Part shown: positions 1 to 64,000 of the stretch, in pieces
How the letters are laid out: each line of letters starts with the position of its first letter
Position numbering within the stretch: position 1 is the stretch's first letter
Source: Eublepharis macularius
Taxonomy: Eukaryota > Chordata > Lepidosauria > Squamata > Eublepharidae
Assembly (NCBI RefSeq): GCF_028583425.1
Contig: NC_072793.1
Coordinates: 103,525,689 to 103,589,688 of the forward strand
DNA: 64,000 nucleotides
Direction: 5' to 3'
Notes under the pieces: generated by a model
Databases searched by the model: none
Seen by the model: the letters and a program-made list of their open reading frames with translations, nothing else
Told to the model about the DNA's origin: nothing
Program-made: the position numbers and the translations under genes

Positions 1-535
1 GAACTGGGTAGTGGGCCAACCATGGTGCCACTGCTGGCCCCTCCGTCTTTGCCTCCAATGGACATGCACCGTTCCCAGCAGGTTCGGGTTCGAGTTCCTC
101 CCTGCCACCTAAAAGACTACATTTGCTGAAGGGTCATTTCTGACTTAGAGGGGAGGAGTGTTATGTATTGGTCAAGCTTCTAGCTCAAACAAGGATACTG
201 CAGCCTGCACTGTCATTGGTTGTGTTTTGCTGGTAGCAGCCAATCAGGGCGGCACGATAAAGACCAATCACTGAGCTATAAATAAGTTATAATGTATATA
301 GTTGATGCAAATGAAGGGTTCCTGTTCTGTGTATTCTCATTGGATGTTAAGATAGTTGGGGCATGGTTTGGGAATGAAAGTTGTGTATAAATGTGCGGCT
401 TGCCACCTAGGTTTTCAGTGATGTTCTGATCGAATAAAGAGCTTGTTGAATCACTCAGCGTCTGAACCCACTGGAATAAACTCTTCAAAGATCTCCAAGT
501 CTTGATGTAATAATTGGGCAAAGCACGAGTTCACA
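1..535 (+). mobile_element. 3' end of a Ty3/gypsy-type LTR retrotransposon (fossil)
   Basis: The window opens inside an LTR retrotransposon. Positions 1-129 read as the tail of a pol polyprotein, ending in a basic and proline-rich stretch with the motif HLKDYIC before a stop, which resembles the C-terminal tail of gypsy integrases. A purine-rich tract (GAGGGGAGGAG, about 148-158) follows and directly precedes an LTR starting TGTTATG. The rest of the element lies outside the window, so wholeness and age cannot be judged. The family call rests on the integrase tail and on the LTR structure; a related LTR family is possible. Confidence 0.7.
159..535 (+). repeat. 3' LTR of the gypsy-type element
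   Basis: The repeat begins with TG right after a polypurine tract and ends in CA near 535, giving an LTR of about 377 bp. It contains TATA-like boxes (TATAAATA near 277 and TATAAATG near 386) and an AATAAA signal near 435, as expected for an LTR with U3, R and U5 parts. Its partner LTR is not in the window. It abuts the decayed satellite block without a visible gap. Confidence 0.65.
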
Positions 536-1345
536 AACCATGCTATTTTTGCAATGCTAGGACTTCTTTAGCACCCATTCTGGCTTGTTCTGTGATGTTC
601 TGGGAATGTTTTGGCAGGGAAAGGGTTAACGAAAGGCTGATCTATCCATGTTTTCATTTACAGAATGTTATTCTCTTGTGTCTTTAATGATTCCCAGTTT
701 TTTGTGGCACTAGCATTTTTTTAGTGCCATTCCAGCCTTTGCATGATGTGCTGAGAGCATTTTGGCAAGGAAGGGGTTAATAAAAGCATGCCAGTTCAGT
801 GATTTCCATTCTCAAATGTTGGTCGGCAGTGTCTTTAATGCTTCCCAGTGTTTTTTGTGGTCCTATCATTTCTTTAGTGCCCGTTCCAGCCTCTTCCAGG
901 TGTTCTGGGAGCATTTGGACAGGGAATGGGTTAATAAAAGCATGTTTCCATGCTTTCATTTTAAAAATACTGCTCTGCAGTGTCTTTAATGCTTTCCACT
1001 TTTTTTGTGGTCCCATTATTTCTTTAGTGACTGTTCCAGCCTGTTCTGTGGTGTTTGAGGAACATTTTGACAGGGAAAGGGTTAATAAAAGCATGCCAGT
1101 TCAACGTTCCCATTTCTAAAATATTGTTCTCAGGCGTCCTTAACGCTTCCCAGTTTTTATGCTACTAGCATTTCTTTAGTGTCCATTCCAACCTGCTCTG
1201 TGGCGTTCCAAGAGCATTTTGGCAGGGCACATTTCCATGTTTTCATTTCTAAAATATTATTCACCAGTGTCTTTAATACATTTCACTGTTTTTTGTGGGA
1301 CCACTATTTGTTTAATGCCCAAACCGGCCTGTTCCAGCTTTTACC
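536..1345 (+). repeat. Degenerate ~152-bp tandem repeat, old relative of the 155-bp satellite
   Basis: About five diverged tandem copies. The anchor GGGTTAAtaaaagcatg recurs near 623, 775, 928 and 1079, spaced 151-153 bp. Each copy also has a TTTTGTGG core and TTCTTTAGTGCC followed by TTCCAGCCT. The same anchors, in reverse complement, define the 155-bp monomers at 54.8-64.0 kb, so this is the same family in the opposite orientation. The copies differ from each other far more than those of the large array and are therefore older or not homogenised. Open frames here are by-products of the repeat. Confidence 0.85.
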
Positions 1346-1387
1346 CCTTCCCGATTTTGAGTCCAGAGGCATCCTAGAAAGCAACAT

Positions 1388-1468
1388 GATTTTCCGAGTT
1401 TGAGGTTTCAAAAATCGGAGCTCCTTTCGCGTGTCTGAAGAAAGGAGTTCTGATTCACTCGGAAAATC
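1388..1468. repeat. Imperfect inverted repeat (hairpin) upstream of RPL29
   Basis: Outer arms GATTTTCCGAG (1388-1398) and CTCGGAAAATC (1458-1468) are exact complements. Inner arms AATCGGAGCTCCTTTC and GAAAGGAGTTCTGATT pair with few mismatches around a loop of about 11 bases. The left side carries extra bases between the arms. It lies about 250 bp before the inferred RPL29 start site. It may be a small palindromic transposon remnant; no function is shown. Confidence 0.55.
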
Positions 1469-1758
1469 TTATTCGCCTCTAACATGCCACCGAACTGAAT
1501 CCTAACATAGGAATAGTCTTCGCGCTGAGCTACCCTTTTCATGTCCCTCGTCCTAAAATACGGATATTTATCATCACTTCCTTTCAGCGGAACTTCAACT
1601 ACGGTTCTTATTTCCAGCCGGACAAAAAATATAGCAGCCCTTCCTGATCTTTCGTTCCGTCGCTATTGTGCTCTGTGGCAAGGCTTTCTGACTTCCCAGC
1701 GTGCTTTGCGGGTCTCCCTTCTCTTCCGATTGTAGCCCGAGCAGCTGCAGAGGCGCAG
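1469..1758 (+). promoter_or_regulatory. RPL29: RPL29 promoter and non-coding exon 1 with TOP-like start
   Basis: This stretch is relatively CpG-rich compared with its surroundings and has no TATA box, typical of ribosomal protein genes. A pyrimidine tract CCCTTCTCTTCC at about 1716-1727 fits a 5' terminal oligopyrimidine (TOP) start, which in this gene class places the mRNA under mTOR-dependent translational control. The inferred first exon runs from about 1716 to 1758 and ends in GCGCAG followed by the donor GTGAGG. It contains no start codon; the ATG is in exon 2. The exact start site is an inference. Confidence 0.6.
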
Positions 1759-3081
1759 GTGAGGGCTTCATTTTATAATCCAGCGCCATCCTTCACGAGG
1801 GGGGCTCTGGCGCGGCAAGCAAGCAGCTGGGGGGGGGGGGGTTGCTCCCTATTCTGCGGGGGAGAGGAATGATCTTGGCCAGGGGAGACAGAATAGGATG
1901 GGACGCCAGAAGGATGACGGGAAGGCGCATCCTGGAGACTTACTGGCAGCGCCCTTGTCGCTCGGAAGAGCCGGCTTGGACGTTAAGACCATAAGCACAG
2001 TGCCGAGGGTTTAGCCCAAAAGCCCATCTCGCGCTTCCTTTGGAAGGCCGGCAAGCCGGGCACGCATGTCAAAGTCTCCCTTTTGTTGCTCCAAAGATAT
2101 ACCTCCACTAGACTGGGAGGCTGTGTTTAGCCAGTGGGGCTGATCGTCACTGATAGATCCCTTTGTCGGGAATTTGCCTGATCCACTTAAGGAAGTCGAC
2201 AGCCCTGCATCTTATGGCGTTGGATTCTATTGAGGTGTTTCTGGAGATTACATTATCCTTTGTCGATACAGGTATTCGATCAGCATCCCAGGATGTGTGG
2301 AATTCAAATTTGTATGGCAATGGCTAAGATAAAAGGTGGAGGCGGCTGCCACTGTCATAGATGGTTTATGGTGACAGGACTTCCTAGAGGATAAATCTGA
2401 ATAGCTGCTAGCTGTAATAGCTAGACAGAGTTTTAACTGCTATGTGTTTAGAAGCTGTGCAAGGGATAAGCCATGGGAGAAGTCTGCTGCCACCTTGCTT
2501 CCCAGAGCACCTGAAGATCCATTGTTGGATACAGAATGCTGGCCTAGATGGACCTTTTGGCCTGATCCAAGAGCACTCTACTCATATTATTAAAAGGAAG
2601 TTTTGAGATATTGAAGCTGTTAATGTTTTCAAAAGCAGCCTGCAGAACCCTCTCCCCATTTAAATCGGGGAGGGGGGTACTCCTTCCATGCAGTTTTTCT
2701 TTTTAAAATCCTGCTCCTTTGGCTGTTGTTAGCCCCAGCAGACAAAAAAAAAACCTAGTACCATGTATGTTTACTTGAATTAATAGACATTCACTCTGCT
2801 CCGAAGTTGCTGTCAGGAAACTGGTGAGGGGAAGGTTTAAATCTGCTTCTGCACTCATGATCCAATCCTTTCTGCAACAGTTGCTCTTTGACTTTAAAAA
2901 AAATCATGATAAGGTCTTTAACTTTAAAAATAAGTTAAAGATCTAATCATGAATTTCTAACAATGTTCAGCTGAGTCCTTGAGAAAAAGAAAGGATCTAT
3001 ATTTTGAGAACTCAGAAGGGTCAGCTATTACTGTTTTCCATCAGTGATAGGAATGCTTCTGATTTTTATTTCTCTCAACAG
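1759..3081. other. RPL29 intron 1, with a tRNA-SINE remnant
   Basis: No coding sequence is visible. A G10 run lies near 1830. Positions about 2460-2590 resemble the body of a common reptile tRNA-derived SINE (GCTGGCCTAGATGGACC motif), highly diverged. Several A- and T-rich tracts follow. The intron ends in TCTCTCAACAG at 3081. Confidence 0.4.
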
Positions 3082-3090
3082 GTTTAAGCT

Positions 3091-5757
3091 ATGGCCAAGT
3101 CTAAGAACCACACCACTCACAACCAGTGTAAGTTTGTACTGAGGATAAGAGACATTATAGTCAGAAATAACTTCTTTCCTAGGGAACATAATTAAAGTTA
3201 CAGGTGTATAATCATCAGAACTTCTACTGTTAGTCATAACTTGATTTAAATATTAATTTGATTTAATTTTAATGTATTACATTTATATTCCGCCCTCCCC
3301 GCTTCAGCGGGCTCAGGCGTGAATGAATTTCAAATAATGGCAGTTGTATATAGATATAAACCAGCAGATCTGTTGACAAAACTATAGTTAGTGGTTGTAA
3401 ATGGGAGGACAAAATTCTTGGAAATGGTTACTAATAGTTCAGAAAAAATGGGCATTTGGCAGTGCAGTCAAGTCCCATTAAAGTCAGTGGGCTTAGAAGT
3501 GTATAACTGTATTTTGGATTGCACTGTTAATCTATTCTGAAGTGGAAGTTTGAAACGTTTCACAAAACTATTGCTATAATCTGTGTTTAGCTTGAATTCT
3601 CACCGAAGTTGAAATGGGTAAGCAGTGACATTTTCAGTGTCCCCGTGATCAAAAACATAGCATGATAATTGCCATTTTAGCCTTTCCAGGATTTCTTGAT
3701 AGCCTCATTTGAAAGCGGTCATGGATGTAATGATGTTCTCTAGCAGCGGCGGACAAACATTTCCCTCTGTCGAGAGGATACTGTTAGTAGTAAATTTGAA
3801 ATACTAATTTATTTACATTATTTAAAGTTTGCCTTTGTCGCCGAGACTCAAGGCAAATTACACAGTGTAAATCAAATCAACAGGATGGGACATCCAGTAA
3901 ACAATGCAATAGGATTAGAAGTATTGACATGACATGTTAAATAATGCAGAAATGATAGGCTAATACATACAGCAATAGATAGTATAATCTACAATGGCTT
4001 TTCCCTTTATTAAAAGCATCTCTCTGAACCATTCCATGACAGTACAGCCCTCTTACCTGTGTCAAAATGCCCTGCCTGAGTAGTTCAGTTTTGCATAGTG
4101 TCAGCAGAGTGGGAGTCTTCCTGACCTCATCAGGCAGGCCATTCCACGAGGTGAGGCCTCAACAGAGAATGCATGTGTACAGACATTGTTAATCCTATCC
4201 ATATGCAGGGTTGTGCCTACAGAAGGCCATGTTCAGATGAATGAAACTGTCATACAGCTCAGCAGCCACTGCCTGTTTGAGCAAACCTGGCTTTTAAGGA
4301 TGCAGAGTGCATATGACCCTATGACAGGCATAGTTCTAGGTGTGTTATATTGTAAGCCATCTTGAGTTCCCACAAGGTGGGAGAGCTAATAAATGTTTTA
4401 AATGAAAAATATCACCAAGAATGACAGGAAGAGATCATTTGATTGGAGAAAAGAAATTGTGCGAGTTAGCCCTGGCTCACAAGCAATCAGTAGGCAGGCT
4501 TATTACAGTATTGTCCTCAATACAGTACCTAGGGTATGAGTGAAGAAATAGTTTTGTTTGTGTACTTCATGGTGGATATTTCTAAATAGATTGACAGTTC
4601 AGTCCTTACCATACATTATCAGCTATCTTTATTCTAAGTGTGATAATTCTCAACAGCTCGCAAATGGCACAGAAATGGCATTAAGAAGCCCAGGTCACAT
4701 AGATATGAATCTCTGAAGGGGGTAAGTACATTTTTCCTCATTTTATTAATAGCTGCTACTGTTGTATGTTGACTGTTGGTTTCTGTGTGCAAGAGGTCAA
4801 AATTGAAGTATGTCAGCAGTTAAAATGATTACTTGGTCATCACTTCAGTGTCATAGGCAGATACAAGCAGTAGATCTTGTTTGCATTATGTTTTGTTTTC
4901 ATCACCTTAAGTTGTGTAGGGGAAGGAAGGCAGCTTGGAATAGCCCGATCTCATTAGATCTCGGAAGCTAAGCAGGGTCAGTACTTGGATGGAAGACCAC
5001 CAAGAAAGCCTCTGCAGAGGAAGGCACTGGCAAACCACCTCTGCTTCTCATTTGCCTTGAAAGCCCCAGCTGGGGGTCACCATAAGTTGGTTGTAACTTG
5101 ACAGCACTTTACACACACACGTTGTGTGGGTGGGTGAACTGAATTTAATTGATGTAGGATATCTTGACGGTGTAGTGGAGGATGTCTCAAAGCCTGATAA
5201 GATTATCCAACATCTGTTTGTTCTTTGCTCATAAATGCTGTTTTTAAGTTTAGAAGTGGACATGGAAACAGAATTAGACCTTGAGCAGCTCATTTCTAAT
5301 TTGCTGCTTTGGAAGATATAATTTTTATAAGTTAATAAATGAATGTATGCCTATGTAGACCACCTTTTGTTCCCTTTTGATAAGGTTGTAGTGGTCTCTC
5401 AGCAAAGATTATTTATGTTCACTTGTGTATAGAACACTGGGAGGAAGGTATATAAAATACCTACCTGTCATTAGTATATATATATTCAATATGTTAAAGA
5501 CCTGCTGCCCTTCTACTAGAGCAGTATTAGTAGACATAATTCAGCCATCTCATCACTATCAAGATAAATATTAGACGCTTTTCAGCTTATTATGCACCAC
5601 GCTACAAGCTTAATTTCTTTGCAGTTGGCTAGCAAATGATGTTTCTTTTTTTTCCTCTTCTTCTTAGGTTGATCCCAAATTCCTAAGGAATATGCGCTTT
5701 GCAAAGAAACACAACAAGAAAGGGCTGAAAAAAATGCGAGCAAATAATGCCAAATAA
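3091..5757 (+). CDS. RPL29: Large ribosomal subunit protein eL29 (RPL29), short form, 63 aa
   Basis: eL29 is a small basic protein of the large ribosomal subunit. Three coding exons: 3091-3127 (exon 2 begins at 3082 after CAACAG), 4657-4721 and 5668-5757, with donors GTAAGT and GTAAGT and acceptors CAACAG and TTCTTAG. Lengths 37, 65 and 90 join in frame to 63 codons plus TAA. The protein begins [20 protein letters not shown], the nearly invariant start of the family, and continues through [18 protein letters not shown]. It stops right after NNAK. The human protein continues for almost 100 more alanine/lysine-rich residues (159 aa in all), whereas yeast eL29 is about as short as this one, so the conserved core is complete and only the mammalian-type tail is absent. 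The presence of introns, a TOP promoter and a polyA signal argues that this is the real gene and not a processed copy. Intron 3 carries a 5S-type SINE. Confidence 0.95.
3255..3320 (-). repeat. L2-like LINE 3' tail fragment
   Basis: Read on the minus strand, the fragment has the GGGCGGAATATAAAT ending followed by AT-rich sequence, the same tail seen at the 3' end of the L2 copy at 20.5-21.3 kb. It lies in RPL29 intron 2. Confidence 0.45.
3805..4390 (-). repeat. Interspersed repeat, probable non-LTR retrotransposon 3' region (family A)
   Basis: Starts with TTTGCCTTTGTCGCCGAGAC, then AAACAATGCAATAGGATTAG, and later a CTCATCAGGCAGGCCATTCC motif. The same blocks in the same order recur at 7.0-7.4, 34.6-34.7 and 35.6-36.1 kb. 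The minus-strand end resembles the ...GGCGGACTATAAAT LINE tail, so orientation is probably minus. No coding region can be read. It lies in RPL29 intron 2. Confidence 0.5.
4930..5120 (+). repeat. 5S rRNA-derived SINE with Bov-B-like tail (5S-Sauria type)
   Basis: The head contains GATCTCGGAAGCTAAGCAGG and AGTACTTGGATGG, the internal-promoter part of 5S rRNA, with the upstream CCCGATCTC also preserved. The body has GGCAAACCACCTCTGCTTCTC. The tail GTTGTAACTTGACAGCACTT with (AC)n resembles the 3' end of Bov-B LINEs, whose machinery mobilises such SINEs. It lies in RPL29 intron 3. It is not a functional 5S gene, because the 5S part is incomplete. Confidence 0.8.
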
Positions 5758-5856
5758 CCAGCTTGCCTTTGAATGGTGAAAGGGACTGACTTGCTTGGAA
5801 CCTAATCAGCAGTTTTTCCTTTTACTGTTAGTTTTTCATTCAAGGCATTTTGTATA

Positions 5857-5862
5857 AATAAA
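5857..5862 (+). terminator. RPL29: RPL29 polyadenylation signal
   Basis: AATAAA lies 100 bp after the stop codon and is followed within about 20 bases by a likely cleavage region and a TG-rich stretch (GTTGTGCTTTCTG). Confidence 0.8.
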
Positions 5863-5889
5863 ATTGAGTGTAATGTACAGAGGCAAATG

Positions 5890-6490
5890 TTGTGCTTTCT
5901 GTTTTGAGTTTATAGGAAGCTAGACCTTCTGAAAGTGTGGGTATTGTCCCTTAGCACTGAGTTTTAGGGAAATGGGACTGAATTTTGCCGATTCTGTTTC
6001 AATATTCTGTGTCTAGTTACCTGTGTTAAAAGCAGCACAGAATTTACATAGGGGCATTTAGCCAGTTGCTTCATGCTGGATCAGGAGTGGGATACGTTGT
6101 GGAGAAAGGAGATATGGAAGGCAGGGTAGGTTGAAGTAATGGATAAGGCAGGCATAAAATGTCAGTCAAGGCTATATTCAGTCAGGAGGCTGCAGAGGTG
6201 GGAAACCCGAGGCCTGTAAAATGTTGGGAGAGGAAGGGGTAGCTCAAAACTGAGAAAATGGTAGTAGATCAGGATTTTGCACAGGTTTCCGGAACTGTGT
6301 TGGTGGGAAGAAAGTGTGGAGGAGAAGGTTGCTGAATTTCAAATGTTGATGATGCTAAGTTAATGACCCAAAATGTTGGCTTCTGGGATCTCACAACCTA
6401 TGAAATTATTACTTACTGAAGATGTAGCACTCTCCTCTAGTTTCATTGTCCTTTGTTACCACACAACCTGCAGGAACATGCTAGCAAAAG
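5890..6490. other. Intergenic, no gene seen
   Basis: Unique-looking sequence downstream of RPL29 with no frame showing recognisable protein features and no clear repeat family. Confidence 0.5.
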
Positions 6491-6494
6491 TCTC

Positions 6495-6655
6495 ACATTT
6501 CATCAGCTGTTTGACAAAGGGAGCTCTGGCTCTCAAAAGCTTATACCCTCAAAATCTTGTTTGTCTCTTTAAGGTGATACAGAACTCAAATATAGCCCTT
6601 CTACTGCAGACTAACAAGTCTACCCACCTAAAACTTTTGCAGGAATTGTAGTTTG
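6495..6655 (+). repeat. Short retroelement-like repeat (family B, 'CTTTAAGGTGCTACTGGA' type)
   Basis: Contains CAAAAGCTTATACCCT, then TGTCTCTTTAAGGTG, then GCAGACTAACAAGTCTACCC. These three blocks recur in the same order in other copies of the window (8.4, 36.5, 41.0, 48.1 kb). It is a diverged copy. The repeat is common in amniote genomes; a Penelope-like origin is suspected but not proven here. Confidence 0.55.
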
Positions 6656-6999
6656 TTTTTTGTAGCATTCATTGTCATAAAGCCACTTGTCCACTAGATG
6701 GTGCCAGTTTTCAAAGCACACCAGCTATCACCAAACTAAAAATTTGGAACCTCTGATTTTAAAAGTGGGAACTATTGTATCTGAAGTGCCTTCAGCTGTC
6801 AACTGCCACTAAGTAATCAATTTAAATAATACATAAGAAGACCCCTTTTAAATCAGGCCAACACTCCATCTAGTCCGGCATTCCGCTTCTACAGGTAACA
6901 CCATGTATCTCTGAAGATATCAAGCAGGGTATGACAAGCATTTGGAATCTGGAGGTATATACTGAGGTTCTATTAAATAGCTAAGATTGATTTATTTTT

Positions 7000-7400
7000 T
7001 TATTTTATATCATTTATAGTTCGCCTTTCTCACCGAGACTCAAGGTGGACTACATAGAGTGAGGCACAGTCAATATCAAGGACATTTCAATAAATAATGC
7101 CATAGGATAAATAAATACAAGTTTACAAAGACAACATTAGCAAAAATCCAATACAAAGTTGAAGAAATGCTGAAACAGAATATTATCCATTCTAGGATTG
7201 ACATTAGACAACAGAACTACCCAGTAAGGTCATACTTAAATCAAAAGGTAGTATGTAGGAGCACATATTTAAAGCAATCGATAAGTTTGTACAGCAACAT
7301 AGTGGCCTATCTGTAAAAAAATGTTTTGAATAATTCAGTTTTGATAACCCTGTCCTACAGGAGTTTGTACAATTCTCTTAAAACCTGTGGAAGTCTCTGT
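7000..7400 (-). repeat. Interspersed repeat family A (probable LINE 3' region)
   Basis: Starts TTCGCCTTTCTCACCGAGAC, then AATAATGCCATAGGAT and AATCCAATACAAAGTTGAAG, matching in order the copies at 3.8 and 35.6 kb. Orientation is inferred as minus from the tail. Diverged, non-coding. Confidence 0.5.
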
Positions 7401-8440
7401 CCTACCTGAACTTCCCAGTAAATTTCATTGTGTGAGTACTGAAAACCCCTATGCTCTAGCCTATTATCTCACAGTGAAAATGCTTCTACCCTTTGATAAT
7501 TTTAGTTGTCTTTTTGACCTTTTCTCTCATGGATATTCTGATAGAGGGTGACTGGAACTAGATTCTAAACAGGGCTAGTTATGTACTGATTAGTATTCCA
7601 GGGATTAAAATTTGTTGAATTAGAGAAATCCTAAAAGATATTTGGGAATAGCAAGGGATAAATGGGAGAGAAAAATCAGTCCATTTAATTTTTATTTAAA
7701 ATTTCATAAGTTGACACACACAAGACAGGTGCTTTTTGGAGATCAGAATTGAAGTTAGTTTGAACATCTTTATGTAACCAAGTCAGTAAGCTGTTTGAAG
7801 ATAAAAATTTGGAGAGGAGATGTTATTTCAGAACAGTTTCCCCACGTGATTTCCCAGTATGACCATGTAATCACTTCAATGTCTGAAGTACAATATGAGG
7901 AGTGCTGATTACGTGTTACTAGATGTAAGGAAAACAGTGCTTTTAAAACTTGTACTTCTCATACCTGTCACAGAGATCATTACATGTAATAAAACACTTG
8001 TCAAGAGGGCATTTCCAGAGTCTGAAAATAGCCTGACCATGTTGACACTCAAGGTGGACTACATAGACATAGTCCAAGACCATCTTCACAGGACTAGCAC
8101 CAGGAGGGATTCAGGAGTTTGCCTTATTAAAGCATCCATAATACCTTTGAATTGCATCTGTTGTGTAAGAACATTTTACCCCTCATTTTGAGACTTGGGC
8201 ATGCAGATGAGAGCTTAAATGGAAGAAAAGGTTTAGCTCTCCTCAAAGAAAGCTCTATTTTTGTTCAGAAATAGATTCACCGATGCTATCCATCATGCTT
8301 GAGGATCTTGGTAAAGGAAGGCAAATGTTAATACCTACCTGTATTTAATGCCTGTGAAAGAATTTTATAATTGCTCTAAAATGCTGATGCTACCTGAAAG
8401 CTGGCAGGGTAATTTGGATGAGAACAATCCCTGTTAATGA
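7400..8440. other. Intergenic, no gene seen
   Basis: AT-rich sequence with no supported coding exon. A 98-codon open frame at 7895-8191 has no recognisable family features and shares the repeat phrase AAGGTGGACTACATAGA with family A, so it is treated as chance. Confidence 0.45.
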
Positions 8441-8580
8441 GCAAGATCCAGGTCCAATAGAATCTTAAAAGACCATCTGGATTTCCAGGGTATGAGCTTT
8501 TTGAGAGTCAAAGCTCTTTAAGGTGCTATTGGATCCGGATCTTGCTCTTCAAGTGCAGACCAACACAGCTACCCAACTGA
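8440..8580 (-). repeat. Repeat family B, two inverted pieces
   Basis: TCTTAAAAGACCATCTGGAT and CAGGGTATGAGCTTTTTGAG on one side face CTCTTTAAGGTGCTATTGGA and CAGACCAACACAGCTACC on the other. These are the same blocks as the other family B copies, arranged as an inverted pair with a very short centre. Confidence 0.55.
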
Positions 8581-8649
8581 AACAATCCGTGTTAATGTTA
8601 CTCAAATTGTTTGCAAGAAAAAAATCACAGGTACAAACTTCTTTGAAAT

Positions 8650-8880
8650 CAATGGGAGAAAAAAATATTTATATTCTGCTTTATTCCCCCAATGGGTCCA
8701 AAGTGGCTTACATCATTCCTCCATTTTATCCTCTAAACAACCCTGTGAGGTAGGTTAAACTGAGAACCTGTGGACTGGCCCAAGGTACCTGGCAAGCTTC
8801 TACAGCAGAGCAGGGATTCTAACCTGGGTTTTCCAGAACCTAGTCCGATACTCTAACCACTACGTCACAGTGATATACAG
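8650..8880 (-). repeat. MIR-like tRNA-derived SINE
   Basis: On the minus strand the head reads as a tRNA-like promoter (GTAGTGGTTAGAG, then AACCTGGGTT near a degraded B box), followed by a CORE-like body (TGGGCCAGTCC, CTACCTCACAGGGTTG) and a LINE-type tail ending AGAATATAAAT. This is the CORE/MIR layout, with the tail shared with squamate L2-like LINEs. Confidence 0.65.
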
Positions 8881-9944
8881 TAACTCAGTTATAGCTTTAC
8901 AACTGATCCTAAAGAATCTGAATCAAGTTTTTAAAAAACATACACAAAACAACTTACTGTGCCTTTCCCTTGTAAATTTTATAATTAATTTAAAAGATAC
9001 GGGAAACGGGGTTGAATAGAATTGGGCTGAATGGAATCCTAACAATTCTGGTATAACTTTAAGTTAGACATGCACAGTGGCTTGACCCTTTTCTTTTGGC
9101 ACCTTCTCAACATTTTCTACAATGTGTAGGTTAACTCAGAACAAACTCCTTGTGCCAGGAATAGTTGCAACCTAGCAGATAAATTCCTAAAAATAAAAAG
9201 TAGCAAAAAAGACCATTAGATCCTAAAAGCATTTGCTTTTACTTTTCCGCTTGTGATTGAGAAAGCTCTGCCTTTCTGGGAAGCTTTTTGTCACCACTGA
9301 CCTTTAACACTGCACTGCCATGCTAGAGTTTCCCAAATATGGTCTCCTCTGCTTCCAGCCCAGAATAGCTGCATGTGACACAATGGGGCATGAAATAATG
9401 TACTCTAAAGCCAGATCTTCATTGTGTGGAGAGACTTGCAAACTTGGCAGCAGGAAGGTATCAGGTTTGTTTCCACCCACTTGCCATTTGGACTCTACTG
9501 CCATAGAGAATAGCCTTGGCACGAGAACAACATACCAAAAAACCCCAGGGGCAAAGGTGTCATGCTTGTTACTCTGGTGGATGGGCTGTGTAGGTCCCAA
9601 AATGTTTACTTTGCTACTTTCCAATGGAATGGAAACACATTTATGTTTCTCTCCATCATTTCATTCTGCACTTAGCATCCAGCTAATGGTTTAGTGCAGC
9701 CAGTCATTCAACATACTCCTAGCTAAATGTGGAATAATTAGGCACTTAACTGCAACCATTTCCTGTTCTTCACATGAGCATCAGCCTTCCATGGACCCTT
9801 TTCTCTTGGCAATTGCCTTTATGCTAAGCTCCACATTGAGGTGTTACCTGCATATGCTAGTGGAGATAGGAAGCTGTTTTAGGATCCAGAGACTGTCAGA
9901 ATAAGCAGTGCCAATATGGACTATTGAGACAATCATCATAGTAT
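8881..9944. other. Intergenic, no gene seen
   Basis: No splice-flanked coding exon is visible. Overlapping open frames on both strands at 9304-9694 (106 and 124 codons) show no recognisable domain and are regarded as chance. Confidence 0.4.
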
Positions 9945-10030
9945 GTGTTAGGGTATGAGCTTTTATGAGTCACAGCTCATACGCTACCACAAATTTTGTT
10001 AGTCTTATAGGTGCTACTTGCTCTTTTCCA
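9945..10030 (+). repeat. Repeat family B fragment
   Basis: GGGTATGAGCTTTTATGAG, then CACAGCTCATACGCTACC, then TTGTTAGTCTTATAGGTGCT match the core of family B. The first two blocks also form a small inverted repeat. Confidence 0.5.
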
Positions 10031-10519
10031 CTACTTCATCATAGGAGTTCATGTTCAGCGAGAGCAGGTTCTTTCTGATACTCATTTCGGACATTACCTC
10101 CACGTGTACCAAGAACCTAGCAACCAAACGGACACCTTCCTATTACACATGGTCTCCATGTTGTCTGAATGGGGTGGATGCACATATTTTGCATGCATGT
10201 AGAGCTTTGGCACGAATGAACCAATCACTTGATTTTTTATGGTTCTAGCTGGCTTAAGGAATCTAGATGTGCATGCAAAGTGTGTGCACCCCATATGCCT
10301 CCCCAGGCAATATGGCAAGCACATATATTGGAAGCATTACAAGTAGCTCCCTCTCCTAATAAGCACTGTTTCAGTGCTCCCCATATGCTGGATGTAACAC
10401 CTGAAAAGTGCCTAGCACTTTGTTTTAAACATTTTTTTCCAAAATCTTACAAAGTGTATAATATAAATATTTACAATATCAGAAACAGTGATCATTATTT
10501 CTGAGATATGTTTTTAGTA

Positions 10520-10715
10520 GACAACAACAATTGCACTTATATACCACTCTTCTGGGGTGTACAATGTACTGTCATTATCCCCACAATACAGCTGGGGAGC
10601 TGGGACAGGTATAGCTTACCCAAGGCCACCTACTAAGCTCATGGCAGCAGTGGGATTCAAACCAGTAGAGTGTTGATTCACAGCCCAATCACTACACTAT
10701 GGCATACTGCTGTGT
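10520..10715 (-). repeat. MIR-like tRNA-derived SINE
   Basis: The order TTATCCCCACAATACAGCTG, CTTACCCAAGGCCACCTA, GGGATTCAAACCAG and CAATCACTACACTATGG is the minus-strand reading of a tRNA-headed CORE-type SINE (B-box-like GGTTTGAATCC). A close relative lies at 16.6 kb. Confidence 0.6.
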
Positions 10716-12200
10716 AGGTTTCTCAGATCCCTATATCCTCCTGGTGGGAGGGGGGAGGATCTGGTACTTACCAGGAATCTTCTCTTTGTGTGCCCAAAGT
10801 TCTAGGTGTTGAACCATTACTAATACTGTGTCTTGATTTCATTTTGCAGATGCTACAATCATCACTTTCGTTTCTCTCTCTAGCAGCCTGAGAACACAGC
10901 TGTGTTATTTCTTTCTTTGAAGCTCTCTGAAGTGACCTTGCACTGTCTGAAAAGTTGCCGTTTCTTTTATGCCTCTTTGTCCTGTCTAGCTGATGTATAA
11001 ACTACAGCAGAAGTTCCCAGACTCCTTCTCGTGCAAACTTGTGGTTTGGGAGGGGGGGGAATTATTGAGTATTTAGAGCAGTACTTTTCTCAAGTTTCTA
11101 TTCCTATCAAGGAAGCATGTACTGCTTGGATGCTTTCTTGCCTCTGAGTAATTCTATGGGCATATATATGGAAAGATTGGATTTCTCAGTAAAAACCATG
11201 TAACCAAGAGCTTGGACTTCTTGTTACAATGGTACAGAGACCTGTTTATCATATCCTGTCATCCATAGCCTGACAGTGGGAGCACTTTAAGAATCAACCC
11301 CTTTGGGGCCAAAATTGGCCCCACATGAAGCACAGGAGCACTCTGGCGACTGGCAGAACAATGTCACTTCCGGAAGTTACGTTGTCACGTATGCTGGGAG
11401 AGCACATGCCTTGTGTGCTTCCAGGGTGCCTGCCAGTGGTGAGCTATCCCCAGGTGGCCAGAAACTTCCTGCTGGGCAAGCAGGTAAACCGCTGGGAGAT
11501 TGCCCACTGCTAGCAGGCACCTAAGATCCGGGGTGGGGGGGGGGCAGCTTGAAAGCTTTCTAGATGGCAATCTTGTTCCTTCTGTATTGTGATGTGCTTA
11601 CAGTCATATAGCTCAATCAATGCCAAAGCCTGGGTCTCAATTATGGGGGGAAATGTGTTTACCAATGTTGCTACATTTGCAGGGGCTCATTACAGATACT
11701 GAGGTGAATATATGAATGCCAGATGCAGGGCCAGAGGACACAATCCTGCTTCCTGCTATGCATATTCAGTGAACACCTCAAGAGGGCTTGTGTAAATATC
11801 CTTAAAGCCAGCCCTAAGTCTAAAAATGTTACTAAACATTTAACTTAAAGCAGCACTTAACTAACTCAGAGGAGCAGAAAAAGGCTTTAAATTTAAACTT
11901 TTCTTCAGTTTCCACGTGCCTTTCCATTAGAAGCCTGCTAGAAATTTGTATATCTTCTAGTTCATGTTGTTTCGAATGAAAGACTTCAGCCGTCATCTTA
12001 ATCATGTATGAAGTCGTGCAGTTAGATTTTCTCGCTCTTCTACAGTCAGACATAGTAGCATGCGGGAAGTCAATTGACTGGGCTGAGGTGTTAAATAGAA
12101 AAAATCATTCCTTATTTGAAGCCTAAGACACTCTGGCACACATCTGAGTATGTCTAGGCGCTGCATTTCTTATAAATGAGCAAAGCCTCCATGCTGAAAA
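10716..12200. other. Intergenic with possible decayed transposon
   Basis: No gene is supported. Positions about 11300-11550 are GC-richer than the surroundings (AGCACTCTGGCGACTGGCAG, TCACTTCCGGAAGTTACG) and end with a G-run. Similar wording occurs in the Helitron at 28.4-29.2 kb (AGGAGCACTCCAGGG and a CCAGAAGTGATGTCATC block), so this may be another decayed non-autonomous element. Confidence 0.3.
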
Positions 12201-12211
12201 TGCACCACTGA

Positions 12212-12284
12212 GGAACACAACACAGAAAGAAATAAACCTGTTTGTTCAAACCTGTTTGTTCAACACAGAAAGAAATAAACCTGT
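12212..12284 (+). repeat. Short direct repeat
   Basis: AACACAGAAAGAAATAAACC occurs twice about 45 bp apart, separated by two copies of CAAACCTGTTTGTT-like sequence. It looks like a local tandem duplication. Confidence 0.6.
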
Positions 12285-13400
12285 TGTTGCCCTGGACTAT
12301 GTATGGTGCTTGTTTGGGTCACATATATGGGGATGGTCTGGGGGCGGGGGCGGGTGGGTTAGTCCATAATCACTTCTGGCTTCACCAATTTGGTCATAGC
12401 AAAAGCTGCATAAACCATCCAACTGGAAAGTATAAAAACTACAACAGGGGAGTGAGGTCAGACTGCTGGCCCTGCTTTCACCATCTGTGTATTCAGTAAA
12501 GTGCCTGCAGCGAGCTGTGTACATCCGCTGTGTCCCAATCATGTGGAACCACCTGTGTTTTTGCGTCTTAATTGTTGTTTTTAATTGGTTTAATAAGTAA
12601 TTTTAAAATCTATTTTAAGGGTTCCAAATTGTTTCCATCTTTGGGACCTTAAGTTGAGTAGAAAGGCAGCATAAAAATGTTCTAAATAAATAAAATAGTC
12701 TTTATCGTTTGCTGAGTTGAATTAGTATTCCTTTTACGTTTCTTGATTCTCCTATTTCATTACTAACTTGGAGCCCAATCAAGTAAGTGGTACAGAGGTA
12801 TGTTGATTTATATGTGATATATGATAGCCAGCATGCTTGAGAAGAGTAACAGTTGCTTTGTATTCAGAAGATCCCAGTTTCAATCCCCAGCTGCTTCCGT
12901 TAAAAAGATGTCAGATCTGGGAAAGTCCAATGCTCAAGAGATCATAGGGAGCTGCTGCCAGATGGACCTAAGGAGGGATCCTGGGCTAGGGTTGCCCCTG
13001 GTCATATCTAAAGCTGGAAGTAAGAGTGATTTAAAGGTCCATAGGGTGATTAACCTTTTCCTTACCTTTCTTAACTCTCCCACCCAGACACCTGTTCTCC
13101 CAGTTGGCATAATTTCCAATATTGGAGCCTGCTGGAAGCAAAGTTCTTTGATGAGTGGGATCCTTGGGTAAGAGCAAAAGGTGGGAAGGGGAGAATCAGC
13201 ATCTATCCTTCCCCATCTATCCTTTTTATCCTTTAAATCAGCCTCCCAGCCCCAACTATACAGGAGAGATATGGGTTTGAAGGCAGGTTCAAATGCTGCC
13301 ATCACAGGTAGTTTCACCTTGAAACACAGGGTTCAGTCATTTTAGATCAGTCCCATAATTTCCCAAGAAACAGGCAAAGAAAATGACATAAGGAATTGCA
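12285..13400. other. Intergenic, with a tRNA-SINE remnant
   Basis: A TATA-like box (AGTATAAAAAC, near 12430) and a terminal-repeat-like look at 12300-12550 hint at an old solo LTR, but this is weak. Positions about 12840-12965 (TTGTATTCAGAAGATCCCAG, TTTCAATCCCCAG, AGCTGCTGCCAG) match a reptile tRNA-derived SINE. Open frames on both strands at 12821-13317 are not supported as genes. Confidence 0.35.
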
Positions 13401-13404
13401 CAGA

Positions 13405-13480
13405 TTTCATAGAACCATAGGGTTGGAAGGGACCTCTGGGCCATCTATTCGAACCCCCTGTGCAATGCAGGAAATTCCAT
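13405..13480 (-). repeat. CR1 LINE 3'-end fragment
   Basis: CATAGAACCATAGGGTTGG, AAGGGACCTCTGGGCCATCT and CCCCCTGTGCAATGCAGGA are the minus-strand reading of the CR1 3' terminus, matching the longer CR1 at 22.6 kb. Confidence 0.8.
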
Positions 13481-14020
13481 ATATTTTCTTCTTCTCTGTT
13501 TCTAGGAAAACATTTTACTCTTTGTCTTTCAAGACAGTGGGCTCTCTAAATAGTTTTCTCATCACTTGCTGTTTGTGGCAGTTCTAATCCCATGAACATC
13601 CCTCACCTCGCTCAAATGCTTTGACTAAAAGCATGGCAGTGCTCTGTAGATGTGAACAAGTCTGGGAGCAACAATAGATGGATGGAAGGATGTGACAGCT
13701 GCTTGACAGTGCCTGCACTAAGGATTCCCAGCATGCCCTGGAATAATGTGCTTATAAATAACTGCGAGTCATAATTGTGTAGAGGACATACCTAACTTGA
13801 ATGTTTTAATTAAGGTCAGGCAGTTGTTTCTGGAGCCCAGCTAAGCATGAGCATGTGCAGCCTCCAAAGATGCATGGTCTCTCCCTCCTCCATTTTCCCC
13901 TTTCTTTGTTGCGTTAAACATCAGGTGAAAAATTATAGACTTTTACTTGGGTTGCTCAAGTCAGAGGTGATTCTAAATACATTGCCTCTGATCAAGAGCC
14001 ATGATTCACAAGAGGACTTT

Positions 14021-14300
14021 TACGGCTTTTTTGCACAGGCAATTTTTGCCGCTTTGCGCCCCATACCTCGGGTTTTCTTCCAAATTCTGGACAATTGACT
14101 CCCCCTCCAGATTTCAATGCAGCCTTTCAAGGATTCTCTTCTGAATTTTCTCCCTGTACAGAAAAAGTGCAGGCAGAAAACTTGGAAGAGAACCCTTGAA
14201 ACACAGCATTGAAATCTGAAGGGGGAGTTAATTGTCCAGAAGACCTGAAGAGGTATGGGGCCAAAAGCAGCAAAAATCCCCTGTGCAAAAAAGGCCATAG
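14021..14300. mobile_element. Palindromic fold-back MITE, ~280 bp
   Basis: The left end GGCTTTTTTGCACAGG and the right end CCTGTGCAAAAAAGGCC are complementary, and the complementarity continues nearly through the element: CCCCATACCTC, CTGGACAATTGACTCCCCCT, CAGATTTCAATGC and AGGATTCTCTTC on the left are matched by their complements on the right, leaving only a small centre near 14155-14165. TA is found at both outer edges. This fold-back structure marks a non-autonomous DNA transposon. The superfamily is unclear. Confidence 0.75.
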
Positions 14301-14439
14301 GCACGGAGGTTTCTTCTCCATTTGCTTCAAGGGAAGTTGTACCTCCATGCACATTACCTTTTGCAATTATTAAACATGTCCACCCCCCTATATACACATA
14401 GGCCATGCCTGAAATACAGTATTTTACCTTCACCATCTT

Positions 14440-14615
14440 GAGGATACGTTTTATTGTATACAGTTATTTTAATTTTACTGTAATGTTTTATCTGTTCTAA
14501 ATTGGATTTTATGTAAACTGGAATGTTGTACTCCACCCTGAGCCCGCCTGGCGGGAAAGGGCAGACTGAAAATCTAATATAATAAATAAATAAATAAATA
14601 ATAAATAAATATGGA
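14440..14615 (+). repeat. L2-like LINE 3' end with (AAATA)n tail
   Basis: ACTCCACCCTGAGCCCGCCT followed by GGCGGGAAAGGGCAG and a run of AAATA/AATAAAT units. The same layout ends the L2 copies at 21.3 and 51.0 kb. Confidence 0.65.
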
Positions 14616-15690
14616 GAGCACTTGCAGGCAGAGGAGCTGTGTAAGCACATCAAAGCACATCACATCATGTAAGAAATCACCAGACTATGGCAATTGTTTT
14701 CCAAAACCAAACAAAAAATCATTACCCCACTTTAAATGGACAGTCTGGAATAGAAATTCAGATACAAAATATTCATTAGGAAGGAGGAATGATTGGCCCT
14801 GACTCAGATAGTCCAGACAAGCCCAATCTCATCAGTACTTGAAACTACCTGCAACAGAGAGAAGCTAGTAATATGCTCATAATTCTCACAGAAACAAGAA
14901 ACTGGGGTCTGATGTTGCCATAATGGTGGGGGGAGGGGGGATGCGTGATCTGAAGTTATTAATCCATTGAAGGGCTGGCACTTACCAGAACAGCAAAGAA
15001 GCCCTGCAAGACGCGGAACAGTTTTGTTTGAAAGCTGTATTCTTGCAGATTGGTATCTACGGTGCAGCAGAGTCCGCTGATTATGCTGAAGATGTCCACC
15101 ACAACTGACAAGTTTACCACTGCACAATTAATAGGAGCCCTGAGAAATCTGTGCCTGATTGTTAGCACAGAAACCCAGCAACAAATTGTGAACTAGTTGT
15201 AGATTTTCTGGGCTGTAAACCCAGAAACCTGTAAACATGGACAATAAACCATGAATTTAGCACCCCGAGACCCAGTGTATATCTCCTTCTCTGTCCTAGT
15301 CCAAGCAGTTAATGGAGTTACATGATGAACTGATGCCTAGGGCTGTTGATGTGCTGGAAGAAAACAGAATAATTCAGCTTTTGTATGAGATGATTTCTGA
15401 ATGCAAGGCCTAACAATCTCTCTTAATTCTCTTGCTATGCTTCTTACAAATGGCACTATCTATAGATACAATATAGATACCTTTTTATACCTTGGGAAGA
15501 AATGTGCAATATGTTTTAAAGCTTGGGACTAAACAGCTACAAAGGCACACTGGCTATTATTGTTGTATCGGATTACACTTTTCTGGCAGTTTAGCATAAA
15601 TGTGAATCTAATCTTTAGTGACCAGGTCACTCATGATCTGCTTTCTAGAGTTAACAAATAAGTTACTTCTCTGGAAGTCAATGGGAGGAA
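14616..15690. other. Intergenic, no gene seen
   Basis: No coding exon with splice sites or family features is visible. Frames on the minus strand at 14804-15168 are open but give no recognisable protein. Confidence 0.4.
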
Positions 15691-15699
15691 CAGTGCTTG

Positions 15700-16190
15700 T
15701 ATTTAGTGATTATTTAATTTTTAAAAATTCTGTGCTATCTCCCCAGAGATCTGCTTTAGGCAGCCCACAATGTAAAAACAATACAACGATACATGAATAA
15801 AACTAACAAGTATAAAAATGATCAGTATTAAACCCAGCAATAAAACAAGCAAGACCCTTCTAGTCACATAAAAACAACATAAACAACAATATTCAGTCAC
15901 CTAGTATAGTATTCATAAACAGTTCTCAGGCTAGATGCAGACCTTAAAACAATAACTAAAAAAAACCCTTCAGTTAAAAGCCTGGATAAATAGAAAGGTT
16001 TTGACTGGGAGCCTAAAAGTCAGTAAAGTAAGGTACTGGGTGATATTTGGGATGTGGGGCAATCCAAAGATGATGACCCACCACTGAAAACACCCTGTCT
16101 CTAATCACCACATGCCTTACCTCTGCAGGCAGAGACACAGAGGAAAGTGCTTGGGGACCTTAACTGATGTAGTGGGCCGTACAGGAAGAA
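15700..16190 (-). repeat. Unclassified interspersed repeat, probable LINE 3' region
   Basis: Layout resembles family A without matching it closely: an edge phrase (GATCTGCTTTAGGCAGCCCA), A-rich middle with AAAACAATAACTAAAAAAAA-like runs, then CCTGTCTCTAATCACCAC and CTTACCTCTGCAGGCAGAG. No protein can be read. Confidence 0.35.
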
Positions 16191-16599
16191 GCAGTCCTGC
16201 AACTTTGCTTGTTTTAAAATAAGACAAGGGTTTAGTTAGTACACAATGCCAAGGGTGGGGGTTTCTCCCAAACCCATGTCGTTCATATAATACAAAAGTA
16301 CAAAAAAAATGTATTGTTGTAGCCGTCGGCCATTAACATCCTAACCCCATAGCATAGTACATTTCAGAAAAGTTAGACAAGCCATCATAACAAAATACAA
16401 ATAGCACAATTCATTTCAGTGTCATTCATATATAACCAACATCTTCTCTCACTACATCTCAGCTCCACCAACAGTGTCCATTTATCAATGTCTTTTGACC
16501 ATTCTTTCTTTCTTTATACTTCCTCCCCCCTTCCTGGACCTTTCCTCTCTTTCCTTATTTCACCCCCTTATGGACATTAGCCAATAACAACCACAATCA

Positions 16600-16815
16600 C
16601 AGTGCTTATACCACACTTATAGACAGATTAGTGCCCCACTCAGAGCAGTGAACAAGGTCAGTGTTATTATTATCCCCACAATAAAGCTGCAGAGCTGGGG
16701 CTGAGAGGAGTGGCTTACCCAAGGCCACCTGCACAGCTCGGGGCAGTAGTGGGAGCTGAACCAGCAGAGGGCTGATTTGCTGTGCAGCCCCAATATACCT
16801 ACTAGCTCCACTGGC
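16600..16815 (-). repeat. MIR-like tRNA-derived SINE
   Basis: Blocks ATTATCCCCACAATAAAGCT, GGCTTACCCAAGGCCACCTG and GGGAGCTGAACCAGCAGAG match, in order, the SINE at 10.5 kb. It lies just beyond the 3' end of TNNC1. Confidence 0.6.
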
Positions 16816-16988
16816 ATTTAAAACGAGTTCTAGGACAGATTGTGTTTAGGAAAGTATAATATGCTCAATAAGGCCATCACAAGGAAGCACTAATATGAAC
16901 TCCAGTCGGTTATCCAATGATAACCATGCACCTCAATCATGATGTAGGGATTCCTTAAACCAAACAGCCATTCTAGTTTTTAAATTAT

Positions 16989-16994
16989 TTTATT
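16989..16994 (-). terminator. TNNC1: Candidate TNNC1 polyadenylation signal
   Basis: AATAAA on the minus strand, about 425 bp past the TNNC1 stop codon, the first good signal downstream. The 3' UTR would then cover about 16970-17419. A closer non-canonical signal cannot be excluded. Confidence 0.5.
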
Positions 16995-17419
16995 AGCATT
17001 TCAAAAAAAATTAATTTTTGTACACTCAGTATTTTTACATATCACATGAGATCAGCTGAGGATTACAGGAAGGAAGAGACAGCAATCTCCACTGTTAAAG
17101 AATCTCAATAGTCGTTCAAGATGTGACTGCCATATTATAGCACATTTTTCATTGGGACCAGGATAACCCATTAATGCATTAAGGACCAAATTATAGTCAT
17201 TGAAACCAACAGCAATAAAAGGATTACAATAATCTGACTCAATAAATATCTACAGGGTGATGATTTGAGGTGAAATGGCTCATGTTTTCATATTGTTCAG
17301 TTCACCAAGTTTGGTACATGTCTTCATGCAACTAACAAGGGCAACAGAACTGATGAAATGGCACAAGACAAAACTGGAGGTGTTCAAAAGAGGAGGCTGC
17401 TTCTGCTTGCAGCTGAGGT

Positions 17420-20400
17420 TTACTCAACACCTTTCATAAACTCCAGGAATTCTGCCGAAGAAAGGAAATAAAAGATGCAAGCGTAATTATATCTCATTTG
17501 AAGAGTTAGGGGATGATCCAGTGCTTCCCTCTTTCCTTCATTCCTAATCCCCCCTGTACTGCTTCTTGTTTGGGATTCCCCACTCCTGATTGCCACCCTT
17601 TTTAGGTCTTGCCTCTGTGTGTCAGAGAGCTGTGCTTATGCATAGGCTATGCATATTTGTTGCTGTGTGCAGGGTATGGGCTGGGTCATGGCCTTAATCT
17701 ATATTACTTAATACAGCTTCTAGGCCAAACTCATCCTGCTACCTGTTCTTTTCTTTCTATTTGTTCTTTTTTCTGGAACTATCATCAAAAGCTAATTCAA
17801 TATCCTGAAAACTAAACAACAGATTCACATGAATTATTGAAAACTGACAAGAACAAGGGACTGTAAGGCACAGTTATTTGAATTCAGAAGCTCATTTGCA
17901 GCAATGCAAATTAAGACTTCCATTTAACAGAAGGAAATACATTTGATTATTAAAATGTGGTTCTGGATTTTGAAAATTCTGGGCAAACTAAAATGCATGA
18001 CCATTTCCTGATTCTTTTTACAAGTTACTGTCTGAGAGAACACTGCTGTTCCTGCTGTGATTGTTGGGCAAAAAGATGCTTACCATCATAGTCAATCTTG
18101 CCATCATTATTTTTGTCTCCATCCTTCATCAGTTCTTCAATGTCATCTTCAGTGATGGTTTCTCCTGTAGCCTGCAACATGAGCTTTAGTTCATCCAGGT
18201 CTATGTATCCATCTGCATTTCTGTGAAATAATTCAAATGCTCATAAAAGGAAGTAGTCTATTCACAAATATTTATTTAGGGCTGGGAAATTTTCATCAAG
18301 GAATGCATTACATATACTAAGTGCCTGTTCAAATATTAATTCCTCTCCCTAATATATTGTGAAAATAAGTGAGGAGATGTCACTTGTCGCTAATCTTTAT
18401 ATATCAAAGGATACGATCCTGCGGGGTGTGGGGTATCTTACAATTTACAAAGGGGAAAGGTTGCAAGCAAATGACTGATAATTTAATAGGGTAAACAAAA
18501 ATATGAACCTGATTTTTTTCTTCCTACTTAAAAGCTAGCAAATATGAGGGAAAACCAATGGCAGCTGGAAAACAGTGAACAGTCTTGTCAGAAAATTTAT
18601 CCTAAAAGGTAGGATTTCAGCTAGCATGGCTGGACATTGGTTCAGTTTGGTTCAGGGTACTAAGTGCTGGCAGTTCCTGGCTAGCTGGAAAAGGCTCTCT
18701 GTGCGAGTGACAACCTTTGAGCCTTTGACAAACAACCTTGAAAACTAGTCTCAGGGAGTTCCAGTGGCTGTCTTCCCTGAATGTTCTGATAGCACTACTG
18801 CCAATTAGTTGTTGTGCCTTGGTTGGTTCTCTGTTGCCTGGTGACTTGCTCAAGGGGTTAGAAAAGAAGGCTTTTGAATACATGTTGGCAGGAAGAAGGG
18901 GCAGAGGAGACTGAAAGACCCACCTGGTGCCTCATCTTAGCAAGCCCCCATGCTGCACTTTGGCATTGAAAAGGCCTGCATGCTACCAGTTGGGTAAGCT
19001 GAAAAACTATTGGATGTCCATCATAGGAGCTTAAACAAGATAAAGTTTTAAACAGACATAATTTTAGTTTTGCAACAGCTAGGTTGTTTTCTGTATCTCT
19101 TGCCTGTTTTTCTTCTTTGAGTGCTTAATGCTTTGCAAACGCTCTCTAAAACCTAATAAAAGATATTTTATTCAAGCAATGTCTGGTTCACTGACTGAAG
19201 CGTGAGTGCAACCCAGAAATGAACCCAGGGGCTGCAGAGTCAAGGCCTTGGTGAAGGCAGAACTCTCAGCCCAAAACTTTAAAAGAATCAAGCTTCCCTC
19301 CTGCCTGCCTGTCAAGAGTAGCTGTGTTCAGCGCCTGAAGCAGGAGGCTGGGGGGCTTGAACAATACAAGTCTTGTGAATGAAGTCTCAAAGCTCCAGTG
19401 GCAATGATAGCCATTTTCAGTCGTCCAGTCTATTGAGAAGCTTGTGAGCCTTCTTTGCAATTCAGATCTGGCTGCTATTATTTATGTCTTCAGAAATGTG
19501 AGGCTGAAGAACTTTATAGGTACAGCTGAAAACTTGCAGCCAGTGTCAGCTCAGCTGTTCCTTTCTCTTGTACACTGAAATCTCTAAAATAATTAACAAA
19601 GATTCTCTGTGAAACCTCCTGAAATAGCAAATGTTCTCTCAGTATCTGTGTATAATATATATAAGCACAGAATAACATTCTTAGAGGATTCTCAACAGTC
19701 ATGGAACTCACTTCCTATTCAAGGACCAACAAAGCTTGAGTCTCACTGTAATGTGTTTAAAGTCTTAATTCTGAGCGACTACTGTTAGACATGTATTTAG
19801 TAGTGTTAAATAGGGATGTGCAATTCGAGTTCGAAATTTGGCAAAAATACTGAATTTAATCTGATTCAGTAAAATTCAGTATTACCGAACTGAGATAAGT
19901 TCGGTAATACCTAACTGAAATTTGGCAATACCAAATTTAAGTTTATGGAATTTATTCAGTAAAATTCAGGAAGCACCACAGCACTGTTCCTTGCTGTTCC
20001 TTTGCTAAAGGACAGCAAAGAAACACTGCTTTCTGCCTTTTTTAACCCAATGGGAGGGGGGAGGAGGGGGAGTGAGTCAGAGAGGAAAGGGGAGTGTGAG
20101 GTGGCCAATCCTAGCACCAGCTCTCTTTTTCTAGTCAATGATATTCTGAATGAGTGTCTTTTAAAAACTGCTGGAAGGAGTTAAATTAGAAGGCTTGCCA
20201 CAGTCAATCTCCATTTTGCTCTGGCCTGGAGACTGAGAGACACTGCTTGCTTGCTTGCTTGCTGCTACTGGCTGCTGGCAGAATTGAGTATCCCATAGGA
20301 AACAATGGCTGAATTTTACTGAATTTGCTCTGTATTACCAAACTGAATTGGAGAATGAATTCGGTATTCCCCAAATTCTGAATCCCCCCACCCCCATTTT

Positions 20401-23400
20401 GGTATTACCAAACCAAATCAACTGATTTTTTTTCCTGTGCACACCCCTAGTGTTAGGCTCTTGAAGGCTGTGACTAGACGGTTGAAACGGAGCAGGCTGA
20501 AGTTGAATTCTATGCACCTGGTCCATGGGTTCTTGGGTTCTGGAATCTGGCTCCCAGCCCTTGATGGGGCACCTCTCACACCTGTGAGGAGTCTGGGCGT
20601 GGCCTTGGATGTCTCCCTATCAATGGAGACCCAGGTCATAGCAGTTGCCCAATCTGCATTTTTCCACCTTTGCCTGATCAGGCAGTGTGTTCCTTACCTT
20701 TCAGCCCCTGACCTTGCTGCTGTGATCCATGCAATGGTCACCTCCAGATTGGACTACTGCAACTCACTCTATGCCCGGCTATCCTTGTCCCTACTCCAGA
20801 AGTCCAGAATGCGGCAGTGTGCATTCTGACCAGGACTCTGTTCCAGTCACATAAAATACCAGTTTTGTGCCAGCTGCACTGGCTCCCAGTGGAATTCTGG
20901 ATTAAGTTCAAGGTCTTGGCACTGACCTTTAAAGCTCTTAGCAGACTGGGACCAACATACCTGCGGCTCTGGCACAAACCTGGTGGAACTCTCCATTAGT
21001 ATAGACTTGGGCCCAACAGGATTTATTATCTTTCCTTTGGGCCTGCAAGATGGAGTTGTTCCTCCAGGCATGCTGTGGTTGAGGCAAGCATCCTCCCCCC
21101 TCAATCAGCCTCCCACCAGGGGGATATAATCCTCCCTGGTTTGCCGAACATCAAACAGCTTGCCACCCTCCCCCCATGGGTTTCTTGTATATAGAGAGTT
21201 TGTGCAATAAGAATGCTACAATGTTTTTACTTAATGTGTTTTAATTATCATGCTGCCTCTTTTATATTTTTTCTGTGATCCCCTCCAAACCTGATTTTCA
21301 GGGAGAGCGGAATATAAATGTAATGAAATAAATAAATTATATTTTATATAGTGTGCATTTTACTTAAAATGTGTTGAATCTTAAAGAATTGCAAATCAAG
21401 TATTTGCAAAAAGGGATGTTTTTCATTTCCCCCTTCCTGTTGCAGCCCCCAATGCCAGAAACTGCCTGTGAATAGGCATGGGTACGAACCAAAAAAATGT
21501 AATGAACCAGTGGTTCATGGTTTGGTGCCGCCGATGTACCTGAACTAATGAACCAAAATGAACATTTCCCGCTGGAACCTGTTCGAGGTTCGTGGTTCAT
21601 GGGCATCAGAACGCCCCCTTTTGGACTTAGAGAGCCCATATTCCCAGGGAGTGTTTAGCAGGCTCTCTTCCAGCCAGCAACCAGGTTTGGTCAAAATTGC
21701 AATAGGGATCTTGGAGTTATACCCTCTCCAATCCGAGGCCCCCAGGAAACTCCCATTTGATACAATTAGAGCCACCAGTTGATGTTGGCCCAGTGTACAA
21801 GGGGTTGGCCGTCAGAACTGCCTATCAGGGTTGGCAGGGATGAGATTGGAGTGTCCATGGCTACAGAACACCCCCCTTCCCCCTCCCTCCCCCGGGTGTC
21901 TTCTCCCATGTAACCAATTGTAACCAATTTGCAGCTCTATGGTTGGAAGGAAGACCTGCCAATCAAGGTAAGCTGGGCTTCGATCCGGGTTTCTAGGGCA
22001 ACAGAAGGAGTGCAGACAGAGTTCAGGCATTCCCCCAGCTCCATTTCCAAGGGAATTGATTGATGGTGCCTGACTATCTGGCTTCATGAACCACGGCGAA
22101 TGCAACGAACCGGGCTTCCAACGAATGCTGGTTCATTGGCCTTGGACCCTCATGAACCACCGGTTCACGAACAGACGATCAGGCGGTTCGTGGGTTTTTT
22201 TGGTTCATAATGCGGTTTGTGCCCATGTTTACCTGTGAATCTCCTGTGCCACATACCTTAACATTCCTAAAAGTTCCTGATCCTCAGAAGTTCACAGGGC
22301 ACTTTGGGCTACAGTGGCAAAGGGAAGATGGCAAAAATGTCTTCTGTTAACTTGCTGTTTTGTGGTTCTTAAGGATCCAACCCACAGCCTAGCGTGCTAC
22401 TGTAGATGATTGCAGTGCACGCAAATTGTGTGTGTCACTCATACAATGGCATGCACTCCCCCATCATTACCTCACTATATTTTCACTGTTTAAAGCATTT
22501 CCCCCCAATCTTTGCTATAATTCCAGAAGCAAGCTGGTCTAGATGAAAAATGCTTAAAGCACAGACAGTTTCCCACTGTATCAAAGACAGTGCAATTGAT
22601 CTCATACAGAGGGACATAGAATCATAGAATCATAGAGTTGGAAGGGGCCATACAGACCATCTAGTCCAACCCCCTGCCCAATGCAGGATCAGCCTAAAGC
22701 ATCTCTGACAAGTATTCATCCAGCCTCTTCTTGAAAACTGCCAGTGAAGGGGAGCTCACCACCTCCCGAGGCAGCTGATTCCACTTTTGAACTACTCTGA
22801 CCGTGAAAAAGTTTTTCCTAATATCCAGCCAGTACCTTTGTGCATGTAGTTTTAGCCCATTGCTTCGCGTCCTACCCTCTACTGGAAAAGCTCTTTGCCC
22901 TCCTCCAAATGACAGCCTTTCAAATATTTAAAGAGAGCAATCATGTCCCCCCTCAACCTCCTCTTCTCCAAACTAAACATTCCTAAGGCCCTCAGCCTTT
23001 CCTCGTAGGGCTCAGTCTCCAGACCCCTGATCATTCTTGTCACTCTCCTCTGCACCCTCTCGATTTTGTCCACATCCTTTTTGAGCTGAGGCCTCCAGAA
23101 CTGCACACAATACTCCAGGTGTGGCCTGACCAAGGCAGTATAGAGAGGGGCTATGACCTCCTGCGATTTCAATGCTATGGCCCCTTTGATACAACCCAGG
23201 ATTGAATTAGCCTTTTTTGCCACCGCATCACACTGCCTGCTCATATTCAGTTTACAGTCCACTCTTACCCCAAGATCCCTTTCACATATACTACTGCCCA
23301 GAAGTGTATCCCCCATCCAGTATTTGTGCTTCTCATTTTTGTGGCCCAGATGTAATACTGTGCACTTGTCTTTGTTGAATTGCATCCTATTCACAGCTGC

Positions 23401-26400
23401 CCACTTCTCCAGAGTATTCAGGTCTTGTTGAATTGGCTGTGGCTACTAAGAAACTGAGGCAAATGTTTCTTGCTGTATTTGTGTGTTTATTTAACTTGCT
23501 TACTCATTTATCTATTTGTTATTTATATTTGTATCCTGCTTTTCAACTAAAAATTGGCTCCCAATATACCTCATAGTTTTATATAAATTTGGTTTAAATC
23601 ACAAATACTCATACTCATGTAGTTTGTTAATCTCTGTAGTTGTTTATATCTGTACAAATTCACCTGATGGTCAAAAATAAGCTCAGTATTACTTTCATCT
23701 TTGATAATTAATTAAAAATAGCTGAAGAAATTGTGATTCATTTTTCTGATAACTGGAAATAAGTGCTAAATTTGGCCTTTGTAATCTTGCTGCAGAAATT
23801 AATGAGCAATATCGGATTTATTTTAGATGCACCTGCAGATTATCTCATCATCTGTTAGAGGACCAATAATTTTATCTAGAGACAATCATATGTTAAAATT
23901 ATAAAAACTTGTTTTAGTTTTGACAGTCGCAGTATCTGTGGATGGCTTTCTAAAAAGAAAATCTAAGTGAGATATTTCTGGGTATATTGGGTTTTTAAAA
24001 AATTCAAAGCATTCTAAACAATCAGCTAAAAACCTGAATAGCTTTAAATTTTATATATTCAGTTAGGTTTGAGAAATGTTGGGTGATTTGATTTTCATTG
24101 GATGAGCTTTTTCAACAATAGCAAGATTTAGTTATATATTTCTTAAATTTTTGCCTGATTAAAAGAGTTATGCTTTATTTTTTAAAAAAATTACCTCTGA
24201 AAAATTAACTCACTCTTTAAGTGTTCTATAAAAGATAGTCTTTCTAGTCTACCTTACCTACATAGATTCCAATGAGTTCTCTAGTGCCAGTTAGTTAAGG
24301 AAATAATTCTCACAAGTTAATTTGGCACAGACACTTACTTGGATGCAAATGAGATAATTTGTTAATCAGAATTCAAAATCTAATACAAAAGATAAAATTT
24401 AATACAATTATTCTTTGAAGGGAGTAGCTGCCCACTGGATCAGGGTTTTACAGAGGGGTGTGGTGCTGCTTCCTGCCTTCCTTTTGAGGGCTACTGATGG
24501 CAGTTAAAAGTCAAAGGGAAAGGGGTCTTGAGGCATAGTGGAAATGTGGCTTTGAATTTAGTGTTCCCTTTTGTTAAGTTGTATTTGACATTTTTATGTT
24601 GTTATAACCTTTGGTTGAACTATATAATGACATATTAAAGCAATGAAGCATAATGAGGAAAGGAGGGGAAAGAGGCAATGCTTAACTCCCTTCACCTGTA
24701 TTCTCAATTTTATGTTAAAAATAGACACTCACGTGCACATGTTTTATAGATTAACAGACAGAAACATAAATAAATGCAATTGAATCCTGTCATTGTCTAT
24801 TTTGGCCTTTAACCTTGGAGGATTTTTTTTCCTCACAGGCAGCCATGTTAGGTAACCAGAATGCTTGGATTTTTCATATATGTAATTCTCATGCTTGGCT
24901 TTCTAGACTTACTGGAAAAGACAATAATGCTAGCAAAAGTTGAAGATAGTAGGAAAAGAGGAAGGCCTAACATGAGATTGGTTGACTCAATAAAGGAAGC
25001 TCCAGCCTTCAGTTTGCAAGACCTGAGCAAGGCTGTCAATAACATTTGGGAAGTCCTTAATTCATAAGGACACCTTACCTGACGGCACATAATACACACA
25101 CACACTGCTGACCCCACTGTGTGGATCAAAGAATCTATACAATGGGGCAATCCAGGGCTAGGTAGATTTTTCTGCGAAGCTAGGGAAACCCTAAATCTGA
25201 AAATTTTAAATAAAAAGTAATGTAGGTTGTTAAAAGCCTGTCCATCCTTTCCCTGTAACTCATAATGTCTGCATAAGTATGAACATTGTGAAAAAGAAAA
25301 CATTTTTTTAAAAGATAGGAAGTTACCAAATCGAGGGGGGAAACATGTAACTGGAAAATTGGGGAGAGGGAAGAAAGCACCTGAAGTAAGAGTTAGGAAG
25401 GGGAAATGAAAGTGGTGAGAAGGTTGGGGAGGGGGAGGTAAATGTGCTATTCAGATCATCAGTGGGACCAAGCATGAGGGAAGGAAGTGGGGACCAGTGG
25501 GGATGATGGGAGTTTTCCTCCTCTGAAAGGCTTCACGGGTTTAGTATAATATTCTTAAGCATAAATATTTATGCCAGCTCATTGTGATTAGTCCATTAGT
25601 CCATGATGTATACTAATCAAGGCACTTACTTATCAAACATTCTGAAGAGATCTGAAAGCTCCTCTTCTGATTTTCCTTTGCTGTCATCTTTCATACACCT
25701 GACCATCATAACTAAGAACTCATCAAAATCTACAGTGCCACTGCCTGTCAACAACACAGAATTTTAAAAAAATGCTAGTGTAACCCATCTCCCAGCTTGA
25801 ACAAATTGACAATAAATTGTGCTTTAGATTTCAAATATGATGAAAAGAAAATTAAAAATTATAAACGGTTGAGGATAGCTTTTACTTTAAGGGATCACAG
25901 TGTACGTTGTTATCACTCCTCGTTATCTGACATTGGAAAACTTGTATGAGGGTTAGGTTTAAAAGTTCTTTCTTAACTTCTTCCTTCTTCATTCACCCCT
26001 TGAATTCAAAGAACTCCTAAGAAGGGAGTTCATTGAAGACCACCTTTTTTTCTTTTTCTGCCTCCCATCATCCCTCCACCAAAAATATTCCATGATATTT
26101 AAAGCTTCCTTTCTCAATGTTTAACCATCTACAAGTCGGGAAGATGTTGCTCACCATCTTCATCTACTTCATCAATCATCTCTTGTAGCTCTTCAGGGGT
26201 AGGATTCTGCCCCAGCATTCTCATGACTTTTCCCAGCTCCTTTGTGCTGATGCACCCATCCTCGGCACCAAGGACAAAGATGTCAAAAGCAGCCTTGAAT
26301 TCTATAGAGAGAAATGAAATCAGTGTTTATTGTTGTGCTGTTTTTAACAACACAAAACTTCACAAAGTCAAATTGATTGCAGACTTCCCAGCCATGGTGG

Positions 26401-29400
26401 TCAGGAGTAGAGATGGGCACGAACAGAAAAAAAAACCTGAACATGATGTTGGTTGTTCGTTGCCATCCACGAACAGGGACTCACGAACAACCACGAACAT
26501 GACTCTGTTCACAAACATGTTCATGGTTGGCTCTTTGTGGGGCCAGCAGGCTCTCCTCCAGCCATCAAGATCCCTACTGCACTCCTCCCAGAAACCTGAC
26601 CTGAGCAGGCACCAGAAGAGGTACCAATAATAAATAATAGCTTGGCCCAGAGCCTGGCAGCAGCCCTGGAACTTGAAGGGGTAGATCCCTATCCCACCAC
26701 ACACAAAGAAAATTCAAGCTCCAATGCACTCTCTCTATCAAAATGCCAACAGCAACTGTCTCTCTCTCCACTGTCTGCAAAGTCAGAGCTGGGAGCCCCC
26801 CTCTCCCCTGGTCTTTTCTCCCTTGTTGTAACAAATTTGGAGCTCCACACTTGAAAGGAAGACCTGTCTATCAAGTGAAATTGGGCTTAGATTGGGGTTT
26901 CCAGGGCAACAGTAGGAGTTCAGAAGGAGTTCAGACAATCCCTGCCTAAGTTGCCAAGGGAATTGATTGCAGGTGCCAGACTATCTGGCTTGATGAACAG
27001 CAAGATGAACAGCAACGAATGAGGCTTGCAACGACCACCTGTGCATTTAGAATGGGGCCTCACAAACAGCTTGTTCGCGAACAGCAGATTGAGCCGTTCG
27101 TGGCTCTTTTTGGTTCGTATTGCTGTTCGTGCCCATCTCTAGTCAGGAGATGCCTAGCAGAGATCTCTTGTTTCCTCATTAGGAAAAATATATGACTTCC
27201 ATCATGTGTGTGTGTACCATTAAGTAGCAATTAAGAATTTTGCTGCACTTTTATAACATTTCATCTCTTCAAAGCAGAATCTCATGAAACAGGGCTAAAC
27301 CCTATGTACATATCAATATCAACCCGTATGATACATATCAATAGGCTTTGTAGATATAGTTAAGAATCCTGCAAAAAGAAGTGTCTCAATCATTTGTACA
27401 TAGCCATTTGTATATGTGTCGGGAGGGGTGGTGCCAATAGGCACAACTGGGCTCTCCTCTGTGTGCTTGGAACTGGACACACTTTGAACAACTGAACAAA
27501 GCTACATTCCTGTCTCTCAAACAATAAATCAAAATCTCCATGCTGCATACCTAGATAAAGTTCAGGTAGCGAAAGGGCTCAGCTCCAATGAGCCAGAGTT
27601 TCAGGCTTGATTGGAATGCTAGCAGCTGCTTTAGAGTTTTTCTAAAAGGAGTTTGAAACAACCTGCTCAGCCCAGAAAGAAAAGAAAAACTATTCCTAGA
27701 GATATGAAATGAATCTGGAAGCTTGATGGGCTTTTACAGTAGGATATTAGCCCTGAAAGGTACAGCTCTCTGCCTCCACTGCTGAAATACTACCCCTATA
27801 TGAAGGAGACATCTGTTGTTCAGGATGTTAAGGGGGGGGGAGGAGGGTTTGAAAAGAGTATTTCAGTCCTGAAGAAGAAATATGAAGACCAGACAATGCT
27901 GCCAAAATATTACTGTATAAAATCAACCAGCTCTTTAAGGCTGCATTGGGTTTTTTTGGGGGGGGGTGGATATTGGCTGGTTTTCATGGGTAGCGATTAA
28001 CTGGTGACTGTCAGTCCTTTTACTCCAATTATAGTCTGACAATGGAGCACATTCTTTGAAAGATTAAGTGGCATTCACTCACCATTTTTTTGTTCTTCTG
28101 TCAGCTGTTCAACCTTTATATATATATAAAAAACAATTATTATATAATAAAGAATTTGAGTCAGATAATATGCAATTTTCTCATACAAGAAGTCTTCTAC
28201 AAGTGCAAGGAGTCATCTTGTTATCATCTTGTTACTTCAGTCAAGCACAGTGCTATCTTAAACAAAGTTATACCTTCTAAGCTCATTGATTTCAATGGAC
28301 TTAGAAGAGTGTAACGCTGCTTAGGATGCCACTGCAAATCTCATAGAGATAGACCATAACTGCAGACATACCACAATCGGATGTTGCTTGATTAAGAAAT
28401 AATTTATCCTGTCCCCATCACCTGAATTAATTGATTCTATCCTACTACATAAAAGGCAAGCTGTATTGGTGACGACTCACTTTTTACCCCACATAGGCAC
28501 ACTTGCACGCCCCTCTGTGGGGATAAAAAGTGAGTTGTCAGCAACACAGCTTGCCTTGGAAGCCCCAAAGAGGCCAACATGGCGGTGGGAAGGCCCAGCA
28601 TGGCGGCATGGCCACTGCATGGTCTTGGGAGGGCCACACCACTGGACCAGGTCTCCCTGCCATCTGCGTAGGGTTGCCAGTCCCCCACTGGGAGCGGGCA
28701 ACGTGCCTGCCAGGGCACACTCTGTGGTGGTGCAGTGCTCTTCTGCATGCTGCAGTAAGCCCACTGCAGAGTGCAGGAGCACTCCAGGGCCCCTTGCGCT
28801 GCCACAGAAGTGTTCCTGGTCTCCACAGCAGCCCAATTCAAGCCAAATCAAGCCTGATGCCCCAGGGAGCGCAGAAGTGCTCCCTGGAGCATCACATGGC
28901 CAGCACAATAAAGTCACAACCCAGAAGTGATGTCATCATGTAGCCCAGGAGCACATATGCTTTGCGCACACATGAGGATGACCCAAAGGTGAGTGCTAGG
29001 TCTTCCATCTGGAGGGTAAGGGGATCTGGCAACCCTACCCCTGCTCCAAGATTCTGAAGGGCCACGGATGTGGCAAGGAGGCCCGGCCTCGCAGTGTGGC
29101 CCTCCAAAGGCCACACAGCAGCCACAGAAGTGACAGAGAAGTCAGGCACAGTACTACAGCCCTCCAAAGGCCCTGCAGCCGGGGCCTGCCAATCTGTTTT
29201 GTAGAGCCTGTTGAATTCTTCCATACAACGGGCTCTGTTGCTAGTGTTTAATAAGAACCATATCTTCATTTATTGTTTTTTTTTTAGCTAGCTCCTCATT
29301 TAGGGGTACTGAATAATGATTTACACGATTGCTTTGTGTGTCAAATTTAATACAATACGTTAACTTTCTCAGTAGATTTTGTAATTTTGAACTATTTTAC

Positions 29401-32400
29401 AATGTTTCCACATATCTTCAGATTACAGTCTCCCATGTCACGGTTCAAACCACTCTTCTGATTACAGAAAAACTACATGGAGTCAAATAATTCATAAAAC
29501 TATATCAACAAGCCAAAGAAAGCAATCCTAGATAGGTTTACTCAGGTTTACTCAGGAACCTGCTCCTGTTGATTCAATGGGGCTTTTCCCTGGAAAATTG
29601 TTCTTAGGATTGAACTGAAAATCACTCACAAAAACAACTGCTGAAGTCAACAAATAAATATCGATTGTGTGATGCTCACCTACCATTTTCCAGTTTTAGG
29701 CATGCTTTGCCCTATGCTTTTTTTAAAAGAAAAAAATTAAGCTGCATTAAAGCTGGATTCAAAATGATGATATCCCCAATGATACACAGATTAAAGAAAG
29801 GATGAAACCTGTTCACTTGGGAACCTTGCCAGGATACTTGTAATCACATGATCTACATTTTGTTCTTGAACTCTTGAAAGATATATTGGTGCTTTAGTTG
29901 TTTAAAAAACTTTCCACTACTTGCAGAATTTCAGATGTCTGACTTCATCCAAAATAAGGGTCTTCCACCTTCAAAGATGCATGTAACAACCAATCATAGA
30001 ACTGATGGTTTATTACTTAAAATATATCCTAATATTATCTGTTTACATTACTCCTGTTAAATTCTTACTGTTTGTCAACGCTTATCATCAAGTACTTAAG
30101 AGTTTTCATTTTGGCCCTAATCCCCATCCTCCTCCTCTTCAAGACTCACTTCTTTGCAAAGATTTTCCTGAACAATCCCCCCCTTGGTTTATCTGCTGAC
30201 TTTCCCATATACCATCCTGAGTTCTCCTTCCTGTTCCCCAAGTTCTCACAAGCACTGGCTCTCCAGCTGGGAAAGCACCATCATCATGCCCATCTATACA
30301 CTCCCTAGTACACAGCTGATAAGAAATACTAGAAACAGCATCAACAATTTCCTGTGCTTGTTCTGCATTTCAAAAGAATTTCGTCATCCTATTGTTCCTT
30401 ATTCCCAATAACTGTTTTGCTCTCTTTAGGTTCTGAACACGTCTTCAGAATAAACTGATACTTCTAGCTTAGATTTTTTTAAAAATGAACAATGAAGTTC
30501 ATTGTGAAGCCAGAACTGACCCATAAAAGTACTGATCTATAAAAGTAACGCCTCTCTCCTACTAAGCTCCTATTCCATTAAAAAAAGAACTGGACAACCC
30601 CAGAGATGACAGATGACAAGGACTATCTGTATTGGACAGTTATAGATAACAATAGTAGCAAGAAGTCTGTGCAGAATTTCATAGTGAAATCTAAATCCTT
30701 TTATCTAAGCCTCTGTGATAGAAGTGGAGCAGCTGGGAACTGTTCTTTCATTGTGATGGCAGAAAAAAAAAGGGTCACTGGAGACAGCAAACAACTGCCC
30801 CTTGTCACTTTTATGCATCCCACATAACTTGACTATTTTGGCATGCAGGCTATTTTTATGTCCTACTGACTGAGGTGCTGCTAGTAAGAATACTGATTGT
30901 TCACCGAAGCTGATTGGCATGGTATTTATCTGTGGAGCCTTTTATCTTGACAAATGTCCCTGGCAGTGTTCTTTGTGCAGTTCACTAGCGTCTGGAAACT
31001 GTACCAAAATTAGCCCTGCCTAAAAGATATGTGAGTGGGCAAGGTGATTGGGTTCTTTTAATCCACTTGGAACAGCTGCATTTTAAAAGTATTGGATGGA
31101 TTCATTCAGTACACAATTAAATTTGCCCATCATTTTGCAGTAAATTAGATCTTTAGTTCTTTCATCTCCAGTTAGACTCTCTGGTTACTGGCTTTTCGTT
31201 GTTATTTTTGTAGAGTCATGATCTTCACTTGGACATGAAGCACACTAGGAAGCCTTTACTATCACATCTCTCAGCCTAATTTACACTATAGGATTATTGT
31301 AGTATACTTATTTTTAATCTATGTATTTATTCCCTACATTTCTTTACAATGAGATCCAGTGTGCCTTGCATTATTCCCCTTTTCTCCATTTTATCCTCAC
31401 AGACTTGAGAGGTAGATGAGGCTGAGCAGGGCTTTTTTTCTGGGAAAAGAGGTGGTGGAACTCAGTGGGTTGGCGGCACAGAGGTCAATCTAAACTCCCC
31501 TCTGTCTGGAGATCAGGGGGCGGGGCCACCAGCCATGTGACCATTTTCAAGAGGTTCCGGAACTCCGTTCCCCCTGAAAAAAAAGCCCTAAGGCTGAGAG
31601 AGAATGACTGGCCCAAGGTCATCCAGAGGGTTTCCATGACAAAGAAGAATTTCCAACCTAGGTCTCTAGGTCCTAGTCCGGTCACCTAACCACTATACCA
31701 TCAACCCTTTGTTGGCAAAAATACATGAAGTACAGTCTGTGTAATTTCTATGAAAATCAAGTGTATAGTAACCATTCACAATGGCATCAGTACTAGGGAC
31801 TTATCTTGTAATTCTGGTAAGGATGATTAAGTTAAGAGAAATAAAAACCCAATATAAAAATTGCTCTTCAAAATTGTGATAAAATTTCCCTCACTGGATT
31901 TATGATCTTATTCATTGAATAAATTCCTTGCACAATTGCCCTGCCTTCCACTAATAGTCAGCTGAATTTCAGCGGTCTGTGTGTGATTGTAGCCCCCTTT
32001 CTCAGTATGCAATGCAAAGCATATGGAACCAAATGCACCATATTCTCTTGTATATTCTTTTGCTTAAAAAAAGATTTTCATACTTTAGGTAATCGTGTGT
32101 CCACAACCTAAACACTTTGTGGATTATTTACAGCACAGAGCAGCTGTATAAATCTCCTTTGGAGAGTTTATCACTCACCAGGATATATTCATCCCTTCTC
32201 CATCTGTTTTCTTAGGGATTCATAACACTTTTCACCACAGAAAACAGACTCCCAATTAATTTCCAGAACAGCAAGAACTATACTTCCACTCTCTTCCCTC
32301 CCATAATGAAAGATGAATTCATTAGACTATTTATATTATTGTAGTTAGTTTATGTGATTACTCCTCTTCATGGGTTAAAATCAGAATTGGCCAAATTCAG

Positions 32401-33325
32401 TTAGGATTGTGATTCCTTCTTCTCATTAAATGTAATATTTTGTTTTACCATTTCTTTTACAGAGTGGTAGTTAAAAGCAAAGAGAAAACCATTACAACAG
32501 TGCAGTTTTGTGGGCACCTTCATTGTCGATATTTAGGGGTGGGAAAGAGGAGAATTCCACATCAACTTCTTCACAATATATCTATACACTCATTTATCTG
32601 GCAAAAAAACTCCAGAAAATTAAGGTTTTAATATATACAAAAAAATGGTTGGACATTCTGTGTTTCCTATAGATTTCATTAGATACGATCATAAAAAATT
32701 GAAAGTAATTTTAAAATTGTTTTTAATCATCCAAATGTATTTAAATCCTACAGTTGCTCATACCACCCCATTAAATACGCTTAAACAAGTCAGACTCATC
32801 ATACAATCAAGCTGTATATACAAGCCTGAATTTTTACACAGAATACAACCAGCTGAGATTTTACCAAAGCAACCCAACAGTACATTGTAGAAGAAATTAC
32901 TTAAGAGGAAACTTAGCTGTGTAACAGATTTCTTTCATCAAATGGAAACCTTAAATAGAAGGTTCTACATTAGTAGAGTTAAAATTTATTATCAAAGTTA
33001 CATTGACATCTTAATTATCATTAGTAGCATCAGAAAGAATACTAGTAGTTCTCATGCCTTGTTAGGAACAAAGGGTGCTACCCTACGCAAGTCTATCCAG
33101 TGGGGCTTGCTTCCAGGAACATACTCTAAAACTGCAGTCTTAGAGTGTCACACATGGCCCCCCACCCCACGGGCACAGTATCTTCAGGGAACTGGCTTGT
33201 GTTCTAAGAAATCCAAACAATACTTCCTATGTTTTCACTGTAATTCCTGTATTTTCACTGTAATTCAGAACTATACCATGCTATATGGAAATCTTACTTA
33301 CCGCTGCCTTGTAAATATCATCCAT
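17420..33325 (-). CDS. TNNC1: Troponin C, slow skeletal and cardiac type (TNNC1), 161 aa, six exons
   Basis: TNNC1 is the calcium sensor of the troponin complex on thin filaments of cardiac and slow skeletal muscle. Coding exons on the minus strand: 33302-33325, 28083-28113, 26155-26301, 25630-25744, 18084-18220 and 17420-17451, totalling 486 nt (161 codons plus TAA). Donors are GTAAGT, GTGAGT, GTGAGC, GTAAGT, GTAAGC; all acceptors end in AG. The protein starts [20 protein letters not shown] and ends [12 protein letters not shown]-hand I is the cardiac type ([13 protein letters not shown]), which has lost calcium ligands and does not bind; loop [14 protein letters not shown], loop [15 protein letters not shown] and loop [14 protein letters not shown] look intact. 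This cardiac loop I separates it from fast-type TNNC2. Full family length, no break. Introns are much longer than in mammals because of inserted transposons. A TATA box lies about 95 bp before the ATG. Confidence 0.97.
18221..19810. other. TNNC1 intron 4 (3' part), no clear repeats
   Basis: No exon or strong repeat is seen. Open frames on the minus strand at 18617-18883 and 19266-19711 are unsupported by splice sites or family features. Confidence 0.4.
19811..20449. mobile_element. Non-autonomous hAT element (639 bp)
   Basis: Ends TAGGGATGTGCA and TGTGCACACCCCTA form terminal inverted repeats. The flanks GTGTTAAA (19803-19810) and GTGTTAGG (20450-20457) are a slightly decayed 8-bp target duplication, the hAT signature. 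The interior is built of TTCGGTA/TACCGAA-like and GAATTTTACTGAATTT-like phrases repeated on both sides, with no transposase. It contains a (GCTT)n run near 20250. It lies in TNNC1 intron 4. Confidence 0.8.
20458..21345 (+). mobile_element. L2-type LINE, 3' fragment
   Basis: The frame at 20437-20829 contains [18 protein letters not shown] and the motif [18 protein letters not shown], then in another frame [18 protein letters not shown] and [14 protein letters not shown]. These are hallmarks of the C-terminal end of L2-clade reverse transcriptase proteins. One frame change near 20820 shows that it is decayed. It ends in GGGAGAGCGGAATATAAATG and AAATAAATAAA, the L2 tail. Strongly 5' truncated. 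Confidence 0.85.
21473..22231. mobile_element. Non-autonomous hAT element (759 bp), 'GGGCACGAACC' family
   Basis: Left end TAGGCATGGGTACGAACC and right end GGTTTGTGCCCATGTTTA are inverted repeats. The 8-bp flanks CCTGTGAA (21465-21472) and CCTGTGAA (22232-22239) match exactly. Subterminal GTTCATGG/TTCGTGG-type repeats are abundant. The interior is shared with the element at 26.4-27.1 kb (for example GGAAGGAAGACCTGCCAATC and AAGGGAATTGATTG). No transposase is present. Confidence 0.9.
22616..23440 (-). mobile_element. CR1 LINE, 3' fragment
   Basis: The minus-strand frame 22879-23394 encodes a CR1 ORF2 C-terminal part, with [30 protein letters not shown] and the block [20 protein letters not shown]. 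After the frame ends, the 3' region finishes in the classic CR1 terminus with repeated ATTCTATGATTCTATG (plus strand CATAGAATCATAGAATCATAGAG). 5' truncated, as usual for CR1. The reading frame is open over 171 codons, so the copy is not very old. It lies in TNNC1 intron 4. Confidence 0.93.
23441..24845. other. TNNC1 intron 4 (middle), AT-rich, no gene seen
   Basis: Very AT-rich unique-looking DNA without coding exon, splice-flanked frame or clear repeat family. Confidence 0.45.
24846..25105 (+). mobile_element. Bov-B (RTE clade) LINE, 3' fragment
   Basis: One frame reads [20 protein letters not shown] followed by [11 protein letters not shown], closely matching the C-terminal end of Bov-B ORF2 proteins. 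The 3' end GACGGCACATAATACACACA fits the Bov-B tail with its (AC)n ending, the same tail type that ends the 5S SINEs of this window. Confidence 0.85.
26408..27141. mobile_element. Non-autonomous hAT element (734 bp), 'GGGCACGAAC' family
   Basis: Ends TAGAGATGGGCACGAACA and TGTTCGTGCCCATCTCTA are near-perfect inverted repeats. Flanks GTCAGGAG at 26400-26407 and 27142-27149 match exactly, an 8-bp hAT target duplication. It has the same interior as the element at 21.5 kb. It inserted about 100 bp upstream (in transcript sense) of TNNC1 exon 3 and leaves the splice acceptor intact. Confidence 0.93.
27150..28082. other. TNNC1 intron 2, no gene seen
   Basis: No exon seen. Includes G-runs near 27830 and 27957 and no strong repeat match. 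Confidence 0.4.
28440..29244 (+). mobile_element. Non-autonomous Helitron (805 bp)
   Basis: The 5' end is TCCTACTACATAAAAGGC, preceded by A; this resembles the TC-start 5' ends of vertebrate Helitrons. The 3' end is CTAG followed by T, and is preceded by a hairpin: AGAGCCTGTTG and CAACGGGCTCT separated by 12 bases, a few bases before CTAG. Insertion between A and T, a TC start, a subterminal hairpin and a CTRR end are the four marks of Helitrons. There is no target duplication, as expected. A second long hairpin lies at the 5' end (28451-28558). No Rep/helicase is encoded. GC-rich interior gives meaningless open frames on both strands. It lies in TNNC1 intron 1, close to exon 2. Confidence 0.82.
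28451..28558. repeat. Long inverted repeat at the Helitron 5' end
   Basis: AAGGCAAGCTGT and ACAGCTTGCCTT are exact complements, and the arms extend inward through TGACGACTCACTTTTTACCC against GGGATAAAAAGTGAGTTGTC, leaving a loop of about 25 bases. Subterminal hairpins at Helitron 5' ends are not usual, so this may be a family trait or an independent hairpin. Confidence 0.8.
29245..31330. other. TNNC1 intron 1, no gene seen
   Basis: AT-rich sequence. Open frames on the plus strand at 30005-30411 and 30606-30827 lack splice sites and family features. No clear repeats. Confidence 0.4.
31330..31710 (-). repeat. MIR-like tRNA SINE interrupted by a small hAT element
   Basis: Left part: CCATTTTATCCTCACAGACT and GAGGTAGATGAGGCTGAG. 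Right part: GAATGACTGGCCCAAGGTCA, GAATTTCCAACCTAGGTCTC, TAGTCCGGTCACCTAACCAC. Joined across the insert, these follow the minus-strand reading of a squamate CORE/MIR-type SINE with a tRNA-like head at the right end. Confidence 0.7.
31427..31590. mobile_element. Miniature hAT element (164 bp) nested in a SINE
   Basis: Ends CAGGGCTTTTTTTCTGGG and CCCTGAAAAAAAAGCCCTA are inverted repeats. The 8-bp duplication AGGCTGAG flanks it exactly (31419-31426 and 31591-31598). Removing one copy and the element restores the SINE body. It was therefore inserted after the SINE. Confidence 0.9.
31711..33301. other. TNNC1 intron 1 (5' part), no gene seen
   Basis: AT-rich DNA between the nested SINE and exon 1. 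No conserved exon or clear repeat was seen; any muscle enhancer here could not be recognised with confidence. Confidence 0.4.
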
Positions 33326-33389
33326 ATTTGATTATTGTTGGTCAGCAGCTGGGCTGAGATGACAAATTGTACAGAGACAAGCTTCAGGT

Positions 33390-33427
33390 CTCTGTCACTC
33401 TCTGTTCCTTGATGCTTTGCTTATATA
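33390..33427 (-). promoter_or_regulatory. TNNC1: TNNC1 core promoter with TATA box
   Basis: On the minus strand CTATATAAGC (TATATAA at 33421-33427) lies about 95 bp before the start codon. Transcription would start about 30 bases further, near 33390-33395, giving a 5' UTR of about 65-70 nt in exon 1. A TATA box suits a strongly tissue-specific muscle gene. Confidence 0.7.
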
Positions 33428-33794
33428 GTAGGCTAACAACCCTAAATGCGCCAGTCATGGACTCTTCATTACTACACAGCCCAGCATATACACACCCGTG
33501 AAAGGCTATGCTATCAACTTTCAAGCAAGATTCTTTTCCCCGTCACAACAGGAGGTATGCAGTTTGTTTCAGCTAGCATTTCTAAAGCCTGATCCTGATT
33601 CCATTGATGCTTTGCCTTTTACTTCAGTCAGCGGGCACAGAATTAAAGTAAAATGTGTGTCTTGCTACATTTAAGTTTATATTTGTGATCAGATAGTGCC
33701 CACCAATACAAAATTTTGGATCCCCCAGTTAATATTCACTGGGAGCTTTAGTCCTGCTGGTTTTATGTCTGTCCTAAAAGCTGAGGACCCTAAC

Positions 33795-33965
33795 CTGGAT
33801 ACCCAGGCATGCCATATCTTATCAGATCTCAGAAGCTAAGCAGGGTTGGCCTTGGTCAGTAATTGGATGAGAGACCTCCAACGAAGACCAGGGTTGCAGA
33901 GGCAGGCAATGGCAAACCACCTCTGTTAGTCTCTTGCCATGGAAACCCCACCAGGGCAGGCCTGT
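33795..33965 (+). repeat. 5S rRNA-derived SINE, second copy
   Basis: ATCTTATCAGATCTCAGAAG and CTAAGCAGGGTTGG are the 5S-derived part, followed by AGTAATTGGATGAGAGACC and the body CAGGCAATGGCAAACCACCT, matching the copy at 4.93 kb. The 3' end is cut or diverged near GAAACCCCACCAGGG. It is older than the first copy. Confidence 0.75.
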
Positions 33966-34599
33966 AGCTACAGTGGTGCAAAGGGACGTGGTGCCCAATA
34001 AAAAAATTGTCAATAAGCAGTACTTTTTCAAGTGTAAATTGTTTGTACAAGGGAAAAGGGGTGAGTTCTGCCATAAATCTTCCAAGTGTGAATTCTCTCT
34101 GTAAGTGACTATAGCAGAATTAGTAGTTTGCGCTGATTTTTAAAAAGCCTGCAGCAGAGTGTGGGAAGTAAAATCATGTTGGAGAAAAACAGGGAGGGAG
34201 AAAGGGAAAGAAAAGCTAACTAAGGAGTGGGAGAAAATTGTGTTGTAGTAGACTCACAGCAAAGAAAAAGAGAGGGGGGGGGGGAGAGATGGCATTCCAC
34301 AACAGTCCTGCAGACTTCTTATTGCTGAGGAAATTGCTTTTGACAGGACAAGAGACAAATAATAAGGGACTAGGTCCCAGAGGTAAATGAGCACAAGACT
34401 TGTTTTGCTAATGTATACTACCCGCAGGAATCAATATTCATAGGGGAGAGGTGATAGTGTTTGGACTGAAGATGTAAAGGTGCTGGGAAGGGATCCCTCA
34501 CCTGTGAGCAGCTCTAGAATTACGCCACTGTAGTCTGACCCTATGCATGTTCACTTGAAAAACAATTCTACTCGCAGCCTGTTCCTATGCATATTATTT

Positions 34600-34735
34600 A
34601 TCTACTTTATTTTCAGCCCGCCTTTCTCAATGAAACTGAAGGCACAGGATGAGACATCTAATAAGCAATGCAATGGGACTAGGATTACTGAAGTTTGAAA
34701 CAACAAAAATTCTTAAACGTATGTCAAACAGTTCA
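34600..34735 (-). repeat. Interspersed repeat family A, short fragment
   Basis: CAGCCCGCCTTTCTCAATGA and AATAAGCAATGCAATGGGAC match the start of the 3.8 and 35.6 kb copies. Confidence 0.5.
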
Positions 34736-35410
34736 GTGGAAGGAGCAGCAGCAGCAGGAGCTGCAGTGCAGTGGCTAGAGCAGCAGCTCCATGGGACAGG
34801 CTGTGTTTGCTCACGGCAGAGCTCAGAGCAGCTCCAGACCTGGCAGCCAGCAAATTGCTGTCCCAGGTGTGAGAAGGGGGAAGACATGCTTGGGGCATGG
34901 TCCCAGCATTGGTGGGCCTTCGCTTTTCAGGGCACTCATTCTCTCTTTGGGAGATTCCCGGGGCAGGCAGTAGCCACTGCCCTCTCTCCCACTACTGCAG
35001 TGTTTGAGAACAGCATCTCTCCCAAGAAGGGGACCAAATCAGTAGGGGTCAAAGGGCAGTGCATGGGTGCTTACAAGCTTTTCCCTGGGTAAGCAAGGGG
35101 ACTTGGGCCGGATCTGTACCCAGAGATACAACCCAAGGCAAGGGAAGTATGGGTACCTGATCCACGTTCAGATAGTTCCCACTTGCTATCATCCTGTGGT
35201 GCCCCTCCTCCCCTGGTAGTCTTAGGGGGCGAGGGGTCATTGGCTGGCAGGTGGGTCAGCCAATACTAGAGATCCATGATGCATGCTGCACCAAGACTTC
35301 TTCAAGCTGTAATCAATAAAGTTGTGGTCTTTTAAAATCCAGTAGTGGTCTCTGTGTCTTTGTCTTGCTCCTCACCCTCGCCCCTCAAGCTGGCCCCACA
35401 AACACTCCCT
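34736..35410 (+). repeat. Unclassified repeat with polyadenylation-type end
   Basis: A GC-rich stretch with one open frame (34649-35092, 147 codons, low-complexity start rich in Ala/Gln) and, beyond it, GTAATCAATAAAGTTGTGGTC with an AATAAA signal near 35317, followed by a T- and C-rich part. It could be the end of a retroelement or a terminal repeat; the family is not recognised and the frame is not supported as a host gene. Confidence 0.3.
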
Positions 35411-35594
35411 CACTTCTGTAATTCCGCAAACCATGTAAATCAGTGTTGTTTGGGAAGGGATTTTAATAAAGGTAATGAAGTAATAGAGGACTGACTGTAT
35501 GCCCCTATATATATTATGTATTAGCAATCTATTTTATGTACTATTGTGCTCTTACTACATTGTGTTCTACTGTCATTTTATTTTCTGCATAGCT

Positions 35595-36110
35595 TGATAT
35601 TTTAATTTAATTTACTTTATAGTCTGCTTTTCTCTCTGAGACTGAAGGTGGATTACACAGTTTTAGTCAATGTGATCAACAGCTGGGACATTCAATAAAG
35701 ATGCAATAGGTAAATGACTGCAGAAAAATGAAAAGTAGCAGAAATCCAGTACAGAGCTGAAATCAATGCTGAAACAAAACGTAAGCAAATGGCCATGACA
35801 TATTAAACAATGCAGAAACTATCTAGTAGGTGCATATTTAAAGCAATAGACTGTACTCAGTAGTATAGTCTACAGTCCCTATCCCTTTACCAATACATCT
35901 TTCTGAACCATATTCTTTGAACACAGTTCTGTATACTATGGGGGAAAGCCCTCTTGAATAATTCAGTTTTGCATAATTTGCAGACAGCCAGGAGAGCAGG
36001 AGGCTTCCATGACCTCTTCAGGCAAACCATTCTATTAGGGGGGATCTGACCTCTTTGGGCAGACTATTCCGTATGTGGAATCTGATGCTTTTTTCATTTT
36101 TCTAACTTTT
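35595..36110 (-). repeat. Interspersed repeat family A, long copy
   Basis: GTCTGCTTTTCTCTCTGAGA, AATAAAGATGCAATAGGTAA, GAAATCCAGTACAGAGCTGA and CATGACCTCTTCAGGCAAAC follow the same order as in the 3.8 and 7.0 kb copies, making this the best copy for building a consensus. Confidence 0.55.
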
Positions 36111-36519
36111 GTAATCATAGAATCTTAGTCCTATTGCATTGTTGCACACAGGTTAGCAGATTTGTGCAAGTTAATAGATATCTCATGCTATTTGATTGTT
36201 TTACACCATATAATCTGCCTCAAATTTGAGAAAAGCAGATTATAAATCAAGTAAGTAAATGATGATGGGCAGCCCACCCAAATCTGTCTGTCTCAGATCC
36301 TGGTCCACCATGCCATCCTACCCCCTACAACACAGTGGCTCTGAGACTGAGAGAAAAGGAAACTCTATTCCTTTATAATAGAATGCAAAATTGGGAAGAC
36401 ACTCTGTGCTGATGCTTGGGTCAGCTCTATTTCACCTTTGTTCTTTATTAGGTGTTGTTAAAAAGATACAGGTTCTGTATCTAATACTTTCAGGTGGGTA
36501 GAAGTGTTGGCCCACAGTA

Positions 36520-36670
36520 GAAGAGCAAGAATGGAGAGCAGTAGCACCTTAAAGACCAACAGAATTTTCAGGGAATAAGCTTTTGAATATCAAAGGAAAC
36601 TTGACTCTCGAAAAGTTTATGCGCTGGAAATCTTGTTGGTCTTTAAGGTGCTACTGGACTCCAGTCTTAT
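36520..36670. repeat. Repeat family B, inverted pair
   Basis: GCAGTAGCACCTTAAAGACC with AATAAGCTTTTGA on the left faces CTCGAAAAGTTTATGCGCTG and TTGGTCTTTAAGGTGCTACT on the right. The two halves are complementary over most of their length. Confidence 0.65.
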
Positions 36671-38284
36671 TTAATACTGATTGCTAATAGATGATTCTCT
36701 ATGAAATACTTAAAAAAGTGGGTTGGAGGGATCCAGCCATTATTTACAGCTGTATTTGCTGTAAATTTGGTAGCACAGGGAGAGTACTGTGTACTATGGA
36801 TGATATATCTGTTTAAATAATTCAACAGCAGTCTCTGAGGGCCAGAATGTGTGAGACAAGGGCACACTCATTTATTTATTCACGTGCATTCTGCCCATTC
36901 ATGTGTAAAGTAGGTTGTGAAAAAACTGGAAAGTGAAGCATGTTGAGGGAAGGAAGTTAATCCCACCTTATCTCACAGCACTTCTTGAAGCATTTTTTTT
37001 CTGCTTGGCTTTCTTCCAACAGTGGCATCAGACTGGGACAAAATGCTTCAGGCAACAGACCATAGTAAGAAAGGAGGAGGAGGGGGATGGACTTCAGCTC
37101 CCTCTTACCAACAGGTCCCTTTTTCCTATTTAATAAAAACAGTCCTCCACCTCCCCACTTTCCATTGTGGATACTATGATCTGGACAAGGAAGAAGCAAA
37201 AGGAATCTGATTCCACTCTGATCAGAGAAGAGAGAAGTTGGCTGTGCCCATGACCACATCCTAAAGATTCGTTAAAAAATAAAAGAGCCAACCCTCTACA
37301 ATCAAGATTCATTCATTCTGAGTGAAGGCCAGATATTTTAATATGTATGGATTTTGAGAGAAAGTCCCATTGAACTCAGTGAGGTTAACATCCAAGTAAA
37401 TGTGCAAGGCATAGAATTAACACCTTTGTGAAAACAAGCAGGGCTGCATTCCAGCTAGCAAGGGTCATACTCCTCAGCTCAAAGCACAAGTGGGTAGCCA
37501 ACTGGGAATGGCATCTACAGTACTCCCCAAACACCCACTGTTCTGCTTTGGGAGGTATAGGCAGACTTCACAACTCACAAGTGGTTTTTTTCCCCTCTCC
37601 GCATTTCTAAGTGGTCAGACTTGTGAATTACTTTCACAAACTTCTCATCTACAAACGCTGTTGCAGCAGCACACATGGAAATCCCCAACCACAGTGATTG
37701 CTGCAATAAGGCCCTAGAGTGTTTCTTGGTAAGCTACTTTCCTGAATATACTGAATGGCCTGGCTACAATTGGGACTTGCTCTTGTAATCTTGCCCTGCT
37801 GTGTAGATCGCATACACCCTCCCTGAATAAGCAAGGAAACCAGCACCTTTGCTGCAAAAGCACCCTCAAGAGTTGAAATGCCCACCTTCCACTACACTTT
37901 CCCCATCTCCTAAGAAGCACTTGAAGATTTTCAAATGTGACTTCACTGATGTTAGTGAAATAGCAATGGAGGACTGGGGAGTAGGAGAAGGAAAGAGATG
38001 GAGATAGCATTCATCAAGGATTCACACCTGCATAAACCACTTATTCTAGCTATGATCTATTTTTCTCCGGTCCCACGTCTCTCTCCCTCAGCAGTAACTG
38101 TTATATGAACCCAGTCAGCTGCCATTCCTAATCAGGATCTGCCTACAACTCATCCCACACAGATTCAGACTAATTTTGCTTTTCACAGCAATGATGCAAG
38201 CCAGACATACGAGACGCACACAAGCGGCTTGGAGAGGCAGTATATTACACAAGCAAACACCAAGAGAAGCACAGTCCCACAAAA
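36671..38284. other. Region downstream of PPAN, including its 3' UTR
   Basis: No gene is recognised. The PPAN 3' UTR begins at 38284 and runs leftward; no canonical AATAAA on the minus strand was found close by, and ATTAAA occurs only near 37130 and 37340, so the transcript end is unresolved. Confidence 0.35.
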
Positions 38285-41200
38285 CTATGCTGGTCTCTTT
38301 GTCCCTGAACGTCTCTGCTTTCTTAAGGTTCCTTTTCCTTTTGGTGCTTGCTTCCTCTGCATTTTGGACTTGCCCTGCCTCCAGGGCCCCTGAAGCTTTG
38401 AGCCATGCCGTTGCTTAGCACGGTGCTGCCTAGGACTTCTGGCTTGCTTCCGCTTGGTATTCTGTGCTCTCCCTTGCTGCCTCGTGTCCTTCTGTTGCTC
38501 TCTCCCATCAGGAAAGTCTCTCGGATGCCACCCCTGCCTGGGCCGTGGAATCTTCCTGTGCTTCACCTTTGAGCTTATGCTTGCAGGTTCTGGGTTCTGA
38601 TCAACTGTAGAGTGAGAGTATTTACATCTTTTTCTGGGCTTCACGGATTGGCCAAGGCCTCGTTTCCGCTTGGTGCTTTGTGGAAACAGATCTAGAGAGT
38701 GTGGGTTCAACAAGGAGAGCATCAGCAAGGATGGGCAAGCACAAGCACACCTGCACTTACAGCAAGTTGGGTTCCACAAGTGGGTTGCAGCCTAACATCA
38801 CAGGAAGACAGATGGGGATAGATACAAATGGAGAACAGAGTTGCTGTCCCTTTCATCATAGTGCAGATTATGGAATTTAAGTCGAGGCAGCTTGTTAAAT
38901 CACAACATTGACAAGATAGGAAAAAACTGCTCCTGCTAACATTACCACATCTACACAACTCTGATGCCCTCCTAGATTTCCCTTTGCATCTCCGTAGAGA
39001 CCAAAAGAATGCAGACATATATAACTATGAAATTAATCAAGGGTCCCAGGTTAGGGGTAAATATAGGTATTGTAGGAAGGTGAAGGATACTTCTAGGCAG
39101 CGTACGCAAATTAAAAACTATACAATGCGACTACAATAAACATTAGAGGCAAAAACCATCTTGTTTCCACTTTATTCTGCTGTATGTAAAAACCAGGCCA
39201 AAACCAAAAGTTCTGGAATGTTATACTAAGAATTCACCAAAAACTACAAGCAGACCATCCCAATCATATGCCTGGAAAAAAGCACACACATGCACTGTAC
39301 ACCCCCTTCTCTAAGCTGGATGCATCAGAACATAGCTCATGCTCAGCACAACAGTTTTAATGAACGGAATCCCACAGAATGTACCGTGACACCTCCCCCA
39401 CCAAAAATGACTGTGACACTAACCTTCACCAGGTTCTTCTCCCACTTCCTGTCGGTAATATTCTGAGTCATCATCTGATGGCTCGTCTGCGTTCTGGTCC
39501 TCCAGCATCCCAGGATCCTCTGCATCACTGTCACCTCCTTCAGATTGTTTCTTCTTTCTCTTTATTCCTTCCAGGCTCTTCTTCCTGCAGCCCCCAAGCC
39601 AGCGACACTATCAAACTCAGAAGCCAACACTGTCCCCACAACCCCAAGACATGGCTCTTGGCTTTAAGTCTGCTGGGACACAAATTGTGAGGACATCTAA
39701 TTCCTCCTCTTTACCTGTGAGCTTGCCTCTGCTCCTTCTTACGCTCCACATCTGCCTCCTGCTTGCGGCGGCGTTCTGCCTTCTGCAGTAACTTCTCTTC
39801 TTTCCTTGCTAGGGCCTCCTGGATCTCTTTGTCCGTCTTGTGAACTGCAGGTAGGAGTCAGAATTGACAAGACAAGAAATATGTGCGTGCATACATGCAC
39901 GCACGCACGCGCGCGCACACACACACACAGTTGCCTGTCTGAGCCCTCTGTGAAGTGCAATGCCAGTGAGTACAATAAATTTTGAAGAGCAAATAACCAA
40001 CCTCTGCGTTACCCAAAGTAGGGTTTTGATACCAGAGAAAGCACTGAAAAGAGTGCCACAGACCCATTTGTCTCATTAAGTAGATCCACTTCACATCAGC
40101 AGTTGCTTCCCAGAGGCAGCCACTAAGCAGTGGCTAGAATCAAAACTCTGAAAGTAAAGATCTAGCAGGTATAAACATTCCAAAATTACAGGGTGGGTCT
40201 GTACAAGGATTTCTAGGGCTTGTTATACGTAATTTACACAAAACAAAAAATGCTAGTGAGCTTCAAGCTGACTCCCTCTCCCCCACTGACTCTTTCAAGT
40301 CATTGATGTTCTCAGTTTCACTGGGTGCTACAACAACAACAAAAATTAACAATCTTGCTACCAGCAGCACCACCACAAACTTGGGAGGCATCTTTACTTC
40401 TGCAGACTGTAACTTCAACCCCACTGTTAAAGTCTGTATCATATCCATCTTTCTCTTACTCTGTCTCCCCTCTTAAAGTACACATTTCAATCTGTTTTTT
40501 TAATTTAAAAAGGCTGTGTCATGTGCTGACCTGACCCATCTACGCTTTATACCACGTCTACTTACACATTCTGTGACCCATCAGCCATATAGTATGGTTT
40601 GGCCAGATCCTTGACAACTTGCTGCTTTTGCCAGCCTGGGACTGCAGCAAAAACCAAGCTCATGGCGCCACCAGCAGGTTACAAGCGATCTAGAGGGTTA
40701 TGAGTCATGTAAGCCTTATTTACAAAGCCAATTAAAGCCTGGAACACAAGAGACAAGTCAAGGGCCCCTAGCCAGTGGCTGCTGGCTCTTTCCATTCCTT
40801 TCCAACTGCCTGCTCTTAAAAACACATGCAAGAATCTGAGACTTGATATCCCAGACTGCTATGAACAGGTGCCTAAAATGCATGCAAGCCCCTCCAAGAC
40901 AGCCCTGTGTTGCTCCTCTCCCACCTTGTCCTAGTGGTAAGAGAAAAGAGTCCAGTAGCACCTTTAAGACTAACCAACTTTACTTTAGTCTTGAAGGTGC
41001 TACTGGACTCTTTTCTATTTTGCTACTACGGACTAACACAGCTAACTCCTCTGGATCTAGTGCTAAGAGAAATTAAGATTCCTTTTCCATTTAGGCTTCT
41101 TCTCCATTTTCCCAGCTCTAAGGGCTGGGCAAGCTTTCACAGCACAGTTGTTCACAAAGGTAAGGCTCTGCAAACAATTAGAGTCTTTCATCCTTGGTGA

Positions 41201-44200
41201 AAGAGATTTATGTGGTAGAAGGCCCAAGATACTCACTGAAGCTGTGATATAACACACTGCCTTGACCTAAGCCTTCTTCCACCTTGATGAGCTGCAGCTT
41301 CATTCGAGGGCCAATCTGGAGAGGGAGAACAGACACAGAACCAATCAGGGAACAGTAACCCGGGAGACTTCCGGTTTGGCTAATGGTGGGCTGAAGCGGT
41401 CCAGGGAGCTGGACCGTCAAGAGTGACTGTTTTGGGCAGGCCAGGTGCTCAGATCACCGGCTGCCACTTCTCTCCAGGTAGGAGAGGAGCCAGAACGCTA
41501 CAAGTTCCAGAGAGAGCGAGATCTCAGCGGGGGGGAGGGTCCAGGACGATGGATCTCCCACACCGCTTTGAGGTACTCTCGAAGAAGGACGAGCTAACAT
41601 CTCTGCAGCACTCTTTGAGTCGTTGTTCGGCATAAGCCCACCAGGACCCAAGCTTCAGAACCAGATTTGGCTAATGGGTAACGATTGAGGCAGCACGAAA
41701 GACCCAAACGGAACAAATCGAGGTAAAAGAACTTTATTTGGCTTTCGGATTTAAAAAGAGAAGGAACATCTTTACTAAAAATGAAAATTGTGGACTGAGA
41801 TGATAAGACAGGAGCATACTTGTGGTTTGGAGAGAGATAGCTAGCTGTGAGAAAAGGGGAGGAGGTGGAGGAATGGCTGAGTAAACATCGCAAGAAAACG
41901 GAGCAAGAAGAACATCGAGCGGAACTGCCTAGAGAGGCTTGATTTGGAAAACAGGAAGAAGGAAGTAAAGCAGCAAAGAAGTCCCTGAAGAAACAACGCG
42001 AGAAATAGCAGCGAGAAGGCAAGAGGAAGGGGATATTCATCACTTTGAACTACCTTAAAGTTGCCATAGAGACTCTCCGCCCGATATCTGGTGAGATTAA
42101 AATAATATGAATATTTAAAGCAAAAGATAAAGAAGATGTCGGGGGGGGGGGGAGAAACCTAGTGTAAATTTGAAGAGAGGGGAGAAGAAACGTCAGGCTG
42201 CTATGCGATCAGCTATAAAATCGCTGTGAGAAAAAATTGCAGAGGGACATAAAGAATTGATACAACTTATTCGGGAAATGAAAGAAAGTTTAATTAAAAG
42301 CACTAAGGATATATTTAAAACTGTTGTGGAATTGAAAGATGAAGAGCAAGCAACTAGGCAGACAACTCAAGGAGACGAGCAGGTGGCAGAAATTGATTAC
42401 AAAACAGCAGGATGTAAACAACAAAACCGCGAGGGGCGAGGAGAAACGGAGCAGTACTTGCAAGAAGATCTGAATGAAGACGTATCAGCATTTCTAAAGA
42501 ATCAGGTGCAAGGATTAACAACAAGCATGAAAGAGAGAGCCATCCCCAGTTACTTCAAGTGGAAGAAGCTACCAAGTGATAGAAGAATTCAAGTGAAGAA
42601 GAAAGCCGAGAAAAGCAATACGAATACAAGAATCAAGTTACAAGTGGGAGTTACTTAAAAGACTAAGGCCACAGTTTAAAGTCTGAAGAGTTTATTTTTC
42701 ATTTCTTAGAAGTGGGATATGGGGTTTTTAAGGTTAAAAGTCAATTGAAGAATTAGTAAATTAGGTTAAAGTGAATAAGGGAAATGTAATGTATAGTTAA
42801 CTAGGTAATTGATATTAAATACATTTATATATAAAATGGTAGAAGGAATTAAGAGGAAGGCAAAATTGTTAATAGTGTTTTTTTTAATTGTTTGTTTGTA
42901 GAATTGGGATGTATGATGCAAATGAAATGTCGTGAGCTAAATGAAGAAATTAGCAAATTAAGACAAATGGAAAAATTGGGAAATGTAATGGAAAGTTAAC
43001 TATGCAAATTGATACTAAGCAAATCTATATATAATTGTAGATGGAAATAAGAGAAAGGTTAAATTGTTAATTTTAATCTATAGTGTTATTTGGGAAAATA
43101 TTAAACTAAATGTATTTAGATAAAAAAAATGGGAATGATAAATGAATGGTTTGAAGAAATGTATATGAGCAAAAGAAATATGTTCTGATGGCTTTTTAAT
43201 AGCTTATTAATAGTTATAGAATTGTATTAAGTAATGGTAAATTAGGATTTTACCTCTAGTTAGTAGGGATAAAGGAAAAGCAATATAGAACAAATGATAA
43301 GAAAATATGGGACCGTAGTGCTGTCGGGAGTCTGCACAGAAAAGGGGGGAGGGGGAGGGGTTGGGATGCATCTATGGATATAGGGGGGAATGTATTTGTA
43401 AGATATGAATGAATTGTATGTCAACCCATTCAATTAAAATTGTTTTTTTTAAAAAAAAAGGGAACAGTAACCCAGACACACTCTCAAGCACAAAGAAAAA
43501 CTGCCCTAAGAAGTCGGAAATCTTACAGCCAATGTGCTTCCAGAGAGGTGGATCAGAATGTCTGAGATGGCAGCAGCATGAGGATAATTAGTTTTCCACT
43601 CAATCTGCCTAGCCATGTGCTGTAGTTGCTCCATCTACCCCCAGCACTTCATGAGCAAATTCACCCTGTGACTAACCTCAGTGAGGCGTACAGCACTCTG
43701 CTCTGCCTTCATGTTCCCACGGCCTGCGTAAGCCTGGGGCAGCTCTGTAATGTTGTGACTGCCGTCCTGCTCAGCTTCACTCTCAGAGAGGGCAACATCT
43801 CTATGCAATGAGGAGGGAAGAAAAATATGATCAGTCTTTTCAGAACACTTGTAATATGAATGAGACATCATATATAACATAGACCTAGAGACACATGCCT
43901 CATGCTTGAAGTAGAAGGACAGAAAAGGGGTGGGGAAAGCAAGAATGGGCAGAGAGAGGGAGGGAGGGAGGGAGGGAGGGAGGGAGAGAGAGAGAGAGAG
44001 AGAGTTTCAGAAGAACAGAATAAGGGAGCCAAAATAAGGAGGAACAGGATTATGGAACAGAGCACAAGGCACTCCCCTTCTGGAAATCACTGCCCCACAT
44101 GGCCTAATGAGAAAAGCCCATCCTCACTTGAGTACCCAGGAGGAACATGTCCTCAACTCAGAGCAGATTTCTTACTTGACCAGCAGCTCACTGATGTCCT

Positions 44201-47200
44201 GGAGGCGGCTCATGTTGGGAAACTTCTCCTGCAGGAACTTCTTCAACCCTTTGCTCATCCCTACAGGCACCACTTTCAAACTGCTGCAAAACACCAGAAG
44301 TGGGAAGGGTGATTGCGAAGATTCAGGCAGGCAGGCAGGAATGTCACTGCTACTGGGAATGAAGGAGCCCTGGAGTACAGCAGATGTTTTGCATCCCTGA
44401 GCTCCCAAATTCAACCCCATCCGCCTCCAGGATCTCAGGTAACAGTCTGAGACCCTCGACAGCTACTGTCTGTGATGAGGAAGATTTCTGTCAGTCCGTA
44501 CTGGACAAGATGGGCCAATGGACCAACTCAGTACACGACAGCTTCATAAGAAACTGTCTGTGCAAGAGAAGATGACTGTGGGTACAGGAGATGTTTTTAG
44601 CTCCTTGCCTCCTTCCCTCATTGGTGATATCCCTCTTGATCCTATGCTAGCAGAAGTTACTTTTATACTGTCTTCTTAAAATAAAGTTGGTCTTCCATGT
44701 CCTGCTAATGGCAAGGAACAATCTAGGAATTTGTGTGGTGGTGTGTAAGAGTACAATATCTTTAATCTTGGCTTCACCTTATTAAACACCCCAAACTTGA
44801 CAGTTTTATCACTGCCTCTAGACCCTGTTTGTTGTACTAGAAAGAGAAGCTAGATCGATGAACTTCTCAGATTTCAAGAAACCCAAAAGTAAAATAAACA
44901 AGCTGCCTCCCAATTCCAATTACTTGGATGCATCAGAGCGTTTACTTCAGAATAAAATCAGAGAGTCATCAGCAGACTATACTCTCATCATTTGCATCCA
45001 GCTCATCACGAGGATGGGAATTTTCCTCTTCTTGTGCACACGGACAGTGATTTATATGCAGTAGAGCAGTGGACACAGTTCAGAACTTAAAACTGGGTTC
45101 AAGTCACCATACAACCCCTGGGGTGACCAGAGCCTAAACGAGCTTGCAGATCTGTTCTGAGAATAAATGGAATAATCTGCTCTACCCTTAAGATGGACAA
45201 CTTTCCTCTCAACAAGACAATATGCAATGCATTTCTACAAGCAAAAAAACACACATTTAAAACGTATAATACAGGTGAACTGCTGTGGTTAGAAAGATAA
45301 GAGTGAAATTTGGGAGCCCTGGGTTCAAATCTTGACTCAGCCAGGAAGCTCAGAGTGACCTTAGACCACTGTACATGCACGTGCGCGCGCACACACACAC
45401 ACACGTGTCTGTCTATCTTCCTTCCTCTCCACCATATATAGCACCTGAGTTCCTTACAGGAAGGGTGAGACAACAATGTGATAGACTAGTGGTCTGTCAG
45501 CAGTGAATTGCTGGCCCATCAGCCAGTTTAAACATCACTTGCAGAAGTGGCCTTACACGTTGTCTGACCCTCCCTCATCTCCCAGACACACACCTTTCGA
45601 CCCATCAGCAGAACTTCACAAAAACTTACTAGTGACGAAATTCAAGGGTCTGGGTATCTGGGTCAAAGCTGATCAGTACACAGCGCTTGATGGCATTCAG
45701 ATTAACCTGGGGGAGAAGCAAGTTACAGCATAAGAACCAAGATGCATAAGAGGTAGCAGATCCTTCACTTAACTAGCATTTTAGGCAGTCTGTCTGAAGT
45801 GAGGATTCCTCCCACACCTCCTAGAGTAAAAGGGATATTCTAATCCAAATCAATAAGCAGAACAGAATCAGGTCAGACTCACTTTCAATCAAATGTATAA
45901 ATAGCCCAGGCCAGGGTGCCATCGACAAGACAAGATCTAAATCTCTCTCACATACATACAAACACATATGTGCACCTGGCTGCTCAGCCAAGGCAAAAAG
46001 AGTTGCACTCCTGAATATTAAGGTGCTGAAGAGATCAGAGTTTAAATCCCTGCTCAGTTATGCCGCTCTCCGAGTGACCTTGTGTCTAGTTCCTACTGAG
46101 TGGAGAACCTTCATCTTGACTGCGCCATTTCAGACTGCACTGTCCTTCAGACAAAAAGGTTTCTTCCTTATAAAAAACGTGCATGTTTAAGCTTAACCTC
46201 TTCCCCAACACACATTTTCTATATGTAGAGAGGTTTTTTTAAATGAAAAAGGATTTGGCCACAGTCTGAAGTTGCATGACCTAGACCACAGATTTACTAC
46301 TTCAGTCAGAGCTAAGCTACACTGTTTCTGCCTCATCTACCTCAACAAGTCTATTTCAAAGACAACACGGGATAACCTTGGCTCCTTCAGGGAAGGGCAG
46401 GATGCAACTGCGGTAAACACACATTTTCTTGACATAACAGGGCACAGTTGGGTGCACACAACACAGAATTCAAAGCCCAGAGAAACTTGAGCAGCAAAAT
46501 ACAGCCAATATCTTGGTTCTCCATAATCTTCAGGCTAGAACACACTCACCCTATGGACATTGATAGAAGGAAACATGTTCTGGAACATGGTAGCCATGAC
46601 CTTGATGTGCATGCCTTGAAGGCCAAAGTTGTTGAGTATCAGGAGCGGGTGGTGGGTGAACTGCTGCTCATGCATCCGGTGCCGCTTCAGGGATGACACA
46701 ACATCCTTGATGAGTGAATACTGAAGACAAGGAGCAGAATGGAGGAGTAAGGCAGTGGCAGCAAAGGAAAGGAGCTCCTGCACTGCTGCTGAGAAACAGA
46801 CATCACAGGCCTGTGAACCCTGAAACCCAAAAGTCTCTTATCATAAGGGACTCAGTCAAGGCTGTAATACAAATCATGGTTCTGAAGGAGCACAGAATGT
46901 TGTGCTTGGCAGGGTTTAGCTTCCTGAACAGCTCAACTTTGATATATGAAAAAAGCACGCATTTCTGGCTCCTATGCCAGATAAGCTTGAAAATGGGGAA
47001 AATGCCTGCTGCTATCTTAGAAGCCCGGTGAGTTGGGTGACTGAATATGATTCCTAGTGATCCCTGGAAAAGCCACTATAATGTATGCAAAATAAAATAA
47101 ATTGTACAACACTGCTATATTTGCACATTTTTATAGACTGAAGAATTCTGTTTTTCTTAGTACAGACTTTGAGATTGTGTTAATAAACATTTGCGCTTGG

Positions 47201-50200
47201 ATAAAGTGTATAAAGACTTAGGCTGCCTGCGTAACACACATTAGAAAGAACAAGTCATGAAAGCAACAGATACAGCCTCTAACTAGTAGATTTTCAGAGA
47301 CCACTCCAGCCCATCTAACCTTCTCTGCCAAGGACATTACCATCCCTTGTGATACCTGCATAACTCTGAAGGTCAGGGATGGTCCACCAGGAAGACGAAA
47401 AAGTTTCTAAGAAAGAAAAAAAACAGTCAGCAGTAGAAAACATGAAGTCCAGGAGACCCATCACCATACACTTCAGGAGTATGCAACAGCAGCAGCCACT
47501 CTTCCAGGTAGATCACCACCCCTAGGACAGCACCTACAGTGTTCTACACAGGCTGGCTCCAGATGCATCAGTGCGTTTACTTTGAAGTGAGAATCACAGA
47601 TTTCACTCAGCAAAATGCATTGTCATCATTTACACCAGGCCAGAAAGGAATGGAGTAATTCAGGTAAGCATGCAAAGCTATTGGATACCAGGTATTTATG
47701 CAGTGGGGAAAGGGGCTGTAGCATTTGGAACTAGAGCTAATAGAGGGTAGCAGTTTTCAAACTTTGTGCTTCGGGATACTGAGATTTCCTGGAAGTTTAT
47801 CAGGGCTTCTTTTATTAGGCAGTCAAGCTTTTCTGAAAATCAGCTTGTCTACTAGTGATGGTCACCCACTTCTGGGCACAGCTACCAGACAGTGTGGCAA
47901 AGCAAGGTACCAGGTATGTTTTCTGTGTAAACATGGGGCCAACAAGGCTCAGCAGCCTTGGTCAGTATTACATATGAAATGACTGTGCATCCTGGAACGT
48001 GTATCAGAATCCCCTGCAATACAAAGGTATGCAGCAAAGCAAAGACATCTTTAATAGGCAAACTTATAAGAAAAGTGTTTCTGAAAGTAAGAAGTCTGAA
48101 AATTCCACAGATCCTCAGAGAAAGGATCCAGAGGAGTTAGCCGTGTTAGTCTGTAGTAGCAAAATCAAAAAGAATCCAGTAGCACCTTTAAGACTAACCA
48201 ATTTTATTGCAGCATAAGCTTTCAAGAATCAAGTTCTCTTCGTCATCTCTTCGTCAGTACATGTTTACATTTACTAGCAAAGGAATGTTTTGGTTGCCTC
48301 CCCCCTAATTGCATCTTGTCCCTCCTCTCCTTCTCTCCCCTCTCCTCTTCTGTATTTGACCAGTTTGTATCATGCATCTGACGAAGAGAAATTGATTCTC
48401 GAAAGCTTATGCTGCAATAAAATTGGTTAGTCTTAAAGGTGCTACTGGACTCTTTAAGAGAAAGGAATCAAGCTGCATGTGGATCCAGAGACAAACTGAA
48501 CAAGGAAGCAGGATCAAAGTGCCTAAATTACAGACTCGTCCAAGACCCCAATCCTGAGGCTGCTTGTTGCCTACACTGACCAGTATCTCACTTTGACACT
48601 TACAAGGTTGATAGTGGTAGGAGTTTTTGAGAACACCAAGAAGTGAGTCACACCCAATGGTCCAGCCACTGTCACAAAATCTTTCAACGTGTTCTTTTTT
48701 CGCACCTGAAAAAGACAGACCCATGTCATGAGACTCTACAAGGACAAAATCTAGGATATGAAGCAGCACAAGATCTTTTCCTGAACTCTAGAACATTTCA
48801 GAGATGAACATGAGTTTTAAAATCTGAGTGCAATATCTCTGGAATTTTCTAGGGTTCAGGAAAATATTGTGTACTGCTTTATGCTGGCTTATTACAGCAC
48901 CACACAGCTCTGTCTTGTGAATAAGGTAAAAATATTTTTATTGCTAATATACTACTGGCTCTTTGGAATACATAGTTCAAGTTTCAATAAAAGTTTCAAT
49001 AAAAGTTGGTGTGTATAATTAACTCAAAGCTTTTTTTCAATTATGTCTTGGTCCAAAGAATCTGGATTTTGATTACGAAGCTAAGTCTCTTTTGCCCATA
49101 GAGGGTACGGAGAGAATGTACAGGAAACATTACTGACTGTGATAAGCTTGGGCCCTGAACAGAAATGACTCTGTAATTTCTATTCGACCCATTTAAATCC
49201 CATTTAGTGCGGTGGCAGGGAGGGGGAAGACAGAATCAACTATTTATCCTCAAATTTAATCATCAGCTTTCATTCTCTTCAGAACCAGGTTTCAAACTTA
49301 GAAGCCCCAATTTCCCTTCTTTGACTCTACCCCACTAGATGATGTTTCACTTTCTGTAGGCTTCGTTTTCCTCTGTGTCTTATTAAAAAAAATCTTAAAG
49401 TTAAAACCCAGCAATCTCACATGGAAGGGGGCCACATAATCTTTTATTCCTAAACAGAATTAACATTTATTTCTCCTCCATAAACAGATTAATACTGTTA
49501 TATCAATGAACCTTCTTAACATCTTTTGGTTTTATGCTATTGCAGAAATCTATAAATGGTGTCCACCTCTCCAAAACATAACATCTGCATTCATTTCTCC
49601 CTTCCAAAGATGCTTATAAGCAGTCAATGTATTCAGTTAAATGGTTTTGCAACCAAAGGGAAGGAACTGACATTCCAGCTAAAATCAACATATAAGTGTT
49701 TCTGTGCTGTCCTCACTGATCCTGTTAAATATCCTAACCGAAAGAGTCATGGATCAAAAGGGGATCTCATAAACTTAGGTCTTAATTATTGTTTTTTGCA
49801 TGTTCTTGGAATAATCTTGAACCTCTGTACACTACCTCCACACTATAAAGTGTGATCCTTGCCACAACACAAAGAGCAGCCGTTTTCTTAAACATCTTTT
49901 GCAATCTCCTCAGTGTATACCATCTATAAAGCACTGCACCTTGAGATTAGTGGCTGTGTAGGGCTCCATCACACGCCGTACATCCAGGATGAGCTGCTGC
50001 AGGTTTTTGCCAACATGACCCCGGTGAAAGACAAAGGAGTGAGGCACAGAGCCATACTCCTCCTCAGATCGTTGCTGCGCAACTGCACGCTCTTTCTTCT
50101 GATTCTTAGTCTGCAGCAGAGCAAAGGGGAAACTACATTAGGAATGGCATCGAGTGGCGGCACTCCCTAGAATTGACTGTCCCATTCCAGATTCTCTCTC

Positions 50201-52940
50201 CCTGTTTTTCTACCTGATCATCCCTTCCAAAGGTCCCCATCAACTGATGCTACTGATACTTATAATAATATTAATACTACTACTAATAATAATTTATATG
50301 ACACCCTTCAGGACAACTTAATGTCCACTCAGAGCGGTTTACAAAGTATGTTATTATTATTCCCACAACAAACACCCTGTGAGGTGGGTGGGGCTGAGAG
50401 AGCTCCAGAGAGCTGTGACTAGACCAACGTCACCTAGCTGGCTTCAAGTGGAGGAGTGGGGAATCAAACCCGGCTCTCTAGATTACAGTCCCCCACTCTT
50501 AACCACAACACCAAACTGGTTCGCTTGGGTTAAAGATCATAAAGCTTGCTATTAGAAACATAATTCTGGAATATCATGCCTCAAACAGCCATGTCAGCTA
50601 AGAGTCTTGATGACTGAAAGCACAATGGCACATTTATAATGTGGAACTCTCTGTGACAACTCGGGCCTAGTCGGGCCTGTAAGATGGAGATGTTCCTCCA
50701 GGCCTTTTGGTAGTTGAGGCAACTGGGCCTCCAATTCGGCCTCTTATGGAGGGGGGCGGTCCCCTCCCTGGTCTTTGTTGTGTTCATCTGCTGATTGTCA
50801 ACAGCCCCCGTGGGCCCAAAGGACTGTATACGGAACTGTGCAATGAGCACGGCTGAGAGTGATTTTCTGTATTGTATTTGCTCTTTTATGCTACCAGTTT
50901 TGTCTAATTTTTTGTCTTTAAATGATGTGATCCACTCTGAGCCTGCTTGCAGGGAGAGTGGACTACAAATTCAGTAAATAAATAAATATAACAGCACTGT
51001 TATGATTGTTTGACATCTCATTCAGAAATATCCACTGATATCTAAAAGACTAAGGCAATGTAAAATAGGAAACTGGATGAGGCAGATGTATTAGTGTGCT
51101 GAGAAGACTCTCTCTCGGAATTTCTTTTCTAGATAGGCAGGCAATCAGGTCCAACTAATTACCACATTCAAGGATGGTAAGAACAGAACTAGTTAGCAAT
51201 CTCAGATTTTTTTCAAGTGATACAGTGGTTCTCCTGTGACAACTGACTTATTTTACCTGCTTCAGCCATTTAAACTATTTTACTGAACTACTATTTAAAT
51301 GAGATGGGCACCACTAGCACAGGGCCAACTTGAATAATATGTTAATTCATAAGGAAGAAATCAGTGTTGTACAGTGGTTAGAGTATTTGACTAGACCCAG
51401 GAAGGCTGAGGTTTGAATCCCCACTCTGTCATGAATGTTTGCTACATGACTTTGGGCCAGTCATACACACGAAGACTGACCTATCTCAGAGAGTTGTTGT
51501 GAAGATAAATGGAGAAAGTTGTAAGCAACTTTGGGTCCCCACTGGGGTGAAAGACAAGGTATAAATGAAGGTATGTGAAAGGGGGGAGAGATATGAACTA
51601 GAGGCAAGCATACAGAATTAGCTATCTCTAGATTCAATTATGGTCAGTAGCTTAGATGGCTTAACAACACAGTATACTTCCAAGTGTCACATATAGCCCT
51701 TCTGATGCCACATGTCACAGATGTCCCAGAGGACATCAGGAAAGAACTTTAATCTCTACCAAACGGTCCAATATGAAAAGAGAATACTGATCTATGCATT
51801 ATATGGGCATAACAAGAAAAGTCTGACTACATAAGAACCAGCCACATACTTCCAAGAAGCTACCCCTATTCTCAGAAACCAATATCCACTGTTCCTGAAC
51901 AAGGATGTTCTATTTAGCCATGACTGATGATGATGATTCCTACTTCATAAAGCTGCCTAAAATGTCATCTAAACAAGCAGTTGTCACCACATCTTGCGGC
52001 AGCAGACTTTAAGTCAATTTTACATTATCGGAACTATTTTTTTTTATAAATTCTCCTGAAAATTGGGTATTTCTAGGTTCTATTGTTATGAGGGAGGGAG
52101 GTAAGTTTCGTTTTTATTTTATAGGACATGTACAGGAACCATGTGGCACATTAAATACTACAATATTTTGTTCCTGCTTAGTATGTACGTAGCAGCCTGC
52201 TACTAGTCAGACATGTTACAGAGTGGGGTGAACAGTAGGATCACGAAACCCAAGAAGCACAGGATGAAATTTAAGTATATAAAAATTCAAATACAGCCAA
52301 GAAAGTACAGAGACTATTCAAAATAGCAGTAATTAGCCATTTCTCTAGCATGGCTACATTAACACCTGTAACAACTGACAGAGCAGTTGGAATAAAATCT
52401 TGTTAATCTTTAAGGTGCCACCTTTGACTAACACAGCAACTCCTTTGGAACCCATACAAGTTTTTAAAAATCTCTTTATCAAATCCAGACTAAAACACAA
52501 AGCCTTAAAACGGCCCTTTCCAGCCATTTAATTCTCACCCAGCCCTTTTACTCAAATCCATGGAACTCCAGCCTCCTGCTCAATCTACTATAAGGAAAGG
52601 CAGTGTTGTACAGGGATCTTAATACCAGGCTAGCTCTTAGGAAACCCGACGTCTAATCCCCACCCTGAAGTTTAGTGAGTGACTGTGGGCCAGCCTGCCT
52701 ACCAGCCTCTCTCTCTCGCAGCCTACCATACGTCAGTGCTTGTTGGAAGGGGGAAATGGAGAAGGGGAGAATGAGGCGCCTCACTTTGAGCTCCTTGGAA
52801 GAAGAGCGGGATAAAATCCCCGCCCGCCCCCCAACTCTTCAATCTATTACCCGCCACTAGCCGCTCTTTTTTATTGTAACCCACTCCAGCCCAGGTCTCC
52901 CTCCCACTCCCTCGCCCCTTACTTTGCTCAGCCGCCCCAT
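38285..52940 (-). CDS. PPAN: PPAN, Peter Pan homologue (Ssf1-type Brix-domain ribosome biogenesis factor), 532 aa
   Basis: PPAN is a nucleolar factor needed for 60S subunit assembly (yeast Ssf1/Ssf2), binding pre-rRNA through a Brix domain. Twelve coding exons on the minus strand: 52923-52940, 49940-50110, 48604-48705, 47356-47406, 46550-46720, 45630-45706, 44176-44283, 43677-43800, 41237-41315, 39715-39844, 39424-39584 and 38285-38691. They sum to 1599 nt and join in frame (532 aa plus stop). All donors are GT and all acceptors AG; exon 2 uses GTGCAG and exons 8 and 11 use GTTAGT. The protein starts MGRLSKTKNQKK; the Brix domain covers about residues 30-320 with VPHSFVFHRGHVGKNL, GPLGVTHFLVFSKT, RLPGGPSLTFRV and MATMFQNMFPSINVH. 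After it come a Lys/Glu-rich coiled segment, an acidic stretch and a basic tail (KPRKRCK and many Lys/Arg) suited to nucleolar localisation. Longer than the human protein (473 aa), mainly in the tail. Introns 3 and 6 host snoRNAs. Confidence 0.97.
39889..39932. repeat. (GCAC)n/(GC)n/(AC)n microsatellite in PPAN intron 10-9
   Basis: ATGCACGCACGCACGC followed by GCGCGC and then (AC)n. It lies about 45 bp from the acceptor of exon 10 on the upstream side of the transcript. Alternating purine-pyrimidine DNA of this kind can adopt Z-form. Confidence 0.85.
40940..41060. repeat. Repeat family B, compact inverted pair
   Basis: AGAGTCCAGTAGCACCTTTA with AGACTAACC faces AGTCTTGAAGGTGCTACTGG with ACTCTTTTC; the right side continues with CTACTACGGACTAACACAGC. 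Arms are nearly complementary with only a few bases between. Located in the PPAN intron between exons 9 and 10. Confidence 0.7.
41362..43459 (+). mobile_element. Internally deleted L1 LINE (non-autonomous, lacks ORF2), 2.1 kb
   Basis: It is bounded by a perfect 14-bp target duplication GGGAACAGTAACCC (41348-41361 and 43460-43473) and ends in a short A-tail after AATTAAAATTG. The 5' part (GGGAGACTTCCGGTTTGGCT) looks like an L1 5' UTR. A frame at 42257-42658 (133 codons) has a charged heptad-like stretch starting MIQLIREMKESLIKSTKDI, like an L1 ORF1 coiled coil, but then stops; no reverse transcriptase or endonuclease sequence follows. The 3' part has a G-rich polypurine tract (AAAAGGGGGGAGGGGGAGGG, near 43340), typical of L1 3' UTRs. 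Inserted in the PPAN intron between exons 8 and 9, antisense to the gene. Confidence 0.85.
42730..43090 (+). repeat. Twofold tandem repeat inside the L1 3' region
   Basis: Two diverged copies of a ~230-bp unit: GAAGAATTAGTAAATTAGG with GGGAAATGTAATGTATAGTT and later GAAGAAATTAGCAAATTAAG with GGGAAATGTAATGGAAAGTT. Each is followed by the same order of phrases (TGATA, CTATATATA-like, AAGAG, AAATTGTTAAT). Confidence 0.7.
43955..44005 (+). repeat. (GGGA)n(GA)n polypurine tract in PPAN intron 7
   Basis: About 28 bases of GGGA repeats followed by about 22 bases of GA repeats. It lies in the intron between exons 7 and 8; in transcript sense it is a long CT-rich tract some 150 bp before... the acceptor of exon 8 is upstream, so it is not that acceptor's pyrimidine tract. 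Confidence 0.85.
44385..44575 (+). repeat. tRNA-derived SINE (reptile type)
   Basis: TTTTGCATCCCTGAGCTCCC, AAATTCAACCCCATCC (B-box-like), then CAGTCTGAGACCCTCGACAG and ATGGGCCAATGGACCAACTC with CAGTACACGACAGCTTCATA. This matches the layout of the tRNA-headed SINE also seen at 12.84 and 2.46 kb. Confidence 0.6.
44924..45000 (-). ncRNA. SNORD105: C/D-box snoRNA, SNORD105-like (guide to 18S), PPAN intron 6
   Basis: On the minus strand the ends TTGGATGCA and TGCATCCAA form a closing stem. Box C (AATGATGA) is at 44985-44992 and box D (CTGA) at 44933-44936, with internal D'/C'-like CTGATGA sequences. The 10 bases AAGTAAACGC, one base before box D, are complementary to GCGTTTACTT of vertebrate 18S rRNA; by the D+5 rule the first U of the UUU is targeted, corresponding to human U799. 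SNORD105 and SNORD105B are hosted by PPAN in human, so location, boxes and guide agree. Processed from the intron after splicing. Which of the two copies is 105 and which 105B is not decided. Confidence 0.92.
45275..45420 (+). repeat. MIR-like tRNA SINE with (AC)n end
   Basis: GAACTGCTGTGGTTAGAAAG (A-box-like), GAGCCCTGGGTTCAAATCTT (B-box-like), then CAGAGTGACCTTAGACCACT, the CORE-type 'GTGACCTTGGGC' phrase, and a run of AC near 45390. Confidence 0.65.
45985..46160 (+). repeat. MIR-like tRNA SINE, diverged
   Basis: GATCAGAGTTTAAATCCCTG (B-box-like) followed by CTCCGAGTGACCTTGTGTCT. Head and core parts only. Confidence 0.5.
47562..47636 (-). ncRNA. SNORD105B: C/D-box snoRNA, SNORD105B-like (guide to 18S), PPAN intron 3
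   Basis: Minus strand: box C AATGATGA (complement at 47623-47630), box D' CTGA (47607-47610), C'-like TGTGATTC, and box D CTGA (47568-47571). The bases just before box D, TTCAAAGTAAACGC plus one base, are complementary over 14 nt to GCGTTTACTTTGAA of 18S rRNA. The D+5 rule again selects the human U799 equivalent. A closing stem is weaker than in the intron 6 copy (CTGG/CCAG with flanking pairs). The two snoRNAs share AGTAAACGC and CTGATGCATC around box D and are clearly paralogues. Confidence 0.92.
48125..48460. repeat. Repeat family B, longest copy, inverted pair
   Basis: Left half: GGAGTTAGCCGTGTTAGTCT, AATCCAGTAGCACCTTTAAG, CTAACCAATTTTATTGCAGC, CATAAGCTTTCAAGAATCAA. Right half (complement): CTGACGAAGAGAAATTGATT, CTCGAAAGCTTATGCTGCAA, TAAAATTGGTTAGTCTTAAA, GGTGCTACTGGACTC. 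About 100 bp of pyrimidine-rich DNA separates the halves. It is located in the PPAN intron between exons 3 and 4. Confidence 0.75.
48780..49939. other. PPAN intron 2, no other gene seen
   Basis: AT-rich sequence with no clear repeat or RNA gene. A 99-codon plus-strand frame at 49556-49855 has no recognisable features. Confidence 0.4.
50275..50525 (-). repeat. MIR-like tRNA SINE
   Basis: CACTCAGAGCGGTTTACAAA, CACCCTGTGAGGTGGGTGGG, GGGAATCAAACCCGGCTCTC and CTCTTAACCACAACACCAAA are the minus-strand reading of a tRNA-headed CORE-type SINE; B box as GGTTTGATTCC. The left end has an (ATT/ATA)n run. Confidence 0.75.
50650..51000 (+). mobile_element. L2 LINE 3' end
   Basis: GGGCCTGTAAGATGGAGATG, TTCCTCCAGGCCTTTTGGTA and later GATCCACTCTGAGCCTGCTT with AGGGAGAGTGGACTAC and (AAATA)n. 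The same order is seen at the end of the L2 copy at 21.0-21.3 kb (GGCCTGCAAGATGGAGTTGT, TTCCTCCAGGCATGC). Confidence 0.75.
51365..51580 (+). repeat. MIR-like tRNA SINE, complete-looking copy
   Basis: Head with A box TACAGTGGTTAGAGT and B box GGTTTGAATCC, CORE-type body (CATGACTTTGGGCCAGTCAT, GAGAGTTGTTGTGAAGATAA) and a LINE-type tail (CCCCACTGGGGTGAAAGACA, AGGTATAAATGAA). The best copy in the window for the family. Confidence 0.8.
51581..52384. other. PPAN intron 1, no other gene seen
   Basis: No clear repeat or RNA gene. Confidence 0.4.
52385..52455 (+). repeat. Repeat family B fragment
   Basis: AATCTTGTTAATCTTTAAGG, GTGCCACCT, then GACTAACACAGCAACTCCTT, i.e. the right half of the family. 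Confidence 0.5.
52595..52700 (+). repeat. MIR-like tRNA SINE fragment near the PPAN first exon
   Basis: GGCAGTGTTGTACAGGGATC, AACCCGACGTCTAATCCCCA and GAGTGACTGTGGGCCAGCCT are the head and first body part of the SINE seen at 51.4 kb. Confidence 0.55.
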
Positions 52941-53110
52941 GATGCCAACACGTTCCTTCTTCTCCCGCCTCGGCCATGCGGCGCCCAAGGAGTATCGGTC
53001 ACGTGCGCACTTCTTTCACCCCTCCAGATCTCCTTCCGTCCCGCCCCTAAAGAGTTCCGGTTCAGTCGCCGCCGACTCTGTGCTCACTAATCGACAATCC
53101 GTCTGCCTCT
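52941..53110 (-). promoter_or_regulatory. PPAN: PPAN promoter with CACGTG E-box
   Basis: GC- and CpG-rich relative to the surroundings, without a TATA box. A canonical E-box CACGTG at 53000-53005 lies 60 bp before the start codon, the type of site bound by Myc/Max and USF, which are known to drive ribosome-biogenesis genes. ETS-like CCGGAAC is at about 53054. The start site was not located precisely. Confidence 0.6.
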
Positions 53111-53676
53111 TTCGCAGAGAACGGAAGGGAGTTAAAAAAAAAAAACACTCCCAGATTTCTGCATCTAAGATACCCATTCTAAGCAGAATAGACTTGTCTG
53201 CCCTCCCCCCACTGAAATTCTGCAAGTGTCTCCTTGGTAGACTTACTTGTGAGTAAACATGCATCGACTCATATGAGGCTGCAAACCCTACGAACGCTCC
53301 CGTGGGACTTTACCCTCACTGAACTCCGAGGGACTCCTTCCAAATAAGCATGCTTAACATCGGACCATCCAAAAACAGTTTCCGTATTCCAAAGGTTTCC
53401 TGTTAACTTGTTTTCGTTTCCATCTATGCCCAGGAATGCTTCAGCCTTGCAACTTTTAAAGATACAAGGGCGCCCTTTTAAAAAGGCAACAACTTTGATG
53501 TGAAAGACGCAGAATAACAACAACGTGGACGTTAGGACACCTTTATAGAACATTCTACATTGATTTAAATAAATTTATGTATTTATTTAAATTTTATTTA
53601 TTTATTTTTGATGCATTTTTATTCCCCCTTTCCATCGAGCTTTGGGTCTCCAAGTTTCTCCCTCTGGCCAACCCAC
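53111..53676. other. Intergenic, simple AT repeats
   Basis: A-run near 53134-53145, unique-looking DNA, then (TTTA)n/(ATTT)n-like sequence at 53560-53615, probably the tail of a LINE or SINE on the minus strand. Confidence 0.45.
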
Positions 53677-53898
53677 CTGAGAAATGATTTGCTGTGGCAC
53701 AATGAGGAGAATATTGATGGACTGTGAAGAAGGTTCCTTCTCAGCTGTAAACAGCGTGGGAACTGATGTCTTCTCCTGGGCCTGTGTCACCACCTGTCCA
53801 GTCCAAGACAAGTCAAGGTAACACTGTGGCTTGGATCTGGACAGCAAGAATGGATATCCTTTACTTGGGGCAATCTTGAACCAGACTTGCATCACCAT
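53677..53898 (-). pseudogene. Isolated open exon-like segment, 74 codons, gene not recognised
   Basis: On the minus strand a frame of exactly 222 nt (phase 0 at both ends) is flanked by a good acceptor (TTTCATTTGGTTTCAG, ending at 53899) and a donor (CAG before GTGGGT, at 53676). It reads MVMQVWFKIAPSKGYPFLLS and continues through CYLDLSWTGQ, TSVPTLFTAEKEPSS and ILLIVPQQIISQ, a normal globular or extracellular-like composition without low complexity. I do not recognise the family. No partner exon was found: on the 3' side the PPAN promoter starts about 570 bp away, and on the 5' side the satellite begins within 1 kb. It may be a relic of a lost or relocated gene, an exon of a gene whose others lie beyond the array, or chance. 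Confidence 0.4.
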
Positions 53899-53904
53899 CT
53901 GAAA

Positions 53905-54839
53905 CCAAATGAAATTCCAGTAACAGCCTCTCTTTTTCCTTCTTTAAGAAAATCTATTCTCAGTTGGTCTTGAAAACGCAATAGTACTCTTTGTGGAAAT
54001 GGGGGGAAACACATTCATAACAAATACACAAATGTGTAAGAAATGTATATTTCAATTCTAAATGTATGTGATGTGTTTGTACATTGCTAAATGCCAAGAT
54101 AAACACAGGAGGCAACAGAGGCTGAAATCTATGAATGCTTACCTAAGAGTAAGTCCTATAAACTCAGTGAGATTTCCTTCTGAGGAGACCTGCTGAGGAG
54201 TATATTGTAATAATTTTGTAATTATTGCTAACTGCTTTGGTAGAGAAGGGTAGAATTTTTCCTGTGTATTTTTCTCTGGATGGAGCTGCCTCATTATGAG
54301 ATGATCCTCTGCCTGCCTCTCCAACCAACAAGAACTTGAGTGACATCACAGCTAGCAGCTGCTACACACTGGAAGGGGATGCAGCCAGTCAGTAGTACCA
54401 GTCCTGGAAAGCCAGGGCCACCTGTAGAGAATGAAGGAGCCAATTTACATGTTACACTGCCCATGAAGTTAGAAAGAAACTGTAATTTTTTATTTAAAAT
54501 GGTCATATCCCCTCTTTCCTCAAGGCAGCTTACAAGTCACAATTAAACATTACAATTAAAACTAGTAGAATAAAACCCTAGATACCCCAGTAAGAGCCAT
54601 GTACACATGACTATGGCCTTAGTTTCTTATAAGACTTGGAATTTGAGTACAGAATTTGTGTATACTCTTTTCTCTTAAATTGAATAAGGGGAGTCACAGT
54701 GCATTCCTAAACAGAATTACATCCCTCTAAATAAATGGAAATTAATGGTTTTAGAAGAGTGTACCTGTCATTCAGACTGCACAGTTAGTCAAGAACACTG
54801 AATAGATATCTCTTAAACTTTAAAGGGACAGAGTAAAAG
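53905..54839. other. Boundary zone between PPAN upstream DNA and the satellite
   Basis: AT-rich sequence. A frame open on both strands at 54294-54546 lacks a matching donor and is not accepted as an exon. Positions about 54500-54580 (CCCTCTTTCCTCAAGGCAGC, TTACAAGTCACAATTAAACA) look like an old LINE 3' tail. Confidence 0.4.
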
Positions 54840-57800
54840 CCGGAACAAGATGGAACAGGCCGGAACGGGCACTAAAGAAAGGCCAGTGCCACAAAAAACA
54901 GTGAGATGTGTTAGAGACACTCCAGAACAATATTTTAGAAATGAAAACTCTGGACTGCCCCGCTTTTATTAATCCGTTCCATGCCAAAAAGCTCCCAGAA
55001 CAGCACAAAACAGCCCGGAACGGGCACTAAGGAAAGGCCAGTGCCACAAAAAAGAGGGGGATGTGTTAGAGACACTCCAGAACGATATTTTAGAAATGAA
55101 AACTCTGGACTGCCCCGCTATTATTAACCCATTCCATGCCAAAAAGCTCCCGGAACAGCACAAAACAGCCCGGAACGGGCACTAAAGAAAGGCCAGTGCC
55201 ACAAAAAAGAGGGGGATGTGTTAGAGACACTCCAGAACAATATTTTAGAAATGAAAACTCTGGACTGCCCCGCTATTATTAACCCATTCCATGCCAAAAA
55301 GCTCCCGGAACAGCACAAAACAGCCCGGAACGGGCACTAAAGAAAGGCCAGTGCCACAAAAAAGAGGGGGATGTGTTAGAGACACTCCAGAACGATATTT
55401 TAGAAATGAAAACTCTGGACTGGCACCCTTTAATTAACCCGTTCCATGCCAAAAAGCTCCCGGAACAAAACAAAACAGCCCGGAACGGGCACTAAAGAAA
55501 GGCCAGTGCCACAAAAAAGAGGGGGATGTGTTAGAGACACTCCAGAACAATATTTTAGAAATGAAAACTCTGGACTGCCCCGCTTTTATTAACCCGTTCC
55601 ATACCAAAAAGCTCCCAGAACAGCACAAAATAGCCCGGAACGGGCACTAAAGAAAGGCCAGTGCCACAAAAAACAGTGGGATGTGTTAGAGACACTCCAG
55701 AACAATATTTTAGAAATGAAAACTCTGGACTGCCCCGCTTTTATTAACCCGTTCCATGCCAAAAAGCTCCCGGAACAACACAAAACAGCCTGGAACTGGC
55801 ACTAAAGAAAGGCCAGTGCCACAAAAAACATTGAGATGTGTTAAAGACACTCCAAAACAATATTTTAGAAATGAAAACTCTGGACTGTCCCACTTTTATT
55901 AACCCGTTCCATGCCAAAAAGCTCCTAGAACAGCACAAAACAGCCCAGAACAGACACTAAAGAAAGGCCAGTGCCACAAAAAACATTGGGATGTGTTAGA
56001 GACACTCCAGAACAATATTTTAGAAATGAAAACTCTGGACTGCCCCACTTTTATTAACCTGTTCCATGCCAAAAAGCTCCCGGAACAGCACAAAACTGCC
56101 TGGAACGGGCACTAAAAAAAGGCCAGTGCCACAAAAAAGAGGGGGATGTGTTAGAGACACTCCAGAACAATATTTTAGAAATGAAAACTCTGGACTGGCA
56201 CCCTTTAATTAACCCATTCCATGCCAAAAAGCTCTTGGAACAGCACAAAACAGCACAGAACGGGAACTAAAGAAAGGCCAGTGCCACAAAAAACAGTGGG
56301 ATGTGTTAGAGACACTCCAGAACAATATTTTAGAAATGAAAACTCTGGACTGCCCCACTTTTATTAACCCATTCCATGCCAAAAAGCTCCCAGAACAGCA
56401 CAAAACAGCCCGGAACGGGCACTAAAGAAAGGCCAGTGGTAAAAATAAAAAAATTTTAAAAAGAAAGAAAGGCCGGTGCCACAAAAAACAGTGGGATGTG
56501 TTAGAGACACTCCAGAACAATATTTTAGAAATGAAAACTCTGGACTGGCACCCTTTAATTAACCCATTCCATACCAAAAAGCTCCCGGAATAGCACAAAA
56601 CAGCCCGGAACGGGAACTAAAGAAAGGCCAGTGCCACAAAAAACAGTGGGATGTGTTAGAGACACTCCAGAACAATATTTTAGAAATGAAAACTCTGGAC
56701 TGCCCCGCTTTTATTAACCCGTTCCATACCAAAAAGCTCCCAGAACAGCACAAAATGGCCCGGAACGGGCACTAAAGAAAGGCCAGTGCCACAAAAAACA
56801 GTGGGATGTGTTAGAGACACTCCAGAACAATATTTTAGAAATGAAAACTCTGGACTGCCCCGCTTTTATTAACCCGTTCCATGCCAAAAAGCTCCCGGAA
56901 CAGCACAAAACAGCCTGGAACTGGCACTAAAGAAAGGCCAGTGCCACAAAAAACAGTGGGATGTGTTAGAGACACTCCAGAACAATATTTTAGAAATGAA
57001 AACTCTGGACTGCCCCACTTTTATTAAACCGTTCCATGCCAAAAAGCTCCCGGAACAACACAAAAGAGCCCGGAACGGGCACTAAAGAAAGGCCAGTGGT
57101 AAAAATAAAAAAATTTTAAAAAGAAAGAAAGGCCAGTGCCACAAAAAACAGTGGGATGTGTTAGAGACACTCCAGAACAATATTTTAGAAATGAAAACTC
57201 TGGACTGGCACCCTTTAATTAACCCATTCCATGCCAAAAAGCTCCCGGAATAGCACAAAACAGCCCGGAACGGGAACTAAAGAAAGGCCAGTGCCACAAA
57301 AAACAGTGAGATGTGTTAGAGACACTCCAGAACAATATTTTAGAAATGAAAACTCTGGACTGCCCCACTTTTATTAACCTGTTCCATGCCAAAAAGCTCC
57401 CGGAACAGCACAAAACTGCCTGGAACGGGCACTAAAAAAAGGCCAGTGCCACAAAAAAGAGGGGGATGTGTTAGAGACACTCCAGAACAATATTTTAGAA
57501 ATGAAAACTCTGGACTGGCACCCTTTAATTAACCCATTCCATGCCAAAAAGCTCTTGGAACAGCACAAAACAGCACAGAACGGGAACTAAAGAAAGGCCA
57601 GTGCCACAAAAAACAGTGGGATGTGTTAGAGACACTCCAGAACAATATTTTAGAAATGAAAACTCTGGACTGCCCCACTTTTATTAACCCATTCCATGCC
57701 AAAAAGCTCCCAGAACAGCACAAAACAGCCCGGAACGGGCACTAAAGAAAGGCCAGTGGTAAAAATAAAAAAATTTTAAAAAGAAAGAAAGGCCGGTGCC

Positions 57801-60800
57801 ACAAAAAACAGTGGGATGTGTTAGAGACACTCCAGAACAATATTTTAGAAATGAAAACTCTGGACTGGCACCCTTTAATTAACCCATTCCATACCAAAAA
57901 GCTCCCGGAATAGCACAAAACAGCCCGGAACGGGAACTAAAGAAAGGCCAGTGCCACAAAAAACAGTGGGATGTGTTAGAGACACTCCAGAACAATATTT
58001 TAGAAATGAAAACTCTGGACTGCCCCGCTTTTATTAACCCGTTCCATACCAAAAAGCTCCCAGAACAGCACAAAATGTCCCGGAACGGGCACTAAAGAAA
58101 GGCCAGTGCCACAAAAAACAGTGGGATGTGTTAGAGACACTCCAGAACAATATTTTAGAAATGAAAACTCTGGACTGCCCCGCTTTTATTAACCCGTTCC
58201 ATGCCAAAAAGCTCCCGGAACAGCACAAAACAGCCTGGAACTGGCACTAAAGAAAGGCCAGTGCCACAAAAAACAGTGGGATGTGTTAGAGACACTCCAG
58301 AACAATATTTTAGAAATGAAAACTCTGGACTGCCCCACTTTTATTAAACCGTTCCATGCCAAAAAGCTCCCGGAACAACACAAAAGAGCCCGGAACGGGC
58401 ACTAAAGAAAGGCCAGTGGTAAAAATAAAAAAATTTTAAAAAGAAAGAAAGGCCAGTGCCACAAAAAACAGTGGGATGTGTTAGAGACACTCCAGAACAA
58501 TATTTTAGAAATGAAAACTCTGGACTGGCACCCTTTAATTAACCCATTCCATGCCAAAAAGCTCCCGGAATAGCACAAAACAGCCCGGAACGGAAACTAA
58601 AGAAAGGCCAGTGCCACAAAAAACAGTGAGATGTGTTAGAGACACTCCAGAACAATATTTTAGAAATGAAAACTCTGGACTGCCCCGCTTTTATTAACCC
58701 GTTCCATACCAAAAAGCTCCCAGAACAGCACAAAATGGCCCGGAACGGGCACTAAAGAAAGGCCAGTGCCACAAAAAACAGTGGGATGTGTTAGAGACAC
58801 TCCAGAACAATATTTTAGAAATGAAAACTCTGGACTGCCCCGCTTTTATTAACCCGTTCCATGCCAAAAAGCTCCCGGAACACCACAAAACAGCCTGGAA
58901 CTGGCACTAAAGAAAGGCCAGTGCCACAAAAAACAGTGGGATGTGTTAGAGACACTCCAGAACAATATTTTAGAAATGAAAACGCTGGACTGCCCCACTT
59001 TTATTAAACCGTTCCATGCCAAAAAGCTCCCGGAACAACACAAAAGAGCCCGGAACAGGCACTAAAGAAAGGCCAGTGCCACAAAAAAGAGGGGGATGTG
59101 TTAGAGACACTCCAGAACGATATTTTAGAAATGAAAACTCTGGACTGCCCCGCTATTATTAACCCATTCCATGCCAAAAAGCTCCCGGAACAGCACAAAA
59201 CAGCCCGGAACGGGCACTAAAGAAAGGCCAGTGCCACAAAAAAGAGGGGGATGTGTTAGAGACACTCCAGAACAATATTTTAGAAATGAAAACTCTGGAC
59301 TGGCACCCTTTAATTAACCCGTTCCATGCCAAAAAGCTCCCGGAACAAAACAAAACAGCCCGGAACGGGCACTAAAGAAAGGCCAGTGCCACAAAAAAGA
59401 GGAGGATGTGTTAGAGACACTCCAGAACAATATTTTAGAAATGAAAACTCTGGACTGCCCCGCTTTTATTAACCCGTTCCATACCAAAAAGCTCCCAGAA
59501 CAGCACAAAATAGCCCGGAACGGGCACTAAAGAAAGGCCAGTGCCACAAAAAACAGTGGGATGTGTTACAGAGACACTCCAGAACAATATTTTAGAAATG
59601 AAAACTCTGGACTGCCCCGCTTTTATTAACCCGTTCCATGCCAAAAAGCTCCCGGAACAGCACAAAACAGCCTGGAACTGGCACTAAAGAAAGGCCAGTG
59701 CCACAAAAAACATTGAGATGTGTTAAAGATACTCCAAAACAATATTTTAGAAATGAAAACTCTGGACTGTCCCACTTTTATTAACCCGTTCCATGCCAAA
59801 AAGCTCCTAGAACAGCACAAAACAGCCCAGAACAGGCACTAAAGAAAGGCCAGTGCCACAAAAAACAGTGGGATGTGTTAGAGACACTCCAGAACAATAT
59901 TTTAGAAATGAAAACGCTGGACTGCCCCACTTTTATTAAACCGTTCCATGCCAAAAAGCTCCCGGAACAACACAAAAGAGCCCGGAACAGGCACTAAAGA
60001 AAGGCCAGTGCCACAAAAAAGAGGGGGATGTGTTAGAGACACTCCAGAACGATATTTTAGAAATGAAAACTCTGGACTGCCCCGCTATTATTAACCCATT
60101 CCATGCCAAAAAGCTCCCGGAACAGCACAAAACAGCCCGGAACGGGCACTAAAGAAAGGCCAGTGCCACAAAAAAGAGGGGGATGTGTTAGAGACACTCC
60201 AGAACAATATTTTAGAAATGAAAACTCTGGACTGGCACCCTTTAATTAACCCGTTCCATGCCAAAAAGCTCCCGGAACAAAACAAAACAGCCCGGAACGG
60301 GCACTAAAGAAAGGCCAGTGCCACAAAAAAGAGGGGGATGTGTTAGAGACACTCCATAACAATATTTTAGAAATGAAAACTCTGGACTGCCCCGCTTTTA
60401 TTAACCCGTTCCATACCAAAAAGCTCCCAGAACAGCACAAAATAGCCCGGAACGGGCACTAAAGAAAGGCCAGTGCCACAAAAAACAGTGGGATGTGTTA
60501 CAGAGACACTCCAGAACAATATTTTAGAAATGAAAACTCTGGACTGCCCCGCTTTTATTAACCCGTTCCATGCCAAAAAGCTCCCGGAACAGCACAAAAC
60601 AGCCTGGAACTGGCACTAAAGAAAGGCCAGTGCCACAAAAAACATTGAGATGTGTTAAAGATACTCCAAAACAATATTTTAGAAATGAAAACTCTGGACT
60701 GTCCCACTTTTATTAACCCGTTCCATGCCAAAAAGCTCCTAGAACAGCACAAAACAGCCCAGAACAGGCACTAAAGAAAGGCCAGTGCCACAAAAAACAG

Positions 60801-63800
60801 TGGGATGTGTTAGAGACACTCCAGAACAATATTTTAGAAATGAAAACTCTGGACTGTCCCACTTTTATTAACCCGTTCCATGCCAAAAAGCTCCTAGAAC
60901 AGCACAAAACAGCCCAGAACAGGCACTAAAGAAAGGCCAGTGCCACAAAAAACAGTGAGATGTGTTAGAGACACTCCAGAACAATATTTTAGAAATGAAA
61001 ACTCGACTGCCCCACTTTTATTAACCCATTCCATGCCAAAAAGCTCCCAGAACAGCACAAAGCATCCCGGAACGGGCACTAAAGAAAGGCCAGTGCCACA
61101 AAAAAGAGGGGGATGTGTTAGAGACACTCCAGAACAATATTTTAGAAATGAAAACTCTGGACTGGCACCCTTTAATTAACCCATTCCATGCCAAAAAGCT
61201 CCCGGAATAGCACAAAACAGCCCAGAACGGGCACTAAAGAAATGCCAGTGCCAGAAAAAACAGTAAGATGTGTTAGAGACACTCCAGAACAATATTTTAG
61301 AAATGAAAACTCTGGACTGCCCCACTTTTATTAACCCATTCCATGCCAAAAAGCTCCCAGTAAAGCACAAAACAGCCCAGAACGGGCACTAAAGAAAGGC
61401 CAGTGCCACAAAAAACAGTGGGATGTGTTAGAGACACTCCAGAACAATATTTTAGAAATGAAAACTCTGGACTGCCCCGCTTTTATTAACCCGTTCCATG
61501 CCAAAAAGCTCCCGGAACAGCACAAAACGGCCCGGAACGGGCACTAAAGAAAGGCCAGTGGTAAAAATAAAAAAATTTAAAAAAAAAGGCCAGTGCCACA
61601 AAAAAGAGGGGAATGTGTTAGAGAGACTCCAGAACAATATTTTAGAAATGAAAACTCTGGACTGCCCCACTTTTATTAACCCGTTCCATGCCAAAAAGCT
61701 CCAGGAACAGCACAAAACAGCCTGGAACGGGCACTAAAGAAAGGCCAGTGCTACAAAAAAAGTGAGATGTGTTAGAGACACTCCAGAACAATATTTTAGA
61801 AATGAAAACTCTGGACAGCCCCACTTTTATTAACCCGTTCCATGCCAAAAAGCTCCCGGAACAACACAAAAGAGCCCGGAACGGGCACTAAATAAAGGCC
61901 AGTGCCACAAAAAACAGTGGGATGTGTTAGAAACACTCCAGAACAATATTTTAGAAATGAAAACTCTGGACTGGCACCCTTTAATTAACCCATTCCATGC
62001 CAAAAAGCTATTAGAACAGCACAAAACAGCCCGGAACGGGAACTAAAGAAAGGCCAGTGCCACAAAAAACAGTGAGATGTGTTAGAGACACTCCAGAACA
62101 ATATTTTAGAAATGAAAACTCTGGACAGCCCCACTTTTATTAACCCGTTCCATGCCAAAAAGCTCCCGGAACAACACAAAAGAGCCCGGAACGGGCACTA
62201 AAGAAAGGCCAGTGCCACAAAAAAGAGGGGGATGTGTTAGAGACACTCCATAACAATATTTTAGAAATGAAAACTCTGGACTGGAACCCTTTAATTAACC
62301 CATTCCATGCCAAAAAGCTCCCGGAATAGCACAAAACAGCCCGGAACGGGCACTAAAGAAATGCCAGTGCCACAAAAAAGAGGGGGATGTGTTAGAGACA
62401 CTCCAGAACAATATTTTAGAAATGAAAACTCTGGACTGCCCCACTTTTATTAACCCATTCCATGCCAAAAAGCTCCCAGTAAAGCACAAAACAGCCCAGA
62501 ACGGGCACTAAAGAAAGGCCAGTGCCACAAAAAACAGTGGGATGTGTTAGAGACACTCCAGAACAATATTTTAGAAATGAAAACTCTGGACTGCCCCGCT
62601 TTTATTAACCCGTTCCATGCCAAAAAGCTCCCGGAACAGCACAAAACGGCCCGGAACGGGCACTAAAGAAAGGCCAGTGGTAAAAATAAAAAAATTTAAA
62701 AAAAAAGGCCAGTGCCACAAAAAAGAGGGGAATGTGTTAGAGAGACTCCAGAACAATATTTTAGAAATGAAAACTCTGGACTGCCCCACTTTTATTAACC
62801 CGTTCCATGCCAAAAAGCTCCAGGAACAGCACAAAACAGCCTGGAACGGGCACTAAAGAAAGGCCAGTGCTACAAAAAAAGTGAGATGTGTTAGAGACAC
62901 TCCAGAACAATATTTTAGAAATGAAAACTCTGGACAGCCCCACTTTTATTAACCCGTTCCATGCCAAAAAGCTCCCGGAACAACACAAAAGAACCCGGAA
63001 CGGGCACTAAATAAAGGCCAGTGCCACAAAAAACAGTGGGATGTGTTAGAAACACTCCAGAACAATATTTTAGAAATGAAAACTCTGGACTGGCACCCTT
63101 TAATTAACCCATTCCATGCCAAAAAGCTATTAGAACAGCACAAAACAGCCCGGAACGGGAACTAAAGAAAGGCCAGTGCCACAAAAAACAGTGAGATGTG
63201 TTGGAGACACTCCAGAACAATATTTTAGAAATGAAAACTCTGGACAGCCCCACTTTTATTAACCCGTTCCATGCCAAAAAGCTCCCGGAACAACACAAAA
63301 GAGCCCGGAACGGGCACTAAAGAAAGGCCAGTGCCACAAAAAAGAGGGGGATGTGTTAGAGACACTCCATAACAATATTTTAGAAATGAAAACTCTGGAC
63401 TGGAACCCTTTAATTAACCCATTCCATGCCAAAAAGCTCCCGGAATAGCACAAAACAGCCCGGAACGGGCACTAAAGAAATGCCAGTGCCATAAAAAACA
63501 GTGAGATGTGTTAGAGACACTCCAGAACAATATTTTAGAAATGAAAACTCTGGACTGCCCCACTTTTATTAACCCATTCCATGCCAAAAAGCTCCCAGTA
63601 AAGCACAAAACAGCCCAGAACGGGCACTAAAGAAAGGCCAGTGCCACAAAAAACAGTGGGATGTGTTAGAGACACTCCAGAACAATATTTTAGAAATGAA
63701 AACTCTGGACTGCCCCGCTTTTATTAACCCGTTCCATGCCAAAAAGCTCCCGGAACAGCACAAAATGGCCCGGAAAGGGCACTAAAGAAAGGACAGTGGT

Positions 63801-64000
63801 AAAAATAAAAAAAAATTTTAAAAAAAGGCCAGTGCCACAAAAAAGAGGGGAATGTGTTAGAGACACTCCAGAACAATATTTTAGAAATGAAAACTCTGGA
63901 CTGCCCCACTTTTATTAACCCGTTCCATGCCAAAAAGCTCCCGGAACAGCACAAAACAGCCTGGAACGGGCACTAAGGAAAGGCCAGTGCTACAAAAAAA
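54840..64000 (-). repeat. 155-bp satellite array (at least 9.1 kb, about 58 monomers) with higher-order units
   Basis: Monomers of 155 bp repeat head to tail to the window end. Landmarks per monomer on the plus strand: TTTTATTAACCCGTTCCATG, CCAAAAAGCTCCCGGAACAG, CGGAACGGGCACTAAAGAAA, GGCCAGTGCCAC, GGATGTGTTAGAGACACTCC, AGAACAATATTTTAGAAATG and AAAACTCTGGACTG. Strand '-' is assigned only because the copies at 536-1345 read the other way. Higher-order units: 660 bp (four monomers plus a 40-bp insert) doubled to 1320 bp at about 56.0-58.6 kb; 932 bp (six monomers plus 2 bp) at about 59.0-60.8 kb; 1119 bp (seven monomers plus 34 bp) at about 61.3-63.9 kb. Repeated 64-codon open frames on the minus strand are by-products, because 155 is not divisible by three and the frame shifts at each monomer. 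The array continues past the window. Confidence 0.97.

What the first reader, a model, noticed from the sequence alone, without database searches (positions are those of the whole stretch)
54840..64000. Young 155-bp satellite with three different higher-order repeat registers
The array is not a simple monomer ladder. Variant monomers recur with spacing 660 and 1320 bp (56.0-58.6 kb), then 932 bp (59.0-60.8 kb), then 1119 bp (61.3-63.9 kb). These equal 4x155+40, 6x155+2 and 7x155+34. Copies one unit apart differ by only a few bases (for example 56041-57300 against 57361-58620), while neighbouring monomers differ more. That is the pattern of recent local amplification by unequal exchange or replication slippage, as in centromeric or subtelomeric satellites, here within about 2 kb of a housekeeping gene. 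I know of no name for this family.
Basis: seen in the sequence. Interest (0 to 1): 0.75.

Follow-up and report, generated by a model that had tools for sequence, protein, structure and literature searches.

The report
Satellite born inside a giant transposon
The 155-bp repeat array is the swollen inverted end of a roughly 94-kb jumping DNA element of the Foldback type in a vertebrate (probably leopard gecko) genome; one copy's end repeats have expanded into a long, locally private satellite, showing how new satellites can arise from transposons.

Summary
The array and its registers are real. A 155-bp monomer runs from 54.85 kb to the window end. The larger periods are 660/1320, 932 and 1119 bp, with copies 99.5-99.8% alike (95.5% at 660). 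It is not a free-standing subtelomeric satellite. Of 18 arrays fetched elsewhere in the genome, 17 start at the same terminus, GGGACAGGGTAAAAG, as does this one. Exact termini (131) facing each other within 100 kb are '+-' 15 times and '-+' never. All 7 element-end pairs compared carry a 9-bp target-site duplication (five exact, two with one mismatch). The array therefore lies in the long terminal inverted repeat of a Foldback-like DNA transposon. The window's element starts at 54825 (TSD AACTTTAAA) and ends at C4:103674318 (AACTTTTAA), 93.8 kb in all; its left array, sampled to 64.6 kb, compares with a median of 1.6 kb elsewhere. Near-identical monomers are private: 430 identical pairs within this array, none with 192 monomers of the 18 others. 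No transposase was found; Mutator affiliation is inferred from TSD length and long TIRs. Tetris, Rehavkus and Galileo in insects are precedents. My open-access searches listed no vertebrate Foldback satellite, though fish papers use a related label.

The parts
54816..54824 (.). Left 9-bp target-site duplication AACTTTAAA of the window's element; the right copy AACTTTTAA follows the right terminus at C4:103674318
54825..54859 (+). Left terminus of the transposon (GGGACAGAGTAAAAGCCGGAACAAGATGGAACAGG), a variant of the family terminus; its outer 15 bp are unlike the monomer, the rest is a diverged monomer start
54854..64000 (+). Visible part of the left TIR's 155-bp tandem array; read without a break to C4:103619688 and sampled to C4:103645100
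54860..56040 (+). Start of the array: plain 155-bp ladder, no larger period above it (lags 155 and 310 both 0.942, computed on 54840-56040)
56041..58620 (+). Higher-order block 1: 1320-bp 8-mer made of two 660-bp types (99.8% between 1320-bp copies; 95.5% between the 660-bp types)
59000..60863 (+). Higher-order block 2: 932-bp 6-mer, one monomer carrying +2 bp (99.6%)
61326..64000 (+). Higher-order block 3: 1119-bp 7-mer, 99.5% between the first two copies; third copy cut by the window end
56424..56478 (+). Origin of the extra 40 bp: 25-bp A-rich insert 56439-56463 between two copies of AAAGAAAGGCCAGTG (the second with one change). With up to one mismatch the variant is found only in this array (31) and on contig C65 (8)
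52701..53200 (.). CpG-rich stretch (GC 0.546, CpG observed/expected 0.81), perhaps the promoter of an unidentified neighbouring gene; outside the element

Best explanation
The array is the left terminal inverted repeat (TIR) of one copy of a Foldback-like cut-and-paste DNA transposon, most likely of the Mutator (MULE/Rehavkus-Foldback) superfamily and non-autonomous in the copies read. Shown: shared termini, inward-facing pairs, 9-bp target-site duplications, arrays abutting the terminus, and a 93.8-kb span for this copy. Inferred: (1) the monomer is the subterminal region of the transposon in many copies, so each monomer is a candidate extra transposase-binding site; (2) a transposase made elsewhere moved copies with short arrays; (3) in this copy, probably after it landed, unequal exchange or slippage in blocks of 6, 7 and 8 monomers enlarged the left array to about 64.6 kb or more.
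For: Arrays fetched at 18 other places (two of them the two ends of one element): 17 of 18 begin at the terminus and 12 of 18 end at the same inner junction; inner flanks where matched are mostly 95-99% alike, two short pieces 81-87%. 131 exact termini in the genome (74 + 57), control 0; neighbours within 100 kb: 15 '+-', 4 '--', 3 '++', 0 '-+', and 0 of 20000 strand shuffles reach the excess of '+-' over '-+'. TSDs: of 6 dispersed pairs, 5 exact and 1 with one mismatch; window pair 8 of 9, the only place with one mismatch among 16 found for 'right terminus + predicted TSD' with up to three mismatches (control 0), on the right contig, in the right orientation, 94 kb downstream, with reversed monomer running into that terminus. 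The C3 element, read in full, is 18.3 kb with 6.5-kb arms 98.9% alike. A probe inside the window's element beyond the sampled array is 98-100% like three other copies. Privacy of near-identical monomers. Precedent: Tetris, passages seen.
Against: No transposase was found: of 10 frames scanned, 5 are reverse transcriptases, 1 a leucine-rich repeat outside the element, 4 without a hit; none of the 17 MULE-domain places is within 43 kb of an exact terminus (inexact termini were not all located). Most exact termini (101 of 131) have no exact inward partner within 100 kb; partners with mismatches, or broken copies, may explain this, but I did not check. The C9 copy shows no right arm and no second TSD in the following 10 kb. 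The C13 copy has an extra left terminus; only the outer one matches the right TSD. The window's TSD copies differ at one base. C4:103645101-103674149 was only probed, and the probe at 103665000 matched nothing fetched. One of 18 arrays (L021) lacks the terminus, and L013 and L014 show no shared inner flank. On average this array's monomers are no more alike (0.931) than they are like the others (0.934); others among themselves 0.947. Whether the array grew before or after insertion is not shown.
Confidence: 0.9

Rival explanations
1. An independent, older satellite was captured by, or lies next to, a transposon; the transposon only carries it about.
For: Passages of PMC10218199 raise the same question for satellites inside transposons. 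One of 18 arrays lacks a terminus. The terminal domain beyond its outer 15 bp is simply a diverged monomer, so its likeness to the monomer does not by itself show the direction.
Against: 17 of 18 arrays fetched begin at the terminus; the TSDs lie outside terminus and array; among the arrays fetched, a long one was seen only here.
Confidence: 0.07
2. It is a Foldback-like transposon but not a MULE: a P-superfamily (Galileo-like) or other cut-and-paste element.
For: Galileo of Drosophila is a P-superfamily element with Foldback-like long TIRs holding tandem repeats with transposase-binding sites (abstract of PMC3688188). No MULE transposase was found inside any copy read or beside exact termini.
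Against: The TSD is 9 bp in 7 of 7 pairs; P elements make 7-8 bp (recalled). The Merlin-type domain PF12762, another candidate by TSD length (recalled), had no match in the genome, whereas MULE domains have 17 places. P-type transposases were not searched.
Confidence: 0.2
3. Monomer array of a LINE 5' UTR, as in mouse L1 (my first idea after seeing shared left edges).
For: Shared left terminus and shared right flank; LINE frames in the interior.
Against: Inward-facing pairs with a 9-bp TSD outside both termini; the LINE frames lie in both orientations and one L1-like element is nested in one copy.
Confidence: 0.01
4. The large periods or the array's great length are assembly artefacts.
For: A 25.9-kb separate contig, C65, carries the same variant from 1.1 to 23.2 kb, so this locus was hard to assemble or has two haplotypes. 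No reads were available.
Against: Three periods each with their own variants and small differences between copies, and termini with matching TSDs at both sides, are not what a mis-join gives.
Confidence: 0.05

Closest known systems
Tetris (Drosophila virilis Foldback transposon, TIR-220 satellite), PMC4079207, passages seen
   Same: Long TIRs with internal tandem repeats that share sequence with the terminal domain, long satellite-like arrays grown inside the element, TSD 8-10 bp, no transposase found, Mutator suggested by its authors
   Different: 220-bp AT-rich unit; arrays of up to 66 copies (here 233 monomers read and more sampled); there repeats mostly did not cluster by contig, except in two of three complete copies, whereas here near-identical copies are confined to the array and three higher-order registers are present; host is an insect
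Rehavkus (Rehavkus-1_TC with TCsat23), passages of PMC10218199 and PMC6446971
   Same: 9-bp TSD; tandem repeat (164 bp) in the inverted termini
   Different: Hosts given there are arthropods and annelids; arrays mostly of five and eight monomers; Rehavkus-1_TC is 9.5 kb; Rehavkus has a transposase with PHD finger, not found here
Galileo (Drosophila, P superfamily), abstract of PMC3688188
   Same: Foldback-like long TIRs whose tandem repeats hold extra transposase-binding sites; a model for why arrays could be favoured
   Different: P-superfamily transposase; TSD shorter (7 bp, recalled)
[quoted passage not shown] title seen in a reference list; that the host is Xenopus is recalled)
   Same: Satellite made from a DNA transposon, in a vertebrate
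   Different: A miniature element by its title; not read, so TSD, TIRs and array structure were not compared
Drosophila melanogaster FB elements (recalled)
   Same: Foldback structure, tandem repeats in TIRs, about 9-bp TSD (recalled)
   Different: FB's 155-bp unit is built of 31-bp repeats (recalled; the search did not confirm it); here identity at lag 31 is 0.30, with a maximum of 0.34 at lag 41 and a mean of 0.26, so no 31-bp sub-period; the shared number looks like coincidence
SINE-derived satellites of squamates, passages of PMC10702118
   Same: Satellites made from mobile elements in geckos; rare in Eublepharis
   Different: Derived from SINEs, linked to subtelomeres; here no tRNA or Rfam match in the window and a DNA-transposon end

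Membership tests
Foldback-like DNA transposon (structural class) | Long terminal inverted repeats | tested here: met
   C3 element: arms of 6.5 kb, 98.9% alike, around a 5.1-kb spacer; 15 '+-' and 0 '-+' neighbours among 131 exact termini
Foldback-like DNA transposon (structural class) | Tandem repeats inside the TIRs | tested here: met
   155-bp arrays next to the terminus in 17 of 18 arrays fetched; in the window's element an array at the left end, and reversed monomer (251 bases read) at the right end
Foldback-like DNA transposon (structural class) | Target-site duplication flanking both ends | tested here: met
   9 bp in 7 of 7 pairs compared: 5 exact, 2 with one mismatch
Mutator (MULE) superfamily | TSD of about 9 bp and long TIRs | tested here: met
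   TSD lengths of MULE groups are in passages of PMC6446971, which gives TIRs of 14-500 bp for its elements, far shorter than here
Mutator (MULE) superfamily | MULE transposase encoded by an autonomous copy with these termini | tested here: inconclusive
   17 PF10551 places in the genome, none near an exact terminus; no transposase among 10 frames scanned; most copies were not read
Rehavkus | Transposase with PHD finger | not tested
   No transposase sequence in hand
Merlin superfamily | IS1595-type DDE transposase in the genome | tested here: not met
   PF12762: 0 matches in the genome, 2 candidates scored
Centromeric or subtelomeric satellite | Location at centromeres or chromosome ends | tested here: inconclusive
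   Of 116 exact termini on contigs of known length, 5 lie in the outer 10% at either end and 99 in the middle half: not subtelomeric; centromere positions are unknown

The most novel reading that the evidence does not exclude
Vertebrates, in which a 2019 survey found no convincing Mutator-type transposons, hold a young Foldback/Rehavkus-type family whose ends work as satellite nurseries: each copy brings a short array of transposase-binding monomers to a new site, and now and then one array escapes into unequal-exchange amplification and becomes a new higher-order satellite inside a mobile unit approaching 100 kb.
Probability: 0.35. Interest if true: 0.78.

Novelty: new variant of a known kind. 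Interest (0 to 1): 0.6.

Why it matters
How satellites are born, and how higher-order repeats start, is an old open question. Here short arrays in sister copies, the insertion with its TSD, and one much larger array with several higher-order registers are all in one genome, so the steps can be ordered. A 2019 survey asked whether MULEs are really absent from vertebrates (passages); a vertebrate family with a MULE-like TSD and long TIRs, in a genome with MULE domains, makes that testable.

Tried and rejected
LINE 5'-UTR monomer idea: proposed, dropped after the inward pairs and TSDs. Rfam and tRNA/tmRNA (SINE) origin: no match in the window at the gathering threshold or by ARAGORN. CENP-B box: no exact core; one site at two mismatches, judged chance. 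31-bp sub-period as in FB: not seen. Merlin transposase: no match. Transposase inside fetched copies: frames of 100 to 170 aa or more were listed; 10 frames were scanned (6 with a Pfam hit: 5 reverse transcriptase, 1 leucine-rich repeat outside the element; 4 without). In one search the window's own array was not among the places listed, so that tool's lists of repeats are incomplete. No search in other vertebrates was possible with the collections on hand.

Full report
OBSERVATION. Tandem Repeats Finder reports a 155-bp array from 54854. Aligned copies differ at 2 of 1260 (1320 bp apart), 4 of 932 and 6 of 1119 positions; the two 660-bp half-units differ at 30 of 660, so the first register is better called an 8-mer of 1320 bp. 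Monomer order is not random: the best lags (8, 6 and 7 monomers) are reached by 0, 21 and 0 of 2000 shuffles of monomer order. The odd lengths have simple causes: a 40-bp addition (a 25-bp A-rich insert with a 15-bp duplication of AAAGAAAGGCCAGTG; 5 bp shorter in block 3, which also has one 154-bp monomer) and a 2-bp addition in block 2. The duplication beside an A-rich insert resembles a very short LINE-driven insertion; that is an inference.

THE ARRAY CONTINUES. The window lies at C4:103525689-103589688 of a 2.24-Gb genome. The array was followed without a break to C4:103619688, the insert-bearing variant recurs to C4:103641037, and a probe at C4:103645000 is still monomer: 64.6 kb from the terminus, the last 25 kb by sampling only. 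The best larger periods differ along the array (for example 1321, 2360, 3478, 1430).

WHERE ELSE. One search scored 19 of 800 first-look candidates and listed array pieces on nine contigs; its list did not hold the window's own array and is incomplete. I fetched 18 arrays with flanks, of which L024 and L026 are two ends of one element: 17 of 18 begin at the terminus GGGACAGGGTAAAAG (up to two mismatches) next to unrelated flanks, and 12 of 18 end at the same inner junction; lengths run from 0.94 to 6.9 kb, median 1.57 kb. Beyond the array most copies share kilobases at 95-99% identity with variable deletions; two short pieces are 81-87% alike, and L013 and L014 show no such sharing.

IT IS A TRANSPOSON WITH LONG TIRs. 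A search with the inner unit gave pairs in opposite orientation a few kb to tens of kb apart. Genome-wide there are 277 termini within one mismatch, control 0, and 131 exact ones. Exact neighbours within 100 kb face inwards 15 times and outwards never (4 '--', 3 '++'). The other 101 exact termini have no exact inward partner within 100 kb; I did not check whether their partners carry mismatches or are lost. For the six dispersed pairs fetched, the 9 bases outside both termini agree: GTTGCCCCT, TGCATATCC, AGAAAAAAG, GCTAATGCC and CAAAAAACA exactly, and AACTGTAAT/AAGTGTAAT with one mismatch. In the C13 pair a second, inner left terminus does not match. The C9 copy shows no right arm or second TSD in the next 10 kb. 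The C3 element, read in full, is 18.3 kb with 6.5-kb arms that are 98.9% alike.

THE WINDOW'S ELEMENT. Its left terminus is at 54825, preceded by AACTTTAAA. Searching the genome for a right terminus followed by that TSD, with up to three mismatches, gave 16 places, control 0; the only one with a single mismatch is C4:103674302-103674327, on the same contig, in the expected orientation, 94 kb away. The 251 bases read there show reversed monomer, then the terminus, then AACTTTTAA. The element spans 93,806 bp. A probe at C4:103655000 is 98-100% identical to the interior of three other copies; a probe at C4:103665000 matches nothing fetched. So the left array makes up about two thirds of the element or more.

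PRIVATE AMPLIFICATION. Of 233 monomers read here and 192 from the 18 other arrays, compared over 155 core columns, 430 pairs are identical within this array and none between it and the others; the nearest relative is inside this array for 223 of 233, tied for 8 and outside for 2. Mean identities do not show this: 0.931 within, 0.934 to the others, 0.947 among the others. So this array holds old monomer diversity, and the near-identical blocks arose within it. The insert variant (up to one mismatch) occurs 31 times here and 8 times on C65, a 25.9-kb contig, probably another haplotype or a stray part of this array.

MECHANISM. Beyond its outer 15 bp or so, the terminal domain is a diverged monomer (alignment over about 65 bp): the array runs up to the very end of the transposon. 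Tetris shows a comparable likeness, and in Galileo the TIR tandem repeats hold extra transposase-binding sites (abstract). I infer that monomers are copies of the subterminal region with binding sites, that short arrays move with the element, and that unequal exchange or slippage enlarges some of them. None of these steps was tested.

SUPERFAMILY. The 9-bp TSD and long TIRs point to Mutator; passages of PMC6446971 give 9 bp for Rehavkus and several MULE groups, TIRs of 14-500 bp, and little evidence of MULEs in chordates. MULE domains occur in 17 places of this genome; the nearest to an exact terminus, C8:57592119, is 43.6 kb away. Merlin-type transposase had no match. Of 10 frames scanned, none is a transposase. 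I therefore file it as Foldback-like by structure, Mutator by inference only.

HOST. The contig lengths seen, taken in order of number as order of size (C8, C10 and C11 were not seen), put half of the 2.237 Gb at the sixth contig, 145.6 Mb. A table row in passages of PMC12774848 gives '145 Mb' and '6' for the leopard gecko reference (I read these as N50 and L50; the column heads were not shown) and the text about 2.2 Gb. The host is very probably Eublepharis macularius; this is an inference.

LITERATURE. Searches (open-access PMC only; two searches showed 15 of 84 and 12 of 1198) listed, by title and start of abstract, no Foldback or MULE-type satellite-bearing transposon in a vertebrate. Against novelty: 3 of the 9 papers holding 'MULE-NOF' are on fish genomes (listing only), Repbase has MuDR entries from zebrafish and mammals whose identity the 2019 survey doubts, and a miniature-transposon-driven satellite is cited (host Xenopus recalled). 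Subscription papers, Repbase and Dfam were not searched. On checking the calls I lowered the novel case from 0.40 to 0.35 and interest from 0.62 to 0.60 for these reasons.

Noticed in passing
G000, 17 places, e.g. C9:105211123-105211410: MULE transposase domains (PF10551) over Pfam's cut-off in a vertebrate genome, one in an open frame of 577 aa, although a 2019 survey found little evidence of MULEs in chordates. Their sequence was not read.
   Followed up: partly
L029 2490-9247 (C13): A nested L1-like element with a 1302-aa endonuclease/reverse-transcriptase frame and a 294-aa upstream frame, inserted inside the C13 copy with 15 bp of overlap at the joint.
   Followed up: partly
L028 3343-3999 and L039 (C13): The left end of the C13 copy has a second, inner terminus preceded by the same bases that lie outside the right end, reversed, suggesting a fold-back rearrangement of the end.
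   Followed up: no
L021 5704-7800; inner flanks of other copies: A second, GC-rich 66-bp tandem repeat followed by simple repeats beyond the 155-bp array, of variable length between copies.
   Followed up: no
G000 C2:19982077-19986707 and C9:67788921-67789543: Four termini in one orientation about 1.5 kb apart on C2, and a 0.6-kb inward pair on C9: a possible tandem of ends and a miniature copy.
   Followed up: no
genome-wide exact termini: Of 116 termini on contigs of known length (131 in all), 99 lie in the middle half and 5 in the outer 10% at either end.
   Followed up: partly
both arms of the C3 element and L025 7138-9729: Reverse-transcriptase pieces (Pfam RVT_1; CR1/L2-like is recalled) lie in the arms, so LINE pieces entered before the arms were made alike.
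   Followed up: partly
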